Shown: positions 1 through 38,251 of the stretch, piece by piece
Position numbering within the stretch: the first letter of the stretch is position 1
Layout: every line of letters starts with the position of its first letter
Virus record (IMG/VR): IMGVR_UViG_3300050015_001121
Span: 1-38,251 of that record
Direction: 5' to 3' (one strand)
Length of the DNA: 38,251 nucleotides
Source of the DNA: a virus
Notes under the pieces: model-generated
The model's input: only the letters and a program-made list of their open reading frames with translations
Database searches by the model: none
Told to the model about the DNA's origin: nothing
Made by a program: the position numbers and the translations under genes

Positions 1-440
1 TTCTGCACTATTCTCCCTGATATTATTTGCCAAAGTGAGTCGACGATGCCGAGTGGGTTCGCTACTTGGTACATTCTACCTGCGGACATTTGCCAGAGGC
101 CACTGACGTATATCGTGGCAGTGGTGTAAGTGTTGTTGTAGGTGTCATTGTAAATGTTAGTTGTGACGGTCGTTGTGTATGAATTATTGATCGTGTTTGA
201 TGTGGTATAGCTGTTGTAACTATTTACGACGGTTACCGATGCACCAGCGGTATAATAGCCGCCCTTCTTCTTCCCGTCGAAAATAACCATCGCCTTCGCC
301 TGATTGTCGACGGCAATTTCCCCGTTATTTCCGACTGTCTGCGCTATCTGCGCCGTCGTCCCGCTGCGTGGAACTATATTATCAGCGTAAGACGACGGCA
401 CCAGTATCGCAAAAAACAGCAAGCAAACGTATTTCTTCAT
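1..440 (-). CDS. Exported tail-fibre-like protein, N-terminal part (cut by the left window edge)
   Basis: The ATG at 440 opens a frame that runs off the left edge after about 146 codons. The N-terminus is a classical Sec signal peptide: Lys-Lys, a hydrophobic core (VCLLFFAILV), then a PSSYA-type cleavage site near residue 19. After it come a short Gly/Lys-rich stretch, a Tyr/Asn/Thr low-complexity stretch at about residues 75-110, and two similar segments, LWQMSAGRMYQ and LWQIISGRIVQ. The frame joins without a stop or shift to the frame entering at 38251, so the two pieces are read as one protein of about 264 residues. The C-terminal half resembles a phage fibre module. A signal peptide on a fibre-like protein is unusual, because tail fibres normally fold and assemble in the cytoplasm. 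Confidence 0.75.
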   Translation of the reverse strand, partial: MKKYVCLLFFAILVPSSYADNIVPRSGTTAQIAQTVGNNGEIAVDNQAKAMVIFDGKKKGGYYTAGASVTVVNSYNSYTTSNTINNSYTTTVTTNIYNDTYNNTYTTATIYVSGLWQMSAGRMYQVANPLGIVDSLWQIISGRIVQ

Positions 441-452
441 AATCTCCCTTGA

Positions 453-1451
453 TTACGGAGCGACTTTTCTTCCAAAACCTTTGAGCTTTAGATTGATCGA
501 ACCAAAAGTACCGGCAGACAATGCGCATCTCAAATATTCATAATTGAATTTCGAGAAGTCCCAGCAATATCCAGTTGAGCCAGTTGTCGGCGTTACGGTA
601 ATACTTGATACGCTCAAATCACAAAAGCACATACCGTCATTAGATGACTGCCATTTGAAGGCGAAATTGTCAGTATTTTTAACAGGGGTCAATACAAAAG
701 TTCCCTTGTCGACGCTGCCTTGTGAAAAGTCAACAGTAGTACCCGTCAGAGAATTTGCCTTGCTTGTCGCCAATTTTAAATACGTTCCGTCACCGGCTAT
801 GACAAAATAAGTGGTATTAGCAGTCAATCCCGTAGGCAGTGTGCCAGCCGTGGCGGTCGCAAGCAAAGACAATCCAGTAGCATAACTGTTCGTTTTGTTT
901 ATACGGTCAAGCTGATAATTGAGATCCGTTGCGACTGCTCCGGTCATTCCTACAACGCTAATAGCCGTAGGAGTAGACGAAGCAAGCGTATAATTGACGC
1001 CCGAAACTGTCGCCGTTGCATAAATTACCGTTGCCGAAGCAGCAAGAGAAAAAGCGATATTGCTCCCCTGCCCTGAACCGACTGCGATGATTGCATTATA
1101 GATATTAGTTGCAGTATTTGAGGATAAAGAACCTACCGCCCAATTAATCCCCTGTGTGAAACTTTTACCGTTCACGGTTATGACTGCGCCAGTCAATCCG
1201 GTATTGCTTAAAATGCTGATAGTGCCTGTTGAGCGTGTACCGTCGACAAAAGTGATAGCGGTAAGCGTTTCTGTTGAGTATACGGCTTGAAAAGAAAGAT
1301 AATCAATCCCTTTCGCAGAACAATCAAGCGTGTAATTGCCTGTGTTCGCTACGCTACCGTTTACCAGCGTGTCATCATAAACCGTATCAGAGGCAAAACT
1401 CGGAACACTGAACATCAGTAACGTAATCACTACATACAAAAATCTTTTCAT
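453..1451 (-). CDS. Exported Thr/Ser-rich virion or cell-surface protein
   Basis: The protein has 332 residues, and a good Shine-Dalgarno (AAAGGAG) precedes its ATG. The first ~20 residues are a Sec signal peptide (MKRFLYVVITLLMFSVPSFA, then SD). The mature part is rich in Thr, Ser, Ala and Gly and looks all-beta. It contains a segment around residues 92-125 (ITVNGKSFTQGINWAVGS) resembling small beta modules seen in phage tail and decoration proteins. The C-terminus has several cysteines (CFCDL, YCWDF). It lies 12 bp upstream of the exported fibre-like gene and is probably cotranscribed with it. It may be a surface-exposed fibre or adhesin, or a protein exported by the infected cell. No specific function is recognised. 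Confidence 0.8.
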   Translation of the reverse strand: MKRFLYVVITLLMFSVPSFASDTVYDDTLVNGSVANTGNYTLDCSAKGIDYLSFQAVYSTETLTAITFVDGTRSTGTISILSNTGLTGAVITVNGKSFTQGINWAVGSLSSNTATNIYNAIIAVGSGQGSNIAFSLAASATVIYATATVSGVNYTLASSTPTAISVVGMTGAVATDLNYQLDRINKTNSYATGLSLLATATAGTLPTGLTANTTYFVIAGDGTYLKLATSKANSLTGTTVDFSQGSVDKGTFVLTPVKNTDNFAFKWQSSNDGMCFCDLSVSSITVTPTTGSTGYCWDFSKFNYEYLRCALSAGTFGSINLKLKGFGRKVAP

Positions 1452-1469
1452 CTTAATTTCTCCTTTTAC

Positions 1470-1497
1470 TTGACTTTTTATTGTTTTCTGCTATACT
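1470..1497 (+). promoter_or_regulatory. Sigma-70 promoter for the lone plus-strand gene
   Basis: The -35 box TTGACT (1470-1475) and -10 box TATACT (1492-1497) are separated by 16 bp. Transcription would start near 1504, about 94 nt before the ATG at 1598. An imperfect palindrome, GCTATACTATTAGC (1490-1503), covers the -10 box and could be an operator. Confidence 0.75.
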
Positions 1498-1510
1498 ATT
1501 AGCGAAAGAG

Positions 1511-1582
1511 AAAGGATAGGTCTAGCTATCCTTCGTCCCTATTTGGTGGAGTGCCGCTAGACCGGTGCTCCACCTTATTTCT
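1511..1582 (+). promoter_or_regulatory. Two-hairpin leader with complementary loops and a terminator-like U tract
   Basis: Hairpin 1 pairs 1512-1519 with 1526-1533 (8 bp, AAGGATAG/CTATCCTT) and has loop GTCTAG (1520-1525). Hairpin 2 pairs 1545-1556 with 1563-1574 (12 bp including two G-U pairs) and has loop CTAGAC (1557-1562). The two six-base loops are exact reverse complements, extendable to 8 nt with the closing pairs, so a kissing complex or an alternative fold is possible. Hairpin 2 is followed by TTATTTCTTTT, like an intrinsic terminator, placed directly before the Shine-Dalgarno AAGGAG. The arrangement suggests attenuation control of the plus-strand gene. Confidence 0.65.
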
Positions 1583-1597
1583 TTTAAGGAGCGTGTT

Positions 1598-2116
1598 ATG
1601 AAAAAGACCGTTATTCTGGCAGTCACATTGCTCACGATATTCTGCTTCGCAGTATCTTCATATAGTGAGGAGTTTTTTAACCGCCCGGCTTCAACAGCTA
1701 TTGCAGGGGTCGCCTGTATCGCAGTTGGTCTAGTGCTAGGCAACAACTTTAGTATTCAGCTTAACAATACATCCAGCGACCTTGACCGCGCAGAGAAAGC
1801 AATGGACGATTCCATTGTTTATGGCGCACACATAGGGAACGCAGACAATGATGCCGACTACCAGAAGTACAGCATTTTAATGAACGATAGCCGGGCGGCT
1901 TCACAACGTTATTTTGAATCTGCCGGAAACCATCAACAGGAGGCGGGGCAATATCAAATTGCCTCAAATACTCTCATAGTAGCCGGTGCGCTTTTCGTGT
2001 TTCGTTCCCTCATGCTTGTTGGCGAGAAACACGACATTGCAAAGAACAAATCCGTATCAATTGCCATCAACTACAATGCCAACAAACCGGAAGTCAAAGT
2101 TAAAAAACAATTTTAA
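1598..2116 (+). CDS. Exported/membrane protein, the only plus-strand gene
   Basis: The protein has 172 residues. The start at 1598 is chosen because AAGGAG lies 7 nt upstream; an earlier in-frame codon at 1565 lies inside the leader hairpin. The N-terminus is a Sec signal peptide (MKKTVILAVTLLTIFCFAVSSYS). Two hydrophobic segments follow (about residues 33-50 and 125-147), with a Glu/Asp/Ser-rich region between them, and the C-terminus is basic and ends in Phe. The gene has its own promoter and leader and ends tail-to-tail with the minus-strand fibre gene (stops share TTAA, 2113-2116). Independent transcription against the genome direction is typical of a moron. Superinfection exclusion or host envelope modification is possible but unproven. 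Confidence 0.8.
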   Translation: MKKTVILAVTLLTIFCFAVSSYSEEFFNRPASTAIAGVACIAVGLVLGNNFSIQLNNTSSDLDRAEKAMDDSIVYGAHIGNADNDADYQKYSILMNDSRAASQRYFESAGNHQQEAGQYQIASNTLIVAGALFVFRSLMLVGEKHDIAKNKSVSIAINYNANKPEVKVKKQF

Positions 2117-2742
2117 CGGAATGCCAGATACATAATGTTTGCTGTTCCAGTTATAGACCCTGATCTCGCCCATGTTAGCGTAAATCCGTCTGCGCCCAAT
2201 GCTGTTATCTTTCCGCTACACGTTCCGCCCGTGAAATCGTCGTAATAAATAGAATAATTCGGGGTTAATGCATAATTAGCAGAACCAGCTATAGGATTGG
2301 CTGTGACGTAGTGGGTAGTTCCATTATCAGTCCCAAAAGATATAGCACTGCTTGCAGTCCTGGACGCAACAAAAAACAAAAGGCTCGGCTGAAATCCAAG
2401 TCCAGAAATGACCTGTGTTCCGCTTGCCGTGGACATATCATGGGTAAAACTTCCAATGATAAAGTTTCCGGACATAAAGGGGCCCACAAAAGACGCTGCC
2501 GTCATAATACCGCTGGCTGTTATATTCCCCGCCACCCCAATATTCCCGCCCGAAGTAATCCCTGACGCCGTCGTCAAGCTATTAGAAGTAATCCCTGACG
2601 CCGTCGTCAAGCTATTAACCGTCACATCAGCCGTCCCGTCGGTTAGGAAATCAATAACTTTGTGAAAGTTGAACTGCCAGTCTGTGTCTTTTAGTGGGGC
2701 TACTGTGTAATAAATGAAATCAGAATAGGACGGCGTGCTCAT
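2113..2742 (-). CDS. Tail fibre / receptor-binding-type protein
   Basis: The protein has 209 residues. The N-terminus (MSTPSYSDFIYYTVAPL) probably attaches to the virion. The middle (residues ~43-85) is a Ser/Thr/Gly repeat region, including an exact tandem pair of the 11-mer NSLTTASGITS. The C-terminal ~110 residues (GLGFQPSLLFFVASRT... to LAFR) resemble the globular C-terminal domain of many phage fibre and appendage proteins, with the GF-x-P-x-x-L-x-F-F pattern. Its ATG overlaps the stop of the preceding internal-protein gene by 4 bp. By position (last of the late block) and composition it is the best receptor-binding candidate. Confidence 0.75.
   Translation of the reverse strand: MSTPSYSDFIYYTVAPLKDTDWQFNFHKVIDFLTDGTADVTVNSLTTASGITSNSLTTASGITSGGNIGVAGNITASGIMTAASFVGPFMSGNFIIGSFTHDMSTASGTQVISGLGFQPSLLFFVASRTASSAISFGTDNGTTHYVTANPIAGSANYALTPNYSIYYDDFTGGTCSGKITALGADGFTLTWARSGSITGTANIMYLAFR
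2552..2617 (-). repeat. Exact 33-bp tandem duplication inside the fibre gene
   Basis: Two adjacent, identical 33-bp units (2552-2584 and 2585-2617) encode the 11-residue unit NSLTTASGITS twice. A third partial relative follows in the protein. Perfect identity indicates recent duplication or slippage and keeps the frame. Confidence 0.9.
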
Positions 2743-4412
2743 TGTTTTGCTCCTTTTGGGAATTGTAATATGCTCTTTATTGCCCCGTATCGTGTTTTCC
2801 CCGTGCCTGTTATCAGCCCGTGGTAATTGGGAACTTTCCCAGATACTGCTTCGGGTTTAACCCATCCATTTTCGATACCTCTTGCAAGTAGTTGAGCGTG
2901 AAACTCTGGGTTCCCAACTTTAACTACGTTTCCGATCATTTTCACGCCGGGGATGCGACCCATTCCTATCGGTGCGACCGTCTTTTTTGTAGCTATGTCG
3001 TTTGCCAATTGCGCAAGCTTTATTTTATCGGTAAAACCGCCATAAGAGACTAGCTTTTGCGTCTCCGGATATTTTGCAAGCGTATCGTGTAGTTTTTGCA
3101 GGTTTTCTTTGAATGTTAATTGCCCCTTGTCTTTATAAGATGATGCTATTTTGCTTTCAAGTCTCATTTCACCCATTTCACGATTGAGCCGTAATGTTTT
3201 GTTAATTAAATGCTCGGCGTCCATTAAATCAACGTATTGATCTGCGGCTTTTGCTATCCGCGGGTCATTACGCTTTGCTTCTGTTAGCGCATTTGCCATT
3301 CTTGTATAAAATTTCCCTGCTAAAGTTTTTCTGCCGAGAGGTGTGACATTGTCTTCGGCTAAGTCATAAAGTATCCTAGATGCTTCTTTTGCCTTTCCGA
3401 AGGTCAGAGGTTCTACATTTTTTATTTCTTCATACCCAGTTATGGCGTTTTCGTATTCAGGTATGCTCCCTTCGTTTGCGGGGTTAAAATTCTTAGCCAC
3501 TTTAGATATAATCGGCTTTTTTGTAATCGTATCTGTTTGGGCGGTTAATCCCTCGTATATCTTTCTTGCTTTTGCAATTTGGGATTCATCGAGATATTTG
3601 GATGCTTCCCCTAATTCATGCTTCATCTTAGCCAAAGCAAGATTAGATTCGACGGGGTCACTATCCTTTATTCCTAATTTCTTATAAAATTGATTTTGTG
3701 CTTCTCTAATTGCTGGTTTGATCTGTTTCGCTTGATCTGCTGCTTCTTTCGCTATCTCTGGTGCTTGTTTTCCTATAAAATTCTGCGTATTGTCCCGAAC
3801 GAACCTATTATTTGCAATGTTCTGTATATTGGTCTTTTCAAGTGTCGTCGGTAACACTTCGGCGGTATCAATCATGTCCACTGGTTTAGGCACAACTACA
3901 GGTGCGACAGGCTTAGGATTTTTCGCCACTCTCACCGGATTTTTTAATATATCAAATCCTTTCGGTGCTTCAATATTGCCCGCTGTTTTCGAGAACATCG
4001 GCGCAGCAAGCATCGCCGCATTAACGAATTCATTTTTTAGGGGGTGATTATATAGTGTTTCCTTGATAGCTCCAACACTGGAATAGTTCGGAGCTTCTTT
4101 TACTGATTCTTCCTGTGTTCCTCTAACGATATTTTTGATAGTCGGCTCATTAATCGCCGAAGCAACGGGATTAGTGGATTTTACCGGATTGACGATATCC
4201 CGAATACTTGCACCAGTTAAAATGTCCATTCCCATTTTCCCAACGTTTGAAAGCGACTGTCCCATGCTCGGGATGATGTTTTTACCTATATCAATGACGT
4301 CGTTCTTTAGATTTTCACCAAAAGAAGGACGGACGGCAGCGGTCTTAAAATCTTCCCACGGCATACCCGTTTCCGTTTGTTTCTGCTGAAAATCAAGCCA
4401 CGGTTCGTTCAT
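2739..4412 (-). CDS. Large internal virion / DNA-ejection-type protein
   Basis: The protein has 557 residues, mostly helical and Lys/Ala/Glu-rich, with no transmembrane segment. The N-terminus has two similar short motifs (PWLDFQQKQ and PWEDFKTA), the type of repeat seen near the N-terminus of podovirus internal proteins. Long helices span roughly residues 190-440. It is the last of three consecutive helical genes between the tail-hub gene and the fibre gene, the position of gp7/gp20/gp16 (ejection proteins) in P22-like phages. The role is inferred from position, size and composition; no catalytic motif (for example a transglycosylase) is visible. Confidence 0.65.
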   Translation of the reverse strand: MNEPWLDFQQKQTETGMPWEDFKTAAVRPSFGENLKNDVIDIGKNIIPSMGQSLSNVGKMGMDILTGASIRDIVNPVKSTNPVASAINEPTIKNIVRGTQEESVKEAPNYSSVGAIKETLYNHPLKNEFVNAAMLAAPMFSKTAGNIEAPKGFDILKNPVRVAKNPKPVAPVVVPKPVDMIDTAEVLPTTLEKTNIQNIANNRFVRDNTQNFIGKQAPEIAKEAADQAKQIKPAIREAQNQFYKKLGIKDSDPVESNLALAKMKHELGEASKYLDESQIAKARKIYEGLTAQTDTITKKPIISKVAKNFNPANEGSIPEYENAITGYEEIKNVEPLTFGKAKEASRILYDLAEDNVTPLGRKTLAGKFYTRMANALTEAKRNDPRIAKAADQYVDLMDAEHLINKTLRLNREMGEMRLESKIASSYKDKGQLTFKENLQKLHDTLAKYPETQKLVSYGGFTDKIKLAQLANDIATKKTVAPIGMGRIPGVKMIGNVVKVGNPEFHAQLLARGIENGWVKPEAVSGKVPNYHGLITGTGKTRYGAIKSILQFPKGAKQ

Positions 4413-5254
4413 TATATTTTGCTCCAGCTTTTCTGATCTGCGGGATCTCCGCCTATATATTTATGTCCTTTTAATACTGTTCCGACAGCAATAGTCGCTG
4501 GCTTATTTTCTACCGTAGATGTTTTTACAAATGGGACGAGATGTGACCAGAAGCCCCTATTCACTATCTGTTTTGTGTCGGGGTTATTGGTTATTTCTTG
4601 AAACGCTTCTGCGCTGATTGCGCCTTTTTTATAAGCTTCCTGTGCGGCGTCAATTACATACTTTCTCTGATCAACTTGCGGTTTGCGCTCCAGCTCTGAT
4701 TGCGCCCTGTCGGCGTTTTGTTTTTCTATTTTAATGCGCTCTGTATCGTTATTAAGTTGTGCAACCTTGAATGGCAAATCAAGACTGTGTTCTACTTCTG
4801 CCTTTTTAAGCTCTGCCGCCTGCGCACCCTGTGCCCGCACATCTTCACCCATTGATTTTATACGTTCTTTGTTCATTTCAAAGGCATTCGCTCTCTGTCC
4901 AGCCTCTAAGTTTGCAGCAGTATTGGCATTATTCAGATATCCTTGCGCCAAATACGGATTTCCAGTTGAGCCAGCCATGATCTGATTGCCGGTTTTGGTG
5001 GAAAGGAACTCGCCAACCTTTCCTAATCCTGCAATCGTAGCCATCCCTGCGCCTTTCCATCCACCACCGGCAGATTCAAAGGCATCACGGCTTGCGGTAT
5101 ATATATCAGCCGGGGAAGTCGGTGCTGGTGCGCTATATTCTTTGCCAGCTGCCTCATAATAAGCCGGTGCGTAAGACTTCGGCATTGCTGCAACTTCGGG
5201 GATCTGCGGCGTTTTGTTTTTGTACGCCTCGTATGCGTTTAGTAGTGCGCTCAT
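4412..5254 (-). CDS. Internal virion / ejection-type protein
   Basis: The protein has 280 residues. It has an Ala/Pro/Tyr-rich N-terminal third, a Gly-rich hinge (GGGWKGAGMATIAGLGKVG, ~residues 64-82), a long coiled-coil-prone middle (~115-205), and a C-terminal tail reading GHKYIGGDPADQKSW. That tail resembles the short GG-D-P-x-x-x-x-SW ending found on several phage structural proteins. It shares one base with the start of the next gene (4412) and four with the previous one, so it is translationally coupled. The ejection role is inferred from genome position. Confidence 0.65.
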   Translation of the reverse strand: MSALLNAYEAYKNKTPQIPEVAAMPKSYAPAYYEAAGKEYSAPAPTSPADIYTASRDAFESAGGGWKGAGMATIAGLGKVGEFLSTKTGNQIMAGSTGNPYLAQGYLNNANTAANLEAGQRANAFEMNKERIKSMGEDVRAQGAQAAELKKAEVEHSLDLPFKVAQLNNDTERIKIEKQNADRAQSELERKPQVDQRKYVIDAAQEAYKKGAISAEAFQEITNNPDTKQIVNRGFWSHLVPFVKTSTVENKPATIAVGTVLKGHKYIGGDPADQKSWSKI

Positions 5255-5814
5255 ATTGATACCCCCGTAGCCGGAGTAGTGGCTGCTTGTCCTTTCTGTG
5301 CCTTTGCCGCTTGATATGCCCTTAATTCTGCCGCTCTTTGTGCCGCATCGGTATATTTCATGGTATTTACGTCTTTCTGTGCTGTAATTGCCTGCTCTCC
5401 GGACGCTCTATTGAGCAAACCAGCTGCCTGCCCGCCCCTGACGCCCTGTTGCGCGAGATTCGCTTCCATTTGGGCTGCGCCCTGCTGCAACTGTTGAGCG
5501 TTACCAGAGGCAATGTCGGCGGTCTGCTGCGTTAATTCGGGATTAGCGGTATTCGCTTCCGTGGTCAATGCATTTTCCCCTTCGCTCATCTGCTGGCCGC
5601 CAGTGGATAGTGATGCCTGATACGCTTTTGCCCGAGCGTCGGACAGCTGTTTTTGATAGTCGGTAGTGGTATTAAACTCTCTGCCTTGCTCTGCGATCTG
5701 TTCCCGTGTGCCCTGCAATCCGAGTGTAGCCTGATTTTCCATTGCGCCAGCTTGTGCCTGTGCTGCCATTACTGATCCTGCGCCCTGCGCGATACCGCCT
5801 ATTGCCGAACCCAT
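5251..5814 (-). CDS. Ala/Gln-rich internal virion protein
   Basis: The protein has 187 residues. It begins with a small Gly/Ala-rich, membrane-compatible segment (MGSAIGGIAQGAGSVMAAQAQ) followed by Gln/Ala/Glu-rich helices with no hydrophobic core. Such low-complexity helical proteins are typical ejection proteins that leave the capsid with the DNA and insert in the envelope. It lies immediately after the GNAT-like gene and overlaps the next gene by 4 bp. Ser/Thr/Pro-rich residues form the C-terminus. Confidence 0.65.
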   Translation of the reverse strand: MGSAIGGIAQGAGSVMAAQAQAGAMENQATLGLQGTREQIAEQGREFNTTTDYQKQLSDARAKAYQASLSTGGQQMSEGENALTTEANTANPELTQQTADIASGNAQQLQQGAAQMEANLAQQGVRGGQAAGLLNRASGEQAITAQKDVNTMKYTDAAQRAAELRAYQAAKAQKGQAATTPATGVSI

Positions 5815-5815
5815 A

Positions 5816-6184
5816 TCATTTACCTCTTTGCAAAATATAGTTTCCTAAATCTTCTTGAACTATCTTAAAACCGATACGCAGGTATGTTTTCCAGACCCTA
5901 TCGTTTACTTTCTGCACTTTTGCCCGTAGCTTTGTTGCTCCAAAGGTCATTTCTCGAAACATTTTCAAGGCCATACAACGATTCTTTCCTATGTAATGGC
6001 CTTCAAGCAAATTCCGGTACCCGTCATCTTCATCAACGTAAACCCAAAAGCCGACTAGCTTTAAATCTTCATATATCTTTTTAACGCGATATTTCGGGTT
6101 CGTTTCGTATTCGTGACACACGTTTGCAAATATCTTTTTTAGCGTCGGTATATTAGCTTTAAAAAGAATCTCCGCTATATTCAC
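5816..6184 (-). CDS. GNAT-like virion-associated protein
   Basis: The protein has 122 residues. The C-terminal half reads like the end of an acyltransferase fold: a helix with LRAKVQKVNDRVWKTYLRIGFK, where the Asn followed ~10 residues later by GF matches the GNAT pattern N-x-x-x-x-x-x-Y-x-x-x-GF, and then a closing strand. The N-terminal half is shorter than a usual GNAT and no clear acetyl-CoA loop (Q/R-x-x-G-x-G/A) is seen, so activity is doubtful. A GNAT-like protein also sits among tail/core genes in T7-like phages (gp13). It overlaps the hub gene by 4 bp. Confidence 0.55.
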   Translation of the reverse strand: MNIAEILFKANIPTLKKIFANVCHEYETNPKYRVKKIYEDLKLVGFWVYVDEDDGYRNLLEGHYIGKNRCMALKMFREMTFGATKLRAKVQKVNDRVWKTYLRIGFKIVQEDLGNYILQRGK

Positions 6185-8007
6185 GCTGTCGCCTCTTTGT
6201 TTCTTAACGCCTCACCAACCGCCCCCCACTGTAAAAATGATATATTCCCTGATGTGCATGTCAGCGTCCACTGCGCCCACCGGCACGGAGTAGTGATATT
6301 TACAACTCGGTAATCGCTTTCCCCTTTATCGCTTGTCAAAAAGTACGTTGCATCAAAATACACGGGGTTGAATACGCCGCCATAAAGAGGGATAGTCGAC
6401 GTTATCGGATAAGCCGAATTAGAATCAAGAACAACTGAAATGTCAGTCGAAGATGTGAGGCTTGTTTTAAACCAGAAAACTAGCTTTTTGAACCACTTGA
6501 ATAGACGGCTTACTTCGAGATATGCGCTGATTAGTGTCGCCTTAACATCTTCGCCACGGTACTTTATATTCACATACTCCTGCTCAATATTTCCGTCCGA
6601 TTGCCCGTTATAGAATTTCTGCGGCGATGTTCCCATTACGGCAAAGCATCTGGGCTTAGATTCGTAGCTTGCCGACTTGATATGGTGAGTAGTCCATCCG
6701 GGAACACGAATATCAAATACGAATTTGATGTTATCGACTGCCAAATGGTACCGATAGTCAAAGAACTCGGCGGCGATGTTGGAATATGACTGTAATGCGG
6801 AACTTAGCGATCCCCTTATATCTTGTGACCAGTTTTCAGTCTGGACGTTTCCCAAAACAGTGGCAACCGGCAATTCATCCTGTCCATTGATTACTCTCAC
6901 GTCATTTAACGTAGAAACAAATACAAGACCGCCACGGAAAGCACCGGATGCCGGTACAGATACGCAAGAATATCCGCTTTTCATGCCTACGTTCGCCCGT
7001 GTCGGCTTGACGGTGTTTATGCCGACAACTGTGTCGGAAGGTTCGACAATATAAATCTGCTTACCCGTGCCTACAATGATTTTGCTAAAGTCTATTCCCA
7101 TGCCCTCAACAGGAGTATTATCGTTGCCGTAGTTCGCTATGTCTATAAAAGTAAGCACTGAAATTACTTCAATGTTTGCGTCTGTTTTGAATAACTGTGT
7201 GGGGTACTTACCAACCTTCGTCGCAAATAAACTTTGGTTAGCCACTGCAAGAAAATGCGGCTTCGGTAATTCGTTTATGCCTGTTGCCGGTATAGTGGTG
7301 CTAAGTGAACCGTCTGCAATGTTGTCTTGATATGTTTGTGTAGTATTGTCGGCAATCGTTGTAAGAAGTTTGAGTGTTGATCCACCGGCAACAGTTCGAT
7401 AAATATTTCTCGACAAAGTACCGTCGTACCCAAAAGGAAGCGTCAAATCTATTTTCTTGCTGGTCACAGTGATCGTATTGCTTACGCTACCCATTACTTC
7501 CTCGCCAGCGGCGGTGACGTAGGTCATGGCGTAGTAATATGCGCCGCTCGGATTACCTGACGCGGCGTTAGCAACTGCCGCCGGTGCGCCCATTTCGGCA
7601 ACTACGCCAAGTGAACCATAGTAGACGTTGACATAGTTTGAACCGTTGGCAATAAACAATTTATCATTGAACGCTACGACGGACACGCGCCCGGCGGTAA
7701 GCCCTGATTTAACTAATACCTCTGTGCCGAGAGCCGTCTTGTAAATGCTGCCATTTGTGAACCCTATCTGCTGCGTCTGCAATACGTTGTTCGTATCAAG
7801 GAAACGGTACTCGAAAAGACCGTCGATTGAGTGCGTCCCTATAGTGTTTATCTGGTCAGGCATAAGTATTACGTCAACGCCCGGAAGCCCCGTATTAGGG
7901 AAATTCCAGTTTTCCGCTTTCGTGAAATACTCCGGCGGCGTCTGTTTAGGGTCTGTGTCGTCTTTTAGACCAGAGAACTTTGATATGAGTGATTCAGTGT
8001 CAGCCAT
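6181..8007 (-). CDS. Tail hub / portal-stabilising protein (gp10-like)
   Basis: The protein has 608 residues, is beta-rich and long, and directly follows the gp4-like connector gene, the place of the P22 gp10 plug/hub (or T7-like nozzle). Repeated strand motifs in residues ~50-110 and ~280-440 suggest a beta-propeller core (LFIANGSNYVNVYYG, LFATKVGKYPTQLF, LVFVSTLNDVRVING). Residues ~150-235 (YYYAMTYVTAAGEEV to YQDNIADGSL) are an Ig/FN3-like insert common in phage appendages. The C-terminal ~100 residues are a second beta domain. The start overlaps the previous stop by one base (TAATG type). Function is assigned by position and fold impression only. Confidence 0.65.
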   Translation of the reverse strand: MADTESLISKFSGLKDDTDPKQTPPEYFTKAENWNFPNTGLPGVDVILMPDQINTIGTHSIDGLFEYRFLDTNNVLQTQQIGFTNGSIYKTALGTEVLVKSGLTAGRVSVVAFNDKLFIANGSNYVNVYYGSLGVVAEMGAPAAVANAASGNPSGAYYYAMTYVTAAGEEVMGSVSNTITVTSKKIDLTLPFGYDGTLSRNIYRTVAGGSTLKLLTTIADNTTQTYQDNIADGSLSTTIPATGINELPKPHFLAVANQSLFATKVGKYPTQLFKTDANIEVISVLTFIDIANYGNDNTPVEGMGIDFSKIIVGTGKQIYIVEPSDTVVGINTVKPTRANVGMKSGYSCVSVPASGAFRGGLVFVSTLNDVRVINGQDELPVATVLGNVQTENWSQDIRGSLSSALQSYSNIAAEFFDYRYHLAVDNIKFVFDIRVPGWTTHHIKSASYESKPRCFAVMGTSPQKFYNGQSDGNIEQEYVNIKYRGEDVKATLISAYLEVSRLFKWFKKLVFWFKTSLTSSTDISVVLDSNSAYPITSTIPLYGGVFNPVYFDATYFLTSDKGESDYRVVNITTPCRWAQWTLTCTSGNISFLQWGAVGEALRNKEATA

Positions 8008-8948
8008 TAGTACCTATTCCCTGAAAACGGTATGCCAGATTCGCTCTGGTACGGTTCTCGGACATTTACACCTGACCGCATTTTGTTGTATCCTTTTCCG
8101 ATATCAAGTTTATACTGTTCAAATAGAGCGTCACCGTCGATTTTGTAAGCGACAGCACGAGACGGGTCAATTTTGATAAGCAGGTTATAAGCCACGACGT
8201 CGCAAAGTCCCTCGATATGGTCGTCAACGATTTCAAGTTCTGCGGAAAGTTGCGGAGCTGTCGGGCTATCGGTAATCGTTAAAGGCACAGGAAGACGTGA
8301 GTAGTTTATGATTAGATTGTTTTCGTTTACTGAATCGTTTGTGGAGTGTGTTGCTGCCGTAGTAAGTTCAAGGCCACGAACGCAGCCATAAAAATGAGTA
8401 GCGTCCCTGTATTCGTAGAGTATCTTTTCACTGCCAATCGTGATACGGCCGCCAGTGGTTACAAATGAGGCAGTAGACGTAACGGGGATGGTAGTATCTA
8501 CGGCACTTATACCCGAAGTTAAAGTAGTGATAGCGTAATTAGTTCCCGGCATCGGATAAAGGAAAAGACGCTGTTTGTTTATCTCATTCAATACCATGAG
8601 CCATGAGGATATGCCTTTAATGGGTGACGTTCTAAAGTTCTGCACAACATCTCTCTGGCCCCTGATGTCGATAGGATTAGCCCAGCCACGAACGATGACG
8701 GTAGCGAATTTGTACGCTAACGAGCGCAAGGCGTATTGCGGAGCATCTAGAAATTGAGTATTGCTATCGACTGAAACAGAATAGAAATCCTGTATGCCCT
8801 TTGTCGTTATAGCGTACTTGATCGACTGTGCGTTCAGCTCGTACAGGATATTGGACGTAGTAACCAAAGGATTTACTGCCTTTGAATTAATATCGTCCAT
8901 TGAACCTATCTTGAACTTTATTCTATTTAAAACTGAGCTCAAGTCCAT
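8007..8948 (-). CDS. Head-to-tail adaptor (P22 gp4-like) with an inserted beta domain
   Basis: The protein has 313 residues. The helical N-terminal part (~1-130) and C-terminal part (~235-313) resemble gp4-type connector proteins that bind below the portal. The C-terminal part includes IEGLCDVVAYNLLIKIDPSRA, then a long helix and a flexible tail. Between them, residues ~140-205 form a distinct beta module: TIPVTSTASF, then ITIGSEKILYEY, then GCVRGLELTTAATHS. This module is widespread in phage tail/head proteins, with the signature SEKI-Y and G-C-RG-x-x-x-TTAA-x-HS. The start codon overlaps the HNH gene stop by one base. Confidence 0.65.
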   Translation of the reverse strand: MDLSSVLNRIKFKIGSMDDINSKAVNPLVTTSNILYELNAQSIKYAITTKGIQDFYSVSVDSNTQFLDAPQYALRSLAYKFATVIVRGWANPIDIRGQRDVVQNFRTSPIKGISSWLMVLNEINKQRLFLYPMPGTNYAITTLTSGISAVDTTIPVTSTASFVTTGGRITIGSEKILYEYRDATHFYGCVRGLELTTAATHSTNDSVNENNLIINYSRLPVPLTITDSPTAPQLSAELEIVDDHIEGLCDVVAYNLLIKIDPSRAVAYKIDGDALFEQYKLDIGKGYNKMRSGVNVREPYQSESGIPFSGNRY

Positions 8949-9577
8949 TATTTTTTACCCCACGTTTCAATCATATGGCAATCTTTACACATTGTTACTC
9001 CATTAGTAATTTCGCAGGACAATTCTGGGAATTTTGATAACCTTTTTATATGATGGGCATGGAGATACCCTCCGACCTTACCACATACGGAGCAAGTATA
9101 ATTATCTCGCACAAACACAGTTTTACGCCATATGGAATACTCAATGCTATTGCGCATCTGCTTATTTATCGGCGTAATACCACCTTTCCAAAAATGACTC
9201 TTTTCCCCACGATGTGCTTTTGATATTTTCAATCTTGATTCTATATTCATATTCTTTGAAGCTTCTGATATTTTTTTCTTAGCTTCGGCTGTATGATGGA
9301 ATATGCCTTTTACGCCTTTGCTGTGAGATGCCATGCCTATTGACGCATTTGTTTTGCATTTCATACAACAATATTTTCTATTTTTATAGTATTTTGATTC
9401 CGTTACCGTGAACTGCTTATTGCAAAATCCACAAATTAATATTTTATCTGCCATCTTTCTATGGCTTTTTCTTCCCTTGTGCCCTATACTAATTTTCAAG
9501 CGTGTTTCAGCAGAATGTGTTTTCCCCGACATTCCCTGATTTGGATGATGTTTATAAACACCTATCGGCATTTTCAT
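8948..9577 (-). CDS. HNH homing endonuclease with NUMOD3-type repeats
   Basis: The protein has 209 residues. It carries three copies of the NUMOD3-like DNA-binding motif (about residues 17-38, 95-110 and 113-134, e.g. SAETRLKISIGHKG), a CxxC/CxxxC zinc knuckle (ICGFCNKQF ... YCCMKC, ~47-77), and a C-terminal HNH nuclease at ~150-205. The nuclease has CSVC, the histidines of LHAHHIKRL, the Asn of EITNGV and the CKDCH knuckle. It would cut target DNA and promote its own spread. It is inserted between the capsid-block terminator and the connector gene, with its Shine-Dalgarno in the terminator's trailing sequence. Confidence 0.9.
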   Translation of the reverse strand: MKMPIGVYKHHPNQGMSGKTHSAETRLKISIGHKGRKSHRKMADKILICGFCNKQFTVTESKYYKNRKYCCMKCKTNASIGMASHSKGVKGIFHHTAEAKKKISEASKNMNIESRLKISKAHRGEKSHFWKGGITPINKQMRNSIEYSIWRKTVFVRDNYTCSVCGKVGGYLHAHHIKRLSKFPELSCEITNGVTMCKDCHMIETWGKK

Positions 9578-9580
9578 TCC

Positions 9581-9642
9581 TTAAAAAATAAGGCGGGGAA
9601 CATCAGGGAGACGTAAACGTTCCCCGCCCATTTTATTTTTTA
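9581..9642. terminator. Bidirectional intrinsic terminator after the capsid block
   Basis: A 10-bp GC stem pairs 9592-9601 (GGCGGGGAAC) with 9619-9628 (GTTCCCCGCC). It is flanked outside by complementary A/T arms, TTAAAAAATAA (9581-9591) and TTATTTTTTAA. On either strand the stem is followed by a T-rich run. On the minus strand it follows the stop of the small head gene at 9640 and should lower transcription into the HNH and tail genes. On the plus strand it would stop antisense transcripts arriving from the promoter at 1470. Confidence 0.85.
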
Positions 9643-9897
9643 ACCTTTTGCTTCCCAACTACCGGCGATAGTGCTGCCGGTAACAATCGTGATAGCTCCA
9701 TCAGTTGCCATTGACGGCAATGTGGTGGTATAGTACGGGGAATCCGCAGCGGCAGGGGTAAGACTTATCGACTGGACAACTTTCAGCCCAGTGTTGATAG
9801 TTCCGCCCGTACCAGACGACACGTTTGAATAAGTTCCAAATGATACCCGCGTCCCGCCTATATGATACTCGCCGACTTTTACAAATGCGAATGGCAT
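9640..9897 (-). CDS. Small beta-rich head protein, possible decoration
   Basis: The protein has 85 residues and is beta-rich with Gly/Thr/Ser loops (SFGTYSNVSSGTGGTINTGLKVVQSISLTP). It lies between the probable decoration gene and the terminator, in the strongly expressed capsid block. The C-terminus reads TIAGSWEAKG. The composition suits a capsid decoration or stabilising protein. No family is recognised with confidence. Confidence 0.7.
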   Translation of the reverse strand: MPFAFVKVGEYHIGGTRVSFGTYSNVSSGTGGTINTGLKVVQSISLTPAAADSPYYTTTLPSMATDGAITIVTGSTIAGSWEAKG

Positions 9898-9917
9898 TTT
9901 ATTTCACCTCTCTTAGA

Positions 9918-10451
9918 TTAGGAAGCCGCAACAACAGCAGTACTACCCAGAAGCAAACATTTCCGAGCGACGGCGGTAGTGCCAGCCTCTTTACAGATAG
10001 CGCACGAATTGATGAGCTGAATTGTTGAGCCGGTCGAACCGTCGACAACCAGTGCGGTCCCGGTGTTCAGGATCTGCAGGAAGTCGCCGACAGCGTAGGT
10101 TTCGGAAGTCATCAGGACCTTTCCGTCGCCCTTAATCAGCACCCAGCCATAATAGCCGGACGTGAAAGCAACCTGCGGGACAACAACCAGCGCGCCGGGG
10201 GCAGCAAGCGTTGCCGGGGCAATCGTCACTATTTCCGCACCTGCCGTGCTGCCGAATGTAAGTACATACGGCTGGAACGCAGTCAGTGCGGTATGCGATT
10301 TAACATACATGTACTCTTTTACAGACGTATAATCAGAATCCGTCAGCGCGATAATCGTGCCGAGCGGGTACGCCTGAGTGGACGACGGAGTGGTCAAGTC
10401 GCCAATATTTCCAATCGTTGAAACTCCGGTTATGTTAGTTAAGTTACCCAT
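9918..10451 (-). CDS. Capsid decoration-like protein
   Basis: The protein has 177 residues and starts 30 bp after the major capsid stop. It is hydrophobic/Thr-rich beta sequence (YPLGTIIALTDSDYTSVKEYMYVKSH, then several GxxVxV strands). Cysteines near the end (SCAICKEA, RKCLLLG) might form a metal or disulphide site. Proteins of this size and composition directly after the coat gene are commonly head decoration or coat-accessory proteins. The assignment is by position and composition. Confidence 0.65.
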   Translation of the reverse strand: MGNLTNITGVSTIGNIGDLTTPSSTQAYPLGTIIALTDSDYTSVKEYMYVKSHTALTAFQPYVLTFGSTAGAEIVTIAPATLAAPGALVVVPQVAFTSGYYGWVLIKGDGKVLMTSETYAVGDFLQILNTGTALVVDGSTGSTIQLINSCAICKEAGTTAVARKCLLLGSTAVVAAS

Positions 10452-10481
10452 TGTCTTTATTCTCCTTTTCTTAGTTTTTGC

Positions 10482-11486
10482 TTATTTAATCGTCTTGGCT
10501 ACAACAAACATTCTGCGGTCAGGCGAAACCATGTTGCCGGTAAGGAAATAACGATTACTGTTGATAACAGTGCCCGGTATATCCATTTTCCCGTCAATCG
10601 GGGATTCGTTGCCGAGGCCGTAGTTGTAATAGAACTTCAACGCTTTCTCAGGGAACATGGTCAGGTAGTTGTCGGCAGTACCCGCGCCGCTGCCCGGAGA
10701 ATTAACGTCAAGATAAACGTCGCAAATGCCATTCAGTTTGAAGCCACGGAAGCCGAGATTAGCTTTCGCAACGTCGCCAAGCAGCTGGGAAGCCTGCGTT
10801 ACGTTCAGGATCGATGCGTACACATAGTCATTACAGAAGCCCATAAGCTCCTGAGTCTGCTCAAAACCCTGTTGCATGCGGGCCATGAGTCCGGTGGTCA
10901 TCTTTGAAAGCAGAGCATAAGCCATGACCTGATCGGTATATACAAGCGGGGAATAAACGTTTTTAATGTTTGTCGCGCTATAGGTAACCGGGTCATAGGT
11001 GGTATTCAGGATTCCGGCGTAGCTGGTGCCGCTGGCGGCCAGAATGTCAAGCATACCGTCAAGCAGGAGCGAATTTGAAGCAGACGTTCCCCAAGACTGG
11101 ACGGAAAGGCTACGGAAGAAGTCAGCCTTTGCACCCTGCGCTTTCTCTACGGCAAATTCAACTTTCTGATTGTCGCCCTGCGCCACGTTCATATCCTGCA
11201 GGGTGAGATTTACCGCGAAGTAGTTATACTTCCAGTACAGAATACCGTATATCAGCTGTTGGCTAGGAGTTGCATCAGTAAGACCAGAATCACCGGCAAT
11301 TGCGCCCTGTGAAGCGTTTACAAGAGCTTTCAGAGGGAATTGCAGATAAAGCCCGCCGTCCTGTTTCTTTTTACCTTTCGTTGAAAGGTGGTTCCAGAGA
11401 GCCGTGCTGTACTGCAAGCTATCCGATACTTCGGGGAATATTTCTTGCGTAACTGCGGCCTGTAGTTCATTAAGTCCGATACCCAT
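10482..11486 (-). CDS. Major capsid protein
   Basis: The protein has 334 residues and a strong Shine-Dalgarno (AAGGAG) 7 nt before the ATG. The N-terminal arm (MGIGLNELQAAVTQEIFPEVSD...) is followed by mixed alpha/beta sequence with a long Gln-rich spine-like helix (LLSKMTTGLMARMQQGFEQTQELMGF, ~residues 190-215). The C-terminal segment has PGTVINSNRYFLTGN and PDRRMFVVAKT, compatible with the HK97 coat fold. It sits directly after the scaffold gene, the invariant order in tailed phages. It forms the icosahedral shell. Confidence 0.85.
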   Translation of the reverse strand: MGIGLNELQAAVTQEIFPEVSDSLQYSTALWNHLSTKGKKKQDGGLYLQFPLKALVNASQGAIAGDSGLTDATPSQQLIYGILYWKYNYFAVNLTLQDMNVAQGDNQKVEFAVEKAQGAKADFFRSLSVQSWGTSASNSLLLDGMLDILAASGTSYAGILNTTYDPVTYSATNIKNVYSPLVYTDQVMAYALLSKMTTGLMARMQQGFEQTQELMGFCNDYVYASILNVTQASQLLGDVAKANLGFRGFKLNGICDVYLDVNSPGSGAGTADNYLTMFPEKALKFYYNYGLGNESPIDGKMDIPGTVINSNRYFLTGNMVSPDRRMFVVAKTIK

Positions 11487-11501
11487 TTGATTTTCTCCTT
11501 A

Positions 11502-12452
11502 TTAAGTTTTAAGCCCTAAATTGCTCATTACCCTGTCAACCATACTCGGCTTTTGTGCCGTCGATGCCGAAGTTGATTTTGATTGAGTAGAGCTTGCGGG
11601 TATAATCCCGCTTTTGCGTGTTCTTGATATTGTTTTCATCTGTTCCGCTTGAATCTTTGCACGCTGATACTTGCCGACTTCCTCTTTGTACATGTCCATG
11701 AATTTGTAGAACACGAACCGAGGGTCAACATTCTCTTTTGCGCATTCATCAAGCAGCCCTACTCTTATTTCTTCAGTAACAGGGAAACCAATATTTTTGC
11801 ATTCGCTCTGTACGCGTTCCCATCCCTGATTGATGGTGCCGACAAGCTCTTGATGCTGTTTCGCTTCTATCTGCTTCTTCTCTCGCATTTCAAGCTCATT
11901 CAGCCGTGTTTCAAGTGCTATCTGTTTCTGAATCTGTTCGTCATTCATGCCGGGGAACTGCGCTTGCAATTCCTGCCTTCTGTAATCCTCAAACTGCGTC
12001 TCAATCGCCTGTTTGTATTTCGGATTATCGTAGAAATACGAGAAGAAGTTGGCACGTTTAACGACCGGGTTTTCAGGGTCTTCCCAAGTTTTGAGCTTTT
12101 CAAACGCCGATTTTAGTTTTTCGGGGTCTGCTTCATGCCCGTAATCCTTGAAAAGTTTGGTAAACGTATCAGCTTGCGCCTGTAATGGTTTATACTTTTT
12201 CTCAATAATCTCGTCGCCGCTTCTGATGCTTTTATACATCAGGTTTGGGTCAAAAGATTTTGTTTTCGGATTAAACCACATACGTTTTGACCGTTCATCT
12301 TTGGTATAGTCAAGTATCTCCTGCGGCGTCGGCTGTTGTGCGGGCTGTTGACCGCCTGCCGGTGCTGCTTCGGGGGATATTGACTGTACTTCTGATGCCG
12401 GAGTTTCTGTTACCGTTGTTTCATCTGTCAAAGAACCATTTTCATCTAACAT
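11502..12452 (-). CDS. Scaffolding protein
   Basis: The protein has 316 residues. It has an acidic, Pro/Gln-rich disordered N-terminus (~1-50, with PAGGQQPAQQPTPQEIL), long charged coiled-coil helices in the middle (~140-215), and a basic Ser/Thr-rich C-terminal tail ending in a short helix (MVDRVMSNLGLK). This is the classic layout of phage scaffolds, whose C-terminal helix binds the coat. It lies between the portal-associated genes and the major capsid gene, 15 bp before the latter. Confidence 0.85.
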   Translation of the reverse strand: MLDENGSLTDETTVTETPASEVQSISPEAAPAGGQQPAQQPTPQEILDYTKDERSKRMWFNPKTKSFDPNLMYKSIRSGDEIIEKKYKPLQAQADTFTKLFKDYGHEADPEKLKSAFEKLKTWEDPENPVVKRANFFSYFYDNPKYKQAIETQFEDYRRQELQAQFPGMNDEQIQKQIALETRLNELEMREKKQIEAKQHQELVGTINQGWERVQSECKNIGFPVTEEIRVGLLDECAKENVDPRFVFYKFMDMYKEEVGKYQRAKIQAEQMKTISRTRKSGIIPASSTQSKSTSASTAQKPSMVDRVMSNLGLKT

Positions 12453-12481
12453 TTACATTCTCCCTAAAGGCTTACTTTTGT

Positions 12482-12643
12482 TTAGTAGCCGTTGGCTTTT
12501 TTTGCCGATTCCCGCTTTGCTCTCTGCTTCGCTTCCCACGCCGTGCGTTCTCTTTCGTTTATTTCCTTCGCTATTCTCTCCAAACTTGTGCGGTCTCCCA
12601 CTGGCGTACCACCATTTTCAACGCCATGCGTAAAATTCGGCAT
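12482..12643 (-). CDS. Small basic/charged protein between portal block and scaffold
   Basis: This 53-residue frame (MPNFTHGVENGGTP..., ending ...KRESAKKANGY) starts at an ATG preceded by AAGGAG (7-nt spacing) and fills the gap between the 77-residue gene and the scaffold gene. The second half is one charged helix with many Arg, Lys and Glu. It may be a head-assembly accessory protein or a small scaffold-like peptide. It is assigned from ribosome binding site, spacing and tight packing; no family is recognised. Confidence 0.7.
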   Translation of the reverse strand: MPNFTHGVENGGTPVGDRTSLERIAKEINERERTAWEAKQRAKRESAKKANGY

Positions 12644-12645
12644 TT

Positions 12646-12879
12646 TTAAGCTCCTTTGTTTTTCTGCAATCTGTCCATTACCCGTGATGCCATGTCCGGC
12701 GCAGGGGCAGCTTCGCCACCTTCTTCACCGCCTGCCATTTCCTGTTCCTGCCCGGCAATCTGCGACTGCGCTATCTCGCCGATCTTCTGCAACGCTGACG
12801 GGCCGCCAGTCTGACAAAGCTGCATCACCTGTTCCCACGCGCTCTTTTCTGCTGATTCCTGCTCCATGTCCATTGGCAT
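12646..12879 (-). CDS. Small acidic protein of the head block
   Basis: The protein has 77 residues and is strongly acidic and Gln/Glu/Gly-rich (QEQEMAGGEEGGEAAPAPD), with a C-terminal helix MASRVMDRLQKNKG. The ending VMDRLQKN resembles the VMSNLGLK ending of the scaffold two genes downstream. This may point to a shared coat- or portal-binding peptide. The ATG has TAAGGAG upstream. No catalytic function is suggested. Confidence 0.65.
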   Translation of the reverse strand: MPMDMEQESAEKSAWEQVMQLCQTGGPSALQKIGEIAQSQIAGQEQEMAGGEEGGEAAPAPDMASRVMDRLQKNKGA

Positions 12880-12890
12880 TTTTGTTCTCC

Positions 12891-13214
12891 TTATTTCTTC
12901 GCCGGTCTTCCCGGCTTCTTCTTAGGTATCATAGCTTCCGCTTGCGCCAAAATTGCAGGAGCATATACTTTCTCCATGACCACTTTCTTAAGCGGCTCAA
13001 TAATTTCTTCTGCCGGTACTTCTTTAGCTCCCGCATTTCTCAGCAGGTCAAGATTGTTTTCGCTGATATCCATTTCAATACCGTTCAACAGTATTTTGTA
13101 CGACGTTCCCTTAATTTGCAACGTCCTTTGCTGTCCACCGGGGAACACTCCCAAAATCTCACAGCTAAAATCTGCGCCTTTAATGTCAAACTTGTCATTG
13201 TACTGGTATTTCAT
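12891..13214 (-). CDS. Small protein with AT-hook-like basic tail
   Basis: The protein has 107 residues. The N-terminal beta-rich half (KFDIKGADFSCEILGVFPGGQQRTLQIKGTSYKILLNG) is followed by a helix and a C-terminal basic tail, KKKPGRPAKK. The tail contains the PGRP core of an AT-hook, the minor-groove DNA-binding motif. It overlaps the end of the portal gene by 20 bp and is translated from its own Shine-Dalgarno inside that gene. Binding packaged DNA or nucleating near the portal is plausible but inferred. Confidence 0.65.
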   Translation of the reverse strand: MKYQYNDKFDIKGADFSCEILGVFPGGQQRTLQIKGTSYKILLNGIEMDISENNLDLLRNAGAKEVPAEEIIEPLKKVVMEKVYAPAILAQAEAMIPKKKPGRPAKK

Positions 13215-15312
13215 TACTGCCTCCCTTTGAGTGCTCTATTATTGCCAAATCTGTTGCCTGTTCGTGCCCGAATAGAGCTTGTTTTTTATTCTCACTTATT
13301 TGCTGCGGTGCAACTAATGCGATATCTTTCGCCTGTGATTTGCTTGTAACCGACTGTGCCGGTGCCGATGTTATCGTGTCCGTAGTGCCGTCCAGACCTG
13401 CCTTTTGCAGCAGCATGCCCTGAGCCTTTGAATATCCTTCAAGCGACTTAAATAGTTCAGACCATGCTTTCATTAAGTCGGGATTCTTTGCAAGCTGTTC
13501 CAGCACCGTAGGCTGGTTCTTTGCTGCCTGTTCCTGTTGCTTGCGGAGCATATCAACAACCGCCCGGCGATTCGGAAAGTCTTTCGCTGTAAGATACATC
13601 TCGATCATCGGAATATTACCGCTCTGCATGATAGGCGATGCCGCCACTTCGTCAACTAACCGCGAGTTTTCACGTCTGCTACGGGGTATTTCAGTTCCAG
13701 ACGATACTTCAACCTTAAACTTCCATGAATCATCAAGTTTAATCTCGTTTACTATCTGTCCAGCTTCGTTGATAAACTTAATTGACCTCTTTTCCTTGCC
13801 GTCTTCATCCATTTGACTATCAAACATTGCATATTGTTTTTCACTGATGCCCGTCGCTATTTCAACCAACCGCTGCGACGAATAGTTTTCAACGATCAAG
13901 GCAACAATCTTTTCACACATGGATATATAATAGTCTTTGAAATTGCGCTGTATGGGGCGAATTGAAGCCATTGCCGATTCATTGAGCGCATCGGCATGTT
14001 CGCCGGACTGTACGCCTTTCTGCTGCACTCCGTTCATCCATGTTTCATTAACGTGTGCCGTTTCCCGTGCTTCCTGCTTGTACCCTTCGATTATCTCTTT
14101 TAACCTGATAGCCTTTTCAATCATTCCATTATCTATTACCGGCGGGCTGAAATCGCCCAGGGCTTCGATAAACTGGACAGGAAAATTGACCAACGAACTA
14201 TCGTCGACAACGCCTCTCATTCTCTCGTCGAATAGAACTGCACTTATATCGCCACCGACAAGAGAGCGAAGTTTGCGATACGACCCGTTTATCCTCTCTT
14301 GTATAGGAGCAAGTGCTTCTACTTCCCCACCGTCAGCAAGGCTGCCGAAATCTATTGTGTTGAATACGTCTATGTTCCCCAGAGACTTAAACGCTTCCGG
14401 TGCTGCTTTATCGTCAAGGATTATCTGCTTGTCTTTCTTAGGTACAAATACAATGATGCGCCCGTTCGGGTACTTCATCTGCATCTCTTGCTTTTCTGCT
14501 TCAATCTCAGGTGCGTCTGATTCTTCGGGTGCGTCAATCGTGCCGTCAAACATAAACATCACGACAATAGTAATATTCTTGCCTATACCCTTTGACGTAG
14601 TTGATTTAACGTAAGCAAAACCAGCAGAAGGATTATCACCTTCGACACTAAATGAGCCGACTGCCTTATTGTTCCCGCTACTGATTACTTCGTTCTTTTC
14701 CCCTGCCGCTTCATCAAGTTTCTGGCAAAACTCTATATTGAAAGAGCCGTCATCGTTACGGGCATAATCACGCTTTGCGATAGCTACGTCCATGTCTTTT
14801 GAGTACGCTATCCATGTTAAATCACCTATTTTCTTGCCGCCCTTTGTCCACCGTAAGTTTCTGGGGTCAATATCGGTCAATACTATGTCGCCGTTGCCGT
14901 CATTTGCAGAGTTATCCCACGCTGTTTGACTTGCGCCGAATTTAATAAACCCCCACCGTGCAACCTTTTCCTTTAATGAATCATGCTTATTCTTTGCCAG
15001 TACCTGCTTCAACGCTGTGTCAAGCACGTCTGCGACAGCCTGCAAGTTCTTCACTTCTGCCATATCAGTAAAAGCGTATATCTCCGGCACAACGGATGCC
15101 GTAAATTGAGCGTCAAGCGTAGCCGATAACTTAGATTCGACTATCTGCTGCACCACATTGCAATTCGTCCGCTTCTCTGCAACAAAAAAGCTATCAGCAG
15201 GGGCTTTGCAGTTAGTCCCAGACCAGTAGCCGTAATAATTATTGAGTGCTTCGGTATGGGATTCCCCTTCTTCCCACATTTTGCATATCTTTTCAAAGAA
15301 TTCGTTGCTCAT
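13195..15312 (-). CDS. Portal protein
   Basis: The protein has 705 residues, the size of P22-like portals. It has an N-terminal helical region with NYYGYWSGTNCKAPADS, a central stem/clip region, long helices around ~410-480, and a Gln/Ala-rich C-terminal helical barrel (~585-660). Its position, between the terminase-associated genes and the scaffold/coat genes, and its size are decisive. It would form the dodecameric ring through which TerL packages DNA and to which the gp4-like adaptor binds. The ATG overlaps the previous stop by 4 bp. Confidence 0.85.
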   Translation of the reverse strand: MSNEFFEKICKMWEEGESHTEALNNYYGYWSGTNCKAPADSFFVAEKRTNCNVVQQIVESKLSATLDAQFTASVVPEIYAFTDMAEVKNLQAVADVLDTALKQVLAKNKHDSLKEKVARWGFIKFGASQTAWDNSANDGNGDIVLTDIDPRNLRWTKGGKKIGDLTWIAYSKDMDVAIAKRDYARNDDGSFNIEFCQKLDEAAGEKNEVISSGNNKAVGSFSVEGDNPSAGFAYVKSTTSKGIGKNITIVVMFMFDGTIDAPEESDAPEIEAEKQEMQMKYPNGRIIVFVPKKDKQIILDDKAAPEAFKSLGNIDVFNTIDFGSLADGGEVEALAPIQERINGSYRKLRSLVGGDISAVLFDERMRGVVDDSSLVNFPVQFIEALGDFSPPVIDNGMIEKAIRLKEIIEGYKQEARETAHVNETWMNGVQQKGVQSGEHADALNESAMASIRPIQRNFKDYYISMCEKIVALIVENYSSQRLVEIATGISEKQYAMFDSQMDEDGKEKRSIKFINEAGQIVNEIKLDDSWKFKVEVSSGTEIPRSRRENSRLVDEVAASPIMQSGNIPMIEMYLTAKDFPNRRAVVDMLRKQQEQAAKNQPTVLEQLAKNPDLMKAWSELFKSLEGYSKAQGMLLQKAGLDGTTDTITSAPAQSVTSKSQAKDIALVAPQQISENKKQALFGHEQATDLAIIEHSKGGSNEIPVQ

Positions 15313-15758
15313 GCGTTCCTTTTTGCCTTTTCTATCGCTTCTCTCTGCTCTTTGATATATGATCTTCCTTTCTTCACTTCGCTATACGCGTACTGGACAC
15401 GCTCTCTAATCCGTGCGTTTGATTCGCTCTCTAGCCGCTTCTTTGCGTTATTAGCTGTCTGCTCCCATTCCCTTGCGGAAGCGTAAGCGTAGCCCTTCTT
15501 TTCGTGTTCCCTGATCTTTTGTGAGCTGTTGCCTAGCTTGTCAACCCACTCTAAACAACGTGACCTGCTGGCATCTGACTTTGCGTATCTCTGCGCCTGC
15601 ACACGATCAAAAAACCAACCGTCGATATAATCACAAACCATTTCAAGCGGCGTTCTATCGTCGAAAATGTTTAATGCGACTGTACCGTACTGGTATATAC
15701 GTTTCGGGCATACAGTCTTGCGTATTGACTTCCAGAGTGCGTGCGCCCTATCTAGCAT
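15309..15758 (-). CDS. Helical protein upstream of portal
   Basis: The protein has 149 residues and is highly charged (many Arg, Lys and Glu) and almost wholly helical in its second half (EWEQTANNAKKRLESESNARIRERVQYAYSEVKK). The first half has aromatic residues (DYIDGWFFDRVQAQRYAK). It overlaps its neighbours by 4 bp (portal) and 11 bp. It could be a packaging accessory. No family is recognised. Confidence 0.65.
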   Translation of the reverse strand: MLDRAHALWKSIRKTVCPKRIYQYGTVALNIFDDRTPLEMVCDYIDGWFFDRVQAQRYAKSDASRSRCLEWVDKLGNSSQKIREHEKKGYAYASAREWEQTANNAKKRLESESNARIRERVQYAYSEVKKGRSYIKEQREAIEKAKRNA

Positions 15759-16149
15759 TCTTTATCGCCTTACTCCGCAGATATTTGCCTACCCGTGAAA
15801 CTAAGCGCACATCAAATTCATGCCCGTTAATGACGTCTGACGCTTCTTCCATGCCTATGCTGCTGCCCGTGAGCTTACACAAAAAACCCTGAACATCGGG
15901 CATGGACAGCCCACTGCGATTATATAAGCTCTTTATCTCATCCTTCGTGAATGTTTCAATGAACTTATCGGCTGTATTGAATTCCTCGATGAAATTCTCT
16001 ATATCGGAAATCTTTACTGCAAGAGATTCAATTGCTCCCTGTAAATATGCCAGATTGCCATGAACACCATTTGGGTCACGTTGATTCTTTATATCACTAA
16101 ACTGATTTTCTATATCCTGTATTCTCCCCATAAGCTGTTCAATGGTCAT
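15748..16149 (-). CDS. Coiled-coil protein of the packaging block
   Basis: The start at the ATG at 16149 is chosen because it overlaps the preceding TGA (ATGA) and follows GGGAGG; an in-frame GTG lies 15 bp upstream. The protein has 133 residues. The N-terminal part (~1-70) is a heptad-like coiled coil (MTIEQLMGRIQDIENQFSDI), and the C-terminal part looks like a compact helical domain (SGLSMPDVQGFLCKLTGS...SRVGKYLRSKAIKNA) with DNA-binding-like basic residues. The function is unknown. Confidence 0.65.
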   Translation of the reverse strand: MTIEQLMGRIQDIENQFSDIKNQRDPNGVHGNLAYLQGAIESLAVKISDIENFIEEFNTADKFIETFTKDEIKSLYNRSGLSMPDVQGFLCKLTGSSIGMEEASDVINGHEFDVRLVSRVGKYLRSKAIKNAR

Positions 16150-16358
16150 TTCATTGCCTCCCACACCTCTGTTTCCATCTTGACCGCTTCTTCGTGCGTA
16201 ATTACGACTTTGGAGGGAATTGCCATACCCAGAAACATCATCTGCACCGAATACCCTTTCAAGTTACCCAAGCTCTGGATCGTCGTTCCCATGAAAAAGT
16301 CACTGTTCATCTTTGCGTTCTTGTCGTCATTGATAAACGGCTTCAAGTCAATCATCAT
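16146..16358 (-). CDS. Small protein after large terminase
   Basis: The protein has 70 residues from the ATG at 16358. This start is preferred because AAGGGAGG lies just upstream and the longer frame would overlap the terminase end. It reads MMIDLKPFINDDKN..., then a Met-rich beta/alpha segment, then a C-terminal helix THEEAVKMETEVWEAMK. It is coupled to the next gene through ATGA. No family is recognised. Confidence 0.65.
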   Translation of the reverse strand: MMIDLKPFINDDKNAKMNSDFFMGTTIQSLGNLKGYSVQMMFLGMAIPSKVVITHEEAVKMETEVWEAMK

Positions 16359-16371
16359 TTTACTGCCTCCC

Positions 16372-17682
16372 TTAACTGTTTCGCAATATCGCACTCTGTG
16401 GCGGCTTCCGTGTGTTCAGGTATGCAATTGTCTGCTTCTCTGCCTTCTTTGTTTTGTGGTCTATGCTCCGTGTTGCCGAATACGTCGAAAGAATGTACTG
16501 AACGCTGTTACAAGTATGATCGTTCTCTTTAACAGGCTCAGGCTTCTTCGCTTTATCGTTCCAGACATAACCCTTATGCTCTACTATGTGCATCGGACAT
16601 TTTTCACGGTCAAAAAACAAAGTATCGTTTGATAGATTGTGTCTAACCTGCGCTATCTGGTTTTCAACGTCTTTTTCGCTGTCTACGCAACTGATTCCGT
16701 ACTGCTCATACTCTCGTTTAACCTGTGATGCTGAATCTATAATATAATTTGCGCTCTTGCGCCCTATCGCTGCTAACTTTGCTTTGATCTGCGCTGAAAT
16801 ATCTCTGACCAATCCATCGTAATCGTATATCTCGTCAAATACAAATTTGCGACTATTATCGTCTATTGCCATGAACGTCACGCCGGTATGTCTGCCAGTA
16901 TCTAACCCCACATAAACACGCCACCAGTCTTTAATCTGCGGCGTTTGTATGCAGTGCCTTGCCGTGTCGAGCTCTTTGTAAATTACGCCTGTATAGTTCT
17001 CGAAACTCGCTTCCCACTCTTGCCGAAAGTAAGCAGGCGACAACGTGCGGCGCGCATCTTCGATTTCCTGCCGGTCAATGTGCGGGTTATCTTCCGTCTT
17101 AAACTGGAAACTTTTGAAATCTTTGTCCGGCAAAACAGGGTTTCCGTTAATATCTCGGTATTCACTATCGGCTTTTGCTTCGTCTTTTATGAACATCTCG
17201 TAAAAGTGATTCAGCTTGCCTTTCGGTGTACCGAGAAAATCACACCAGCCCCGGTAATCTGCCAGTGTCGGCCTTAGTATCAATTCAAAGATCTTGCGCT
17301 TCATGTCGGCATATTCATCAATGATTAAACCCTTGAACTTTGCGCCTCTTATGCGGTCGGGCTTGTCTGCGCCGAAAAGTCTTATCTGTCCGCCGCCTTT
17401 AAGGTTGACAAGTAAATCGGTTTCGTTCGGCTTTTCCCTTCTAATCTCAGGCACTGCGTAATACTTCAACAGTTCCCATGTGATTAGCTTGGCTTGCCCG
17501 TATGTCGGGGCGATATAGCCGTAAGGGCCGGGATCTTCAATTGCTTTGCGAATAAGCTTGTTATCTGCGTAAACTGTCTTGCCGAATCTGCGTCCGCATA
17601 CTATCGTCTTAAACCGGTGCGTATCGTTGTGTAGTAGCAACTGTGCGGCGTGCGGGCGGTATGGGATTATTATTGTTCCCAC
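16372..17682 (-). CDS. terL: Terminase large subunit
   Basis: The protein has 436 residues: an ATPase motor plus a nuclease that package DNA. The Walker A motif is CGRRFGKT (29-36) and Walker B is LIIDEYA (119-125, catalytic Glu at 123). The coupling motif GTPKG (151-155) follows. The RNase H-like nuclease acidic residues are D261 (in VGLDTGRHTG), D316 (YIIDSAS) and D388 (ENDHTCNSVQY). All three nuclease acids are present, so it is probably active. The GTG start overlaps the TerS-like gene by 13 bp. Confidence 0.95.
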   Translation of the reverse strand: MGTIIIPYRPHAAQLLLHNDTHRFKTIVCGRRFGKTVYADNKLIRKAIEDPGPYGYIAPTYGQAKLITWELLKYYAVPEIRREKPNETDLLVNLKGGGQIRLFGADKPDRIRGAKFKGLIIDEYADMKRKIFELILRPTLADYRGWCDFLGTPKGKLNHFYEMFIKDEAKADSEYRDINGNPVLPDKDFKSFQFKTEDNPHIDRQEIEDARRTLSPAYFRQEWEASFENYTGVIYKELDTARHCIQTPQIKDWWRVYVGLDTGRHTGVTFMAIDDNSRKFVFDEIYDYDGLVRDISAQIKAKLAAIGRKSANYIIDSASQVKREYEQYGISCVDSEKDVENQIAQVRHNLSNDTLFFDREKCPMHIVEHKGYVWNDKAKKPEPVKENDHTCNSVQYILSTYSATRSIDHKTKKAEKQTIAYLNTRKPPQSAILRNS

Positions 17683-17924
17683 TTCACTCTCAACGCTTCT
17701 CCGTTCTTGTTCCCTAATTCAACACTTTCAACTGGCTTACCTAACCACCTGTTCAGTATTTCCTTGTACGCTTCAAGCTTTACCTTTTCATCAGATGCGT
17801 TTTTGGATAAAGTAAAAAGACCTTTTAACGCCTCTATCCCTCTTGCGTCAAGCAGCTTTTTGACGTCTTCGGGCGTTTTTGGTCTACCATTCGGATTACC
17901 TGACTTCCCTTTTTTAAATGCCAT
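17670..17924 (-). CDS. Putative terminase small subunit (DNA-recognition)
   Basis: The protein has 84 residues. The N-terminal KKGKSGNPNGRPK is the short basic motif typical of small phage proteins located just before TerL. It is followed by two helices (PEDVKKLLDARGIEALKGLF and ASDEKVKLEAYKEILNRWLGKPV). The ILNRWLGKPV-x-SVE ending is also common in such terS-like proteins. It overlaps TerL by 13 bp. It would select the phage DNA and recruit TerL. It is short for a TerS, so the large ring may be minimal. Confidence 0.7.
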   Translation of the reverse strand: MAFKKGKSGNPNGRPKTPEDVKKLLDARGIEALKGLFTLSKNASDEKVKLEAYKEILNRWLGKPVESVELGNKNGEALRVKWEQ

Positions 17925-17944
17925 TGTATTTAACCTGTTACCAA

Positions 17945-18136
17945 CTAGCTCAACTCCGCAACTTTCCTATTAAGTTTCTTCCCACTTTCAAACATGTGCG
18001 CCCAGCGTCCGATGCTTGGTACAATTGCTTTCATCGGGTCAACTTTACAGACAAACAGAAAGAAGCAACTGCGCATTATAAGCACAATCGCTATTACCGT
18101 TACTGCAATAAATCCTGCGTAATTTGCCAGTGTCAT
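17945..18136 (-). CDS. Small single-pass membrane protein
   Basis: The protein has 63 residues with one clear transmembrane helix near the N-terminus (AGFIAVTVIAIVLIMRSCFFLFVC, ~7-30), then a basic cytoplasmic tail. GAGGG lies 5 nt before the ATG. It sits at the head of the packaging genes. It could be a late membrane protein such as a pinholin/antiholin-like factor, but its position outside the lysis cluster makes this uncertain. Confidence 0.55.
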   Translation of the reverse strand: MTLANYAGFIAVTVIAIVLIMRSCFFLFVCKVDPMKAIVPSIGRWAHMFESGKKLNRKVAELS

Positions 18137-18202
18137 TCACCCTCAAACGGATACGATCCCAATTACAACGCGCACGCGATATATATTTACTACTTGTTTC
18201 CC

Positions 18203-18250
18203 CCCGGCTATCGCCAGCTGTAAAAGATATATTTTGTACCGGCGGCCGGG
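18203..18250. repeat. Large inverted repeat upstream of terS
   Basis: CCCGGC (18203-18208) pairs with GCCGGG (18245-18250), and CGCC (18212-18215) with GGCG (18241-18244). Inside lies the near-palindrome GTAAAAGATATATTTTGTAC (18220-18239). No T run follows on either strand, so it is not a simple terminator. Its place in the 123-bp gap before the packaging genes suggests a late operator or a pac-like site. Confidence 0.5.
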
Positions 18251-18259
18251 AAATTTAGA

Positions 18260-18550
18260 TTAAATCTCAATCAAATCAATCAGAGTAATAATTCTTTGCC
18301 TTGCGTACATGAAACTATCCGACAACTGTTTAATCTCTATTGCCAAAGGCACGAGCGCTTCTGATTCTTTGCAGATTCCATTAATAGCGGGGTCAGTCTG
18401 TCTACAAATCATAGACAACTTGCTTTCCAAAGAATTTATTGCAGCGGAAAGCTCATCTTTCTGCTTATGTGCATCACGCAACACTCTTTCAATCTGGCTT
18501 TCCTTCTTGCAATTTCCAGTAACACAAGCTCCATTCATCCCTGCCTGCAT
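18260..18550 (-). CDS. Coiled-coil protein with N-terminal cysteines
   Basis: The protein has 96 residues and its ATG has AAGGGAG upstream. After MQAGMNGACVTGNCKK it is essentially two amphipathic helices (residues ~17-50 and ~62-96), with two more cysteines in between (MICRQTDPAINGICKE). It is the first gene of the late block downstream of the 242-bp intergenic region. The function is unknown; it might be a late regulator or a structural adaptor. Confidence 0.65.
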   Translation of the reverse strand: MQAGMNGACVTGNCKKESQIERVLRDAHKQKDELSAAINSLESKLSMICRQTDPAINGICKESEALVPLAIEIKQLSDSFMYARQRIITLIDLIEI

Positions 18551-18666
18551 ACATTCTCCCTTTTATCTTTGCTCCGTTGTTTGCACCGGCCCAGAGTACT
18601 CTAGTCCGGCTATTTAAGACCCAGCCAAAATGCGCATTGCTAAGAGGCGTGCTGGGTTTGTATTCT

Positions 18667-18700
18667 CCCCGTATTTCATGTGATTGTCACGGGGTTTTTT
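18667..18700 (+). terminator. Plus-strand intrinsic terminator
   Basis: CCCCGT (18667-18672) pairs with ACGGGG (18689-18694), followed directly by six T (18695-18700). No plus-strand gene lies upstream, so it would end either an antisense transcript or a small plus-strand RNA from the adjacent folded region. Confidence 0.5.
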
Positions 18701-18712
18701 GTGTTGAACTCT

Positions 18713-18742
18713 ATCTTAATTGTGAGTTTTGAATACTGACAA
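18713..18742 (-). promoter_or_regulatory. Possible late promoter
   Basis: On the minus strand TTGTCA (18737-18742) and TAAGAT (18713-18718) are 18 bp apart, a fair but imperfect sigma-70 match just upstream of the packaging/head genes and downstream of the HTH gene. The weak match would fit dependence on an activator. Confidence 0.35.
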
Positions 18743-18792
18743 AAAATCAATCTCCGACGAAAAATACCATATTCCCGACACCACGAAAATGG

Positions 18793-19050
18793 TCACTTGA
18801 TTGCCTTTTGCCTAGCACAATAACGGTAGATAGTACGCTCTGAAACGTGGTAGATTTTGGATAGTGTTTTTGCTATGCAGTACGGCGTGAACTTCATCCT
18901 TGTTGCAGTATAAACCATGTTGATTATTGACTGCTTTTTCTGCTTCCCTGGCAAATACATCGCCAGCTTAACTTTTTGCATAGTTTCATCTGTATTCCGG
19001 TAACTTCTGAACTGATCTTTAAATTCCGACAGGCTCATCCATTTCTCCAA
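18793..19050 (-). CDS. Helix-turn-helix DNA-binding protein, candidate late regulator
   Basis: The protein has 85 residues. The C-terminal ~40 residues contain a helix-turn-helix: FTPYCIAKTLSKIYHVSERTIYRYCAR, where IAKTLSK is the first helix and VSERTIYRYCA the recognition helix. The N-terminal part is helical and basic. It is the last gene of the early block, next to the 242-bp control region that precedes the late genes, the usual location of late-gene activators in many phages. A terminase-small-like role is an alternative. Confidence 0.7.
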   Translation of the reverse strand: MEKWMSLSEFKDQFRSYRNTDETMQKVKLAMYLPGKQKKQSIINMVYTATRMKFTPYCIAKTLSKIYHVSERTIYRYCARQKAIK

Positions 19051-19084
19051 TCCCCCTCGCGCTATGCTGCAATCCAGTTTTTTA

Positions 19085-19372
19085 TTATAAATACTTTATG
19101 GGCACCTTCGCCGGAAAATCATAGCAATGCACCTGTTGCCTGCTTACGGTGCCATCCTTTTTTATTGGATTCATGCGAATCCAATGATTGGCAAGCCTAC
19201 AAACAATTCCTTCCCGATTTTCGTAAGTTATGCGATCCCCAACCTTCACACCCCATTTTATTTCAAAAATCCTGATTTTAATTTCTTGCGCACGTTCGTT
19301 TAGTTCGTCTATTTGTTGCACAAGGTCTTTATATCTGCTTAAAAGTTCTTCCATGTCTTCCATGTTTTCCAT
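19085..19372 (-). CDS. Coiled-coil plus small beta-barrel protein
   Basis: The protein has 95 residues with AAAGGAG before its ATG. The acidic N-terminal half (MENMEDMEELLSRYKDLVQQIDELNERAQEI) is a coiled coil. The C-terminal half (VKVGDRITYENREGIVCRLANHWIRMNP) looks like an SH3/KOW-type beta fold, sometimes used to bind nucleic acid. The start codon overlaps the stop of the 53-residue gene upstream (TAAATG). The function is unknown. Confidence 0.65.
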   Translation of the reverse strand: MENMEDMEELLSRYKDLVQQIDELNERAQEIKIRIFEIKWGVKVGDRITYENREGIVCRLANHWIRMNPIKKDGTVSRQQVHCYDFPAKVPIKYL

Positions 19373-19534
19373 TTATTTCTCCTTTTCAATATACTGAAAC
19401 CGATCATAATTCCGACAAGGCTTCCGCAACCCGCTACCGGTTTTGAACCCGTATTCCTCGATAATTACCGCATGGCAGCCGTTTCTGGTACACTTTTTCA
19501 CGTTGGGGGTTATTTGGGTGAATTTGTGGGGCAT
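19373..19534 (-). CDS. Small zinc-binding-like protein
   Basis: This 53-residue frame (start MPHKFTQITPNVKKCTRNGC, stop overlapping the next ATG as TAAATG) has AAGGAG 11 nt before its ATG, a somewhat long spacing. Cysteines CTRNGC and KPC suggest a small metal site. The 90 bp before it (19535-19624) hold no further convincing gene. Assignment rests on coupling and codon continuity. Confidence 0.6.
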   Translation of the reverse strand: MPHKFTQITPNVKKCTRNGCHAVIIEEYGFKTGSGLRKPCRNYDRFQYIEKEK

Positions 19535-19624
19535 TTTGGGGAATTCTCCTTTTTGTCATTTTTACCGTGCATAAAACACGATTTAACGAACGATTTTCTT
19601 TTTCCACTCTCAAAACGTCCCGTA

Positions 19625-19876
19625 CTACCTTTTCCCCCTTTTCGTGCCTATTTTCGGCAAATCCTTGACAATGTTGGAATTATGAACCATACTTGGGAGT
19701 TTGGGTTCTTTTAAACTTTGACCTTCTTCCTCCTTTTTCTGACTTTGTTCCATTTTGACCATAAGCACACGGTTTGAATGTTTCTTCCCGTTCCACCCTG
19801 TGCAATAGCAAACACTGTGTTCCGTAGCGTTTACGGTTGTTTTGCAGACTAGGCATACAAAATCGCAGTATTTCAT
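19625..19876 (-). CDS. Small zinc-ribbon protein
   Basis: The protein has 83 residues. The N-terminus has MKYCDFVCLVCKTTV and then CYCTGWNGKKH, a four-cysteine zinc-ribbon pattern, followed by a long charged tail rich in Lys, Glu and Gln. Its ATG overlaps the previous stop (ATGA), which favours this frame over a competing one on the same strand. Nucleic-acid binding is plausible; no family is recognised. Confidence 0.65.
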   Translation of the reverse strand: MKYCDFVCLVCKTTVNATEHSVCYCTGWNGKKHSNRVLMVKMEQSQKKEEEGQSLKEPKLPSMVHNSNIVKDLPKIGTKRGKR

Positions 19877-20112
19877 TCAATCGGCTCCTGTGCGTCTCCG
19901 TATTCGAGTTCCTTTCCAAACATCACGTCGGCCCATAGTAGCTCGTATCTCTCGCCGTAGTGCATCTGGTATCGAGTACCTACCCACTTTTGAAGCCCGT
20001 ACCGTGCCGACTCCGTATCTCCTTTGGTGCAGTTGCACCCGAAAGCCTTTGCCGCGCCGCTGTGATCTGCCAGTGACACTATGCCGGTATCGTTGCAGTA
20101 TTTGCAGGTCAT
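19873..20112 (-). CDS. Small zinc-knuckle protein next to the replication initiator
   Basis: The protein has 79 residues. It begins MTCKYCNDTGIVSL and continues to FGCNCTKGD, a CxxC...CxC pattern like half of a DnaJ-type zinc motif. The rest (YGLQKWVGTRYQMHYGERYELLWADVMFGK) is aromatic-rich. ATGA overlaps on both sides couple it to the replication gene upstream and the zinc-ribbon gene downstream. It could be a replication accessory protein, from context only. Confidence 0.65.
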   Translation of the reverse strand: MTCKYCNDTGIVSLADHSGAAKAFGCNCTKGDTESARYGLQKWVGTRYQMHYGERYELLWADVMFGKELEYGDAQEPIE

Positions 20113-20771
20113 AGCTTTTTACCTATCCCGTTTACTAGCGACTTCACTAGCTGCTCGTTTGCTGCCATTTTTGCCACCCCTCCCGGCCCCGCAAACTCTG
20201 CCCGATCATCCCTGCCGTGCCTTTCCGGTTGTTGCGCTGAAAGCGGGGGTTGACTTTTTGCCACAACACCAGAGTCAACTTCTGTTGTAGTACTGGAAAG
20301 ACTAAAGTCAACAGAGGGTTTGTTCTGTTCTGTTCTGTTCTTTCTGGTAGGTATGGTTAGGTTAGGTGGGGCGACTAAAGTCTGACTATAGTCTGTCTTG
20401 CGTGCTTCTTTAGGATGTTTTAAGTATATCTCCTTTAGCTTTTCTGGTTTCGCTGTCCTGTATTTCGCCTCCAGGTATCGACCCGCGTAATCAAGCCAAT
20501 CGTGAATTATTTTGTTATCAAGCCATCCATGTTTTTGGAGCAGTCGAACGTACTGCGGAGCGTCGCCTGTGTAGTCCGATAGTTCGGCTATTAACTCATC
20601 GCTCCATTGCGATAAGTCGCCATCCTCGGCCTGTTCCAGTGCGGCGTGCCAGAGTGCGTGCAAGTGTCCCATAACATAGGATCGGCGCAACCTTAATTCA
20701 CGAGCAAGCTCAATTAGTTTTCTATGCCTAAGTAAAACTGTGTGACTTTCAATCCATGCCACTTGTATCAC
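20109..20771 (-). CDS. Replication initiation protein with winged-helix N-terminal domain
   Basis: The protein has 220 residues. The N-terminal ~115 residues (MIQVAWIESHTVLLRHRKLIELARELRLRRSYVMGHL... LLQKHGWLD) match the winged-helix domain of phage replication initiators (lambda O / DnaD-like organisers), with the pattern HRKLIELA-x-x-L then ALW-x-A and GWLD. The C-terminal half is Ser/Thr/Pro-rich and disordered, ending in a helix that could contact a host helicase loader. Inside the disordered part the DNA carries repeated GACTAWAGTC boxes, as lambda O carries its origin. No phage helicase of DnaB type is seen, so host helicase use is likely. Confidence 0.75.
   Translation of the reverse strand: MIQVAWIESHTVLLRHRKLIELARELRLRRSYVMGHLHALWHAALEQAEDGDLSQWSDELIAELSDYTGDAPQYVRLLQKHGWLDNKIIHDWLDYAGRYLEAKYRTAKPEKLKEIYLKHPKEARKTDYSQTLVAPPNLTIPTRKNRTEQNKPSVDFSLSSTTTEVDSGVVAKSQPPLSAQQPERHGRDDRAEFAGPGGVAKMAANEQLVKSLVNGIGKKL
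20300..20393. repeat. Candidate replication origin: GACTAWAGTC boxes and TGTTC repeats
   Basis: Three near-palindromic 10-mers lie inside the initiator gene: GACTAAAGTC at 20300-20309 and 20373-20382, and GACTATAGTC at 20384-20393. The last two are 11 bp apart, one helical turn. Four exact tandem TGTTC units (20321-20340) and a GGTTAGGTTAGG stretch (20355-20366) lie between them. The layout recalls origins with iterons inside the initiator gene. Confidence 0.5.
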
Positions 20772-20785
20772 CGTCCTTTGTTGGT

Positions 20786-21235
20786 TTATTTCTTACTTGC
20801 CATTAATTCTAAATCTTGCAACAATGGCTTAACTATCAACTCTGTTAAATAGGCTACCACTTGGGGTACTACGGCGTTTCCTACTGATTTAAGTCTGTCC
20901 ATCCCTTCGGATAGCCCATCATCATTTCGTTCAATTCCGACGATTTGCGAAAACAACCCGGAACGTAATCCCTCAATTCCTTCGCAATGCCCTGCCTGGC
21001 TAATGTCCTGGCAAGGGAATCCACCGGAAATAATGTCAATTCGTCCAAGTTTTGTTCCGTCGATTTTGGTAACGTCACCAAGCTCGACTGCTCCTGGGTA
21101 ATGTTTTTTATAGACTTTGATTGCATAGGGGTCAATCTCCGAGAAATAATGATTTTCAAACTCAATACCCGCCATTTGCATGCCTAGTGCGAACCCCCCA
21201 ATTCCACTAAATAAATCCAGATAATTAATCTTCAT
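20786..21235 (-). CDS. Shortened C5-cytosine DNA methyltransferase
   Basis: The start at 21235 is chosen by ATGA overlap with the upstream gene, giving 149 residues, about half a normal C5 methyltransferase. Motif I LDLFSGIGGFALG (6-18), motif II-like acid (SEID), motif IV GGFPCQDIS with the catalytic Cys (71-79), RSGLF (91-95) and motif X GNAVVPQV (119-126) are present. The ENV motif VI, the QxRxR motif VIII and the whole target-recognition domain are missing, so normal sequence-specific methylation is doubtful. A second frame over 20881-20937 encodes another conserved-looking motif, suggesting deletions and a repaired frame. Confidence 0.8.
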   Translation of the reverse strand: MKINYLDLFSGIGGFALGMQMAGIEFENHYFSEIDPYAIKVYKKHYPGAVELGDVTKIDGTKLGRIDIISGGFPCQDISQAGHCEGIEGLRSGLFSQIVGIERNDDGLSEGMDRLKSVGNAVVPQVVAYLTELIVKPLLQDLELMASKK

Positions 21236-21417
21236 TTCGTATTTGCACCTTTTAAGACCTTCCCGCCATTCACCTTCTTTTTCAAATACCCCTCGCACTC
21301 CATAGAGAAATCACAGTAAGACTGATTCTGAAATAATTCTACGTTCTTCCTATTCCTCAAATTCCTCCTACATCTTTTTTTAATGCAATCCGATGAACAC
21401 AGGGAAATGTCGGGCAT
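21232..21417 (-). CDS. Small cysteine-rich phage protein
   Basis: The protein has 61 residues. It begins MPDISLCSSDCIKKRCRRN and has further cysteines (SYCDFSMEC). The opening MPDI-x-x-C-x-x-x-C-x-x-x-x-x-C resembles a family of tiny cysteine-rich phage proteins of unknown role, here with a more basic, diverged second half. It starts at TAATG on the previous stop and is ATGA-coupled to the methyltransferase. Confidence 0.65.
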   Translation of the reverse strand: MPDISLCSSDCIKKRCRRNLRNRKNVELFQNQSYCDFSMECEGYLKKKVNGGKVLKGANTK

Positions 21418-21587
21418 TAGTTTAGCTCCTCAATAGTTATTCTAAATTTCTTTTCATGTGATGATTCTGTTATTGGTGGCTCTTTGAATATAAGAGAATC
21501 GAATTCGTAATAACCAAAATAATTTACCTTTAAACCTTTGCCATCATGCCCCCACCCCTCAAACACTTTTTTCTTTCTGGCTTTCAT
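21417..21587 (-). CDS. Small hypothetical protein
   Basis: The protein has 56 residues from the ATG at 21587, which overlaps the previous stop (ATGA) and follows AGGGGGG; a longer frame reaching 21635 would overlap the neighbour. It has a basic N-terminus (MKARKKKVFEGWGHDGKG), then beta-like sequence (VNYFGYYEFDSLIF) and an acidic end. It is not recognised. Confidence 0.6.
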   Translation of the reverse strand: MKARKKKVFEGWGHDGKGLKVNYFGYYEFDSLIFKEPPITESSHEKKFRITIEELN

Positions 21588-21865
21588 TTGCCCCCCTTCA
21601 CTCGTTCGATGAGGGCGTCGATTTTGTCGTTCCAATCACGTTGCATACATGATTTACTATTGTCCGTGTCCTCATAAAATGAATAAACTATTGAATCTTT
21701 CATCTTCTCCAACTCCGCCACAATTTCGGCAATCTTTGCGGTGTGCCAGTCGTTAATTGCTAGCACTATTCCCTCAAAGTAAAATGTACTCATGCGATCA
21801 TTTGTGCAGTATGGAACCTCTCGCAAAACTTCTGATATTTCATGTGTTATCTCAATCTCACTCAT
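21584..21865 (-). CDS. Small helical early protein
   Basis: The protein has 93 residues from the ATG at 21865 (AGGAGG 6 nt upstream; another ATG 6 bp earlier is too close to it). The sequence is mainly helical: MSEIEITHEISEVLREVPYC, then INDWHTAKIAEIVAELEKMKD, then a C-terminal helix WNDKIDALIERVKGG. It shares composition with the 92-residue coiled-coil gene at 27 kb. The function is unknown. Confidence 0.65.
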   Translation of the reverse strand: MSEIEITHEISEVLREVPYCTNDRMSTFYFEGIVLAINDWHTAKIAEIVAELEKMKDSIVYSFYEDTDNSKSCMQRDWNDKIDALIERVKGGK

Positions 21866-21881
21866 CGCCATCCTCCTTGGG

Positions 21882-22058
21882 TTATTTCCTTAAATAACAA
21901 TCCTGCCTTTCTGATTCTATGTGGTGATAGTCTCCCCCGCAATTTTTGCAAACCCTCGTAACTCCACCGCAAGGGCAACTGTGTTCCTCTGGAAAACCGT
22001 AGTACGTTAACTGTGGTTCTGGCTTAGGACATTTACCTGGAGTATATTCGTTTTTCAC
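21882..22058 (-). CDS. Small zinc-ribbon protein (GTG start)
   Basis: This 58-residue frame starts at a GTG preceded by GAGGTGAGAG and fills part of an otherwise empty stretch. It contains GKCPKPEP, then HSCPCGGVTRVCKNCGGDYHH, a compact Cys4/His metal site, and ends DCYLRK. It lies between the 49-residue gene and the helical gene. A zinc-ribbon role is clear from residues; the function is unknown. Confidence 0.65.
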   Translation of the reverse strand: MKNEYTPGKCPKPEPQLTYYGFPEEHSCPCGGVTRVCKNCGGDYHHIESERQDCYLRK

Positions 22059-22085
22059 CCTCTCACCTCGCTTTCGGGGGAGTTT

Positions 22086-22235
22086 TTATCCCCAATAATT
22101 GAAAAACTTACGATACTGATTATTTGAATATTTGCAAACAATTCCCCACTTGTGTATTGACAATATGCGTGAGGTAATATACCCACTAAATATCCACCAA
22201 ATAACCTTCACCGGATGCGTGTTGTCAACTTTCAT
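22086..22235 (-). CDS. Small hypothetical protein, aromatic-rich
   Basis: This 49-residue frame (start MKVDNTHPVKVIWWIFSGYI) begins immediately after the methyltransferase stop (TAG then ATG), with GGAGAGGGAATAG as Shine-Dalgarno region. It is rich in Trp, Tyr, Phe, Ile and Lys. Residues 9-25 could be a short membrane-associating helix. It is followed by AAAACTCCCCC, repeated 180 bp away near the methyltransferase end. Confidence 0.55.
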   Translation of the reverse strand: MKVDNTHPVKVIWWIFSGYITSRILSIHKWGIVCKYSNNQYRKFFNYWG

Positions 22236-22745
22236 CTATTCCCTCTCCTTCCCTTTGGGGGAGTTTTTGACTGGTATCTTCATAAAGCAAAGCCAGTGCG
22301 TTTTCCCGTGTCTTCCAGTGGTATGCCCAAATAGCGGCCGCTCGCTTAATTGCGCCAGCACATCTGATAGCTTTATCTGCACTTCATTCCATTTGAAAAT
22401 TAGCACGCCACTTGGTTTCAACACTCGCCAGCACTCATTAAATCCAGATGAAATATCCTGCCTCCATGATTCTTTTGACAGGAGCCCATACTTTTGGGCC
22501 ATAAAACAATTTTCACCTGCCCTGACTAAGTGCGGTGGGTCAAAAACAACAAGATTGAATGATCTATCGGGATATTCCAGATTCCTAAAATCCATTACCA
22601 CGTCTGGCTTCACTTCAAAAGAAGGGCGCAGTGTGCATTTGGCTCCGTCTCTTGCGTCTATATACAGTGCGTTAGGGTGATGTTTTTCAAACCACATCAT
22701 GCGGCCGCCACAGCAGGCATCCAAAATAATCTTTTCTTCGCTCAT
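22236..22745 (-). CDS. Class I SAM-dependent methyltransferase
   Basis: The protein has 169 residues. Motif I is ILDACCGGRMMWF (7-19, SAM-binding loop), followed by an acidic end of strand 2 (ALYIDARDG). Catalytic-type motif IV is VVFDPPHL (66-73). A further region, ECWRVLKPSGVLIFKWNE, matches strands 5/6 of the fold. The DPPHL motif suggests modification of a base amino group. The C-terminal GHTTGRHGKTHWLCFMK is typical of a conserved small phage methyltransferase family. It is probably involved in nucleic-acid modification against host restriction. Confidence 0.8.
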   Translation of the reverse strand: MSEEKIILDACCGGRMMWFEKHHPNALYIDARDGAKCTLRPSFEVKPDVVMDFRNLEYPDRSFNLVVFDPPHLVRAGENCFMAQKYGLLSKESWRQDISSGFNECWRVLKPSGVLIFKWNEVQIKLSDVLAQLSERPLFGHTTGRHGKTHWLCFMKIPVKNSPKGKERE

Positions 22746-22760
22746 TTTCCCAACCTCCCT

Positions 22761-23294
22761 TTATTTCGCTTCTTCCTCTCTGTTCAACTTCCTCACATCC
22801 TCACTCTCACACTTCGCACAAGCAATCGTCACCGCATCGTGATCCTCTGCCTCAAATACTGAAATGCAGGTTTTGCAGATGAAGCGTTCGGTGGTCATTG
22901 GGGGGCCTTGTGTTACCGCTGTTTTCTTCTTGCAGATGTCACACTTTCCCTCCTTCAATTCTTTGACGATTTCTATAAGTTTGTTCAATGCAAATCCTTC
23001 GCAACTAATAGTCCCAACTGCATCTGGTTTAATCTTCAAGGAATCCCAATCAATAGATCGTGGCGGTTCGGGGGGGAGGATAGAAACAATCTCGGACACA
23101 TTTAAAAACACATAGTTTGCTAGCTGCATTTTAAGCTCGTAATGACCATTTACAATTTTTACATATCCCTTAACCAGAACCTCGTCGCCGTCTTTAAGTT
23201 CTTCCTTCTTAACGGCGGGCAATTCAACTTCAACATTATCCCCTGGTGCAAAGTCATTAAATAGATCAGGAATTAATTTGCCTTCTATCTTCAT
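22761..23294 (-). CDS. Early protein with OB-like N-terminus and zinc ribbon (paralogue of 25635-25973)
   Basis: The protein has 177 residues. The N-terminal ~100 residues match the protein at 25635-25973: MKIEGKL...NDFAPGDNVEVELP against MKLEGKL...NDYAPGDNVEIELP, later PEPPRSIDWDSLK against PEPPKGIDWQSLK, then KLIEIVKEL against KLVEIVKGL. This copy has an extra C-terminal cysteine region (CDICKK...CKTC...CAKC), a treble-cysteine zinc ribbon. The function is unknown. It overlaps its upstream neighbour by 4 bp. Confidence 0.7.
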   Translation of the reverse strand: MKIEGKLIPDLFNDFAPGDNVEVELPAVKKEELKDGDEVLVKGYVKIVNGHYELKMQLANYVFLNVSEIVSILPPEPPRSIDWDSLKIKPDAVGTISCEGFALNKLIEIVKELKEGKCDICKKKTAVTQGPPMTTERFICKTCISVFEAEDHDAVTIACAKCESEDVRKLNREEEAK

Positions 23295-23626
23295 GATTTC
23301 TCCTTGTCATCTCTCAAAATAGGTCTTTGAAATTCTGTCTTATACTCCAAGTGCCTTTGAAGTTTTCCTACTTTCCTTACAATAGAAATATAATCTCTAA
23401 ACATTTTTGCGTAGAGCTTGGGATAACCACTACCATTTTTCAGAATAACGTCAAACTTTTTTTCTCCATATAGGGCTAATCCCATATCAAGCATTGCGAT
23501 ATTGCAGGCACCATTACAGGCAGAAATATGTCTAAACTTAGCATACAGTTCACGCCATTCTTTACTTTTGTTTAACAGTTTCCACCTCCCTCTTCTCTCT
23601 TTTTCAAAATTGTCTATTGTTTTCAT
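23291..23626 (-). CDS. Basic helical early protein
   Basis: The protein has 111 residues and is rich in Lys and Arg, with helical segments and a small Cys/Ala stretch (HISACNGACNIAMLDMGLALYG). It is ATGA-coupled on both sides. No family is recognised. A host-takeover or nucleic-acid-binding role fits its charge but is guesswork. Confidence 0.6.
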   Translation of the reverse strand: MKTIDNFEKERRGRWKLLNKSKEWRELYAKFRHISACNGACNIAMLDMGLALYGEKKFDVILKNGSGYPKLYAKMFRDYISIVRKVGKLQRHLEYKTEFQRPILRDDKEKS

Positions 23627-24084
23627 TTCTTCCTCCCACTTTTAACCCGCAGGATTCTTTTGAGGTTTTCGCTGATATTTCTAATTAGCCATTGAGTATC
23701 TGCAAGAGATAATTCTGTATCTGAAACGTACGAGAACTTCTTTAGAATATCTACGATTACGCCCCTGTCAATCTCAACAGAATCCCTTGCGTCTGGTGAG
23801 GGGAGGGAGAGGGAATTTAAGGCTTTTGCTCTTACCTTCGGTTCAACTATCCACACATCGGGATAAGGTAGAATTGCGTTATCATATGCCTCAACCGCTT
23901 GCTTCATGGCGGCGGTTAGTTCGGTGGAGATGAAATTCCTGACAGCCTTAAATCCTTCCTCTATTTCGCAAAATGGAAAGCTGCTCTTTAATTCCCTGCA
24001 TCTCTCACCTTTGTCGCGGCAATTATTGCACACATTAAACTTCTCGTCAAAATCCTTTAATATTTCCTCTATCACTTTTGGCAT
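23623..24084 (-). CDS. Early protein of a three-member phage family
   Basis: The protein has 153 residues with AAAAAGGAG before its ATG. It shares an opening (MPKVIEEILKDFDEKF) and the ending ENLKRILRVKSG with the protein at 28020-28466 (MSKVIDEVRGILEDVF ... ENLKRILRVKKG), and a middle motif A-M-K-x-AVE-x-YD with the one at 28467-28769. This copy has extra cysteines (VCNNCRDKGERC), perhaps a zinc site. The role is unknown. It overlaps the end of the upstream gene by 38 bp. Confidence 0.7.
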   Translation of the reverse strand: MPKVIEEILKDFDEKFNVCNNCRDKGERCRELKSSFPFCEIEEGFKAVRNFISTELTAAMKQAVEAYDNAILPYPDVWIVEPKVRAKALNSLSLPSPDARDSVEIDRGVIVDILKKFSYVSDTELSLADTQWLIRNISENLKRILRVKSGRKK

Positions 24085-24475
24085 GGGATGGCTCCTTTTT
24101 TAATTTGTAGTCGTATAAGAATTTTTCTTTTTTCCATGATCCCTTATTCCCGTTTTCATATTCAAGCCATACGTCTTCTACTCCAACGTCTAGCACGATT
24201 AAGTGATACCCCATACAATTTACCCACACTTGACCGGAAACAAGCTGCGGTTTAGGTGGATTGATTGGTGCAAAGTATTCAGGATTACCTTGAACGATCT
24301 TGTAAGACAATATCGTTGAGAAGTCAGGAAACACAGCCCTATATCCACTATATTCTTCCAATCTATTATTTTTCATATCCTCAACAATCGACCCCTTCGT
24401 TAGCGTCCGTATCTTGCCAGAACTGCTCGGCAATGTTAAATCCTTAATCACTACATACTTTTCGTAATTGCTCAT
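24047..24475 (-). CDS. Hypothetical early protein
   Basis: The protein has 142 residues from the ATG at 24475, which has AAGGAG 7 nt upstream; a longer in-frame start at 24610 would overlap the YopX-like gene. The N-terminal beta segment (YEKYVVIKDLTLPSSSGKIRTLTKGS) and middle strand set (VSGQVWVNCMGYHLIVLDVGVEDVWLEYENG) suggest a compact beta domain, then a Lys-rich tail. No family is recognised. Confidence 0.65.
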   Translation of the reverse strand: MSNYEKYVVIKDLTLPSSSGKIRTLTKGSIVEDMKNNRLEEYSGYRAVFPDFSTILSYKIVQGNPEYFAPINPPKPQLVSGQVWVNCMGYHLIVLDVGVEDVWLEYENGNKGSWKKEKFLYDYKLKKEPSHAKSDRGNIKGF

Positions 24476-24476
24476 C

Positions 24477-24854
24477 TCATTCTCCTTGCTGCAAGAGTTC
24501 GGGGTTCTGATAAATATTTCCTTCAATATCGGAGTTTTTAACTTTGTGATCGAGAATACTAATTGGAGCAATGCGCTTATCACAGAAGTGTAGTTTGTAT
24601 GCTCCGTCATCTTCTTTCACAACAACGCACCTTAATTGTGGGATATTTCCAAAAATATCCCCCTCGAAAATCTCCACCCCGTTCTTGTCTTTGAGTCCGG
24701 TGCTCATTTGCTTATCGAGTATCTCGCAGTTATCGGTTAATATCCACGTCGGCATATTGTGTCTTTGTAAGATAATATCGTCCGTTAAGTAAACAAGCTC
24801 TATCTCGTTAAAATGCTTATTTCTACAAACGTATCTGAACCTAATTTCTCTCAT
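24477..24854 (-). CDS. YopX-like protein
   Basis: The protein has 125 residues. It shows the YopX family layout: MREIRFRYVCRNK at the N-terminus, the central signature GLKDKNGVEIFEGDI, and the C-terminal DIEGNIYQNPELL. The family is common in phages of many hosts and its function is not known. The C-terminal LLQQGE overlaps the next Shine-Dalgarno. Early expression as part of the operon is implied by position. Confidence 0.85.
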   Translation of the reverse strand: MREIRFRYVCRNKHFNEIELVYLTDDIILQRHNMPTWILTDNCEILDKQMSTGLKDKNGVEIFEGDIFGNIPQLRCVVVKEDDGAYKLHFCDKRIAPISILDHKVKNSDIEGNIYQNPELLQQGE

Positions 24855-24869
24855 TTCTTTTATCCTTCC

Positions 24870-25032
24870 CTAAATTTGGGATATTAGTTTTTTGATTTCT
24901 TTAAGTGCAAAATTGAATCCAGTATCAAAGCCATTGTCTCCGTCATCGTAATGTTGTGTAATTGGTATTTCTTTCGGCAACATCTTCCATACCTCATCCT
25001 TTTGGATGTAGCCGGATTCTTTTGCTTGTCAT
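24870..25032 (-). pseudogene. Small early gene with a one-base frameshift
   Basis: An ATG at 25032 overlaps the previous stop (ATGA), but its frame (MTSKRIRLHPKG) ends after 12 codons. Removing one A from the A4 run (plus-strand T4 at 25020-25023) would give MTSKESGYIQKDEVWKMLPKE and on to ALKEIKKLISQI, a 53-residue protein-like sequence ending at 24870. The open frame without the correction begins in phase just after the TGA at 25029. Causes could be a sequencing or assembly indel, a true mutation, or slippage. Confidence 0.55.
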
Positions 25033-25235
25033 TTTCTTAGCTCCATTCTTTCTATCTTTCTTTTAAGCTCCCATACATCCATGTTTAAATGCTCAACCAT
25101 CCCAAAAACAGTGTCTAATAAATACCAACTGTCGTCCTCGCTCATTTGATACTTGATTACAAGTGACCCCAACTTATTCCCAAATTGGCATAACTCGCAA
25201 TTGCACGGTTCACTTTTAACCACCTTTTTCTTCAT
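25029..25235 (-). CDS. Small cysteine-containing early protein
   Basis: The protein has 68 residues from the ATG at 25235 (AAGGAG 7 nt upstream; ATGA overlap with the previous gene). It has a basic N-terminus, then PCNCELCQFGNK (C-x-C-x-x-C), a helical middle (SEDDSWYLLDTVFGMVEHL) and a C-terminal helix ELKRKIERMELRK. It is not recognised. Confidence 0.6.
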   Translation of the reverse strand: MKKKVVKSEPCNCELCQFGNKLGSLVIKYQMSEDDSWYLLDTVFGMVEHLNMDVWELKRKIERMELRK

Positions 25236-25414
25236 CGGGTGACTCCTTTTAATATCCTTGCATCGGAACACTTTAACCAGCGGTTTTCTTTTCCGTCGTT
25301 TGACTGTATTCCCATAATACCGTCTGTCGGATTAGCATCAATCCCATTCTCTTTCATTTCTTTAGCCAAACGATCTGATATAGTTGCCCTAAAAGTCATT
25401 TCCAGTACCTTCAC
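25232..25414 (-). CDS. Small hypothetical early protein (GTG start)
   Basis: The protein has 60 residues. The GTG at 25414 follows AGGAGGGA. The sequence has a strand (VLEMTFRATIS), a helix (DRLAKEMKENGID) and a basic C-terminus. It is ATGA-coupled to the next gene. No family is recognised. Confidence 0.6.
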   Translation of the reverse strand: MKVLEMTFRATISDRLAKEMKENGIDANPTDGIMGIQSNDGKENRWLKCSDARILKGVTR

Positions 25415-25422
25415 ACTCCCTC

Positions 25423-25629
25423 CTAAATTTCCGCAATTCTGCGGGTTAGTTCTTGCTTTGAAATTAAATACCCATCAATATCTCTATACTCATGGTCTAG
25501 CTCTTTGCACGAATTCACCCGGGCAATGAACTCTGATTTAATTTGGCGTGCAATAGATTGTGTATTAATGTACGGCAGTGTTCCAAATTTATCTGTACAG
25601 TTATCATCTAATATCTTTTGTATGCTCAC
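25423..25629 (-). CDS. Small hypothetical early protein (GTG start)
   Basis: The protein has 68 residues. The GTG start at 25629 is preceded by AGGGAAA. It is mostly helical (SIQKILDDNC ... SIARQIKSEFIARVNSCKEL) and ends KQELTRRIAEI. It lies 5 bp from the upstream paralogue gene. The function is unknown. Confidence 0.6.
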   Translation of the reverse strand: MSIQKILDDNCTDKFGTLPYINTQSIARQIKSEFIARVNSCKELDHEYRDIDGYLISKQELTRRIAEI

Positions 25630-25634
25630 TTTCC

Positions 25635-25973
25635 CTACTTTTCCACCAACCCCTTGACGATTTCTACCAGCTTATCAAGCTTATCTGCATTGTCTTCATA
25701 GTTAAAGGGGTCTTGAACTTTTAATGACTGCCAATCAATACCCTTCGGCGGTTCGGGGGAAAGGACGGCGACGATCCTTTCTTTTGATAACCAACCAGAG
25801 CATATGTCGCAAGCAAAATAGTCGTCAGTAGCCCATGACATTGTTACTTCAATCAATGCTTTAGTACCATGTTTCAACTTCTCTGTATCGACCGGAGGCA
25901 ATTCAATTTCAACATTATCTCCCGGAGCATAATCATTAACACCATCATTTACCAGCTTTCCTTCAAGTTTCAT
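25635..25973 (-). CDS. Early protein, shorter paralogue of 22761-23294
   Basis: The protein has 112 residues. It has the same N-terminal MK-x-EGKL...APGDNVE-x-ELP, the same PEPP-x-x-IDW-x-SLK and the same closing KLVEIVKGL helix as the 177-residue protein 3 kb away, but lacks the zinc-ribbon tail. Two cysteines (CDICSGW) lie in the middle instead. This is a within-genome duplication with domain loss or gain. The function is unknown. Confidence 0.7.
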   Translation of the reverse strand: MKLEGKLVNDGVNDYAPGDNVEIELPPVDTEKLKHGTKALIEVTMSWATDDYFACDICSGWLSKERIVAVLSPEPPKGIDWQSLKVQDPFNYEDNADKLDKLVEIVKGLVEK

Positions 25974-26170
25974 CTAACTTTCCTCCCTAATCCCCTCAAA
26001 AACAGTGAAATGCGTTTGAGGATGGATGGTTTGTAGTGTTCACATTCCCCATCATAATTATTTGACTGCGGAAACATTTTAATTGAATAGGGTGTGTTTA
26101 CCCTACACCACCCTTTTATGTTGTCGCTATTCCGACTTCTGCAATCCTTACAGTAAACCTTTTCGGTCAT
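25970..26170 (-). CDS. Small zinc-binding early protein
   Basis: The protein has 66 residues from the ATG at 26170 (GGAGG upstream, ATGA overlap). MTEKVYCKDCRSRNSDNIKGWCRVN then GECEHYK gives the C-x-x-C...C...C-x-H pattern of a small phage zinc-protein family. The C-terminus is an amphipathic basic helix (ILKRISLFLRGLGRKV) that might touch membrane or nucleic acid. Confidence 0.65.
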   Translation of the reverse strand: MTEKVYCKDCRSRNSDNIKGWCRVNTPYSIKMFPQSNNYDGECEHYKPSILKRISLFLRGLGRKVR

Positions 26171-26388
26171 TTTGCCTCCATGAGTTTGTTTTGACATTTT
26201 CCACAATAATTGCACCCATCGATCTGCTTAAAAGAATCTTGCCATATATCAGAAAAGTAGTGATGTTCTGGAAACATGGCCCACATAGCCAATTCAGCCC
26301 AACAATAATTTTTATTTTTATTGTCTACCAAAACGGCTATTTTCATCCTTACTTTTACTTCAAGCCATTCAAAGAATTTCACTCTCAT
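26167..26388 (-). CDS. Small early protein with C-terminal cysteine knuckle
   Basis: The protein has 73 residues. The N-terminal strand/helix is MRVKFFEWLEVKVRMKIAVL, the middle is aromatic (CWAELAMWAMFPEHHYF), and the end is GCNYCGKCQNK (C-x-x-C-x-x-C). It is ATGA-coupled to both neighbours. The GTG two codons later has better Shine-Dalgarno spacing, so the true start may be 26382. Confidence 0.6.
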   Translation of the reverse strand: MRVKFFEWLEVKVRMKIAVLVDNKNKNYCWAELAMWAMFPEHHYFSDIWQDSFKQIDGCNYCGKCQNKLMEAK

Positions 26389-26777
26389 TCTCCTTCCCCC
26401 GTCAGACCGTTTGATTTGAGGTAGATGAGCATTTTGCCGAAAACATCAGCCATTGTGCCTATTCCTTCGTCACAATATAGTTCATTCGACGATGTTGGGT
26501 AAAATGCTTTGTAAGATACGCCCCATGCGTTTCCTGATTCAAACTTTACTATTGTTAATTGCCATGTCTGTCCATCAACCTTGATATATGGCGGCAACAG
26601 CTCGCCCAGCTCTGAGACGGTGAAGGCGGAAATTTTATCTTCTCTTATAATAAATTCTTCCTTGTAAAATACTTTCCCGCTTGTTTCTCCCCAATAAAAC
26701 AAACTGTCCTGCGGAACTCCCAAATCTCGCAACTTGCGGCTAATGTCTAGTCTCGTTACCTCGTTATTAATTTTCAC
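26385..26777 (-). CDS. Conserved phage hypothetical protein
   Basis: The protein has 130 residues, with a GTG start inside GTGA of the previous stop. LRDLGVPQDSLFYWG near the start, SAFTVSELGELLPPYI in the middle and MADVFGKMLIYLKSNGL at the end match a family frequent in phages and prophages, in which the last motif is usually ...KMLIYLxxNGL. No function is assigned to the family. It lies within the early operon. Confidence 0.75.
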   Translation of the reverse strand: MKINNEVTRLDISRKLRDLGVPQDSLFYWGETSGKVFYKEEFIIREDKISAFTVSELGELLPPYIKVDGQTWQLTIVKFESGNAWGVSYKAFYPTSSNELYCDEGIGTMADVFGKMLIYLKSNGLTGEGE

Positions 26778-26923
26778 TTTATCTCATTTTCGCAGGAAAT
26801 GGCATCGTACTTTTTCCAAAAATCAACAACCCACCTTGCGTAAAGTTTTACGAACTCGGAAGCACGGATTGTGCAGTATTTAAATCCATTCCAGTAAAAT
26901 CTAATATCAATTCTGTGTTTCAC
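26774..26923 (-). CDS. Tiny aromatic/basic protein (GTG start)
   Basis: This 49-residue frame starts at GTG within the GTGA of the preceding stop and ends within GTGA at the next start, the coupling style of its neighbours; AAGGA lies 6 nt before. It begins MKHRIDIRFYWNGFKYC (GTG read as Met) and is rich in Trp, Tyr, Phe, Lys and Arg. It fills what would otherwise be an empty 142-bp gap. It is not recognised. Confidence 0.65.
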   Translation of the reverse strand: MKHRIDIRFYWNGFKYCTIRASEFVKLYARWVVDFWKKYDAISCENEIK

Positions 26924-27111
26924 CTGTCATCCTTCCCGCCCGAAAGTTCGGGGGATTCTTTCTTTCTATATCCGCAGTTGTAAAGATATTCCGCAAGCTG
27001 CCTAGCGTTAATCTTCACAAAATTTGTATTACATTTATCGGGATAAATAAAACCGCAATCATGTATTTGTATTATGTCTATCAGGTTGGCTACCTCTTTT
27101 GATTTACTCAT
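26920..27111 (-). CDS. Small hypothetical early protein
   Basis: The protein has 63 residues with GGAGGGG before its ATG. LIDIIQIHDCGFIYPDKC and INARQLAEYLYNCGYRKK form a helix-strand-helix ending in Y-x-x-GYRK, a common ending in small phage proteins. ATGA/GTGA overlaps occur on both sides. The function is unknown. Confidence 0.65.
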   Translation of the reverse strand: MSKSKEVANLIDIIQIHDCGFIYPDKCNTNFVKINARQLAEYLYNCGYRKKESPELSGGKDDR

Positions 27112-27386
27112 TTCTTCCCCTCCAGCAAGGCGGTTATTTTAGCGTTGAGTTCTTCAATGTCTTTGCAATAATCATCGCCATTTTTTATTACCGCCTGATG
27201 CTCGTTATCGGATATTTTTATTATTTTCCAGTATGCCACCCCTAACCCCTCAATCCCCTCCTTCAATCTTTTCACCTCCTCCTTTAGCTCTGCGTTCTGG
27301 GATTGCAGGGATTCGATTATCTTCTGTATTGCGCCCAAGTTACGCATTGTTTCCATTAAATTTCTTATTGCCTCTTTCTCACTCAC
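27108..27386 (-). CDS. Coiled-coil early protein (GTG start)
   Basis: The protein has 92 residues. The GTG is preceded by AAGGAGG. The first ~45 residues are a strong heptad coiled coil (IQKIIESLQSQNAELKEEVKRLKEGIEGL), and the end is a second helix (CKDIEELNAKITALLEGKK). It is probably an oligomeric adaptor. No family is recognised. Confidence 0.65.
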   Translation of the reverse strand: MSEKEAIRNLMETMRNLGAIQKIIESLQSQNAELKEEVKRLKEGIEGLGVAYWKIIKISDNEHQAVIKNGDDYCKDIEELNAKITALLEGKK

Positions 27387-27411
27387 AAATCCTCCTTAAA
27401 GGGTGGTTATT

Positions 27412-28017
27412 TTAAATTAACGGAGCCTGATCGGCTGATTCTCCGTACTGCGGATCGATACGAAAATTCACCATTTGATTATGCTTACGCACGTTGTGTC
27501 TGAATGTTTTTATTTCTTCCGATGTCCAGTAGATAGGATTTATATTTGGAGATATCTGATTATCAAAATAGCAGTCTGCCATTTTGACGTTCCATATCTT
27601 GCAAAGATCCATTTTTCTCATGTTCTCCGAGAAACTTATACGCCAGTTGCATATACAGAAAATCATAATTTCATTCGGACGATAACCTACCTTTAACAGC
27701 ATTTCTACGGAAGATTTTATTTTGCACTGCTGACCGAAAGAACTATCCCAGGCTATACGAATGTTTCTGAAACGGCTGGCTTTGAGTGCTATCGCTATAT
27801 CTTTTGTCATGTAGCGATAATCGACCCCACACACAAGCTCGTAATATACCACCTTTCCATTCACGCGAATATCGCCGAGCTTTTTAATGATCGACAATGC
27901 TTCTTTTTGGCATAAATGAGTGCATCTGAATTGTTCGTCCGTGTTGTCAAAAATGCAATCATCAATATCACCACCACAGTAACACACTAAGCCGCAATCG
28001 GGACAAGTATGTGCCAT
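27412..28017 (-). CDS. Zinc-finger protein fused to a radical-SAM-like barrel segment
   Basis: The protein has 201 residues. Residues 1-36 hold CPDCGLVCYCGG and CTHLCQ, a phage zinc knuckle. Residues ~55-195 resemble the latter part of phage radical-SAM-like proteins: DYRYMTKDIAIALKASRFRNIRIAWDSSF, then IMIFCICNWRISFSENMRKMDLCKIW, then VKMADCYFDNQISPNINPIYW, and RKHNQMVNFRIDPQ. The cluster motif CxxxCxxC of true radical-SAM enzymes is not found, so it may be a catalytically degenerate or truncated member joined to a zinc finger. The function is unknown. Confidence 0.55.
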   Translation of the reverse strand: MAHTCPDCGLVCYCGGDIDDCIFDNTDEQFRCTHLCQKEALSIIKKLGDIRVNGKVVYYELVCGVDYRYMTKDIAIALKASRFRNIRIAWDSSFGQQCKIKSSVEMLLKVGYRPNEIMIFCICNWRISFSENMRKMDLCKIWNVKMADCYFDNQISPNINPIYWTSEEIKTFRHNVRKHNQMVNFRIDPQYGESADQAPLI

Positions 28018-28019
28018 GA

Positions 28020-28466
28020 TTATTCTCCTTTCTTCACCCTTAGAATCCTTTTGAGATTTTCGGGGCGGTTCATAAATTCATGGAATCCCAAATCCTTGCA
28101 TTCTTCTGATTGCGCCTTGTATGCTTCTTCAAGTTTTGCAAGTGCTGCATAACTTATTTCAACCCCATCCCTCAAATCTGCGGCGGGGAGGGAGAGTTCT
28201 TCTCTTAACTCGTTTCTGAATATAGTTGTGTCTATATATCCATCGCGATCGTACGGGAGCAATATCCTCTCAACAGTTGTCGCAAATTCATCGACCGCCT
28301 CATCTGCTGCTCGTTTCGTGGCGGAGGTTATTTGTTTCAGAGCACTTGCAACCGCAAATGTCATAGCTAAATCTTCATCTTTTGGATGCTCATTTACGTT
28401 AGCCATTCTTCCACAACAAAACACATCTTCTAAAATCCCTCTCACTTCATCAATCACTTTTGACAT
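28020..28466 (-). CDS. Early protein of the three-member family
   Basis: The protein has 148 residues. The opening MSKVIDEVRGILEDVF and the ending ENLKRILRVKKG mirror the protein at 23623-24084, and the middle (ALKQITSATKRAADEAVDEFATTVERIL) aligns with the A-x-K-x-A-x-E-x-YD helix of the others. It is mostly helical. It lies directly next to the third member, consistent with local duplication. The function is unknown. Confidence 0.7.
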   Translation of the reverse strand: MSKVIDEVRGILEDVFCCGRMANVNEHPKDEDLAMTFAVASALKQITSATKRAADEAVDEFATTVERILLPYDRDGYIDTTIFRNELREELSLPAADLRDGVEISYAALAKLEEAYKAQSEECKDLGFHEFMNRPENLKRILRVKKGE

Positions 28467-28769
28467 TTAATTATCTCCTTTCTCTGGGATACCAAGGTCG
28501 GCAAGTAATTGCTTTCTTCTTTCTACTAAATGTCTACCACGACAATTTTCTATTGTCGGATGATCTATTATCTCTGCTATGCGTTTCAAATTCAGTTCCT
28601 TATCATACACCTCAACAGCTCGTTTCATGGCGACGGCTAGGAATGTCTTGATTTTAGGTATAGTGCAGTTCTTCCAATACTCGGAACTTGTGCCGTCCAT
28701 AGTAGGGTGAGACTTAGCAACGAACTTATCCTCAAACTCTTTCATCACTTCATCAATTTCTTTTGACAT
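28467..28769 (-). CDS. Early protein of the three-member family (short member)
   Basis: The protein has 100 residues. MSKEIDEVMKEFEDKFVAKSH matches the N-terminus of the 148- and 153-residue proteins, and AVAMKRAVEVYDKELNLKRIAEI matches their middle helix; the C-terminal part diverges and the LKRILRVK ending is lost. Adjacent placement to the 148-residue member suggests tandem duplication. The function is unknown. Confidence 0.7.
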   Translation of the reverse strand: MSKEIDEVMKEFEDKFVAKSHPTMDGTSSEYWKNCTIPKIKTFLAVAMKRAVEVYDKELNLKRIAEIIDHPTIENCRGRHLVERRKQLLADLGIPEKGDN

Positions 28770-28951
28770 TATTTTATCCTCCGAAATTCAACGACCCAAA
28801 CGAATGGGTTTCTCGACCACGGGAATGACTTACCGTAAATACTGTTCCATCTATCTGCGAAGTGCATCCGCGCATTGCAAATGTCGATGAACGGAATTTT
28901 GCTTTCAGAGATACCTTCGGAGTTTATGTCAGAAAGGCCTATATCCCGCAC
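28769..28951 (-). pseudogene. C-terminal fragment of an ASCH-domain protein
   Basis: This 60-residue frame (GTG at 28951, poor ribosome binding site spacing) looks like only the C-terminal end of phage ASCH-domain proteins: RDIGLSDINSEGI, then ADRWNSIYGK and NPFVWVVEFRRI (family pattern: RDI-x-x-x-D-x-x-x-EG, W-N-S-I-Y-G-K, NP-x-VWV-x-EF). The N-terminal part, including the strand after the ASCH start, is missing. The frame remains open upstream for several codons but inside an RNA-ligase-like gene in another frame. It is probably a remnant, though short translation is possible. Confidence 0.6.
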
Positions 28952-29081
28952 CCTCTTCAGTGAATACCCATTTATTGTCTTTCAGGTATTCAAATTCAGG
29001 AAGCGTCCAAGTACCTTCAATAATCCTGTTAGTTACCTTATCCCTCTTAAACATCGTTTGAATCTTGTGATACTCTTTCAT
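28929..29081 (-). pseudogene. N-terminal fragment of a phage RNA ligase
   Basis: The ATG at 29081 has AGGAGGGAGGG upstream. The 50-residue frame MKEYHKIQTMFKRD..., with PEFEYLKDNKWVFTE, matches the start of the phage RNA ligase family, which continues EKVDGT with the nucleotidyl-accepting Lys. Here the match breaks off exactly before that lysine (FTEEGAGYRPF, stop at 28929). The catalytic lysine and all later motifs are absent, so no ligase activity is expected. The 3' part overlaps the ASCH-like fragment in another frame, marking a recombination joint. Confidence 0.65.
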
Positions 29082-29096
29082 ATCCCTCCCTCCTTT

Positions 29097-29453
29097 TTAG
29101 TCGGTCAATCCTACTTTCACATCACTAAACCACTCGCTAATCTCTACCTCAATCCTATCCTCTTTTGCTGCATATTTCTCGATAACGTAGCGCATTATCT
29201 TCCTGTCGTCCTCAATCAATCCTTTCTGCACTATGCAATCCGTAAGTATTTTTACGAGATTGTCGCCGTCCGTCCTTTTGCAGTTCACAAGGTAAAACTT
29301 GTACCGCATTTCCACTAAGCCGCATATTTTCTGATTGTTCGGCAACAATGTTGCAATGTCACGGCAATACTGATTACATTCTTTTGTTTTGAATCTCCGG
29401 CCCTGAAACGCTGCGTTGATGCTTAACGGCTTTATCGGCAATTGCAGTAACAC
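29097..29453 (-). CDS. rusA: RusA-type Holliday junction resolvase
   Basis: The protein has 118 residues with a GTG start behind a strong GGAGG (6-nt spacing). The family pattern is clear: PLSINAAFQGRRFKT at the N-terminus, KRTDGDNLVKILTD with acidic residues D62, D64 and D72, and EDDRKI (D82/D83) before the last strand. These acids bind the metal ions that cut four-way junctions. It would debranch DNA before packaging. It overlaps the zinc-motif gene upstream by 80 bp. Confidence 0.9.
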   Translation of the reverse strand: MLLQLPIKPLSINAAFQGRRFKTKECNQYCRDIATLLPNNQKICGLVEMRYKFYLVNCKRTDGDNLVKILTDCIVQKGLIEDDRKIMRYVIEKYAAKEDRIEVEISEWFSDVKVGLTD

Positions 29454-29577
29454 TCACCACCTCCGGTACTATCCATTGCGGTACATAGCCTTCGCCAAAG
29501 CAAGTCTTACAAAATTCTTTGCTGTGTTCCGTATCCACTCCCGAACCTTCGCAAGTAGGGCAACGGACTTTACGCAT
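29374..29577 (-). CDS. Small DnaJ-type zinc-motif protein
   Basis: The protein has 67 residues with GGAGG before its ATG. CPTCEGSG and CKTCFGEG are two CxxCxGxG repeats of the DnaJ zinc-finger kind, followed by a Val-rich tail. It precedes and overlaps rusA. Such small proteins are frequent in phage recombination/replication operons; their role is not known. Confidence 0.7.
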   Translation of the reverse strand: MRKVRCPTCEGSGVDTEHSKEFCKTCFGEGYVPQWIVPEVVSVTAIADKAVKHQRSVSGPEIQNKRM

Positions 29578-29669
29578 TGTTTTCCTCCGTATAGGTATTT
29601 TTCGTCAATGATCGCGGCAGGTATAATCGAAGCAATGAGGATGAGTAGTAGGATTTTGAGGATTAGCAT
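29469..29669 (-). CDS. Possible small membrane protein overlapping the zinc-motif gene
   Basis: From the ATG at 29669 the frame gives 66 residues with a strong hydrophobic helix (LILKILLLILIASIIPAAI, ~2-20). It would fill the 85-bp gap between neighbouring genes, and AAAGG lies about 10 nt upstream. Against it, the last ~36 codons overlap the zinc-motif gene in a different frame and look like its shadow. It is a real short membrane peptide or chance; undecided. Confidence 0.35.
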   Translation of the reverse strand: MLILKILLLILIASIIPAAIIDEKYLYGGKQCVKSVALLAKVREWIRNTAKNFVRLALAKAMYRNG

Positions 29670-29935
29670 GGCTCGCAACCTTTCGGGAACCATGATTTTT
29701 CGCTGTCGTCGTTTATGCGCAGTCCCTTGATTCTCTGTTCTGTCTGCAAGTCCCGAAGTCTCTTGTCAAATGCTCCTAGTCCTATGCCGTGTAGTGCGTT
29801 TGCCTTGTACCCTAGTAGTGTTGTGCGTAGTCCGGGGAACTCAACTACCGTTCGGTACACTTTTTCTATCTGCGAATCCGGCTTATGCACCGGCGCACTG
29901 AAAGACAACATCTGCTGCGTTTCCTGCTTTTGCAT
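29663..29935 (-). CDS. Probable winged-helix protein
   Basis: The protein has 90 residues. The middle (IEKVYRTVVEFPGLRTTLLGYKANALHG) and the end (AFDKRLRDLQTEQRIKGLRINDDSEKSWFP) fit a small winged helix, where RLRDLQ is the recognition helix and RIKGLRI...W the wing. It may regulate early genes or act in recombination as an accessory protein. It has a Shine-Dalgarno (AAGGAG) upstream. Confidence 0.6.
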   Translation of the reverse strand: MQKQETQQMLSFSAPVHKPDSQIEKVYRTVVEFPGLRTTLLGYKANALHGIGLGAFDKRLRDLQTEQRIKGLRINDDSEKSWFPKGCEPC

Positions 29936-29969
29936 TGGAATCTCCTTTTAAGAGGTCCCCCCAATGCCT

Positions 29970-30212
29970 TTACTTATTTTTGCTTCTTATAAACTCCAAT
30001 GCCAATTTGTATGCGTGTTCTTGATTCCAGCCGAATGTTAAATGCGCAGTAGTTGAGCGTTGATAAAGAACTATTGTTGGCTCGCCTGTTTTTGTTGCTC
30101 TGATTTTCTCAAAGCAGTTCGTGGGCTTGCGTATCGTCCACCCCTTTCCTTCTAAGAACTTTTTAAACTCCGGCGTCTTGCTTTCGTGTATCAAGTTTCT
30201 GCATATTGGCAT
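29970..30212 (-). CDS. Hypothetical early protein
   Basis: The protein has 80 residues; AAAGGAGGAGG lies before the ATG. It is basic and alpha/beta (FKKFLEGKGWTIRKPT, TIVLYQRSTTAHLTFGWNQEHAYKLALEFIRSK). The ending resembles a small nucleic-acid-binding fold but no family is recognised. It is the first gene after the tRNA-like element. Confidence 0.65.
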   Translation of the reverse strand: MPICRNLIHESKTPEFKKFLEGKGWTIRKPTNCFEKIRATKTGEPTIVLYQRSTTAHLTFGWNQEHAYKLALEFIRSKNK

Positions 30213-30239
30213 CTTTTCACCTCCTCCTTTAAAATTTCA

Positions 30240-30315
30240 GCAAGCCCGGCAGGATTCAACCTGCACCTTGTTAGTTATTAGCTGTTATGTTCTAATCATT
30301 AAACTACGGGCTTGC
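30240..30315 (-). tRNA. tRNA-like element lacking an anticodon stem (degenerate tRNA)
   Basis: On the minus strand a 9-bp stem (GCAAGCCCG/CGGGCTTGC) closes a 76-nt element; read as a 72-nt tRNA (30313 to 30242) it has acceptor AAGCCCG/CGGGCTT, U8, A9, G10, A14 and A21 in place, D-stem GTTT/GAAC, and T-stem GCAGG/CCTGC. The T-loop is TTGAAT, missing the conserved C56, and the D-loop has GA instead of GG, so both partners of the usual G19-C56 contact are changed. The 24 nt where anticodon arm and variable loop belong cannot form a 5-bp stem. No CCA is encoded. It is probably a decayed tRNA or a tRNA mimic. Confidence 0.5.
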
Positions 30316-30327
30316 TGTTTGAAAGAA

Positions 30328-30600
30328 TTAATATCCTCTTTTCTTCTGCCAAAACTTTACGTCAAGCATTTCGGTATCGTGTTTCTTTTCCCGTATGAGC
30401 TGCGTTGACTTTCTAATGCTTGTCCTTAACTCATGCGCTTTCCCGTCCAGAACGATTATTTGGCGTTTAATGTCGTCTGCTTCGTCCTGTATGATCGACT
30501 TGTTCGCCTCCATTGTTTGAATTTCTTTGACTATGCTCACTTTCACGTTTTCAATTTCTTCGGGGGTCATTTGGTTAATGCTGTCCCAATTCACTATCAT
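30328..30600 (-). CDS. Coiled-coil protein of the recombination cluster
   Basis: The protein has 90 residues, nearly all one long charged coiled coil (EEIENVKVSIVKEIQTMEANKSIIQDEADDIKRQIIVLDGKAHEL...). AAAGG lies before the ATG. It sits between the tRNA-like element and the SSB-like gene, in the order RecA-like ATPase, OB protein, coiled coil. It may be a recombination mediator. No family is recognised. Confidence 0.65.
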   Translation of the reverse strand: MIVNWDSINQMTPEEIENVKVSIVKEIQTMEANKSIIQDEADDIKRQIIVLDGKAHELRTSIRKSTQLIREKKHDTEMLDVKFWQKKRGY

Positions 30601-30609
30601 GGTTTCCTT

Positions 30610-30993
30610 TTAAAACGGGATAGTTTCGTCCGTCTCTGCTCTCCTGTAATCCTTCAACCGAGCTGCACGTCTGTCCTCTCCTTTTTTGTTCTTGTATTTT
30701 TCATAGAATACCGTCGCAAGTATTGATTGACCTTCTATTTTGTCGTAGTCAATCTTCATCTTCCCTGTTACTTTCGGAACTCCCAATGCCTCGCCAATCG
30801 GGATTACCTGAAAAGGAAACATATTGACGCGAATATCGTGCGTTTCGCTGTCAATAAAAGTTTCAAACTTCCATTCACGGTAGCTGCTATTGGTTGTCGG
30901 AACAGCGTCACCTATAGAAACGATATTGAACCTGTACTCCTGACCTTCAACGAACGGATCTACAAACTCCTCTAAAATTTCTTCTCTGCTCAT
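30610..30993 (-). CDS. Probable single-stranded DNA-binding (OB-fold) protein
   Basis: The protein has 127 residues. It is beta-rich (EYRFNIVSIGDAVPTTNSSYREWKFETFIDSETHDIRVNMF) with a long basic stretch (YEKYKNKKGEDRRAARLKDYRR) and an acidic-hydrophobic tail, ETDETIPF. The tail is very like the D-D-x-I-P-F tip of bacterial SSB, which recruits partner proteins. It is adjacent to the RecA-like ATPase. The known pairing of such proteins supports an ssDNA-binding role. Confidence 0.65.
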   Translation of the reverse strand: MSREEILEEFVDPFVEGQEYRFNIVSIGDAVPTTNSSYREWKFETFIDSETHDIRVNMFPFQVIPIGEALGVPKVTGKMKIDYDKIEGQSILATVFYEKYKNKKGEDRRAARLKDYRRAETDETIPF

Positions 30994-30997
30994 GTTA

Positions 30998-31882
30998 TTA
31001 TTTCTCCTTTGAGGTCAATGCCTCTAGTTTCTTTGAAAGAAAGTCGATACATTTCTGTATGTCCTCGCCCTTCATATCCGAGAACTTGTCCGCTTCTGCC
31101 TTGCTTAACCACTTATCAACTATGTCTTTATCGACCTTGATTGTTTCAATCAGCTTGTTAAGTCTTTCCACCTGCTCGGTGCTTGCCATAACTACCGGCT
31201 CTGTATCTTTTTCAATCACGTCTTTCCCATACAGTTCAGCAAACCGTCCGTAGGAAAGTGCTTCCCACATTCCTTCCTCAAACGCGCTAACGCGGCTTTT
31301 CTTAACAACAAAGTTCCTTGTCTTGCCTGACTTTAGTATCTCAAGCCACAAGTCAAGCTCAAACTCCATTTTGTCGTACCCGTCAAACGTGGTTCCCTCG
31401 TTTACTATTTCCTTCCCGTTGCGTACCCACTTATCTTTACCATGGCAAATGAGGATAACGGTCATATCGAGGTCGTCCAGACACCGGATAAGCTGACGGG
31501 TGGGGCGGTTCGCTTCTTTCTTATCTTTCCCGAAATCGCTACCTATCTTTTCCTCTGCAATGGCGGCGGCTATGTTGTAGAGCTTACTGAACGAATCAAT
31601 TACAAGCGTCTTGTAGGGATGTTTAACTATCATCAACTGCTTTATTTCATTGATAACTGATTGATAGTCCTGACTGCCTTCGTCTTTCCCGAAGTATGCG
31701 CCGCCGTTCTTTGCCAACTTGTCAACATACTGCTTACGCCGTGCTCCGCCTTCCACATCCATGTAATACACCGACGGGAAATCAAGAGCAAACCACGTTT
31801 TTCCAACGCCCGACTTTCCGCTTACCATGAACTTTGGTTTTCCTTCACTTACTGATACCGGCGGCTTCCCTTTCAGCGCCAT
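30998..31882 (-). CDS. RecA-like ATPase (Sak4-type recombinase)
   Basis: The protein has 294 residues from the ATG at 31882 (GGGAGG 5-6 nt upstream; a further in-frame start would overlap the neighbour). The Walker A motif is GKSGVGKT (22-29), the Walker B-like strand is YKTLVIDSFSK (~85-95), a later strand is TVILICHGKDKW (~140-151), and KKSRVSAFEEG resembles the DNA-loop region. The C-terminal ~90 residues are helical. It resembles Sak4-type phage single-strand annealing/recombination ATPases (AAA_24). It acts with the SSB-like protein and RusA. Confidence 0.8.
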   Translation of the reverse strand: MALKGKPPVSVSEGKPKFMVSGKSGVGKTWFALDFPSVYYMDVEGGARRKQYVDKLAKNGGAYFGKDEGSQDYQSVINEIKQLMIVKHPYKTLVIDSFSKLYNIAAAIAEEKIGSDFGKDKKEANRPTRQLIRCLDDLDMTVILICHGKDKWVRNGKEIVNEGTTFDGYDKMEFELDLWLEILKSGKTRNFVVKKSRVSAFEEGMWEALSYGRFAELYGKDVIEKDTEPVVMASTEQVERLNKLIETIKVDKDIVDKWLSKAEADKFSDMKGEDIQKCIDFLSKKLEALTSKEK

Positions 31883-31892
31883 AACATCCTCC

Positions 31893-32018
31893 CTAATCAA
31901 TTTTGTATCTATCCTTAATCTTCTGTGCCCGTTCAACAATTTCCCGTATTTCTTTTACTGTTCTCGCTTTTCTCGCCTCCCTTGCAAGTAGTTTGAATAT
32001 CTTGTCTAGGTTTCTCAT
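31893..32018 (-). CDS. Small basic helical protein
   Basis: The protein has 41 residues from the ATG at 32018 that overlaps the preceding TGA (ATGA) with AGGA upstream. It is a single basic helix pair (MRNLDKIFKLLAREARKA, REIVERAQKIKDRYKID). It directly precedes the recombinase gene. The longer in-frame version would overlap the neighbour and lacks a ribosome binding site. Confidence 0.55.
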   Translation of the reverse strand: MRNLDKIFKLLAREARKARTVKEIREIVERAQKIKDRYKID

Positions 32019-32236
32019 ACAATCCTGCATTCGTAACCTAGGTTTTCCAAACTCGGCTTTATCTTCTTTAGTTCCTCTTTCGTGTCCCAATACTGGAAAG
32101 GTTCGATGTACGGTAGAGGGTGGGTAACTTCCAGCATGAAAATATCCGCGTCGGGTATCTGTTTTTCTGCCACTGGTTCCTCCCTTTTAAGGTGGCGGTC
32201 AATGTCTTTGGCTAGTTGCAGGTCGGGGTTGAGCAT
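32015..32236 (-). CDS. Small early protein upstream of the recombinase
   Basis: The protein has 73 residues from the ATG at 32236, which overlaps the previous stop (TAATG). It is acidic and Pro-rich in the middle (ADIFMLEVTHPLPYIEPFQYWDTKEELKKIKP). It is ATGA-coupled to the next gene. No family is recognised. Confidence 0.6.
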   Translation of the reverse strand: MLNPDLQLAKDIDRHLKREEPVAEKQIPDADIFMLEVTHPLPYIEPFQYWDTKEELKKIKPSLENLGYECRIV

Positions 32237-32901
32237 TAGATTTTTACTCCGGTAATTTCTGTGAATACTTTTGCATTGTAATTCTTGATTTTCTTTATCG
32301 CCGCGATGGTTTCCTTGCTGCATTTACCGAGAGCGATTTTCCACGCTTCTTTGTAATCGTATTCCCGAAGGTATCCGTCACAAACTGCATGATTGGGATA
32401 TTGCGTCTTTTCTTCATCGGTCATTTGATAAGAATATATCCATTCGGTCAAAACGAAATCTATCGACGAGATGACTTCCAATCCTTTCTCGAATTGTTCC
32501 TCTTTGCATGGTTTATTAAACAGCGAGTACAACGGTTTTGAGCAAATACCGCCCATCACCGTTTCGGAGTTCATGTACCCGGAGTTCCTGTCCCCGGAGT
32601 TCCTGTCCCCGGAGTTCCTGTCCCCGGAGTTCCTGCTGTAAAGGTTCAGCATATAAGGAATGTTTTTTCCGTCAAAAAAAGCGAACAGCGTCTTTTTGAC
32701 GGATTCGCTATCATCCGTTGCGCGCAATGTGTCAACGGAAAGCACCTGTTTGACCGCATCGTATTCCCATTTGTTCCACTTATCCTCGTTTACTCCCTCG
32801 ATACCATTGAAGTGAGCAATGGACGTATGGGAATTGAAGTTCAGATTTTCCTTGTTACCCGATGCCATGACTTTTACTATATCTTCTAATGTAAAAAACA
32901 A
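32236..32901 (-). CDS. Pentapeptide-repeat-like early protein (RNSGD tandem)
   Basis: The protein has 221 residues. A TTG start at 32901 is preferred (AAGGG 7 nt upstream); an ATG at 32868 is an alternative. The N-terminal domain (~1-85) contains HTSIAHFNG and NKWEYD, the middle is a pentapeptide-like repeat RNSGDRNSGDRNSGD...NSGYMNSE, and the C-terminal domain has DFVLTEWIYSYQMTDEEK, DGYLREYDYKEAWKIA and FTEITGV. The layout matches a phage family with a variable number of (R/W)NSGD units. The role is unknown; such repeats can form a beta helix that mimics DNA. Confidence 0.75.
   Translation of the reverse strand: MFFTLEDIVKVMASGNKENLNFNSHTSIAHFNGIEGVNEDKWNKWEYDAVKQVLSVDTLRATDDSESVKKTLFAFFDGKNIPYMLNLYSRNSGDRNSGDRNSGDRNSGYMNSETVMGGICSKPLYSLFNKPCKEEQFEKGLEVISSIDFVLTEWIYSYQMTDEEKTQYPNHAVCDGYLREYDYKEAWKIALGKCSKETIAAIKKIKNYNAKVFTEITGVKI
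32579..32635 (-). repeat. 15-bp minisatellite in the RNSGD repeat
   Basis: The unit CCGGAGTTCCTGTCC (plus strand) occurs 3.8 times without change (32579, 32594, 32609 and partial 32624). Each unit encodes five residues (RNSGD). Perfect identity points to recent expansion, so copy number may vary between phage isolates. Confidence 0.9.
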
Positions 32902-32958
32902 TACTTTTCCCTTACCATCCGATATACAACTAAAACTTGCACACTTTTTAATCCTCCC

Positions 32959-33129
32959 TTAAAATAAATTAAAATCCCGTGTAACGCCGTAAACATAAAC
33001 CGTCGCAAGCCATATCAGAGCGATTATAATTCCAGTGCCGTAGAGCCAATGGGCTTTGTTCGTTTTTTCCTTCGGTGAGTATGTGCTTGTTATCGGCACG
33101 CCTTCGCTACCGAATCGAGGGGTGTTCAC
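32959..33129 (-). CDS. Small single-pass membrane protein (GTG start)
   Basis: The protein has 56 residues from the GTG at 33129, which overlaps the previous stop (GTGA) and follows GGAGGTG. It begins MNTPRFGSEGVPITSTYSPK with GTG read as Met, followed by one transmembrane helix (TGIIIALIWLATVYVYGV, ~33-50) and a short tail. It is an early membrane protein and could be an exclusion or host-takeover factor. Confidence 0.65.
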   Translation of the reverse strand: MNTPRFGSEGVPITSTYSPKEKTNKAHWLYGTGIIIALIWLATVYVYGVTRDFNLF

Positions 33130-33377
33130 TTTAGCACCTCCGTATTCAAAATACCCAACGCCGTTTGATATGCCTCTCTCAAAAACTGGCTCTGGCAAGC
33201 CAAGTCGGAACATCTCTGAAATTCGGAGTAAGTTAGTTCATCCTTCCACATTATTGCCTCCTGCTCGGCGTTTATACGGTTCCGTTCGACCTTTAGGGCT
33301 TCGATCTCTTTGTAGTTGCCTACGATTGTTTGACCGTGGGCGATCGCTTGCTCGGTGCTTGCAAATGTGGGTATCAT
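33126..33377 (-). CDS. First gene of the early operon, helical protein
   Basis: The protein has 83 residues from the ATG at 33377 (GGAGG 5 nt upstream). It is helical and charged (STEQAIAHGQTIVGNYKEIEALKVERNRINAEQEAIMWKDELTYSEFQRCSDLA). It starts right after the intrinsic terminator of the leader, so it is expressed only if transcription passes that terminator. It is not recognised. Confidence 0.65.
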   Translation of the reverse strand: MIPTFASTEQAIAHGQTIVGNYKEIEALKVERNRINAEQEAIMWKDELTYSEFQRCSDLACQSQFLREAYQTALGILNTEVLK

Positions 33378-33390
33378 GGTTACCTCCATT

Positions 33391-33435
33391 AAATAAAAAT
33401 CCGGGAAAACTGCCTTTCGGCAATCCCCCCGGATT
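33391..33435 (-). terminator. Intrinsic terminator between leader and early operon
   Basis: AATCCGGG pairs with CCCGGATT (33428-33435 with 33398-33405). An inner stem TGCC/GGCA closed by a GAAA tetraloop (minus strand) continues the hairpin, followed by TTTTTATTT. It sits 14 bp before the first early gene start at 33377. Passing it would need antitermination or readthrough. Confidence 0.85.
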
Positions 33436-33460
33436 GTAAAATAGTACGGCGAAGATGCTG

Positions 33461-33601
33461 TTAGATCGTTCCCGATGCCAACAACAGAGCTTCGCCGCTT
33501 AGTACGGAAAGGATGCCCGCCCTGCGAGAGGAAAGCACAACCGTACCAGTTAAAAATGACTTCGTGATGTTTGATTTTTGGATTCGGAGTTCGCAGGGCA
33601 T
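33461..33601 (-). CDS. Possible 46-codon leader peptide
   Basis: The ATG at 33601 has AAGGAAAA upstream and opens 46 codons (start MPCELRIQKSNITKSF). The codons overlap all stems of the leader RNA, so constraints from folding are strong, and a second frame is also open across the same stretch. It could be a regulatory leader peptide whose translation decides the fold, or be untranslated. I favour a structural RNA, with coding uncertain. Confidence 0.35.
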   Translation of the reverse strand: MPCELRIQKSNITKSFLTGTVVLSSRRAGILSVLSGEALLLASGTI

Positions 33602-33631
33602 TTTGTTTTCCTTTTCCTTTGTTACACTACA

Positions 33632-33660
33632 AATATAGCATACTGCATTTTGTTTGTCAA
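33632..33660 (-). promoter_or_regulatory. Strong sigma-70 early promoter
   Basis: The -35 box TTGACA (33655-33660) and -10 box TATATT (33632-33637) are on the minus strand with 17-bp spacing. It is the best promoter match in the window. Transcription would start near 33625 and run into the structured leader and early operon. Confidence 0.85.
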
Positions 33661-33691
33661 TAGTTTTTTTCAAGTATTTGAAAATAGTTTT

Positions 33692-35905
33692 TTAGGCATT
33701 TTCTGTGACGGAAAATAAGTCTTGCTCTGTCGCTGATTCTTCGGCACGTTTTAAATTATTTAAGTTACATTTAAAATATGATTCCTTAATTTCCATTCCG
33801 ATATATCTACGTTTCATCTTAATTGCCTGATATCCTTCACTGCCTATGCCACCGAATGGGCTTAAAACAATATCATTAGGATTAGTCCAGAGATTCAATG
33901 CCCGTTCAATAATCTGTAACTGCAAGGGGCAGATATGCCGCTCGTCATTGTTTTCCCGCGCCGATTCCTTTTGCAGTGTGTCTGACGGGTTAATGTCCAT
34001 CCATACCGGAGAGGCGTAATTCTGCCATAGATCAACTGGGAATGATTCGTTGGTATGCGTTACTCTTTCGGGATTGTCACCTTTTTTGCGCATAACAACT
34101 AGATAATCTGGTATGCCTTGTCTACTCATGCAACTATCTTTTTTAATCTGCTTGTGCAACAATCCCAGAGCTTTTGTCCTTTGCATGGCGGTCACTGGGT
34201 CTTTCCAAATACAAACTTCTGAATGAAATATAAAACCTTCATCGACAAACATTTTTATCAAGTCGCCTCTAAAGTCTCGTATGCCTATAATGCCGTCTCG
34301 TTCTTTACTTGTCGGCAGGTTCATGCAGTGGAAAGCCACTAAACGCCCCGGCATAATTACCCGATGAAGTTCTTCTACAAGATACTTAAAATGATCGTAA
34401 AATTCCCCATTAGTGCGGCAATTCCCCATATCACGTTCCGAGTTTGTGTATGTATATAAAGATGCAAATGGCGGGCTGAAAATTGAAAAATGGATAGAAT
34501 TGTCTTTAATCTTCTTTATTGATTCAACACAATCTCCTAAATACAGATCAAACATTTTGGAATGTTCGTGCCGTTCCTGATAGTTAAATTCATTTCTTGA
34601 TGTACTGTGTATCTCATTTTTAGTCAGATTCTTAGTGTGTTCTACCATGTTTTCAATCATATTTTGTGCCATCCTTTCTTTATTTTTTATATTCTTTAAA
34701 ACAGATGCTTCAGCTTCGCTTATAATGATATGGACATTGACTTCTTTTTTCTGTCCGAATCTCCAACATCTGCGTATTGCCTGATAAAACTGTTCATAAC
34801 TATCGGATAATCCCACAAAAACCATGTTATGGCACTGCTGAAAATTCAATCCGTAGCCAAACATCGACGGCTTACTGATAAGAAATTTTATCTTGCCTGA
34901 TGAAAAATCTATTGCAGAGTTTTCTTTATGTTCCGGAGTGTCTGCACCTTTTACCTCGACTGCACCGTCAATAGATTTTTTTAACAGGTCACTTTCATTG
35001 TTAAAATTGCACCATATAAGTGTCTGCTCATTATTAAGCAGTTCATAGCATTCCGATACTCTTTCATTTATGCTATCCCGTCTCGCTGTCCTTCTTTCTT
35101 CAAGCGTATTTGCAATCATTGGAATTAAATATTCACCAGTAGTTTTCGATTCAACTATATGTTCTATAATCTTTAGTTTTGGCAATGCAAAACCTTCATC
35201 TTTGTATCCGAGATCAGATGGCTTGCGCAAAACTACCGCCCAAGTAGACATCCATTCCCAGTATTTTGATTCAGCATGCCCCTTCAATCTCCATTTCGAT
35301 GTTTCTTCCATGTCGTGGGTAAAGAATGTTGATAGCATTTCCGTACGCTTAAGAACTCCGAGAAATTCGGCATGATTTCCTAATTCCATATAATCGTTAG
35401 GGGCAGGCGTAGCCGTGCAAGCTAATCGATATGGCGTTTTCCCGAACACTTCGATTATATAGTTCCGGAGCTTCCCTGAATAACTTTTCAAAATGCTGCT
35501 TTCATCAAGAACTATGCCAGAAAAAACACTTATATCAAAATGCTCCAATATCTCATAGTTAGTGATGTTTATACCGTCAGTCACTTCGTCCTGCGTACGG
35601 CACACATTAACATCAATATTGAATTTTTTACCTTCTCTCTGCGTTTGCTTGCTGACTGCCAAAGGGGCAAGTATTAAAATAGGCTTTTTAGTGCTTATAT
35701 TTACTTGCCTTGCCCATTCTAACTGCATCGGAGTCTTGCCCATTCCACAATCCGCAAAAATCGCCGCCCGCCCTTTTTTTAATGACCATTTTACAATGTC
35801 TTTCTGAAAATCAAATAGCATGGGATTTAATTCTTCATGTTTTACATCAAAACCACTACTACTATTAACTATCCGCTTTGCTTCTATAAACTCTTTATAC
35901 TCCAC
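33692..35905 (-). CDS. SNF2-like helicase fused to a DNA amino-methyltransferase
   Basis: The protein has 737 residues with a GTG start behind AGGAGG. The N-terminal half is a superfamily 2 helicase: Walker A ADCGMGKT (51-58), DExx box LDESS (133-137), motif III CTATPAPND (163-171), and a C-terminal helicase lobe ending in the RCWRFGQ-type motif VI. The C-terminal ~290 residues form a beta-group methyltransferase: catalytic SPPF (~477-480) comes before the SAM motif SPFGGIGSEG (~680-690). It would methylate adenine-N6 or cytosine-N4, perhaps while moving along DNA. It probably protects phage DNA or alters early transcription. It has its own promoter and folded leader. Confidence 0.85.
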   Translation of the reverse strand: MEYKEFIEAKRIVNSSSGFDVKHEELNPMLFDFQKDIVKWSLKKGRAAIFADCGMGKTPMQLEWARQVNISTKKPILILAPLAVSKQTQREGKKFNIDVNVCRTQDEVTDGINITNYEILEHFDISVFSGIVLDESSILKSYSGKLRNYIIEVFGKTPYRLACTATPAPNDYMELGNHAEFLGVLKRTEMLSTFFTHDMEETSKWRLKGHAESKYWEWMSTWAVVLRKPSDLGYKDEGFALPKLKIIEHIVESKTTGEYLIPMIANTLEERRTARRDSINERVSECYELLNNEQTLIWCNFNNESDLLKKSIDGAVEVKGADTPEHKENSAIDFSSGKIKFLISKPSMFGYGLNFQQCHNMVFVGLSDSYEQFYQAIRRCWRFGQKKEVNVHIIISEAEASVLKNIKNKERMAQNMIENMVEHTKNLTKNEIHSTSRNEFNYQERHEHSKMFDLYLGDCVESIKKIKDNSIHFSIFSPPFASLYTYTNSERDMGNCRTNGEFYDHFKYLVEELHRVIMPGRLVAFHCMNLPTSKERDGIIGIRDFRGDLIKMFVDEGFIFHSEVCIWKDPVTAMQRTKALGLLHKQIKKDSCMSRQGIPDYLVVMRKKGDNPERVTHTNESFPVDLWQNYASPVWMDINPSDTLQKESARENNDERHICPLQLQIIERALNLWTNPNDIVLSPFGGIGSEGYQAIKMKRRYIGMEIKESYFKCNLNNLKRAEESATEQDLFSVTENA

Positions 35906-35998
35906 AATAACCTCCTATAAAAATATAGCCCCACCGATGATTGAGGCATCGGCAGGGCAAAAATAAAAGAACGCCTCAATCGCTCTTGTGTGTTCCAT
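35906..35998 (-). promoter_or_regulatory. Folded 5' leader of the helicase-methyltransferase gene
   Basis: On the minus strand GATTGAGGC (35981-35973) can pair with GCCTCAATC (35947-35939), 9 bp. A local hairpin CCGATG/CATCGG has the same CCTCAAT in its loop, so the two folds exclude each other or form a pseudoknot. A small GTGT/ACAC hairpin lies at the 5' end. The switch ends ~20 nt before the AGGAGG, suggesting control of translation or early termination. Confidence 0.55.
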
Positions 35999-36004
35999 AC
36001 ACTA

Positions 36005-36033
36005 AGTATAATTTATCTGTTATAAAAAGTCAA
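36005..36033 (-). promoter_or_regulatory. Sigma-70 promoter of the helicase-methyltransferase gene
   Basis: On the minus strand TTGACT (36028-36033) and TATACT (36005-36010) are 17 bp apart. The boxes are identical to those of the plus-strand promoter at 1470. The start would be near 35998. The -35 overlaps the stop of the small gene upstream. Confidence 0.8.
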
Positions 36034-36167
36034 GTATTATTTTTCATCTTTTTCATCTTCTCATTCCCCTTCAACACATCATGCAGACACTCATCAAGCC
36101 TAACAGCGATAGCAATAGCCTGTCTTAGTTTCCGGCGTAACCTCTGGCAGTTTTTACAGGATTTCAA
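36030..36167 (-). CDS. Small CxxC protein (TTG start)
   Basis: This 45-residue frame starts at the TTG at 36167, preceded by AAGGA (8 nt) and overlapping the DUF5675 stop by 14 bp. It reads MKSCKNCQRLRRKLRQAIAI with TTG read as Met, then a helix with DECLHDVLKGNEKMKK. The CxxC plus basic helix suggest a nucleic-acid-binding or redox peptide. It ends inside the promoter -35. Confidence 0.6.
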   Translation of the reverse strand: MKSCKNCQRLRRKLRQAIAIAVRLDECLHDVLKGNEKMKKMKNNT

Positions 36168-36537
36168 TTGAGATTTCCTTCTCTGCCTTTAATATATCGA
36201 ATAACTTTGCATATGTCGCCCTGCTATTGGTTACGGCGTTTTCTTCTTCTGTTTCACCGGGGGCAAGGCAGCCCTCCAGCTGGTATGGAAAATTCGCTGG
36301 GTGGACACGAATACCGGCATCTTTCCCCGGAGCGATTGCGTCTCTTGACGGAACTGATAAATGCGGAGTTTCCATTTTTAGTCGTGGGGAATATGTGATA
36401 CATACCTTATATATTCCCTTAGGTATGGCGTGTTCAAGGTTTTCTGCTATGAAACAGGTAAACGGGTTAGTATCTATGGAAAGTGCGCTAAAAATGCCGT
36501 CTTTGGTGGTTCTGTGGCGTTTTGATAGTAGTTTCAC
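36154..36537 (-). CDS. DUF5675 protein in the lysis block
   Basis: The protein has 127 residues with a GTG start overlapping the previous stop (GTGA). It shows the DUF5675 layout: MKLLSKRHRTTKDGIFSALSID, then CFIAENL, then PKGIYKVCITYSPRLK and the conserved block GIRVHPANFPYQLEGCLAPG. That block has a His and, ten residues later, a Gly-Cys, a spacing like the HxxxxxxxxxGC active site of YkuD L,D-transpeptidases. It lies next to holin-like genes, and no other cell-wall enzyme is found in the genome. A murein-acting role is inferred, not shown. Confidence 0.75.
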   Translation of the reverse strand: MKLLSKRHRTTKDGIFSALSIDTNPFTCFIAENLEHAIPKGIYKVCITYSPRLKMETPHLSVPSRDAIAPGKDAGIRVHPANFPYQLEGCLAPGETEEENAVTNSRATYAKLFDILKAEKEISIEIL

Positions 36538-36731
36538 TCAACACTCCATTTCGGTCTATGTATCTGGTCGATCATCTCTCTCATGGGAATGTACCCAAAA
36601 TAAATGCAATCGGAACTATCGCATATAAACACTTCCAGCCGGTCTAGCTTCTCTTTACGGGCTTTCTTTTTGCAATTCGGGCAATGATACTGGCTATGTT
36701 CGCTGTTAAATGGCAGGCTTTCATTTTCCAT
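36534..36731 (-). CDS. Small zinc-ribbon protein
   Basis: The protein has 65 residues. HCPNCKKKARKEKLDRLEVFICDSSDC forms a C-x-x-C ... C-x-x-x-x-C zinc ribbon, followed by an aromatic strand and a basic C-terminus. It is GTGA-coupled to the DUF5675 gene. The ribosome binding site is weak (GGGATGTGGA). It overlaps another possible frame by 88 bp. Confidence 0.65.
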   Translation of the reverse strand: MENESLPFNSEHSQYHCPNCKKKARKEKLDRLEVFICDSSDCIYFGYIPMREMIDQIHRPKWSVE

Positions 36732-36826
36732 AATTCCACATCCCTATTCGTATAATGAATACTCAACTTAACGCAGAAACCGCCACGCAACCGATTCTCT
36801 ATTTGGTCTAAAATCCATTGGCCCAT
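36644..36826 (-). CDS. Possible small basic protein overlapping the zinc-ribbon gene
   Basis: This 60-residue frame has a better Shine-Dalgarno (TTGAGG, 5 nt before the ATG) than the zinc-ribbon gene and opens MGQWILDQIENRLRGGFCVK. The last ~30 codons overlap the zinc-ribbon gene in another frame. Only the unique first part looks protein-like. It may instead initiate translation coupling. Confidence 0.35.
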   Translation of the reverse strand: MGQWILDQIENRLRGGFCVKLSIHYTNRDVELWKMKACHLTANIASIIARIAKRKPVKRS

Positions 36827-36868
36827 AAAGCCTCAATTACTAATTAACTGCTAATAGTAGTTGTGGCA

Positions 36869-36895
36869 GGGACAGCCGGGGAGATCGGCTGCCCC
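36869..36895 (-). other. Strong hairpin after the exported-protein gene
   Basis: GGGACAGCCG (36869-36878) and CGGCTGCCCC (36886-36895) form a 10-bp stem with a 7-nt loop (G-U pair on the minus-strand RNA). It starts 11 bp after the stop of the 36906 gene. No T tract follows, so it may protect the mRNA 3' end rather than terminate. Confidence 0.55.
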
Positions 36896-36905
36896 GCCGG
36901 AGACG

Positions 36906-37301
36906 TTAGAATATATGCAATGTCGCCGAGGCTTTAACCCCCGCCATGTTCTGCACTTTATCGAAATCATATCCGTACCATATACCAACGGACAGATAGG
37001 CAATCGGGATATTCGGCACCAGTTTTCCCCAATCGTAGTTAGCAGATACTATCGGAGTACCTTTATACAGTTCCGACGTAACTGCGCCTATGTTGAGATT
37101 AACCCCATAGAACGCAGCTACAGGCGTTTCTACGCCCATTAAACCCTGCCCATGCCATAGGTCATACAACGAAATTACGTTCACGGTCTTGCACGGGACG
37201 ATTAGGTCAAGTTGCCCCGCCTTAAAGTAAATACCGTCGTCTGCCACAGCCACGGCAGCCAGTGCAAAAAATGCAACTACTGCCACTATTGCTCGTTTCA
37301 T
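36906..37301 (-). CDS. Exported beta-barrel-like (outer membrane) protein
   Basis: The protein has 131 residues from the ATG at 37301 (AGGGAG 6-7 nt upstream; a longer in-frame start would overlap the holin gene). The signal peptide MKRAIVAVVAFFALAAVAVA is followed by DDGIY. The mature part consists of amphipathic strands (VVSLYDLWHGQG-type, VAAFYGVNLNIGAV, PIAYLSVGIWYGYDF) and ends SATLHIF, with the C-terminal Phe typical of outer-membrane beta barrels recognised by the BAM machinery. It may change the host surface and block superinfection. It lies just after the holin gene. Confidence 0.75.
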   Translation of the reverse strand: MKRAIVAVVAFFALAAVAVADDGIYFKAGQLDLIVPCKTVNVISLYDLWHGQGLMGVETPVAAFYGVNLNIGAVTSELYKGTPIVSANYDWGKLVPNIPIAYLSVGIWYGYDFDKVQNMAGVKASATLHIF

Positions 37302-37302
37302 G

Positions 37303-37566
37303 TTACGCTCCCTTTTCATCGTCTGCGCTTAAATCATCTTTCATTTGTTTTGCGTCCGCTTTCAGCTTTTCAACCTTGTGCGCTATACCTACGCCGATAA
37401 GCAGTTCAAAGAACTTCATCGCTTGCTCCGGTACGGGTACATTGAACATCGGAAGAATAACGCACACGATGCAGCCGAAAAGACCAATGACGGTCTTGTA
37501 CCCGTCAATCCATTTCACCCACGTTGTAGGCAAAAGACCTCTAAGCAACTTCGCCAGAATTTCCAT
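37303..37566 (-). CDS. Holin-like protein
   Basis: The protein has 87 residues: an N-terminal amphipathic stretch, two hydrophobic helices (TVIGLFGCIVCVILPMF, ~25-41; AMKFFELLIGVGIAHKV, ~49-65) and a charged C-terminal tail (KADAKQMKDDLSADDEKG). Size and layout are those of class II holins. It would form the membrane lesion that starts lysis. It is located between the coiled-coil membrane protein and the exported barrel-like protein. Confidence 0.7.
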   Translation of the reverse strand: MEILAKLLRGLLPTTWVKWIDGYKTVIGLFGCIVCVILPMFNVPVPEQAMKFFELLIGVGIAHKVEKLKADAKQMKDDLSADDEKGA

Positions 37567-37578
37567 ACAATTACCTCC

Positions 37579-37836
37579 CTAAATTATTTTTGCTACCTTT
37601 AAAAATCCCATAATAACTGTCACGCACACGCCTGCCCCTGCTATAACAAGACCGGCAGACTTCCAGTGATCCTCTTTGTGTTCCTTAAATTCTTCGCATA
37701 CCTTGTCTATTCGCTCCCGTGTCCCGTTGTACTTGTCTAACTTTGCCTCTACCCTTTTGAGCGATTCGGATATAAATTTATACTCTGTCTCTACTACCGC
37801 AAGTCTTGTGTCCTCGTGTCGCCTTTCTTCGCCCAT
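37579..37836 (-). CDS. Membrane-anchored coiled-coil lysis protein (XhlA-like)
   Basis: The protein has 85 residues. Residues ~1-60 are a charged coiled coil (RLAVVETEYKFISESLKRVEAKLDKY...VCEEFKEHKED), and the C-terminal segment AGLVIAGAGVCVTVIMGFLKVA is one transmembrane helix. This tail-anchored layout matches XhlA/holin-partner proteins found beside holins. AAGGAATACCAA precedes the ATG. Confidence 0.65.
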   Translation of the reverse strand: MGEERRHEDTRLAVVETEYKFISESLKRVEAKLDKYNGTRERIDKVCEEFKEHKEDHWKSAGLVIAGAGVCVTVIMGFLKVAKII

Positions 37837-37893
37837 TTGGTATTCCTTTTGTATTTATCCCGCCACACGGTCAGCGGATTTCTATTATAGACC

Positions 37894-38251
37894 TTATGGT
37901 ACCGGCTCAAATATAAACCAACCGACAGTAGATGCGTCCAATATATTCATGCTTGTTATGACAAAGCTAGTGCCCGGCGTCCGTGCGCTGACATACACAT
38001 TCGCCACATTGGTCAATGTACCGCCTTGGACGGTGAGGAATACGACTGAATTAGCGGTTATTTTTGATGTGTTGACTGTTCCTGTACCGCTAGACAATAT
38101 TTTTGTCCCCATAATCGGGCTTGTAGTCGTGGAAATATACACGCTATTTAATACTGTCATCGTCGAGAACGTCTGCGGTTTCGTGAAAGTCCCCACATTG
38201 TCATATATCGCCGTAGTCGTAGAGGTCGAAAGTCTATATTTGATTATGTAG
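37894..38251 (-). CDS. Exported tail-fibre-like protein, C-terminal part (cut by the right window edge)
   Basis: The frame is open from the right edge for ~118 codons to the TAA at 37894. The final ~65 residues (GTGTVNTSKITANSVVFLT ... VYVSARTPGTSFVIT ... ASTVGWFIFEP) match a C-terminal module common in phage fibre and appendage proteins. The residues entering at the edge (YIIKYRLSTSTTTAIYDNVG) continue the frame leaving the left edge at position 1, whose last full codon is Gln followed by AA plus the edge C (Asn). So this is the C-terminal half of the signal-peptide-bearing protein starting at 440. Confidence 0.75.
   Translation of the reverse strand, partial: YIIKYRLSTSTTTAIYDNVGTFTKPQTFSTMTVLNSVYISTTTSPIMGTKILSSGTGTVNTSKITANSVVFLTVQGGTLTNVANVYVSARTPGTSFVITSMNILDASTVGWFIFEPVP

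Follow-up and report, generated by a model that had tools for sequence, protein, structure and literature searches.

In phage HK022, the put RNA acts on the zinc-binding domain of the RNA polymerase β′ subunit without protein factors; in Bacillus, the eps-associated RNA (EAR) is pseudoknotted and linked to terminator readthrough; and in ColE1, RNA I and RNA II form kissing loops between two molecules. The HK022 put RNAs are about 70 nt long and have two stems (PMC9378689), and the LoaP-controlled dfn leader of B. velezensis carries an intrinsic terminator before its first gene and a hairpin, a small element of UNCG type, to which LoaP binds (PMC12691694). The RNA considered here, encoded by the minus strand of a virus record of 38,251 bases (the window, meaning the whole stretch of DNA analysed), resembles each of these in part. 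As in the dfn leader, a promoter, upstream hairpin(s) and a terminator stand in the 5′ leader, with a gene that follows after readthrough; unlike dfn, it combines a pseudoknot with a GGAA-looped hairpin of ~22 bp, its terminator reaches the Shine-Dalgarno (SD) sequence, and none of the phage proteins scanned was recognised as LoaP- or NusG-like. Like put, it is a phage stem-loop RNA lying directly downstream of an early promoter, but it is pseudoknotted, terminator-ended and ~235 nt long. With EAR it shares the character of a pseudoknotted leader-type RNA, a likeness of general type and not of residue-by-residue comparison, whereas it has no match in Rfam. What resembles ColE1 is a pair of hairpins with complementary 7-nt loops, found in two further leaders described below (W1 and G1b); in contrast to RNA I and RNA II, the hairpins neighbour each other in one leader, and the second is usually a terminator.

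The source is a divergent virus of bacteria, with the portal, large terminase, major head protein and internal virion protein of a tailed phage, probably a podovirus. Nearly all of its genes are on the minus strand, and those 3′ of the leader comprise small genes, a Sak4-type ATPase, a RusA-type resolvase, methyltransferases and a replication-initiation protein, so that it is their content, and not expression data, that justifies speaking of an "early operon". The nearest relative found, G001, has a large terminase 78% identical to that of this phage; structural genes are common to the two, but the early region is not. A second record, G002, has the Sak4-type gene in common (56%), and its early promoter, TTGACA-17-TATACT, leads into a short, plain leader without structure. 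Relatives of the major capsid and portal proteins were sought among GenBank phages, and none was found. An open frame runs through the joined ends of the record (38251 and 1-437), a sign that the genome may be circular or circularly permuted, although a search of the window ends for exact repeats of at least 10 bases found none.

The leader of the early operon

The elements of the locus, in the order in which they would be transcribed apart from the arms of the two interleaved helices, are as follows.

33632..33660, minus strand: sigma-70 promoter TTGACA-17-TATATT with a TG-extended −10, 11/12 matches, expected start near 33625
33391..33625, minus strand: structured leader RNA of ~235 nt, from the expected start to the end of the U-tract, with no coding signal
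33591..33600, minus strand: 5′ arm of helix H1, TGCCCTGCGA, pairing with 33527-33518
33518..33527, minus strand: 3′ arm of H1, TCGCAGGGCG, pairing with 33600-33591
33541..33548, minus strand: 5′ arm of helix H2, TGGTACGG, within the H1 loop
33500..33507, minus strand: 3′ arm of H2, CCGTACTA, crossing H1 to give an H-type pseudoknot
33446..33498, minus strand: hairpin H3 with a GGAA loop and internal loops, ~22 bp in three parts, z = −6.8
33398..33435, minus strand: intrinsic terminator with a 17-bp stem and a GAAA loop, U-tract 33397-33390, −28.1 kcal/mol
33383..33387, minus strand: Shine-Dalgarno sequence GGAGG of the first early gene, directly 3′ of the U-tract
33126..33377, minus strand: first early gene, 83 aa from ATG 33377, of no known family

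A preliminary description of this DNA had reported a perfect promoter followed by a densely folded RNA with interleaved helices, a 13-bp two-part helix and a GAAA-loop terminator just before the first early gene, and this is confirmed, with amendments of detail. The promoter at 33660-33632 is indeed the best of the window and the only site there with 11/12 sigma-70 matches, but for that same reason it must be called near-perfect. Dense folding is borne out by the whole 235 nt (z = −6.4 to −6.6), and not one of 200 shuffles matched its stability. Removal of the terminator leaves z at −4.4, and the stability is owed mostly to two hairpins, H3 and the terminator. The two-part helix exists, but it is longer than described, being the ~22-bp, three-part H3, which gives the lowest-energy fold among the 12,732 sixty-nucleotide windows taken over both strands. 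By the same ranking, the terminator, present where it had been placed, comes fourth in the window.

The interleaved helices were also recovered. H1 comprises 10 bp including one G-U, and a helix as strong arose in 2 of 1,000 dinucleotide shuffles. H2 pairs GGTACGG with CCGTACT (33547-33541 with 33507-33501) over 7 bp, or 8 with the next U-A, and the summed stacking energy of H1 and H2 was reached in only 1 of 1,000 shuffles. Once H1 is fixed, 1.8% of mononucleotide shuffles offer a crossing helix that equals H2 (p = 0.018), and by nested folding the H1/H2 stretch is ordinary (z = −0.7). The pseudoknot is less certain than the two stable hairpins.

In the terminator, the stem is followed by the U-rich tail TTTATTTAAT, and its pairs have predicted probabilities of 0.76 for the outermost and 1.0 for the inner ones. 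Since GGAGG (33387-33383) and ATG 33377 come straight after the U-tract, the listed start of the open reading frame at 33389 is probably too early, and ATG 33377 is probably the true start of the first early gene. A search of the leader folds for a competing antiterminator pairing able to melt the terminator found none; in the nascent fold, the 5′ arm of the terminator is engaged by a small local hairpin only, and H3 and the terminator fold independently of each other.

Weaker promoter-like sites are present downstream of 33391, so the operon may not rely on the promoter at 33660-33632 alone. BLASTN against phages aligned nothing but the AT-rich promoter stretch, at 76% over ~85-91 nt, with Listeria phages. 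There it stands ahead of an annotated gene, so the likeness is probably one of consensus and not of homology. A plasmid match was likewise confined to the promoter-proximal stretch, and the similar promoters in relatives by terminase are ordinary promoters 5′ of coding genes.

By sequence, the leader RNA is an orphan. No Rfam family matched it at the gathering score, and a permissive search gave chance-level matches only; no tRNA or tmRNA was found. BLAST, pattern and covariance-model searches likewise yielded no relatives, which is weak evidence because the collections may leave out close ones. Patterns built from H1, H2/H3 and H3 returned nothing, or chance matches in unrelated, often GC-rich DNA, and the single-sequence covariance model R2 recovered itself plus one chance-level match of 8.5 bits. 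Among relatives by the helicase-methyltransferase gene (80 loci, 29 of them inspected over 300 nt 3′ of the gene), no comparable promoter-RNA-terminator unit was seen. The first early gene is equally solitary, its protein (83-87 aa, depending on the start) having no match in Pfam or PHROG and the gene no relatives in viral and bacterial contigs. A type III toxin-antitoxin system was considered and rejected: with the downstream protein unmatched, no ToxN-, CptN- or TenpN-type gene was recognised, and reading of the leader region revealed no tandem RNA repeat unit.

Putative kissing-loop leaders in this phage and G001

Two further promoters of the window, and two of G001, are followed by leaders in which neighbouring hairpins carry complementary loops.

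35903..36033, minus strand: kissing leader W1, promoter TTGACT-17-TATACT at 36033-36005
35987-35967, minus strand: W1 hairpin 1, loop AUUGAGG
35958-35928, minus strand: W1 hairpin 2/terminator, loop CCUCAAU
35916-35911, minus strand: W1 SD, with GTG 35905 of the helicase-methyltransferase gene
1470..1600, plus strand: kissing leader W2, promoter TTGACT-16-TATACT at 1470-1497
1512-1533, plus strand: W2 hairpin 1, loop GUCUAG
1545-1574, plus strand: W2 hairpin 2/terminator, loop CUAGAC, U-tract 1575-1586
1586-1591, plus strand: W2 SD, with the start codon ATG 1598 of an opposite-strand gene encoding 172 aa
G001 L171 4348-4491: kissing leader G1a, promoter 4348-4377, loops GGUAAG/CUUACC, 5′ of an HNH endonuclease gene
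G001 L171 6955-7114: kissing leader G1b, promoter 6955-6983, loops AUUGCGC/GCGCAAU, 5′ of a primase-type gene

In W1, W2 and G1a, the first hairpin starts 14-27 nt after the −10 of a promoter with 10-11/12 matches, and in G1b further down. The paired loops are of 6-7 nt and perfectly complementary, their sequences differ in all four leaders, and the second hairpin is usually a clear terminator set against the SD of the next gene. By inspection, the loop complementarity ends within one base pair of the stems, an extent that suits a loop-loop contact better than a long antiterminator. G1b is the weakest case: it was spotted by eye and falls below the scan thresholds, its first hairpin is missing from the minimum-energy fold, and its second is followed only by UUAAUUUU, where W1, W2 and G1a have clear terminators. 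The ~235-nt leader itself has no kissing pair, and its tie to these leaders is one of layout.

Chance accounts poorly for such sites. When shuffled genomes were put through the same scan as the real ones, with no promoter or U-tract filter, 0.065 sites were expected in the window and 0.04 in G001 (~0.1 in total), against 2 and 1 observed, of which W2 and G1a are independent tests and W1, like G1b, is not, because the scan was designed after these two had been seen. For each leader, any such loop pair arose in 7 to 20 of 20,000 shuffles, and one with stems matching the real ones in length in none. Over 2.24 Mb of DNA the scan gave 14 entries, and all those with a U-rich tail fall in these two phages. 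Because the comparison treated the four leaders as examples of one design, without aligning them as homologues, their differing loops hint at compensation but do not amount to formal covariation. In the part of the literature covered, no description of tandem cis-kissing terminator leaders was found.

Several other sites deserve mention in their own right. The W2 gene (region 1470-2116, plus strand) encodes 172 aa with stretches that look hydrophobic by eye, a small membrane-type product without a family; it has its own promoter and, moron-like, sits between genes of the minus strand. At ~9577-9640 on the minus strand, between the head genes and the gene at 8948-9577, a long terminator-like hairpin with A/T tracts on both sides adjoins the SD AAGGA. 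With a start expected near 10143 of L171 (27143 of G001), another 11/12 promoter precedes a leader with the terminator-like hairpin AAAACTCTCAAGCGGCAGGTTACCGCGTGGGAGTTTTTTT and no kissing pair. In G002, the more distant phage, strong terminator hairpins lie directly 5′ of an SD near 6977 of L173 and near 3289 of L174 (minus strand).

Proposed attenuation and the competing explanations

The promoter, the helices, the terminator, their order and the absence of a coding signal are features of the sequence, and at that level the locus has what an intrinsic-terminator leader has: a promoter, an untranslated leader and a terminator before the first gene. Our proposal, to which we give an even chance, is that 33625-33391 (minus strand) is a non-coding structured 5′ leader of the early operon acting as a transcription attenuator. 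RNA polymerase would start at the extended −10 promoter, transcribe the pseudoknotted 5′ domain (H1/H2) and then the very stable H3, and next meet a strong terminator whose U-tract touches the SD of the first gene. A large share of transcripts would end near 33391, giving a stable RNA of ~235 nt, and the early genes would be carried by readthrough transcripts only. We infer a functional terminator, leaky or under regulation, with readthrough set by the folded 5′ domain. In favour of the proposal are the rank of the promoter, the stability of the fold and the rarity of the pseudoknot among shuffles, the position of the terminator against the SD, the lack of a coding signal and the four kissing leaders of like layout. 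Weighing against it are the failure of the searches to find a relative of the RNA, the lack of a competing antiterminator pairing in the folds, the plain early leader of G002 and the weaker promoter-like sites downstream of 33391.

The preliminary description had left the choice between an abundant small RNA and an attenuator or put-like antiterminator. Both the short RNA and the attenuator are plausible readings of a strong promoter that is followed by a folded, apparently non-coding RNA and, immediately ahead of the first gene, by a strong terminator. That the RNA is a stand-alone sRNA gene, trans-acting or protein-binding, whose terminator just ends it while the early genes are served mainly by upstream readthrough or other promoters, is somewhat unlikely. 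The unit is complete from promoter to terminator and densely structured, and the independent folding of H3 and the terminator means that no switch is needed; however, the SD and start of the next gene adjoin the U-tract, leaving no space for a promoter, and similar terminator-like leaders before other genes of this phage and of G001 favour a role in cis. Indeed, the attenuator side is strengthened by W1, W2 and G1a, and more weakly by G1b, because these place terminator-like hairpins against an SD after a strong promoter. Decidedly unlikely is a processive antiterminator of the HK022 put or EAR kind, in which the pseudoknot or H3 would bind the elongating polymerase and carry it through the terminator at 33398 and those beyond. 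The promoter-proximal position and the dense fold ahead of a terminator would suit it, as would a further terminator-like hairpin far downstream, past the major-capsid region. The likeness to put comes down to position, however, as the leader is not a ~70-nt two-stem RNA; neither Rfam nor the scanned proteins offered support, the latter including no recognisable antitermination protein or NusG/LoaP-type factor, although one could be missed because many small early proteins have no family.

Two remaining explanations give the leader some other task. A 46-codon open reading frame (ATG 33601, stop 33461) spans H1, H2 and part of H3, and as a leader peptide it could make the locus a translational attenuator, the ribosome's position in H1/H2/H3 deciding the downstream structures. 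Its ATG comes after the promoter and is preceded by purine-rich sequence, and H3 contains its stop. Against this, its codon score of 0.0006 is below the 5th percentile for the genes of this phage (0.074) and within the range of wrong frames (−0.04 ± 0.14, as opposed to 0.24 ± 0.12 for segments of those genes), and a search for relatives of the peptide found none. Leader peptides can have atypical composition; even so, we consider this explanation very improbable and treat the leader as apparently non-coding. That the RNA is linked to replication, for instance as a primer transcribed at an origin, is hardly credible: a strong promoter with a terminated structured RNA is what the origin of the lactococcal phage c2 has, but here the replication-initiation gene is 13 kb away and the cumulative GC skew takes no turn at the leader.

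Possible consequences for control of phage gene expression

With attenuation as the preferred reading, the recurrence of the promoter-hairpins-SD-gene layout, at two more promoters here and two in G001, makes structured leaders look like a design habit of the lineage, and suggests that the lineage may meter transcription in its leaders. Since a folded leader or kissing stop hairpins follow these strong promoters, RNA folding probably sets the output of each gene. The ~235-nt RNA is best read as the largest structured leader of the lineage, an attenuator that would also release a short RNA. Beyond this, we tentatively propose, as something possible rather than probable, an undescribed family of tandem cis-kissing-loop terminator leaders that lie after strong promoters and tune readthrough gene by gene through private loop codes, with a larger, pseudoknotted version gating the early operon. 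Of the two findings, the kissing leaders lend themselves better to testing, and they place the orphan early RNA in a pattern, so that it is not a lone curiosity. If the proposal is true, expression at several strong promoters of these phages would be set after initiation, by the folding of the leader RNA, and the kissing leaders would be a compact design, of less than 130 nt, with a private loop pair for each gene.
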